Of a DNA stretch of 24,805 nucleotides, positions 1 to 24,805 are shown piece by piece. The DNA is from Bodo saltans (Eukaryota > Euglenozoa > Kinetoplastea > Eubodonida > Bodonidae), in contig CYKH01002155.1 in assembly GCA_001460835.1 (NCBI GenBank), forward strand, positions 9,199-34,003, read 5' to 3'. The translations under genes and the position numbers were made by a program. Position 1 is the stretch's first letter. The number at the start of each line of letters is the position of its first letter. The notes below the pieces were generated by a model. That model was not told the origin of the DNA. It saw nothing but the letters and a program-made list of their open reading frames with translations, and made no database searches.

Positions 1-35
1 CACGTTCACCGCTGTAAACCGCAAGGCGAGCGGTA

Positions 36-121
36 CCTCCTTCTCCTCGTTCTTCTTTCGTTCATTTTTTTTTTTTTTTGCTGTCAACGATAATTATTTG
101 ATGATGCTGAATGCAAAAAAG
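36..121 (+). promoter_or_regulatory. Polypyrimidine tract and trans-splice acceptor of the exonuclease gene
   Basis: A C/T-rich stretch ends in a long T run (about 61-79). The first AG downstream is at 120-121, with no AG between. In kinetoplastids the spliced leader is joined at the first AG after such a tract. This acceptor lies 3' of the ATG at 111, so that ATG would be removed and the ATG at 165 becomes the first one in the mature mRNA. The acceptor is inferred from sequence pattern alone. Confidence 0.6.
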
Positions 122-164
122 ATCATTTCCTTTGCTATTCGCCATAGTTTTTTTGGAGTTTAAC

Positions 165-2300
165 ATGCCACGCATTCCGCCTCACAAGCGCAGCCGCAGT
201 CCCAGCACTGCAGGCGCTCAAGATTCAGATTCGCACATTCGCGCACATGCCACTGCACCGTCACCACATCACCACAGCACAGCTGCGCCAGCGAAAGCGT
301 CACCCTCAACAAGGCCCTCTCCCCCTGTCTACAGCATCAAAGCATCGCCCCTTCCCGTGCCGAAGCGTCAAGGGTCCAGCTCGCCTCGTATGGCACCAAT
401 GCTGCCCCCCACTTCCGGATTGACCTCCTCCGCCTTTACGTGCCCAGAGATTACGTTTCACATCGAGGCCGCACGCACAAGCAACACGTTAAATCCCCGC
501 GACGTTGCCAACTTGATGCTGTGGGCAGTGCCTACCACCGTACCTCTCGTAGAAAGCCCAAAGTGGTGTTTTCTCAAGAGCAGAAGTTATGTCAAAGGTG
601 TGGTGACAATTTACTGCAACGGTATTTCCTATGATACCATCATGAACACAGGCTGCGGGATTTCCGCCGACGCGTCTGAGAAGTCGTGGCATGAGGCAAT
701 CGGAGAAAAGATATTGTTCCCTTTTCGAAGAGGTTGCTGCCATGCACGGAACAACGAAGTGTGCCACGTTCCTATTTGGGTGCCGAGTCAAAACAATCGT
801 CTGGAGTTGGACTTATTCCTACGAACTCAAAGCAACAGAAGGACCTCCACGGCACCTAGGCGCTCCTTGATTGACGTGGCGAAGGAGGTGGCGTCGTCTG
901 CAGCTGCGGGAACACTTGTGGACAATCCTTCTCCACCACCGACCGTTGCTGCTGCTGAAAGCGACTCTGCGCGTGATCAAGTGGAACCGAAGCAGTGCAC
1001 CGATCAGTTAGCGAACTCCAAGTTTCATGATGTGGAGGCACTCCTCTCGTACTCTCTCACAATGGAGGCCAACCTTCCCCAACTGATGGAATTAAGATTC
1101 ACAGTGGAAGTGCCAGAAGTGTCAGAAGGGCAACCGTCTCCACGTTGGCGCCGCTTCCTGCCCCCTTCTCATACACCTTCGTCTTCCTCCTCAACTTTGT
1201 CATCGCCCAAGATCTTTGCATTCGATTGTGAGATGGTGTTGGTGGATGACAACGTGTCTGCATTAGCCCGATGTACATTAGTGCAACTACCCTCAGAGGA
1301 GGTCGTGCTGGATATTCTCGTCAAGCCGCAAGAGCCGATCATTGACTACGTGACGAGGTTTAGTGGCATTACGGAGGAAATGCTTGGTCCCGTAACGACA
1401 ACACTTGCAGATGCGCAGGATGCACTCATGCAGTTCATTGATACCGAGACATTTGTCATTGGCCACAGTCTTGAGAATGACTTTAAGGCGTGCTGCATGC
1501 TGCCAAATTGTCGCGTGCTGGACACCACGCATCTGTTTCCCCATCCTGCTGGCCCTCCCTACAAGAATGCACTGCGCTACCTTGCCCAATCGTACTTGAA
1601 GCGTACTATTCAGCGTGGGGAGCACGACTCTGCAGAAGACGCATTGACCGCTGCTCATTTAGTGGAGTTGAAGCTCATTCACGGGCCTAACTTTGGCATG
1701 AGCAGCAGAGTAAACATTTTATCGTTGTTCCCCACTCACATCTGCAATGACCCTAGCGCTGCGGAGATTTTCAAGAGCGCCTCTGCACCCATTGTGCTTA
1801 CGCTCTTTGATGATGTGGCATCAATGAAGTCCTACGCAGCGGCTCAATGCAATCTGGTCAAGGCAAGCAACGACGACGACGCCGTCAAGAAATCTGTCAA
1901 ACACTTTCAAAAGATGGAGCGGGATATCCTTGCACAACAATCCTCCTCGTCCTCCTCTGGCGGCAGTGCCGAACATCAGCAGGCGGCGGCTGTGTTTGTG
2001 TCGTTTGTTCACTTGCAGGAGTGCGCCATGTCTTCAGTGTGTGACGATGTTCCGGCAGAATTGGAGAAGGCAGAGGCCATTAACACTCGCCTGATGTCGA
2101 TTGTCAACGCTGTGCCAGACGACACGTTGATCAACATCATTGCCGCGAATTGCCGGCCTGGCAATGGGAATCAACTTTCTAAAGCTCACGGAATGCTCTT
2201 CTCCTTCGTGAAGGACAAAAAAGGACGAGGCCCTCCCAACCCTGGCCCTGTAGCAGGCGATGGCAGCTTGTCGCAGCAGTCTGGTTGCCAGCAGTCGTAA
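165..2300 (+). CDS. REX1/REXO1-like DEDDh 3'-5' RNA exonuclease
   Basis: Predicted 711-aa protein. An exonuclease domain of the RNase T/DnaQ (DEDDh) fold spans roughly residues 348-510. Exo I is FDCEM with D354 and E356; Exo II is HSLENDF with D439; Exo III is GEHDSAEDA with H487 and D492. All five metal-binding and catalytic residues are present. FDCEM together with a GPPYKNALRYLA segment points to the REX1/REXO1 branch, which trims 3' ends of structured RNAs (5S rRNA, tRNA precursors, other small RNAs) in the nucleus. The first ~130 residues are basic and Ser/Pro/His-rich, and the C-terminal ~200 residues are low complexity with no recognised domain. An upstream in-frame ATG at 111 would add 18 residues but lies 5' of the predicted trans-splice site (120-121), so 165 is preferred. 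The family call is secure; the exact RNA substrate is not deducible. Confidence 0.88.
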   Translation: MPRIPPHKRSRSPSTAGAQDSDSHIRAHATAPSPHHHSTAAPAKASPSTRPSPPVYSIKASPLPVPKRQGSSSPRMAPMLPPTSGLTSSAFTCPEITFHIEAARTSNTLNPRDVANLMLWAVPTTVPLVESPKWCFLKSRSYVKGVVTIYCNGISYDTIMNTGCGISADASEKSWHEAIGEKILFPFRRGCCHARNNEVCHVPIWVPSQNNRLELDLFLRTQSNRRTSTAPRRSLIDVAKEVASSAAAGTLVDNPSPPPTVAAAESDSARDQVEPKQCTDQLANSKFHDVEALLSYSLTMEANLPQLMELRFTVEVPEVSEGQPSPRWRRFLPPSHTPSSSSSTLSSPKIFAFDCEMVLVDDNVSALARCTLVQLPSEEVVLDILVKPQEPIIDYVTRFSGITEEMLGPVTTTLADAQDALMQFIDTETFVIGHSLENDFKACCMLPNCRVLDTTHLFPHPAGPPYKNALRYLAQSYLKRTIQRGEHDSAEDALTAAHLVELKLIHGPNFGMSSRVNILSLFPTHICNDPSAAEIFKSASAPIVLTLFDDVASMKSYAAAQCNLVKASNDDDAVKKSVKHFQKMERDILAQQSSSSSSGGSAEHQQAAAVFVSFVHLQECAMSSVCDDVPAELEKAEAINTRLMSIVNAVPDDTLINIIAANCRPGNGNQLSKAHGMLFSFVKDKKGRGPPNPGPVAGDGSLSQQSGCQQS

Positions 2301-2478
2301 CAGACATTTCAACCGGTTAATGAAACTCCTTTGTTTACGAGTAAAACATGTTGTCCCTTGAGTTCCACAGAAAACGAATAACCGTTTCCTCATTTGCACC
2401 AATACTCCGTTCTTTTGTGTTTCTTTTTCGGTCATCTAAACAGAAAAGCAAACCAGATAACAGTTTTGCACACAGTGT
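2301..2478. other. Intergenic spacer, exonuclease 3' UTR
   Basis: No coding frame with support. It is AT-rich and holds the presumed 3' UTR of the exonuclease gene, and leads into the T-run acceptor of the next gene. Confidence 0.5.
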
Positions 2479-2733
2479 ATTTTTTTTTTAGCGAATTTAG
2501 GGAAAATACTCTTTTCTTTTTTCATGGCGCACTTGATGCGTCGGCTTAGCACAGTTGGTCGAGGTAACATCCTTGCCCCAACTAGCTCTGATGCCTCCAA
2601 AGCAAAGCAGTGCACGTATTTTTCTTTAGCGAATTTAGGACAAATATTCTTCTTTTCCATGGCACACTTGATGCGTCGGCTTAGCACAGTTGGTCGAGGC
2701 AACATCCTTGCCCCAACTAGCTCTGATGCCTCC
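2479..2733 (+). repeat. Tandem duplication of splice acceptor, start codon and N-terminal leader (period ~135 bp)
   Basis: Two copies, about 2479-2598 and 2617-2733. Each has a T-rich tract, the shared string TAGCGAATTTAGG, a pyrimidine stretch, and an ATG (2524 and 2659) followed by 75 nt coding for the same 25 residues beginning MAHLMRRLSTVGRG. Across those 75 nt only two bases differ, and both changes are silent (GCG/GCA and GGT/GGC). The upstream noncoding part has diverged more and carries a 3-nt length difference. The two ATGs are 135 bp apart and in the same frame, so starting at 2524 would give a protein with the leader twice. Either AG (2490-2491 or 2628-2629) could accept the spliced leader. 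Confidence 0.9.
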
Positions 2734-2844
2734 GTTCTGGAACGGCAAGAAGCCGCACTGTATCATGTCCGAGAGAAACTAATGGGGCGGCAAGAGTCCT
2801 GCAGTGCCATCGTTTTGTCCGCGAGCACCTTGTCACGCACGATC

Positions 2845-2894
2845 ATGTCCACCCAAATGCAGAGCAGGGATGTCCACCCAAATGCAGAGCAGGG
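2845..2894 (+). repeat. Perfect 25-bp tandem duplication, frame-shifting
   Basis: Two identical 25-bp units, 2845-2869 and 2870-2894, each beginning ATGTCCACCC and ending GAGCAGGG. Both can be read as MSTQMQSR, in two different frames. Before the repeat the frame is that of 2659; after it the long open frame is shifted by +1. The lack of any mismatch means a recent event or an artefact. Confidence 0.95.
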
Positions 2895-3374
2895 GCTGGT
2901 CGGTCGGCACGGCCAACCACCTCGCCGACGCCACTGCCATCATGCACGCACAGATCGCCAAAGCAACAGCGCGGGGCTTGAGCGTTGCCCGTGTTGCGGA
3001 GACGGGCGCTACAATGGACGACAGTCCGCAGTACAGCGCCTCGGGATTCCGCATCAAGTTCGCGAGTGCGGATGCAGTGGCGCGCCTCATCGTCGTAGAC
3101 TGCTTTGCGCATGAGCCCCTTGAGGAGGTTGTCCGTCATATCAGACTCCTCGATGCCCAGTACAAACTGAACACGATCATCTGCTTCCTCACCACCCCCC
3201 GGCCAACAGAGGGGCAGGGGTTTGTGATTGCCCCCAGTCAACTCTTGACGCTAGCAGACGCTTATGATACCGGAGTGGATTTGGTCATTCCCACCCACTT
3301 TGATCAATCTGTAGTGGAGTTCCTTACGGAAGTGTTTCTTTCCTCCTCTGGCAGGTACATGAAGGGCGGTGGTA

Positions 3375-3406
3375 CATCGGCGACAACGTCCATCGGCGAC
3401 GACGTC
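3375..3406 (+). repeat. 16-bp tandem duplication, frame-shifting
   Basis: Units CATCGGCGACAACGTC (3375-3390) and CATCGGCGACGACGTC (3391-3406) differ at one base. Reading through one copy only, the frame of the upstream 2870-3451 segment passes directly into the frame that stays open to 7550. Reading both copies leads to the TAG at 3449-3451. Confidence 0.9.
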
Positions 3407-3770
3407 GAACTTCTCACAAATCCGAAGTTTGTTGTTAGACGTAACGGATAGAAACCAACACCCCGGGCAGCAACTGCACAACACAAAAGATGTGACTGGG
3501 GGTGTGCCTAACTTAGAGGGCTTCGCAGTGACCAGCCGCAAGATCGGCCTCGATGAGGATCGGCTGGAAGAGGAAGTGAGCGAAGCGCAGCGCCGAGAAG
3601 AAAAGAAGCGGGAGCTAAAGCGACAGTTTCTACTCCAACGAGAAAAGGCAGCCAACGTCATTGACACCAACCCAGAATACATTTCTCTGCTGAGCAAGTA
3701 CGAGATCTGTCTTCGCCAGCTGAGCTCAAATAAAGAGAAGATCGCAGACTTGAACGCGACCATTGAAACG

Positions 3771-6700
3771 ATGAATGGGGAGAAGGAGAACCTTCGACAG
3801 ACTATTGCCGATGAACAGGCGGAGACGGAGCGGCTTAAAGAACTCCTTAGTGCGTATCAAAGCCGTGAGGATTCGACGGGGAAGGAGCGAGGCACCCCCG
3901 CCTTCCACAATCAATTAGTGCAGCGAGAGCAACGCATCGCCGTATTAGAAAAGGAGTCGGTTGGCTTTAAGGCCAAGTACGAAGCGACCAAAAAGCAGCT
4001 TGATGACACTGCTGCACGCCTTGAACGCATCAACAAAGAAAACGATGAAGCAAAGCGGCATATCATTAATTTGAACAAACGGTTTGAAAATCGCCTCCGC
4101 GCGCTTGGCGTCACAGGAGTAATCGACCTGGATGAAGAAGTCCACAAACAAAATGAGCAAGTCAATGCGCTCAAGCAGGATGTGTATAAGTGGACGCGTC
4201 GCACCACCGTCATGCGGCTGCGCATGGAGGCCAAAGAGGTGGACCATATGGAGCAGCACGATGTGGACGGGTTTGGTCGCACAGCTGGCGCCATCATTGG
4301 AGGCTTTACACAGATGATGTCCAAGGACCAAATGAGAGAGTTGTTGAATGCAAGGAAAGCCGCCACGTACAGCACACCCCGTCAAGGGTCGTTGTCTGCG
4401 AGCCCTCCAAAGGATCTTCTTGGGCTGACGCCTCCGCTCCAGTCGACATCATTTTCTGTGACCCCACAGGAGCTTCCCATCATCGGGAAACTACCTCCAC
4501 GACAACAGGACGAATCTCGAATGTCAGTCGTGAGTGTTGGGTCCGACCCGTCTGGTTCCGCAGAGACTGATGTTCCCTCCTTCTTAACTGCCTTTGGCGG
4601 TATGTCTGCATTGCAATTCAACGATATGACGGCTCCCACCACCAACAACGATCGTGAACTGTGCGACTTGCTGGTGGAAGAGGCTTCCAAAGCTGTGTCA
4701 GAAGGCGATGCGGTCATCTCATCTGTCAAGGACCAGAATAAGATGTTTGCTGAGATGCGTCAGAAGCAACAGGCGGAGAACATTGGTCTGGGTAAGATTA
4801 GGGCATCCTCCATGTTCGCTGACCCTCAGCTAGCAAGACGGCGCCTTTCCCCAGCTGTGGTGAGTCCCCCTTCGGAAGCGGCTATCAAGTGGGCGACCAA
4901 CAACACCACCCAGCGGGCAGAAGAGACACTGACCTCATTACAGTCCATTTCGGATCGCATTGGGGCTGAACTTGCAGCGCTCGTCCAGTCAGCGGAGTTG
5001 GCCAACCGGAACGAAGAGCAGAACAGAAAGCATCTCGACGTCGCGGTGCACGACTTTATGCACCTTTCTCGAGCTGCACCGGTTCCTACCTACGAGGCCG
5101 TCTTGCAGAAGCTGCGCTCGTACACTGCGGGCGAAGTCCAGAAACGAGAGCGGAATCTTGCCAGCGGCACGCTGCGCGCAGAAGAGCTGGAGCGTGTGGC
5201 CTCAGAGTTTGCTCGGTGGCAAGTGATCCTTGATGAAGTCGATGAAAAATTGTCTTCATTTGCAAGATCTCGCGAGTCTGGTTCAACCGATCAGCGCAGA
5301 AGAGAGCAATTAGAGCAGCAGCTCGACGTGCTGGAAGCCAAGGCGATGCGCCTCATCCCTGAACTTACGGTCACGAGGGACCCCTCCAACTACGTCGCCA
5401 CCCAGAAGGAGATTTTCGTCCTTCGGCGAGAACTTAAGAAGTTGCCTGGTGGACGCCTGAAGATAAAACGTGGGGCACTCTCTCCAAGGTCGCCCCCTGC
5501 ACTCAATGCAAGTATCGCTCTGGGGATGGGCGCCTCCCTGGGTGCCGCCGCTGCCGCTGGTCTTATGGACAGCACTTCATCGACAGGCAGTGGCGGCTCA
5601 TCTCAGCCCACCGGCCCTGCGGCTGATGAGCCGCTTTCCATTCTTGATGTTGCGGAGAAGGCGCTCACCGCTCACCTTGAAGCAACCCGCATCGCGACAG
5701 CAGACCCTGAAGCCCCCCGTCACGCGGTGCATCGCCGTTCCACTGCACTTGTTGGTGAACTTCAGAGTTTGCAGTCAGTGATGGCGCAGAGTGGCGCATT
5801 GCTGGAAAGCTCATTCCAATCGGTTGAGTTGGGGCGTCAAGCTGCCGCGAATCTGAACACAAGCGCACACGACGCTGAGGTGGACACGAATGAGAAGCCG
5901 TTTAGCACGCCTGATCGTGAAACACCATTATCGCCTCCTAAGGCGCATCATGCTATGTTCGCCCCTGGAACTCCTGGAGTTGCTGGGGCTCCCACAGCGA
6001 ACAACGGTGCAATGCATAACGTCGCCGCGGATATGCTGCAACGATTCCGCTCGTACAGCGTGGTAAAGAAAGGTCAGCTGAATCACAGCGGCGGATCCAC
6101 TGCCTCCTCGTACAACGCCGCAACGGTCTCTTCCTCGAACAACACCATGGGGCTACGCGACCTTGTCGGCGGTATCAGGACAATGGTGCAAGCAAAGCTG
6201 GACGCCGCTCAAGAAAGCGTGCAGCAAATCTCTCAACAAGTGAGGGACGATGTGAAGGGAGTGCTTGGGGAGACAAGCGCTTTCGGAGAGCTGAACTTCC
6301 GTCACATTGAAGCGCTGTTCGAGCAGACCAAAGATATCAACACCCCAACTGTCCTGTACCAGCTGATCCTGGTGTACCACCGAGACGTGGTGCGGCTCCT
6401 TCGGCAGTTGCGGAAACGGACGTCTCTTACGAGTGTGAACATCATTGACGCGCATCATCTTCAGAAGCAACTTTTGAAGGAAAACCGACCGTTGACAAAA
6501 TCACAAGCGGATAATATTCCATTTATCCTTTCCGTCGACGCGGCACAAGTGGCACGTTTTGCAGACTACTTTGAGAGGGAGACAGAGATGCTCGTCAAGG
6601 AGGGCATTTCACGCCTTCAGCGGCATGTGGAAGAAGTCTCTGCCAAGAACTTAAACGTGGATATCAAATCGCTTCATGTGGCGGAGCATCATCGTGCTCG

Positions 6701-7550
6701 TTCCACGAGTATCTCGGATGGGGCACCCACAGCTGTGCAGTCCCCACAGACCACATCCCTTCCTACCTCTACGAAGGTGTCGCGGAGGCCGTCCATGGAC
6801 ACACGCGGCTCGAAGGAACTCGCTGCCCTCCCTCTCAAACAGCACGGTGGGCTGTCCGATGAGCTGTCCTTTGCCATCCCTGCAGAATCTGTGCAGACGG
6901 CCTCGTCCAACGTGTCTCCTGTCGATGCAAACGCGGTCGCCAGAGGGGCGCACCCATCGCATCGAGGCAAGTATCACGTCGACGTCCCACAAGCATCGTC
7001 GTCTCATCAGTTGCAACCTTTCCCTACCCATGAGCCACTCAGTGCGAGGAGACCTTCTGCGGATGAAGTGCAACAGTCCACCGCACTCCTTCTCGGCGTG
7101 GACCAGCAGCAGCAGCATGTTGTCAACAACGCACGATTGAAGCAACTGGTCGCCTCGGCTATGCGAATCGGTACTCCACGCCTTCCAGCTTCAGGTGCAC
7201 AGCAGGCAGTGCTCTCCACAACTTTATTTGGGAGTGCCCCGATGGATCCGCATTACAACAACGGAGAGCTAGTAGATCCCCAAAGTGTGATTTACCTCCC
7301 GAGGACTCCTGCCATCTCCCAACCCTCCCGTCCAGCCATGGCACGTAAACATGAACTGACGACCAGCAGGCAGCGGCTCATTGACGACGCAATGCATCGG
7401 ATCATGATGCACTCTGCTGGCAATAGTGGTGGGGGCGCAGCACAATTGCCGCACCTCCCTGATTGGTCATCGAGAATTCCACCTCCCTCTCGACAACGAA
7501 TGCTCCAGCAGCAGCAGCAGCAGCAGCCTCATGGTCAGGGGATCAAATAA
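3771..7550 (+). CDS. Longest ATG-initiated part of the coiled-coil protein (1259 aa), function unknown
   Basis: This is the 3' part of the split gene. The frame is open from about 3369, but the codon there is GTG and the first in-frame ATG is 3771. No pyrimidine tract with AG lies just upstream of 3771, which argues against an independent gene start. The frame-consistent region from 3453 to about 4260 is strongly charged heptad-type sequence (runs such as RREEKKRELKRQF), i.e. a long coiled coil. A second helical region lies near 4910-5450. Between and after them are Ser/Pro/Ala-rich linkers, including an Ala/Gly-rich patch near 5520-5600 and many SP/TP sites. The C-terminus is Gln-rich and ends shortly after seven glutamines. 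No enzymatic motif was found. The pattern fits a scaffold, cytoskeletal or basal-body protein, but that is only inference from composition. Confidence 0.7.
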   Translation: MNGEKENLRQTIADEQAETERLKELLSAYQSREDSTGKERGTPAFHNQLVQREQRIAVLEKESVGFKAKYEATKKQLDDTAARLERINKENDEAKRHIINLNKRFENRLRALGVTGVIDLDEEVHKQNEQVNALKQDVYKWTRRTTVMRLRMEAKEVDHMEQHDVDGFGRTAGAIIGGFTQMMSKDQMRELLNARKAATYSTPRQGSLSASPPKDLLGLTPPLQSTSFSVTPQELPIIGKLPPRQQDESRMSVVSVGSDPSGSAETDVPSFLTAFGGMSALQFNDMTAPTTNNDRELCDLLVEEASKAVSEGDAVISSVKDQNKMFAEMRQKQQAENIGLGKIRASSMFADPQLARRRLSPAVVSPPSEAAIKWATNNTTQRAEETLTSLQSISDRIGAELAALVQSAELANRNEEQNRKHLDVAVHDFMHLSRAAPVPTYEAVLQKLRSYTAGEVQKRERNLASGTLRAEELERVASEFARWQVILDEVDEKLSSFARSRESGSTDQRRREQLEQQLDVLEAKAMRLIPELTVTRDPSNYVATQKEIFVLRRELKKLPGGRLKIKRGALSPRSPPALNASIALGMGASLGAAAAAGLMDSTSSTGSGGSSQPTGPAADEPLSILDVAEKALTAHLEATRIATADPEAPRHAVHRRSTALVGELQSLQSVMAQSGALLESSFQSVELGRQAAANLNTSAHDAEVDTNEKPFSTPDRETPLSPPKAHHAMFAPGTPGVAGAPTANNGAMHNVAADMLQRFRSYSVVKKGQLNHSGGSTASSYNAATVSSSNNTMGLRDLVGGIRTMVQAKLDAAQESVQQISQQVRDDVKGVLGETSAFGELNFRHIEALFEQTKDINTPTVLYQLILVYHRDVVRLLRQLRKRTSLTSVNIIDAHHLQKQLLKENRPLTKSQADNIPFILSVDAAQVARFADYFERETEMLVKEGISRLQRHVEEVSAKNLNVDIKSLHVAEHHRARSTSISDGAPTAVQSPQTTSLPTSTKVSRRPSMDTRGSKELAALPLKQHGGLSDELSFAIPAESVQTASSNVSPVDANAVARGAHPSHRGKYHVDVPQASSSHQLQPFPTHEPLSARRPSADEVQQSTALLLGVDQQQQHVVNNARLKQLVASAMRIGTPRLPASGAQQAVLSTTLFGSAPMDPHYNNGELVDPQSVIYLPRTPAISQPSRPAMARKHELTTSRQRLIDDAMHRIMMHSAGNSGGGAAQLPHLPDWSSRIPPPSRQRMLQQQQQQQPHGQGIK
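7506..7526 (+). repeat. (CAG)7 triplet run
   Basis: Seven CAG codons in frame near the 3' end of the coiled-coil gene encode seven glutamines. Such pure triplet runs are length-variable and make a convenient polymorphic marker. Confidence 0.9.
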
Positions 7551-7614
7551 ATGTGTGTGTATACGTCGCCTATGTACAATGACAACTTTGCAGTACACAG
7601 TGACGTGAAGGATA

Positions 7615-7703
7615 TCCTTTTTGTTTTCTTTTGATTCTCGTGTTGATCATTCCCTCAATTTCCTCGTGTTTTTGCACAAAACCCTTCGAACTTGCGATAC
7701 GAG
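7615..7703 (+). promoter_or_regulatory. Polypyrimidine tract and trans-splice acceptor of isocitrate dehydrogenase
   Basis: A T/C-rich tract runs from 7615 to about 7675. The first AG after it is at 7702-7703, 26 nt upstream of the ATG at 7729. The longer open frame beginning with TTG at 7621 lies inside this tract and would not be in the mature mRNA. Confidence 0.6.
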
Positions 7704-7728
7704 TAACCTCTTAACCAAACTCGAAACA

Positions 7729-9030
7729 ATGCTCCGCCGTGCATCTGGCATCCAGACCGTCGCCGCCACGCGTGCCTTCGCCACGAGCCAAACGCTCATG
7801 GCCAAGCGTATCGACGTCTCGAACCCAATTATTGATATGGACGGCGATGAGATGACTCGCATCATCTGGGCTGATATCAAGGAGAAGCTGATTCTGCCCA
7901 ACGTGAACCTCCCCATCAAGTACTTCGATTTGAGCGTCCAGAGCCGCGACCTGACTGAGGATAAGATCACCGAGCAGGCTGCAGAGGCGATCCTTGCGCA
8001 CAACGTCGGTATCAAGTGCGCCACGATCACCCCCGATGAGGCCCGCGTCAAGGAGTTCAACCTCAAAAAGATGTGGAAGAGCCCCAACGGCACCATCCGT
8101 AACATCCTAAACGGTACCGTCTTCCGTGAGCCCATTATCATCAAGAACATCCCCCGTATTGTCCCTCACTGGAAGTCCCCCATTATTGTCGGCCGCCACG
8201 CCTTCGGTGATCAGTACAAGGCCACCGATGCCGTCTTCGGCAAAGGCAAGCTCGAGCTCGTCTTCACCCCCGCTGACGGCAGCGAGGTAAAGCGCATGGA
8301 GGTCTACAAGTTCCCCGGAGAGGGCGTCGGCCTTGCCATGTACAACACCCGCGAATCCATCGAGGCCTTCGCCACCGCCTGCTTCGAGTACGCCCTGCTC
8401 AAGCGATTCCCCCTGATTCTGAGCACAAAGAACACCATTCTTAAGAAGTACGACGGCATGTTCCTTGACTCCTTCGCCTCCCTGTACGAGACCAAGTACA
8501 AGGCTAAGTTCGAGCAGATCAAGATCTACTACGAGCACCGCCTGATTGACGACCAGGTTGCTCAGGCCCTCAAGGGTCCGGGTGGCTTCGTTTGGGCGTG
8601 CAAGAACTACGATGGTGATGTGCAGTCCGATATCGTGGCCCAGGGCTTCGGCTCCCTTGGTCTGATGACCTCCGTCCTCATGTGCCCCGATGGCAAGACC
8701 ATCGAGTCCGAGGCCGCCCACGGTACCGTCACTCGCCACTACCGCGAGCACCAAAAGGGCAAGGAAACCTCCACCAACTCCGTCGCCTCCATCTTCGCCT
8801 GGAGCCGCGGTCTGGCCCAGCGTGGCAAGCTCGATAACAACTCCGAGCTCGTTGACTTCGCACTCAAGCTTGAGCAGTCCACCATCCGCGCCATTGAGAA
8901 CGGCCACATGACCAAGGATCTCGCCCTCTGCATCCACGGTGCCTCCGGCCTCAAGCGTGAGCACTACGAGACCACCACTGGATTCCTCGATAGCGTTGCC
9001 GCCGAGCTCACCAAGACGCTCTCCCACTAA
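7729..9030 (+). CDS. IDH: NADP-dependent isocitrate dehydrogenase, probably mitochondrial
   Basis: 433-aa homodimeric-type enzyme catalysing oxidative decarboxylation of isocitrate to 2-oxoglutarate with formation of NADPH (EC 1.1.1.42). The body begins [20 protein letters not shown], the usual opening of eukaryotic NADP-IDH. Substrate contacts are visible in KSPNGTIRN and GRHAFGDQY, where R156 corresponds to human IDH1 R132. The metal-binding aspartates are in NYDGDVQSD (D297, D301). The NADP-binding segment [12 protein letters not shown] is present. Length and motifs are complete. The first ~24 residues ([20 protein letters not shown]) are rich in Arg, Ala, Ser and Thr with no acidic residue, a typical mitochondrial presequence. 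The C-terminus (TLSH) is not a peroxisomal PTS1. Codon use is strongly biased to C/G third positions (AAG, ATC, GCC, CTC), unlike the neighbouring genes, which suggests high expression. The start is set by the ATG just after the predicted splice acceptor. Confidence 0.97.
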
Positions 9031-9330
9031 ATCACACTTGCGAGAGCAAGAAATAGTGGCGGTACAGAATATTGACAATGCGCAACAGGACGGAGGGAGC
9101 TGTGCCCAAACGCGACGTGCGTGAGTGTGGAGTGATGACGATGGAGGAGAGATAGGGAGCAACAACAGATAGGTAGGGAGAGAGGGTGTGTTTGTGAATG
9201 TTCGAAGGTGACAACGTAATCGACCAAGCAATCAATCGACTTTGAGACCCAAATGAGCCAAAGAAAAAAAAACTTTGTTGATTTAGGCCGCTAGTGGATG
9301 TCTATTGTTTCCAAAATGAAGCGAATTGCA
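9031..9330. other. Intergenic region after isocitrate dehydrogenase
   Basis: No supported gene. It contains the presumed 3' UTR, a purine-rich stretch near 9125-9190 and an A run at 9264-9272. An antisense open frame that enters this region is a by-product of the biased codon use of the neighbouring gene. Confidence 0.5.
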
Positions 9331-9366
9331 TTTGTTATCCTTTGTGTTTGGTTCCTCCCCTTAAAG
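9331..9366 (+). promoter_or_regulatory. Polypyrimidine tract and trans-splice acceptor of the BRCT gene
   Basis: A pyrimidine-rich run (TTTGTTATCC to CCTCCCC) is followed by the first AG at 9365-9366, 24 nt before the ATG at 9390. This excludes the upstream GTG-initiated extension from 9294. Confidence 0.6.
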
Positions 9367-9389
9367 CGCAAGTAGGCTCACACACAAAC

Positions 9390-11045
9390 ATGTTCCAAGA
9401 GCTGCTAAAAGAGATCAGCAATAATCCGCAGTCTGCGAGGATGCTGCAGGAGGCCCTGGCTAACCAGCAACAGCATTTGTCAACCCTTGGTCCGGTGTCG
9501 TCTGCCTCGTCAACGATCTCAACTGCGATGCCCTCGACCTCGACCACTCGAGGAGGTGCAGTTGCCACCAATCCCAAGCCAATTGCATCTGCAGGCAAAC
9601 CTTCACAGCGATCAGACTCTTCGTCAGTAGTGCAGCAGCTTCAGCAGGACGTCGCGTGGTGGAAGCAACGTGCGCTGGAGTCACACCGGCGATTGCTGAT
9701 CCTTCAAGAGCAGAGCTTCATCTCCGCCACACGCGCCCATCACGACGCGCCGTTTCTCGATTGGCCTGATGGTGACGAACTGTCAATGGTCGAGGACCTC
9801 GAAGAGGATGATCAGGGTGCTGCCGCGGAGCACGCGCCTTCGGAGGCGGTGGACCGGTTCCGTTCAGGAAGTGCGGTTGAGATTCCAGACTCTCGTCGTG
9901 GCCGACGCTTAGAGGTGGGAGGCAACCCCCCGTCGTCGGTGCGCAGCGCTAGTCAATTGATTAGAGGCGGAGGAGGTATGCCAGCGATGGTGGTTGTGCC
10001 CTCGCCCGGACCGCTTGTCTACCACGGCATCCCACCGCGATCTGGGGCGCCTTCCAATCAGCTCAAATCACGCCGAACGCCTCGGACACCGAGTTTGACC
10101 GCCGCAGACAGAGTTGATCGAGGAGGTTATCCTGTCGCCTCTCATTCGCGATCCATAGCCATTGGCAGCTCACCTGTTGTCGCCCCGCCCCTTCCCGCTC
10201 CTCTTCAACGAGCTGATGTCATTGCGCATACCGGGTACCCTGCAGCGAATCCGTACGGCACCAACGCTGCCTACCACTCAGCGTCCGCGGTCATTGCTGC
10301 ACGTCAAGCTGCTGCGGCAGCGAGGCCCCCTGTGCATCACTTCAGTGCTCGCTCCCCCGCCCCCAACCCTCCACAAGCACATCACTCTACGTTTGCTCAA
10401 GGGAATCGCAGTGGTGCTCCTATGCGCAGCGGTCTCGGGGGCGTTGAGGCGGAGTCTCGAGGTGCAAGTTCTGCAGCGTCGTCTGTTGCAGGAGCACTTC
10501 GTGCAGTTCGTGCTGGCGGGACAAGGTCTCCCTCGCCTCAAAACCCAAAACGAGGCAGCAACTCCTTCCGCAACTTGATTCTCTCAGGAGTCAGCGCGGA
10601 GGAGCGAGAAGCCGTCACTCAGGCCATTGGACATTTGACGAACGCAAGATTAGTGGGCAGCGACACCTCTGACACGCTCCCCTCCCTCGTGACTCATGTC
10701 GTGACGCCTGGGGGTGGGCTCCGTAGCTTCAAGGCGCTGTGTGCGTACGTCTCCGCGAAGTACGTCATTACACCGCAATATGTAATTGACTCCGCTAAGG
10801 CAGGGTATTGGCTGGAGGAGCTCGACTTCCCTACGTCCCACTTCATTCCAACGAAGCCTCTAGAACATCAACAGTTTCTGGTCACAATGGACGACGCATC
10901 ACTTTGTGACCTCGTCAAGCGCGTCATTGTGTACGGAGGGGGCTCTATTCTGCATACCGCAAGGAAGACGCTTGCTGACGATGTGGTGGTCATACGAGGA
11001 GCACAGGAGCTTCTTGATTTCATTGCAACGAAATCACAAACGTGA
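9390..11045 (+). CDS. Tandem BRCT-domain protein
   Basis: 551-aa protein. The N-terminus begins MFQELLKEISNNP and is followed by Ser/Thr-rich linkers, a short helical stretch near residues 80-115, an acidic patch, and a long disordered Ala/Pro/Ser/Arg-rich middle. The C-terminus holds a BRCT domain (about residues 390-475) with the phosphate-pocket-like motif LILSGVS and the helix-3 tryptophan region AKYVITPQYVIDS...GYWLEE. A second BRCT-like unit (about 488-548) contains KRVIVYGGGSILHTARK. The order resembles microcephalin/PTIP-type tandem BRCT pairs, which bind phosphorylated serine or threonine peptides, usually in DNA-damage or mitotic signalling. The first BRCT is convincing and the second weaker. 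The partner and pathway cannot be told from sequence. Confidence 0.8.
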   Translation: MFQELLKEISNNPQSARMLQEALANQQQHLSTLGPVSSASSTISTAMPSTSTTRGGAVATNPKPIASAGKPSQRSDSSSVVQQLQQDVAWWKQRALESHRRLLILQEQSFISATRAHHDAPFLDWPDGDELSMVEDLEEDDQGAAAEHAPSEAVDRFRSGSAVEIPDSRRGRRLEVGGNPPSSVRSASQLIRGGGGMPAMVVVPSPGPLVYHGIPPRSGAPSNQLKSRRTPRTPSLTAADRVDRGGYPVASHSRSIAIGSSPVVAPPLPAPLQRADVIAHTGYPAANPYGTNAAYHSASAVIAARQAAAAARPPVHHFSARSPAPNPPQAHHSTFAQGNRSGAPMRSGLGGVEAESRGASSAASSVAGALRAVRAGGTRSPSPQNPKRGSNSFRNLILSGVSAEEREAVTQAIGHLTNARLVGSDTSDTLPSLVTHVVTPGGGLRSFKALCAYVSAKYVITPQYVIDSAKAGYWLEELDFPTSHFIPTKPLEHQQFLVTMDDASLCDLVKRVIVYGGGSILHTARKTLADDVVVIRGAQELLDFIATKSQT

Positions 11046-11222
11046 AGGATGCAGATGCGGATGGGGAACTTTCCGCAAATACATATTAGATCATGTGAGT
11101 TTGGGCCGCTGACCCACACACTTTTTTTCTGTTTCTAGACGAAGATAGAAGTTTTTTGTTCTTAAGCTGCATCTCACGGTAATTGTGCCTTTAATTCTTC
11201 ACCTCTGGACTCTGGATTCTTT

Positions 11223-11245
11223 AGTTTCTTTTGCGCTTTACACAG
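11223..11245 (+). promoter_or_regulatory. Trans-splice acceptor of the 139-aa coiled-coil gene
   Basis: The tract TTTCTTTTGCGCTTTACAC runs into AG at 11244-11245, 42 nt before the ATG at 11288. A second AG at 11259-11260 is also possible. The spacer from 11046 holds nothing else that I can support. Confidence 0.5.
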
Positions 11246-11287
11246 AACTCAGAATTTCAGAGCTGACCCCATTTATCGGGGCAATAA

Positions 11288-11707
11288 ATGACTGCACGAG
11301 ATTTAATCGTCTTGCAAGGCGAGATTGACAAGAACGCCGCCATCATTGGCAGCCTTCAGCATGAGACCGCTCTTACACTCGCCACCGTGAGCGGCCAAGA
11401 GCGCGCACTAAAGAAGCACTTGTTATCGTTGCAAGAGGAGCTGCGCACTGTTCGTGACCTGACGATAGCAATGCAGGCACGTGTCCAGGGTGGCCCAACA
11501 GTCAAACAATCAGAAGTGGATGCGGCTATTCAGCGGCGGAATAAGAAGAAAGAAGATCTCAAAACAATCCAACGGGAGGTGCGCCTGCTGGAGGGCATTT
11601 TGCACGAGTTTATCGACGTGGAGCCTCTACGAATTCGTGAATTGTTTGATGTGAGCGACCCTAACGATGAAATTGCACTGGCGATGGTGTTGGATGCTCG
11701 GAAGTAG
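11288..11707 (+). CDS. Small coiled-coil protein, function unknown
   Basis: 139 aa, ATG start and TAG stop, preceded by a pyrimidine tract and AG. The sequence is almost wholly helical and charged, with hydrophobic positions at heptad spacing (residues ~1-60 and ~75-110) separated by a short Gly/Pro-containing break (QGGPTVKQ), which suggests a hairpin or two-helix coiled coil. The tail is acidic and then short (MVLDARK). I do not recognise the family. Size and topology are compatible with a small subunit of a ciliary, tethering or prefoldin-like complex, but no motif decides between these. Confidence 0.72.
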   Translation: MTARDLIVLQGEIDKNAAIIGSLQHETALTLATVSGQERALKKHLLSLQEELRTVRDLTIAMQARVQGGPTVKQSEVDAAIQRRNKKKEDLKTIQREVRLLEGILHEFIDVEPLRIRELFDVSDPNDEIALAMVLDARK

Positions 11708-11858
11708 CCGCGGAACCGAGAATTGAGGAGATATCGCGAACGGAAGCCTGCCCTTTGCGAGAATTGCAGAGGCGAAATTTGTATTGTTGTTGTTCTTCAT
11801 GAAATAATTGCTGTTTGATTCGAACCATCACATCTGTGATGTCTCACAAGAAGCTCAC

Positions 11859-11876
11859 TTTTTTGCTTGTACACAG
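11859..11876 (+). promoter_or_regulatory. Trans-splice acceptor of the Sec23 gene
   Basis: CTTTTTTGCTTGTACACAG: a T-rich tract with AG at 11875-11876, 21 nt before the ATG at 11898. It fixes the start codon of the Gln-rich N-terminus. Confidence 0.65.
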
Positions 11877-11897
11877 GTTAACGTTTAACGGTACCGC

Positions 11898-14645
11898 ATG
11901 CAGCCATATCAAGGAGCGGGGTGGACAGGGCAATACCCTCAAGCAGGGGCTTCCCAACAACCTGGTGCTCAACAACAGTATGCGCAACAAAGTTATCCAC
12001 AAGGGCAGCCCTTGCAAGGATATGCGCCTCAAGAGCAGCAGCAACAGCAGCAGTTTCAACCTGCTCAGTATCAACAGCAACAACAGCAATATCCTCAGGC
12101 ACAACAGCAATATGCCCAACAGCAGCAGCAGTTGGCATATCCGCAGCAACAGCAACAGCAGGTTAACAGCGTCCCTCAAGGGCAGCTGCCTCCCATGCCT
12201 CTCCCTCCCACCCAGGCAACTCCGGTCACCCCAACATTCCAGAACACACCCGACCCGGCCTTGCTAAACCGAGAGCAGAGCGACAGCAACGGGCTGCGAT
12301 GGACCTGGTCGACCTACCCCAACACCGAGCGACCAAAGGGTGCCCGAGGTGGAGGTGCTGCTGGACACATCCACACCCCACCCATGATTATTCCCCTGAG
12401 CTGCATGTACACCCCGCTACAACCTCTGACGACAGGGACGCCAGAAGTGCAGGGGCAACCGGAGCTGTGCAAGAACTGCGGTTCGATTTGGTCGCGCCAC
12501 AGTCGCGTGGATGTTGCTGCAAACTACTGGGCATGTTTGTCATGCTTCTCCCGCAATCCCCTGCCCAAGGGGTTTGATCCCCAGCACCCCGCACTCCTTC
12601 ACGACACGGTCGAGTACGTCTTGGGCACCGATAGTGAAGCCCGCCCTACGTTCCTTTTTGTCATTGACACATGCATCCCGCAGGAAGAGATGGACGCCCT
12701 GAAGCGTAATTTATTGCGTTGCGTGGAGTGGTTGCCACCTCTGTCGCTCGTAGGCTTTGTGACCTTTGGACATGGAGTGACCCTGTGGGAGCTGGGCTGC
12801 GAGGAGCTGAACAAGTGCTACTGCCTGCGAGGGACTCGACAGTACTCCGTCACGGAGCTGACTGCAATGCTCAACGTCAGTGAAACGAGCCCTGTCCTAG
12901 GCCGGTTCCTCTGCCCCCTCGACGAGTGCGAGTTCGCCCTCAACTCCATTATCGATGAGCTGAGTGTTGACCCCTTCCCTGTGTCTGTTGGATTCCGACC
13001 TCAGCGAGCAACAGGGACTGCCATTGACCTCGCGGTGCGACTCATGGAGTTCCTCGGGAGCGGATCCACGTGCGGTAAGGTGGCACTGTTTTGTGGTGGT
13101 CCCTGCACTCGTGGCCCTGGTAAGGTGGTGGGTGTCGACAAGGCTGAGATGCTCCGCTTCCATCGTGACTTTATGGACGGTAACACGCCGCACTACCAAG
13201 CCGCGTTCGACTTCTACAACGACATTGCTGGCCGTCTCCAAGCGGTCCGCGGTGCGTTGGATGTGTTTGCCGAGAGCTTCGATCAAGTCGGCATCACAGA
13301 GCTTCGACGTTGCGTCAACAACACTGGTGGCACGTTCGTTTGTGGCGACACATTTGATCATCAAATGTTTACGGAGAGTTTCCAGCGCAGCTTTCAACGC
13401 TGCAACATCAAGCCGACTGGAGAGGTGGTGGAGGGAGACCTCGAGACCCATGCCATGTTTGGACTTCAGGTGCAACTGTTGACAAGTGCCGACACGCTGA
13501 TTTCAGGAGTCATCGGGCCGTGCTCTGCTGTTCCGTTGGCAAAGGCAGGCCCAACAGCGACCCCAGCGATCAACGCTGCGAATAGCCGAGTCTCTCCGCT
13601 TGTCATTGGTCTCGGAGGCACGACGACGTGGTCCACCAGCTGCGCTGACGAAAGCCTTACCCTCACCTTTGTGTTTGACACTGAGACTTCGGACAGTGCT
13701 GATACGCAACAACAACAACAACCTGGTTCGCCCTCTGGCCCTGCTACTGTCGTTTCCACGTCCCAACGCTTCTTCCAATTCCAGGCGTCCTACGTCACCG
13801 CCACTGGGCAGCGCCGTATTCGTGTCTCTACTGTTGTACAGCCTGTCGCTCCTTTAAAAGACCCAACGTACTTTGTGTTCCACAGAACATTTGATCAGGC
13901 GTGCGCTGCTGCTGTGACGTCTCGCATGGCGGTCTGGCTCATGGAGCAACAAGACAACCGCTGGGAGTCCACCAAACGTTGGCTGGACAAGTTGCTCGTG
14001 CAGTTTGTTCGTCGCTTTGGCACCTACACCATTGGACAACCAGACTCACTGCGTCTTGCTCCGTGTCTTAGCCTATTTCCGTCCTTCGTGTTCAACCTTC
14101 GCCGATCCGAGTTTTTTATGGTTCAGAATATTTCCCCTGATGAGACCACCTTCAAACGCCACTGGATGATGCGAGAGCCGTGCGATAGTTGCGTGCTGAT
14201 GATCCAGCCCACACTCTTTAGCTACACTCTTGCGGCCCCGGTCGCCTCCCCGGTGCCACTTGACAGCACGAGCCTTGTGCCAGACCACGTCCTACTTATG
14301 GACGCCTTCTTTAACGTTCACGTGTTGTGGGGCGCTACTGTCTACGAGTGGCTGAAGATGAAGTACCATGAGAACCCCGACTTTGCCCACTTTAAAGCTC
14401 AAGTGGATGCCCCTGACGTCGACGCGGCGGAGATCCTGAAGCGACGCTTCCCGTACCCACGCTTTTCCAAGACAGATGTCAACGGATCTGAGTCCCGACA
14501 TGTCAAGACACGCTTGAACCCAACGACCACCCACAACAACACAATGCAGTCGGGCGGCGAGGTGATTTACACCGACGACGCAAGCGTGACGCGCTTTATG
14601 CAGACACTCAAGGCGGCTGCGGTGGCGCCCGAAGCGCCGAAGTAA
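11898..14645 (+). CDS. SEC23: COPII coat subunit Sec23 with Gln-rich N-terminal extension
   Basis: 915 aa. Sec23 pairs with Sec24 to form the inner COPII coat on the ER and is the GTPase-activating protein for Sar1. Sec23 is preferred over Sec24 because of LRWTWSTYPNTE at the domain start, FLFVIDTCIPQEEM in the trunk, the ELGCEELNK segment and FCGGPCTRGPGKVVG, all close to classical Sec23 signatures. The zinc finger is complete: C191, C194, C213, C216. Trunk, beta-barrel and helical parts follow, and the gelsolin-like end contains MIQPTLFSYTL and RLNPTTTHNN. An arginine in SESRHVKTRLNP lies where the Sar1 arginine finger of yeast Sec23 is expected, which is inferred by position. The first ~105 residues are dominated by Gln with Tyr, Pro and Ala (CAG/CAA-rich DNA at about 11930-12170). 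Canonical Sec23 starts near the LRWTW motif, so this extension is unusual. A second short Gln run (residues ~602-606) interrupts the beta-barrel region. Confidence 0.95.
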   Translation: MQPYQGAGWTGQYPQAGASQQPGAQQQYAQQSYPQGQPLQGYAPQEQQQQQQFQPAQYQQQQQQYPQAQQQYAQQQQQLAYPQQQQQQVNSVPQGQLPPMPLPPTQATPVTPTFQNTPDPALLNREQSDSNGLRWTWSTYPNTERPKGARGGGAAGHIHTPPMIIPLSCMYTPLQPLTTGTPEVQGQPELCKNCGSIWSRHSRVDVAANYWACLSCFSRNPLPKGFDPQHPALLHDTVEYVLGTDSEARPTFLFVIDTCIPQEEMDALKRNLLRCVEWLPPLSLVGFVTFGHGVTLWELGCEELNKCYCLRGTRQYSVTELTAMLNVSETSPVLGRFLCPLDECEFALNSIIDELSVDPFPVSVGFRPQRATGTAIDLAVRLMEFLGSGSTCGKVALFCGGPCTRGPGKVVGVDKAEMLRFHRDFMDGNTPHYQAAFDFYNDIAGRLQAVRGALDVFAESFDQVGITELRRCVNNTGGTFVCGDTFDHQMFTESFQRSFQRCNIKPTGEVVEGDLETHAMFGLQVQLLTSADTLISGVIGPCSAVPLAKAGPTATPAINAANSRVSPLVIGLGGTTTWSTSCADESLTLTFVFDTETSDSADTQQQQQPGSPSGPATVVSTSQRFFQFQASYVTATGQRRIRVSTVVQPVAPLKDPTYFVFHRTFDQACAAAVTSRMAVWLMEQQDNRWESTKRWLDKLLVQFVRRFGTYTIGQPDSLRLAPCLSLFPSFVFNLRRSEFFMVQNISPDETTFKRHWMMREPCDSCVLMIQPTLFSYTLAAPVASPVPLDSTSLVPDHVLLMDAFFNVHVLWGATVYEWLKMKYHENPDFAHFKAQVDAPDVDAAEILKRRFPYPRFSKTDVNGSESRHVKTRLNPTTTHNNTMQSGGEVIYTDDASVTRFMQTLKAAAVAPEAPK

Positions 14646-15094
14646 GGAGCAGGAGAGATGCCTAGGACTTTACATGAGGGCCAGGAGAATGAAATATGAT
14701 GTGCTTGTGTGCTTAGAACTGCATTCCAGGCCGTTCAACCTTAGCAACAACCAAAGCAAAACTACCATTTATCATCTTGACCGTTTTTCTTGATGCTATG
14801 TTGTCATGTTCCTTGTCGTGTTTTTTCCCCTAGAGTGAACTTCGTGAGTTCGTAGACTCTTTTGTGAGAAAAGGAAAGTGCCACGTTAGCACTTTGTGTC
14901 CTCTCGCGTGCAGTCTCGGTATTGTTCATCAACAACATCGAGCTCTCCGCGAAAGACCCAAAAAGAGCTTTTTGAAAGAAAAGCTATTCATTTCAGTGAA
15001 TAGAAAAGTAACAAAAAACGTCATCAACACACTTCAATTTTAGTACCACCACTCACGAAGGAACAAGCAACACAATCACACAGCGGAATCAACA
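14646..15094. other. 449-bp intergenic region with acceptor for the WD40-channel gene
   Basis: No supported coding frame and no tRNA-like structure seen. It holds the Sec23 3' UTR and several T-rich tracts. The likeliest trans-splice acceptor for the next gene is ACTTCAATTTTAG, with AG at 15042-15043, 52 nt before the ATG at 15095. An alternative is ATTCATTTCAG near 14986-14996. Confidence 0.5.
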
Positions 15095-18000
15095 ATGGAT
15101 CTTCGGTTTATGCAATACAACAGTGAGTTCGACGAGAATGAAGAGAAGAGCACCCCCATCGTCACTTGGATGGAGAAGGAGCGCATTTTCTGCATGGCCG
15201 CCACCCCTGGAGGTCGTATCATTACCGCCGGCGACACCAGTGGTGACATTAGCTTCTGGGACAGCCGTACTGGTACCAAAGAGTACGACTTATCTGGCCA
15301 CACCGAGGCTGTGCTGGCGTTAGTGGTCGTGGCGGATCTGAATGCCCTCTTCTCTGCAGGTGCGGACAGTACCGTTCGTCTTTGGAATTTAGAAACACTA
15401 CAAAATACCATGGTGTTTGAAGGTCACCGTGGTTTCATCGTCGGTCTGTTTGCGATGCGATCGGAGACGGGAACAGGTCTGTTCTCCGGAAGTGATGATC
15501 GTACGGTGAAACAGTGGAACTCTAACAGTGGTGCTTGTGTGCACACATACAAAGGCCACAAAGGTCCTGTGAACGCTATCACCGCCACGGAGACAAACAT
15601 GATTTCTGGCAGCAGCGACGGTATTATTAAAATTTGGGACTTGGGATCTCGCCGATGCATCCGCACCATCGAAGCACACACCGACTCGATCTGGTGTTTG
15701 ATTCAACTCAAGGACGGCCGCTTCGCATCCGGGAGCACAGACTCTTCCATCAAGATCTGGGAGAATATTTTCCTCAACAACAACGCCGTCACGCTCACTG
15801 CCCACCATGGCAAAGTCCGCAAACTGTTGTCCTACGGCCCCATTCTCTTCTCTGCTGGTGCAGATGCTGTGATCTACGCGTGGGATACACGCACCAACAA
15901 CCTCGTGAGAACGCTGAAGTATCACACGAAACAAATCTCAGGCCTTACGTTGCACAACAACAATTTGTGCTCCTCTGGATTCGATAAGAACGTCTGCCGT
16001 TGGGACGTGCAGCTGCTCCTCCCAGAGAAGCAACCGATTGTCCAATTTCAGCAGCTTTCGGTGGCCAAGGACCAAGACGGGGACGGTGGAGACAAGAACG
16101 AAGGCGTGAACTATCGGCGCAACCAAAAGCGTGTCCGTGAGAAGACGCCTGAGGATATCGTCGAGCTCTACAAGGAGCTCCCCATCAATTTTGTGGTCGA
16201 CGCATTAGACTTCAAGGTCACCTCATCCCGACTGATGGGAGAGATTATTTTCTACATCCCCTTTCTCATTTGCTTCGTCTTTGTGTTCATGCTCGCTCGC
16301 CCCATTGAGGACGGCTACTACATGACGCAAGCCATTTCCGACGTGCTCGTCACCCAACAGTTGCCCTCCTTTAAGAACCCGCGCACCTTTACTGAGGTCA
16401 CGACCGTGGCGTGGTTCTACACGTGGATGACGTTAATGGTGACGGAGTTGTGGCGTGATCGATCCGACCTCACGTTTCCCTCGGTGCAGGGACAGAATAT
16501 TCTAGTGGGAGCGATGCGTGTTCGTCAGCAGCGTGCCACGCCCAATTCCTGCTCCTTCAACAAGCATTTCTTCAATATGTCCGTCGGCGGGCTTCCGTGT
16601 TACGGCGCGTTAGACTCCCAAGGCGACACCAGTCCATTTGTATGTCCGCAGTACTCCCTCTGCTCAAACACCACCACCGATAACGCCAATGCTATTGCAG
16701 CCGCACTGAGCACCCTCGGATTGACCTCCGCAGGCTTCACGTTCGACGCCTCAGCAGGCCTTCCGTACGAAGGTCAAGTCGCATCCTACACAGACGGCGG
16801 CTTTGCCATTGACTTCAACTTCTCAGAGCCACTGCAAGTTCAGCTAGACAAGATTGCTGCGATGGAGACGTTAGGGTACGTGGATGAAGTCGTGACACGC
16901 CTCGTGGACGTTGCGTTCTACGTCTACAACCCCAGCATCGACGTGTTTGTGAGCTTCCTGATGGTGCTTGAAGTCCCATACGGAGGCACGTGGATGCCTC
17001 TTGCTCGCACCACTGGGTTCGAAGTCTTCACCACCCGTCACAGCGGACAACTAGGATTTCAAGTATTCTTCTTCTTCTTTGTGCTCGGCTTCATTGCGCT
17101 GTTCATTTGGCAATTCGTCGCAGACTTCCGCAAAGGCCGCACCACAAGTTTCATTCTCGACGCATGGAACGTCATTGAATTCGTGAATTTGTTAATCTTT
17201 ATTGTCATGTACGGGTACCTCTACAGCTGGATTATTCAGTCCCGCCAGCTAAAACTTGACGACTTACTTGCAGAAACGGCATACTCGTCGATTCTAGAGA
17301 AGACAAACACGTACTACCAGTCCATGGTGTGGTTCAATGCTGTCAACACTGTACTGACCTTCATGAAGCTTCTCAAGTACGTTCGCCTCAACGATCGCCT
17401 TAACATCTTGACGCGTACTCTGTCCGTTGCCCAGCAGTCATTGCTTGGCGTGCTCGTTCTGTTCGTGTACGTGGTGTTTGGCTTTGCGCTGACAGGCAAC
17501 AACCTTTACGGTGTTGCGATGTTCAACTTCCGAAACATCTCGGTCTCGTATGTGGCATTGCTGCGCGCGCTTATTGGCGACGTTGACTACACGGCCATGA
17601 CCATGGAGACCATCATCGTGACCATCTTCTTCTTCTGGGCCTACATGATTCTCGGCCAGTTCATTCTGCTCAACTTCCTTGTTGCCGTGATCAGCGATGG
17701 TTTCCACGAAGTGAGCATGACAAAGTCGTCCATTCCGCTGGATCAGACGATCGTCAAGGCGTTTAAGGATGCGAGGTACGAGTTCCTTCCAAAGGTATTA
17801 CGCTGGAAGTTCCTGCTGCTGCGCCATCGTGCAACGCAAACGACGATTGTGGCCAACACACTCGACGAGCTCGTGGACAAGCGTAATAAAATGGTCGATG
17901 AGGACGCTGCACAACGTCAAGATTACGATGAGGTCGAGGACGTGCTGATGCGCAAAGCGGACTTCAAAGCGCTGGTTCCTAAAGATGACCAGGAGCTGCT

Positions 18001-18241
18001 GAAAGAAAACGAAACCTTTATTGATGAGGTGTGGAAGGACATGGCATGGGAGTATCACCACAAACAAATGGCGGCGAAGGGACAAGATGAAATTGAGCGC
18101 GAGGCGATTGTGTTTGAGGAGGTAGAGCAGGCCCTTCGTGGCCTGAGCGCGTCGTTCCCAGTGATGGAGCAGCTGAAGAACCGCCTGCAGGTGCAGGAAG
18201 CAAAGCTACGTCCGTTAGCTCGTTCCATGGGCATCCGATAA
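15095..18241 (+). CDS. WD40-repeat / polycystin (TRPP-type) cation channel fusion protein
   Basis: 1048 aa with two complete modules in one unbroken frame. Residues ~20-308 contain seven WD40 repeats ending in SFWDS, RLWNL, KQWNS, KIWDL, KIWEN, YAWDT and CRWDV, enough for a closed seven-blade propeller. From residue ~381 follows a PKD2-like channel: TM1 (~381-402), a large lumenal/extracellular TOP-type domain (~405-645) with paired cysteines, possible N-glycosylation sites (NMS, NTT, NFS) and the VYNPSIDVFVSFLMVLEVP segment, TM2 (~654-678), TM3 (~688-715), TM4 (~742-768), TM5 (~783-806), a pore helix and filter LRALIGDVDY (residues 823-832, compare the LGD of PKD2), and TM6 (~843-870). The C-terminal ~180 residues are cytosolic, charged and partly coiled coil. 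Family members conduct Na+, K+ or Ca2+ and are often ciliary. The propeller would face the cytosol and could bind a partner or tether the channel. Channel identity is strong; ion preference and location are inference. Confidence 0.93.
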   Translation: MDLRFMQYNSEFDENEEKSTPIVTWMEKERIFCMAATPGGRIITAGDTSGDISFWDSRTGTKEYDLSGHTEAVLALVVVADLNALFSAGADSTVRLWNLETLQNTMVFEGHRGFIVGLFAMRSETGTGLFSGSDDRTVKQWNSNSGACVHTYKGHKGPVNAITATETNMISGSSDGIIKIWDLGSRRCIRTIEAHTDSIWCLIQLKDGRFASGSTDSSIKIWENIFLNNNAVTLTAHHGKVRKLLSYGPILFSAGADAVIYAWDTRTNNLVRTLKYHTKQISGLTLHNNNLCSSGFDKNVCRWDVQLLLPEKQPIVQFQQLSVAKDQDGDGGDKNEGVNYRRNQKRVREKTPEDIVELYKELPINFVVDALDFKVTSSRLMGEIIFYIPFLICFVFVFMLARPIEDGYYMTQAISDVLVTQQLPSFKNPRTFTEVTTVAWFYTWMTLMVTELWRDRSDLTFPSVQGQNILVGAMRVRQQRATPNSCSFNKHFFNMSVGGLPCYGALDSQGDTSPFVCPQYSLCSNTTTDNANAIAAALSTLGLTSAGFTFDASAGLPYEGQVASYTDGGFAIDFNFSEPLQVQLDKIAAMETLGYVDEVVTRLVDVAFYVYNPSIDVFVSFLMVLEVPYGGTWMPLARTTGFEVFTTRHSGQLGFQVFFFFFVLGFIALFIWQFVADFRKGRTTSFILDAWNVIEFVNLLIFIVMYGYLYSWIIQSRQLKLDDLLAETAYSSILEKTNTYYQSMVWFNAVNTVLTFMKLLKYVRLNDRLNILTRTLSVAQQSLLGVLVLFVYVVFGFALTGNNLYGVAMFNFRNISVSYVALLRALIGDVDYTAMTMETIIVTIFFFWAYMILGQFILLNFLVAVISDGFHEVSMTKSSIPLDQTIVKAFKDARYEFLPKVLRWKFLLLRHRATQTTIVANTLDELVDKRNKMVDEDAAQRQDYDEVEDVLMRKADFKALVPKDDQELLKENETFIDEVWKDMAWEYHHKQMAAKGQDEIEREAIVFEEVEQALRGLSASFPVMEQLKNRLQVQEAKLRPLARSMGIR

Positions 18242-18796
18242 CACCTTACATGGCCATTTGTAGTGTCTTTTTGTTCACTAGTGTGTCACGATTGGTTGAC
18301 GACGCGCCTTTTGTTCTCACAATTCTTCTGGGGAAATAGAAACCTCTCACAAAGATTATGTGAAGATTGCCGTGTTCGCAGTCCCCCTCACTCCCGTTTC
18401 TTTGTTTGTGTGATTTGATTTCGTGTTGCGAAAGTGTGAATGACTTCGGTGTCTTCCCGCGTACACTACTGATAAGAAGAATTTTTTTCCGTAAAGCACG
18501 CCCACACGACAAACAACGTCGAATGTACTACAAGAGAAAGAGCTCCAGAAAAGAGTCAAGAAGGAGAAAAAAGAGAAGAAAAGCATTCCCTAACCTTTTC
18601 GTTCAATTGTCCCCCCTTACAACGTTGTGTCTTTTTTTAAAAAAAAAAAACACTGTTTTCGTCCAAAATTTATGCTTTCTTTTTCTTTTGACCTACTGTT
18701 GTAACGCTGATGCCTGCTTACTCCTCGTTTTGTGTCTTTCACCCAGTAGCACCGGTGAGCATATCTTGGTTTGCAGGAAGCAAACTTCTTCATCAC
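18242..18796. other. 555-bp intergenic region between the core gene array and the RHS/CRN-like block
   Basis: No convincing gene. It contains the channel gene 3' UTR, an A-rich purine stretch (18525-18590) and a T7 run followed directly by a run of about 12 A (near 18632-18650). It ends with a pyrimidine tract CTCCTCGTTTTGTGTCTTTC and AG at 18745-18746, a plausible trans-splice acceptor for the degenerate gene that follows. Open frames in this stretch start with TTG and show no protein-like composition. Confidence 0.5.
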
Positions 18797-21054
18797 ATGC
18801 TTCGTCGCTCGGCATTTCGCATGGCGGTTTCAAGGTCCTCGCTTCCTAGCCCTTCACGTGCCTTTACGATAAGGCTTCAAGATGTGTCAACGCGTTTATC
18901 AAGCAGCATGCGCTCAGTCTCACGCCATTTGAGCACGACATGACGCTGACTGCATAAAGAAGCTCAGTTCTTCAGAGCAAAAAGAGCTTATGCGTTACAA
19001 CTTCCCAAGTCAAACGAAAAGAGCAGTGGACAACGCCGTGGCGTCTCAGTTCGATGCGCTCAATCATCATCCTTGCTTTGAGAAAGCTGCGCGTGAGAGA
19101 GTTGCGAATGCGAGGGAGGTGCGGAAGGAACTGGGAAAGTTGGAATCGTTGGGAATCATAACTCTCTCCGACTTTCGAACGATGCGCAGAGACATTCAAT
19201 TTGAGAGCAGTGTGGTGAAGTTCCTCGACTGGCATGTCGAGTCAATAGACAAGTTGTTCGCATGGCTAGACGATGAGGTGCTAGACTTCAAAAACCGTCA
19301 TCCTGAACTGAAAGGGGCATACTCGCAGCTCTTGTGTCGCCACATGTCACTGTTGACGCACCACCATCATTATTACCGTGCAGGCAAAACGAAACAGGTG
19401 ACATCGATGCTCGGACGGGACATTGAGGTGAACAACTTGTTGGAGAATGTCCTTTCCGACGAAGTCGCCCTTGAGCACAGACCTATCCAATACGTGATTG
19501 CTCCGCGGCGGCACAGCAAGTCGTTGATGCTTTCACAGGTCGTCGCTTCGGCGGCGAAGCACCGCGCTGACGAAGGTAAGAAGCGTTCAACAACAGTACA
19601 ACCTTGTTGTCAAACATCCAGGCCGTTGAAGACATCGGTGACGTGAAGCGGTCGGGTCGTACACGCGTGGTGCTGTGCTATGCGTGAGGGCAGCAAGAAG
19701 AAAAAACTGTTCTTCAAGCAATTTATGTTGCCTTTTTATCAATGCATGAGCTTCGAAGTCGCCCACGCGCTGGCCAAGTCGGTTGGGCTTGGGCGTGTGG
19801 TGATTGCGGCGGACGAGGTGTCGAGGCTCACGGATGGGCGGGGGCATCCAGCAGTGGTACGATACGAAGGACCAGGAGGCTGCAATGTCCACCATCACGG
19901 CGATGTACGCCAGCGGCTGGTCGCTGCTGGGCTCTGGGCCTACAAACGAACACTTTAAGACGATGGCTGAACTTAGTGCCCGTGAAACACTGAAAGTCGC
20001 ACTGAAACCGCTGACACTCGCGACGCGCTGTGACTTCCAGCTGATGAAGAAACAAGTGAGAAGCAAGTACCGGGTGAGAAGCTTAAGAAGTGAGAAGCAG
20101 GGGAGTTTTCTCCATCACTCCGCTTCCTGTTTGAGGTCGTAAAGAACTTCCCTGGGTACATGGGTGTGTGGGTCGAGATGCTTGAGAAGGAAAAAGTTGT
20201 TCTCAGCCTCAGCTGCCTCGGGAGCGGTGGTTTGAGAGAGTGGCACTGAGTGTTGAAGGCACTGAGATTGTTGGTGATGATATTGTCGTGGGTCTAACCA
20301 ACGCAAATGTTTATGTGTGGCTTTCTATTTGCTTTGCTTTGCCGAGAGGACGGAGTTTCCCTCTCATAGAAACGTTTGCCGAGAGGACGGAGTTTCCCTC
20401 TCATAGAAACGTTAAAAAACAATCACCCTTTCGGAGGCGTTGGGGCGCAGCAGCAAGAAGAAGCAACATGAGCGCCTCGTGGAGAATATCGCTGCTCTCA
20501 ATTCCCCTCATTTCTCTGTGCTGAGTCCACAGTGCCCGATAAACCCAGGGTGCGATGTGGCGATGCTCCTCCGCGCCGGCGAGAAAAATGCGACCGACAC
20601 AGTGGACCAGCGCGCGAAAGTGCTGCTTCTTTTTGAGACGAAATACTGCGCCTCGTCCAAGAGCACCCCGCATCGCAAGGCGCTGCACGCGCTCAACGGC
20701 GTTGTTGATTACGTGAACCAATGCAACATCCGCCGTGTGTGCTTTGTGTACTGCAACACGGCTGTCAGAGATGTGAAGAATGCCCAGACGCAACATCCTT
20801 ACTTGTTGTCAGAGAAACCTAAGAAGCCGAACATCAACAAATTTAAGACCCTTAAGGACGTCATGACGGAGCTACAACGACGCGGATGCACCACTTCCCT
20901 CCATACCGTGTGGGAAGAGGATGAGTGGCGCAGTCTGCTGGACTCCCTCTACCTTATTGTGCCTGATATGGACGAGGAGTCCATTGTTCCCAACGCGCCA
21001 ATCCCGCTGCGTCGTGCGCGCCCAGTCAACAACATCAAATCAAAGCAGGTGTGA
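18797..21054 (+). pseudogene. Degenerate RHS/CRN-like NTPase-nuclease gene
   Basis: Protein-like sequence runs through the region but hops between all three forward frames. Frame pieces: 18797-18943 (48 codons, Arg/Ser-rich presequence-like, beginning MLRRSAFRMAVSR), 18933-19580, ~19560-19687, 19680-19840, 19845-~20060, 20097-20230, 20240-20374 and ~20415-21054. One switch coincides with a G5 run at 19840-19844 and another lies next to a 37-bp tandem duplication. Recognisable parts, in order: a helical N-terminal domain, a Walker-A-like loop in which both motif glycines are replaced (IAPRRHSKSLML at 19497-19532), a Walker-B-like VVIAADEVSRL, an ATPase sensor-region-like SPSLRFLFEVV, and a C-terminal restriction-endonuclease-like core with D (codon at 20554) and ETK (20635-20643). 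The order matches the NTPase plus REase layout known for RHS and CRN proteins. At least five frame changes make it non-functional as one protein. Confidence 0.7.
20338..20413 (+). repeat. 37-bp tandem duplication inside the degenerate gene
   Basis: Period 37 bp. The unit starting GCCGAGAGGACGGAG occurs at 20341 and again at 20378, identical through GAAACGTT. The length is 1 modulo 3, so it shifts the frame as the 16- and 25-bp duplications do. Confidence 0.95.
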
Positions 21055-21059
21055 GAGAG

Positions 21060-21390
21060 AAGATGACGTGATGCAGGAAGTGCGAGCCCGCAATTGTGAG
21101 GAGCAACGACGGTTACATCACCGAGGATATGTCGGACTGATTAGAGAAATTGTGGGCGTTCGCGGCGCGGTGAAGGGTGCTTGCCGCTGCTTGAGGTGAT
21201 TGCGTCGACACTGATTCACGCGGGAAGAAACCTGTCGCATTTGGCGATGTTTGGCGAGAAGCCTATGTGCAGCACTGGGCCGGACGAGCTCTTCTATCGG
21301 CCCTTGGGGAGCGACTGCGTCAGCGTGGTCAAGCCGGCTGCAGGGGCCGGCTCCATGCACGCGACGCAAACGTTCTTGATGTCATAGCCC
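21060..21390 (+). pseudogene. Remnant of a second copy of the RHS/CRN-like gene
   Basis: About 21165-21330 is colinear with 23755-23935 of the intact copy. Shared landmarks are a CTTGAG-TGAT-GCGTCGAC stretch (IASTLIH in both), the KKPV-FGDVWR region (read in a different frame here) and the LFYRPLG / LFYRPVG motif. At least two indels separate these landmarks into different frames, and the piece after LFYRPLG ends at a TAG (21387). It is a truncated, frame-broken copy of the 3' half of the neighbouring gene and not part of the upstream nuclease-bearing one, since it follows that gene's stop codon. Exact limits are uncertain. Confidence 0.65.
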
Positions 21391-21877
21391 AGCGGTACGA
21401 CCCTATTTTTGTACCTCAAGACTCAGGTTTAAGCTTGAGTAGCTGGTTTCTGATGGAGTTTGTCGTCTCCAACGCAAAAACGTCCCACGCAAAGGTCTGC
21501 CCTTCGCTTCCCCTCACTTGGACATTGCTATTCGAACTCTCTATGATCTGCGGATTTTCTACCCTGTAAGGGTCCCGTGTTGGCGCGGAATCTATTCGAA
21601 CTCTCTATGATCTGCGGGCTGAGGAGCACACCCGAAGTGACACAAACAGATTACGTGTGTGCCGTGTGCGTGCGAAACGGCTTTCGGTAGGACAGCGCTG
21701 CCCACCATGTTTTTGGTTTATTGAGTTAATGCTCGCCCCACTCTACTAAACTTGTAAGAATAGCAAACCTTCTTTATTTAGGCGAAGCATGGCTGTATCC
21801 TCTGGGTTTTTGTTGGGTGAATGAAGGATCCTAATCGTCACAGAGAGTGAGAGTTAGAGAATCAAAGTGATAAGAAC
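21391..21877. other. Noncoding region upstream of the intact RHS/CRN-like gene
   Basis: No supported gene. It contains a 26-bp direct repeat (21528-21553 and 21592-21617), and AT-rich sequence from about 21710. It may include more decayed remnants of the same gene family, but I could not align them. Confidence 0.45.
21528..21617 (+). repeat. 26-bp direct repeat with 38-bp spacer
   Basis: CTATTCGAACTCTCTATGAT followed by CTGCGG occurs identically at 21528-21553 and 21592-21617 (period 64 bp). The spacer is not repeated. It is noncoding. Confidence 0.9.
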
Positions 21878-21890
21878 TGTCTTTTTCAAG
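21878..21890 (+). promoter_or_regulatory. Trans-splice acceptor of the intact RHS/CRN-like gene
   Basis: TGTCTTTTTCAAG: a short pyrimidine run with AG at 21889-21890, 18 nt before the ATG at 21909. It excludes the GTG-initiated extension from 21867. Confidence 0.55.
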
Positions 21891-21908
21891 AACACAAAGA
21901 AGAAAGAG

Positions 21909-24452
21909 ATGGAACCCCTTTCTTGTGAGGAGGAAGTAGAACGCGAAATACACGTTTCAAATGAAGCACAAACCACACACAGCGCAGAGAGGTCCGCGCC
22001 AGGAGTGACAGCACATGACGAGCAAACGTATGCAACAACTCGAGTGACCGTGATTGAAAGTGAGATTTCGTCGATCAAGGCTCAGGTGTCGACCATGCAG
22101 TCCGTGCTTAACGCAATGGAGGCTGCGCAGGTGGGCGACGCCTGTCCACCCGGTTTTCATGAGAAAAAGTTTGCTGTTCTCATGAAACGCAGCGCAGATC
22201 AATTAGACAATGACATTCGCGCAAAAGAAGACGACATTCGCGCAAAAGAAGACGACATTCGCAGGAAGGAAGTAGAGATTTGTAAGTTCCAAGATGACAT
22301 TCGTAGCCTTCGTCAGCAGGAAGCTGGACAACAACCGACACCCCAACAGACCCGCAGTGCAGCTCCGCCACAGCCAAAGTTCGCAACTGTGCAAGCGGCG
22401 CTCGACGCCATCTCGCAGCAGCCCGTTGCACTGAAGCCTGAGGTACTTGAGCTCTCAAAAGGCGTGAAGCGATGCAACGTGGCTGCCATCACGAAAGGGC
22501 TGATCGCCGGAGTGCGTATTTTGATGAAAGCATTTGTGGAACCAGCTGACAAATTTTTTGTTCCGCTGATGTGCGTGTTGGGGCCTACTGGTCAAGGCAA
22601 GACCGATACTCTGAACTTCATTCGCGGAGACGCTAATGTACAGGCCTTGCTCATCCAGGAGATCAACAACCACATCGATACTCTCAACTTCATTCGGAAA
22701 AACGCTAATGTAGATGCCTTGGGCATCGATGAGACCAACGAACACATCATATCGACGCCCCGCCTCAGCTGCAAACGTATTGTTCACCTTTTTGCCACGT
22801 TCAATCAGGGCTCCAACTTCGATCCTCAGTTCGAGCCAACCATCGCGAGTGCGCTGTGCAACCGCCTCCTTTCGAATTACCTAGGTGTAATTTTTGATCC
22901 AGCGCAGTCACCGCGCTTTGATTACATCACTCTCCGTGCACTTACAGAGTTCATTCGACAGCGAGAGGCAGACAAGCGCAGGTGCAAGCCTGCCGAGATA
23001 TGCGTCATTATCCTCGTTGACGAGGTGCTCAAGGTAGTTAGTGCATCTCCGACAGACAAAAACATGAAGACGATGCTCGACGCGATCTGCGAAACGCAAC
23101 ACAAGGCACTCATTAACTCCGCAACGAAGGACCTCACCTTTGCAGTGGTGACGTCGCTGGAAGTAGATAGCATCCACGCTTGTGTGACACTTACCTCTGG
23201 AAGACCGCTTCACTCGATTCCGCTCTCTCCCTGCAGCGCCGTGGACATCGACGACATCGTGGGCAAGATCGTGACCGACGACCTGAAACCGATGTATACC
23301 AGTTTTGCTCGAGCAGAGTTACTTTGGCCTGCGCATGGCACTGGTGGGCACTTCCGCTCGCTTGAATTATTGTGGCGTCTCTTCCGAGAAGACCCGTCCA
23401 ACTTTAGTCCATGGCAACCTGTTCGCAGCTTCAGATCAGCCGCAATCATTCTTGATGTGATGGCCAAGCGGTTGAACAACCCTTTGATGACGATGAAAGA
23501 AACGGATCTGATCGGCGCTACTTTTTCGAAGCAAGGTGTGTCGATGACGCTGCACAAAGCTGCTATGAACATTAGGGAGGGTGTGTTCTACGAGGCCACC
23601 GACGAATTAAACAGTCTAGTGATCCCGTGCGTCATGCCGTCTGCCCTCAGTGAGCGATGGCCCTTCGAAGGTGACACTGATGTCGCGCAGAGCATTGTTC
23701 AGCTTTGGAATGAGATGCGCAAACTTCTCACTGGTGTGAAAGGCCTCGTCGTCAAAGGGTGGGAGATGGGTGTGCCGCAACTTGAGCTGATCGCGTCGAC
23801 GCTGATACACGAGGTGAACAGGAAGAAACCCGTAGGGTTTGGCGACGTCTGGCGAGGAGCCTTTGTGCAACCTTGGGCCGATCGCCAAGCCAAACTGTTT
23901 TATCGACCCGTGGGAAAGGCTTGTGTTGATGTGTACAGGTTTGGCGACAGAGAGCCGACAGTGCAGCACAATGCAGACGACGAAGCGGTGCGAAACGCAC
24001 GCACGAGCGATCTGCTGAACGAAGAGCAGCAGATCAAGGCGGACGACGAAGCGCTGCGAAACGCGTGCAAGAGCGACGTGCCGACGCTGGTCAGGGCAGA
24101 AACCTCGAACTACCCCGGTATTGAGGGCGTGCACACGATGCTGGAAGAGGAGTTGCCATGTGGCGCTCGCAAGCTGATCCCAGTGCTAATTCAGATGAAA
24201 GCATTAAAAACTGTGACGAGAAGTCTGTTGGAAACGTGGACGCAGAAGGCACATGATCGTGCGAAGCACCTTGGCCTGATGGATGGGTCGTACTTCGTCG
24301 TGCTGTACGTGTCGCACATACCTGACCGAGACGGTTGGCAGTCGGCCATCCCTCCAGGAACGATCGTCATCAAGCGCGAGGATCTAATTCAGTTCCTGAG
24401 CCCCTTCGGAATGACGCCCCTCCTTCAAATGTTGGACACCCACGCTGATTGA
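21909..24452 (+). CDS. RHS/CRN-like P-loop NTPase with putative REase-type C-terminus
   Basis: 847 aa, intact frame. Residues ~40-75 and ~92-138 are coiled coil, the second built of 7-residue repeats (DDIRAKE). A P-loop NTPase domain follows: Walker A GPTGQGKT (residues 225-232, K231), Walker B VIILVDEV (366-373, D371 E372), and a GGHFRSLELLWRLF segment near residue ~480 like the sensor/winged-helix region of CRN and RHS ATPases. A middle region (IASTLIH...LFYRPVG) is shared with the adjacent remnant. An Asp/Glu/Ala-rich duplicated linker is at ~689-723. The C-terminal ~120 residues include PVLIQMKA (Q762, K764), which could be a Q-x-K variant of the PD-(D/E)xK motif, then VVLYVSHIPDRDG. RHS proteins are multicopy in trypanosomes, and CRNs are NTPase-nuclease effectors in many eukaryotes. 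The NTPase call is secure; family placement and nuclease activity are inference. The surrounding broken copies support a multigene cluster. Confidence 0.75.
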   Translation: MEPLSCEEEVEREIHVSNEAQTTHSAERSAPGVTAHDEQTYATTRVTVIESEISSIKAQVSTMQSVLNAMEAAQVGDACPPGFHEKKFAVLMKRSADQLDNDIRAKEDDIRAKEDDIRRKEVEICKFQDDIRSLRQQEAGQQPTPQQTRSAAPPQPKFATVQAALDAISQQPVALKPEVLELSKGVKRCNVAAITKGLIAGVRILMKAFVEPADKFFVPLMCVLGPTGQGKTDTLNFIRGDANVQALLIQEINNHIDTLNFIRKNANVDALGIDETNEHIISTPRLSCKRIVHLFATFNQGSNFDPQFEPTIASALCNRLLSNYLGVIFDPAQSPRFDYITLRALTEFIRQREADKRRCKPAEICVIILVDEVLKVVSASPTDKNMKTMLDAICETQHKALINSATKDLTFAVVTSLEVDSIHACVTLTSGRPLHSIPLSPCSAVDIDDIVGKIVTDDLKPMYTSFARAELLWPAHGTGGHFRSLELLWRLFREDPSNFSPWQPVRSFRSAAIILDVMAKRLNNPLMTMKETDLIGATFSKQGVSMTLHKAAMNIREGVFYEATDELNSLVIPCVMPSALSERWPFEGDTDVAQSIVQLWNEMRKLLTGVKGLVVKGWEMGVPQLELIASTLIHEVNRKKPVGFGDVWRGAFVQPWADRQAKLFYRPVGKACVDVYRFGDREPTVQHNADDEAVRNARTSDLLNEEQQIKADDEALRNACKSDVPTLVRAETSNYPGIEGVHTMLEEELPCGARKLIPVLIQMKALKTVTRSLLETWTQKAHDRAKHLGLMDGSYFVVLYVSHIPDRDGWQSAIPPGTIVIKREDLIQFLSPFGMTPLLQMLDTHAD
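22209..22271 (+). repeat. 21-bp in-frame repeats coding heptads
   Basis: Three consecutive units encode (N/D)DIRAKE, DDIRAKE and DDIRRKE at residues 101-121. The first two share 19 of 21 bases, so duplication is recent, and the seven-residue period extends the coiled coil without changing register. Confidence 0.85.
22605..22748 (+). repeat. 72-bp in-frame tandem duplication directly after Walker A
   Basis: Copy 1 is 22605-22676 and copy 2 is 22677-22748. Both begin GATACTCT and encode DTLNFIR..ANV.AL.I.E.N.HI (24 residues each). Copies differ at several amino acids, so the event is older than the perfect 25-bp duplication elsewhere. Confidence 0.85.
23973..24077 (+). repeat. Duplicated Asp/Ala-rich linker (period 66 bp)
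   Basis: ADDEAVRNARTSD (23973-24011) recurs as ADDEALRNACKSD (24039-24077), separated by LLNEEQQIK. In frame, charged and probably helical. Confidence 0.8.
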
Positions 24453-24644
24453 GAATGCTTGATGTTGTTTTCTCCCTCTGCTTGAGAAAGTTCACCGCAA
24501 AGCCATTGCGGTATATGTTTCAATTACGTTTCGCATTGCGGCTTTTTCCCTTCAACCTCCTCCTTGTCGGCTTTTAACCTCCTCGTGCGAATCTGCTCCT
24601 TTTTCTTTGCGTTCAACGTTGGCGGTTCGTTCACTAATTGCGAG
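24453..24644 (+). promoter_or_regulatory. Spacer and strong trans-splice acceptor for the next gene
   Basis: From 24541 a C/T-rich stretch runs for about 100 nt without any AG until 24643-24644, the longest AG-free pyrimidine zone in the window. It signals a gene starting just downstream. The part before 24541 is the 3' UTR of the preceding gene. Confidence 0.55.
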
Positions 24645-24676
24645 TGTTTACATTGAGTTTGGTCATACTTACCAGA

Positions 24677-24775
24677 ATGGAACTGGAAAAAAAACTCCGT
24701 GACGACAAAGTGGGAGAACACGTCGTCGGCGACATCAGTGAGTGGATTACCCGCTTCACTTTGCATGATCAATGA
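24677..24775 (+). CDS. Possible start of the next gene, short frame of 32 codons
   Basis: The first ATG after the acceptor opens a frame beginning MELEKKLRDDKVGEHVVGD and ending in two stop codons (TGATGA) from 24773. The composition is protein-like. Two overlapping ATG-initiated frames (from 24765 and 24772) stay open to the window end. It may be a real start broken by a frameshift (a run of eight A lies just inside it), an upstream ORF, or a small remnant. No family recognised. Confidence 0.3.
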   Translation: MELEKKLRDDKVGEHVVGDISEWITRFTLHDQ

Positions 24776-24805
24776 TGACCTCGCTTTGTCGACAAAGGTC
24801 ATGGA

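Follow-up and report, generated by a model that had tools for sequence, protein, structure and literature searches.

A large gene assembled in three reading frames

The window (the whole 24,805-nucleotide stretch of Bodo saltans DNA analysed here) contains, at positions 2659–7550 of the plus strand, a large gene that is assembled in three reading frames, as judged from codon usage, arithmetic, Pfam and a search of the organism's own genome. Segment 1 lies in an open frame at 2461–3114 whose weak coding signal ends near 2870, segment 2 in an open frame at 2783–3451, and segment 3 in an open frame of 1395 amino acids at 3363–7550, all on the plus strand. Two tandem duplications on the same strand mark the transitions: a perfect one of 25 bp in exactly 2.0 copies (2845–2894), where the coding signal passes from frame 1 to frame 2, and one of 16 bp with one mismatch (3375–3406), where it passes from frame 2 to frame 3. 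At both sites the frame offset equals the unit length modulo 3. None of 300 random windows with the window's own dinucleotide frequencies contained a tandem duplication with a unit of 16–40 bp and at most one mismatch, and chance is therefore ruled out for the two duplications.

A first-pass annotation had described both repeats, placed them exactly at the frame switches and argued that the segments are not separate genes, and our results bear this out. Scores of codon usage, with long open frames of this genome as training set, shift at both sites: frame 1 is preferred before about 2870, weakly (between 2641 and 2880 the score is 0.7 to 1.8 per 120 nt), frame 2 is clear until about 3400, and frame 3 prevails from there on. 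A frame HMM recovered the switch at 3375 and missed the one at 2845, because segment 1 is short and weak. The arithmetic also holds, as 7550 − 2659 + 1 gives 4892 nucleotides, which less 41 make 3 × 1617, that is, 1617 codons with the stop codon included. As had been noticed, segment 3 has no ATG until 3771 and remains open over a long distance, here 1,395 codons; segment 2 has its first ATG at 2870, within the second 25-bp copy. Codon usage and arithmetic support the view that 2659–7550 is one ordinary B. saltans gene whose frame is broken twice by lesions of the same type.

None of the three segments reached the cut-off of a Pfam family (best E 0.012). Among solved structures segment 3 had no match at E 0.1 and segment 2 a single weak match (E 0.069); the AlphaFold2 model of segment 2 alone had a mean pLDDT of 43, and we therefore claim no fold for the gene. 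Segments 2 and 3 each retrieved only themselves from the genome, with no paralogue, and no relative of the gene was confirmed in viral contigs. The annotation had also suggested an intact second allele; no second copy or allele was found among the unmasked contigs of our 29.3-Mb set, and the heterozygous reading is kept below as the main rival.

The annotation did not mention an older, in-frame tandem duplication of 135 bp at the 5′ end of the gene (2481–2733, plus strand; 1.9 copies, 91% matches), which comprises upstream sequence and the first codons and provides in-frame ATGs at 2524 and 2659. Because this duplication is in frame, the open frame extends upstream to 2461. The shared coding part of the two copies differs at two places, GCG/GCA and GGT/GGC, both synonymous, and the gene may have acquired a second start. 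Elsewhere in the window, a perfect 37-bp tandem duplication (20338–20413, plus strand) lies among short scrambled frames in several registers at 18933–21569, a region with the look of a decayed gene in which four frames scanned against Pfam gave no match at cut-off. A separate open frame at 15044–18241 combines WD40 repeats with a polycystin-type channel, a pairing that looks unusual.

Recurrence of tandem duplications in a 211-kb sample

The window is contig C877 in the examined set of 934 contigs (29.3 Mb). From this set we took a sample of 211,308 non-N bases in 14 contigs, window included, which holds 84 open frames of at least 200 codons; the codon score assigns 166,107 of its bases to coding sequence. 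A scan with minima of 14 bp for the unit and 90% for identity returned 16 tandem duplications, to which we added the 135-bp pair and a 72-bp pair found by Tandem Repeats Finder, run in the window only. Five of the resulting 18 break a reading frame (units of 25, 16, 70, 20 and 61 bp), three of them outside the window: 70 bp at C200:9119, 20 bp at C700:15431 and 61 bp at C750:33494. In C200 and C750 the codon scores of the left flank are indecisive and the case for a frame break therefore rests on translation, the same peptide being translated twice, in two frames. Half of the duplications (9 of 18) are multiples of three within an open frame (135, 21, 72, 132, 57, 180, 84, 282 and 15 bp, the 132- and 57-bp ones overlapping each other), and the remaining four (37, 15, 24 and 341 bp) are found in sequence that is non-coding or scrambled, or across a gene end. 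The 341-bp duplication (C10:16268–16949) has one mismatch and takes in the 3′ end of a gene, stop codon included.

A looser scan also picked up, at C300:11705, a pair of 54-nt copies that are 94% identical and lie 22 nt apart, the main frame containing a stop, together with two rows of 294 bp at 72% in C550. Some frame breaks had no duplication, namely two in C850 and one in C10 at a T run. The frame HMM gave seven switches in all, and two were set aside by eye as not being frame breaks, one at window position 12096 in a Q-rich repeat and one in C750 at sample position 809 that resembles a gene end. A local frame-switch scan yielded 148 candidates and was dropped as too noisy, except for its count of nonsense candidates: at the threshold used there were none in frame on the coding strand and four on the other strand.

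Outside the window, the sample thus contains three frame-breaking duplications in 146.7 kb of coding sequence with 75 open frames. At this rate a gene of 4.85 kb is expected to receive 0.10 hits, with a probability of 0.0046 of two or more, and about 22 double-hit genes of such size are predicted genome-wide over some 4,750 gene-lengths. The annotation had called the two independent lesions striking; both lesions are present, and their spacing of 530 bp is close, but with frame-breaking duplications at such density the double hit of this gene becomes less striking and is not special in itself. Extrapolated to 29.3 Mb, about 470 coding frames would be broken (rough 95% range 100 to 1,400, from three events).

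Dynein and kinesin genes and the properties of the units

If the lesion is general, it should also affect conserved families, where a given set of profile positions would then be matched twice, in two frames. Such repeated positions occur in the AAA_6 domain of a dynein heavy chain in C259, where the profile led us to expect a unit of about 31 bp, and the DNA, read after the prediction, has a perfect 31-bp duplication at C259:12272. In a kinesin motor in C619, repeated profile positions gave an advance expectation of about 184 bp, and a perfect 181-bp period is present at C619:5497, with 173 of its bases within the stretch read; this duplication ends in what we take to be the nucleotide-binding motif. 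In C505, positions 1–91 of DHC_N2 occur twice, about 344 bp apart and in different frames, the shorter match being below the family cut-off; a dynein duplication of about 344 bp at C505:54894–55240 is suggested by the profile coordinates only.

Among 19 dynein heavy-chain loci, which exclude two weak PF03028 matches (C741, C484) and one weak AAA_6 match (C697), 14 have open frames of 3,956 to 4,896 codons, four are broken (C259, C505, C45, C174) and C539 is ambiguous; one duplication was read (C259) and one deduced from the profile (C505). The heavy chain in C45 shifts frame near position 2,270 of locus L032 (C45:22001–26500), and the DNA there contains no tandem duplication; conserved sequence is presumably missing at this break, judged against what we would expect a dynein to have there. 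Of 79 kinesin matches, one pair represents a duplication (C619) and two carry an in-frame TGA (C673, C208), so that nonsense lesions do occur. No kinase match was divided over two frames among the best 126 of 341 candidates scored, a set biased towards intact genes that was left uncounted. Across many contigs, nearly every gene seen is on the plus strand of its contig, with 134 of 134 kinase matches (again from the best 126 of 341 candidates scored) and 78 of 79 kinesin matches on the plus strand.

The seven frame-breaking units that were read have two mismatches in 396 compared bases, with two of the seven units carrying one each, compared to a divergence of up to about 20% in the older in-frame pairs. 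Six of the units measure 1 modulo 3 and the C700 unit 2 modulo 3, and no unit measures exactly 40 bp. Units of 16–70 bp would fit within a read, and those of 181 and about 344 bp are longer than 100 nt, a figure that belongs to the RNA reads and may differ for genomic reads. All six frame-breaking units tested have zero overhang past their two copies and lack microhomology at the junction. Of 11 other duplications, four have no overhang (one of them truncated at a contig end), and the difference is significant by Fisher's exact test (p = 0.035; p = 0.011 without the contig-end case). Since 56% of random joins should lack an overhang, finding none in six of six (p = 0.03) is just mildly unusual.

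The multiples of three among the duplications in coding sequence amount to 9 of 14 when all pairs are counted (p = 0.017), 7 of 12 when a single threshold is applied throughout (p = 0.066), 6 of 11 with overlapping pairs merged (p = 0.12), 6 of 9 with the window excluded (p = 0.042) and 6 of 10 at an identity of at least 98% (p = 0.077). This lean and the old pairs suggest that some of the duplications are real, and part of them probably arose in the cell and were then filtered by selection; the frame-breaking ones are either visible while young, or false.

The motif AGGT is missing from both window units and from six of the seven units read, being present in the 181-bp unit; TA is missing from both window units and from three of the seven; and no 6-mer occurs in more than two of the seven. 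On these counts we rejected splicing of the AGGT type, excision of the TA type and a motif common to the units. GT..AG spans of frame-mending length lie inside five of the seven pairs, including four spans in the window's 25-bp pair, and none was found in the window's 16-bp pair or in the C700 pair.

Origin of the frame-breaking duplications

We lean, with some reservation, towards the explanation that the duplications are false homotype tandem duplications that arose where contigs were joined in an assembly built from short reads and then gap-closed. Contigs with overlapping ends would have been joined with the overlap left unmerged, giving a tandem copy that breaks the frame, and the two duplications in the window would be one instance of a class recurring throughout the assembly; the extra copies would then be absent from the DNA of the cell. 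The sequence examined appears to be the larger contigs of the B. saltans assembly of PMC4728078, an assembly given there as 39.9 Mb in 2,402 scaffolds with an N50 of 31.5 kb and as built from Illumina reads with Velvet (k = 41) and SSPACE, gap closing by GapFiller and IMAGE, and iCORN and REAPR. Overlapping contig ends that leave false tandem duplications are a documented class of error, described in PMC8081667 in the context of long-read assemblers. In favour of this explanation, duplications with near-identical copies recur in unrelated genes, dynein and kinesin included. The four broken loci among 19 dynein heavy chains would be hard to tolerate if homozygous, and real loss-of-function alleles should include more nonsense than the ratio of five frame-breaking duplications to no nonsense candidate in the sample.

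Several observations speak against an assembly error. One mismatch is present in each of two of the seven units, the C300 copies are at 94% with a spacer between them, and a 40-bp unit, which would be the simplest k − 1 overlap for Velvet, does not occur. The units of 181 and about 344 bp are longer than 100 nt, GapFiller accepts a closure only when the extensions from both sides share 10 nt or more and the closed length matches the estimate (PMC3446322), two kinesin matches carry an in-frame TGA, and the lean to multiples of three and the old pairs point to some real duplications. It is therefore possible, if in our estimate clearly less probable than an assembly error, that the frame-breaking duplications are real and young and mostly heterozygous or segregating in the culture, produced by microhomology-free repair, the damaged allele having been assembled while the other allele works. 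The in-frame duplications are of varied age (135 bp at 91% identity, 72 bp at about 80%, and 132, 180 and 282 bp at 98–99%), and their lean to multiples of three, at p = 0.017 to 0.12 depending on how pairs are counted, is what births under selection would give; the mismatches count here too. B. saltans clones have moreover been genotyped with two PFR2 alleles, with likely NHEJ repair (PMC9544060). The absence of nonsense candidates beside five frame-breaking duplications weighs against such alleles, as do the two affected dynein loci of 19, one through a duplication seen in the DNA and one through a duplication deduced from the profile, and the second allele was not found among the contigs searched. 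The weighting of these two explanations is unaffected by the weaker modulo-3 figure. The PFR2 primer PR3 of the same study matches C348:7188–7210 exactly, on the minus strand, with the best paraflagellar-rod domain 113 bp away; this identifies the genome as that of B. saltans and bears out the annotation's mention of other bodonids. Public PacBio (SRR11932788) and RNA-seq (SRR11935165) reads of B. saltans are named in PMC8163844.

The remaining explanations are far less probable. That the gene is a dying pseudogene in which both lesions are fixed would account for its carrying two of them, but segment 3, open for 1,395 codons with codon usage of the coding type, makes it improbable. Still less credible are real, fixed duplications corrected in expression by ribosomal frameshifting, by excision of a copy from RNA or DNA, or in a similar way. 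The frame-mending GT..AG spans in five of seven pairs would suit such correction, though spans this short should be frequent by chance; the required shift varies by locus, the 16-bp and C700 pairs contain no span, and the units share none of the motifs considered above. Tolerated pairs should also last and diverge, and the sole frame-disturbing addition of the looser scan was the complex C300 case. A single uniform frameshift rule was rejected because the units differ in length modulo 3, and microhomology or slippage as the origin left no trace in the six frame-breaking units tested. The annotation had offered very recent, artefactual or tolerated breaks; recent or artefactual fits best, and the analysis yielded no positive evidence for frameshifting or RNA-level removal. 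That the segments are two or three separate genes we regard as the least plausible reading, since, even though every segment has its own open frame, the frames overlap, they are offset at each site by the unit length modulo 3, and about 400 nt of segment 3 precede its first ATG. As to the wider proposition that frame-breaking duplications are real in their hundreds, and that B. saltans tolerates them as a heterozygous load from duplication-prone repair or by having a copy removed or skipped in expression, we consider it unlikely.

Short tandem-duplication mutations arise by end joining of staggered breaks or by slippage. The duplications described here share their length range and have in-frame relatives of several ages in this genome, and differ in the lack of microhomology at the six junctions tested and in their high apparent density. 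Introns can arise through tandem duplication of an AGGT-bearing segment; the likeness is duplication within coding sequence, and the difference is that six of seven units here lack AGGT. Ciliate-type eliminated sequences are bounded by TA, whereas the window's units contain no TA. False homotype duplications, as presented in PMC8081667, likewise consist of adjacent near-identical copies, but they concern long-read assemblers and have a gap between the copies, whereas those in B. saltans are gapless and measure 16 to about 344 bp. Among the matches listed in a literature search, the titles and abstract openings gave no account of these duplications, and we do not claim that they are absent from print.

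If the rate in our sample holds, genes of B. saltans would be counted as pieces, and comparative work could take up false losses. Were the duplications real instead, B. saltans would be a strong case for studying duplication-prone end joining.
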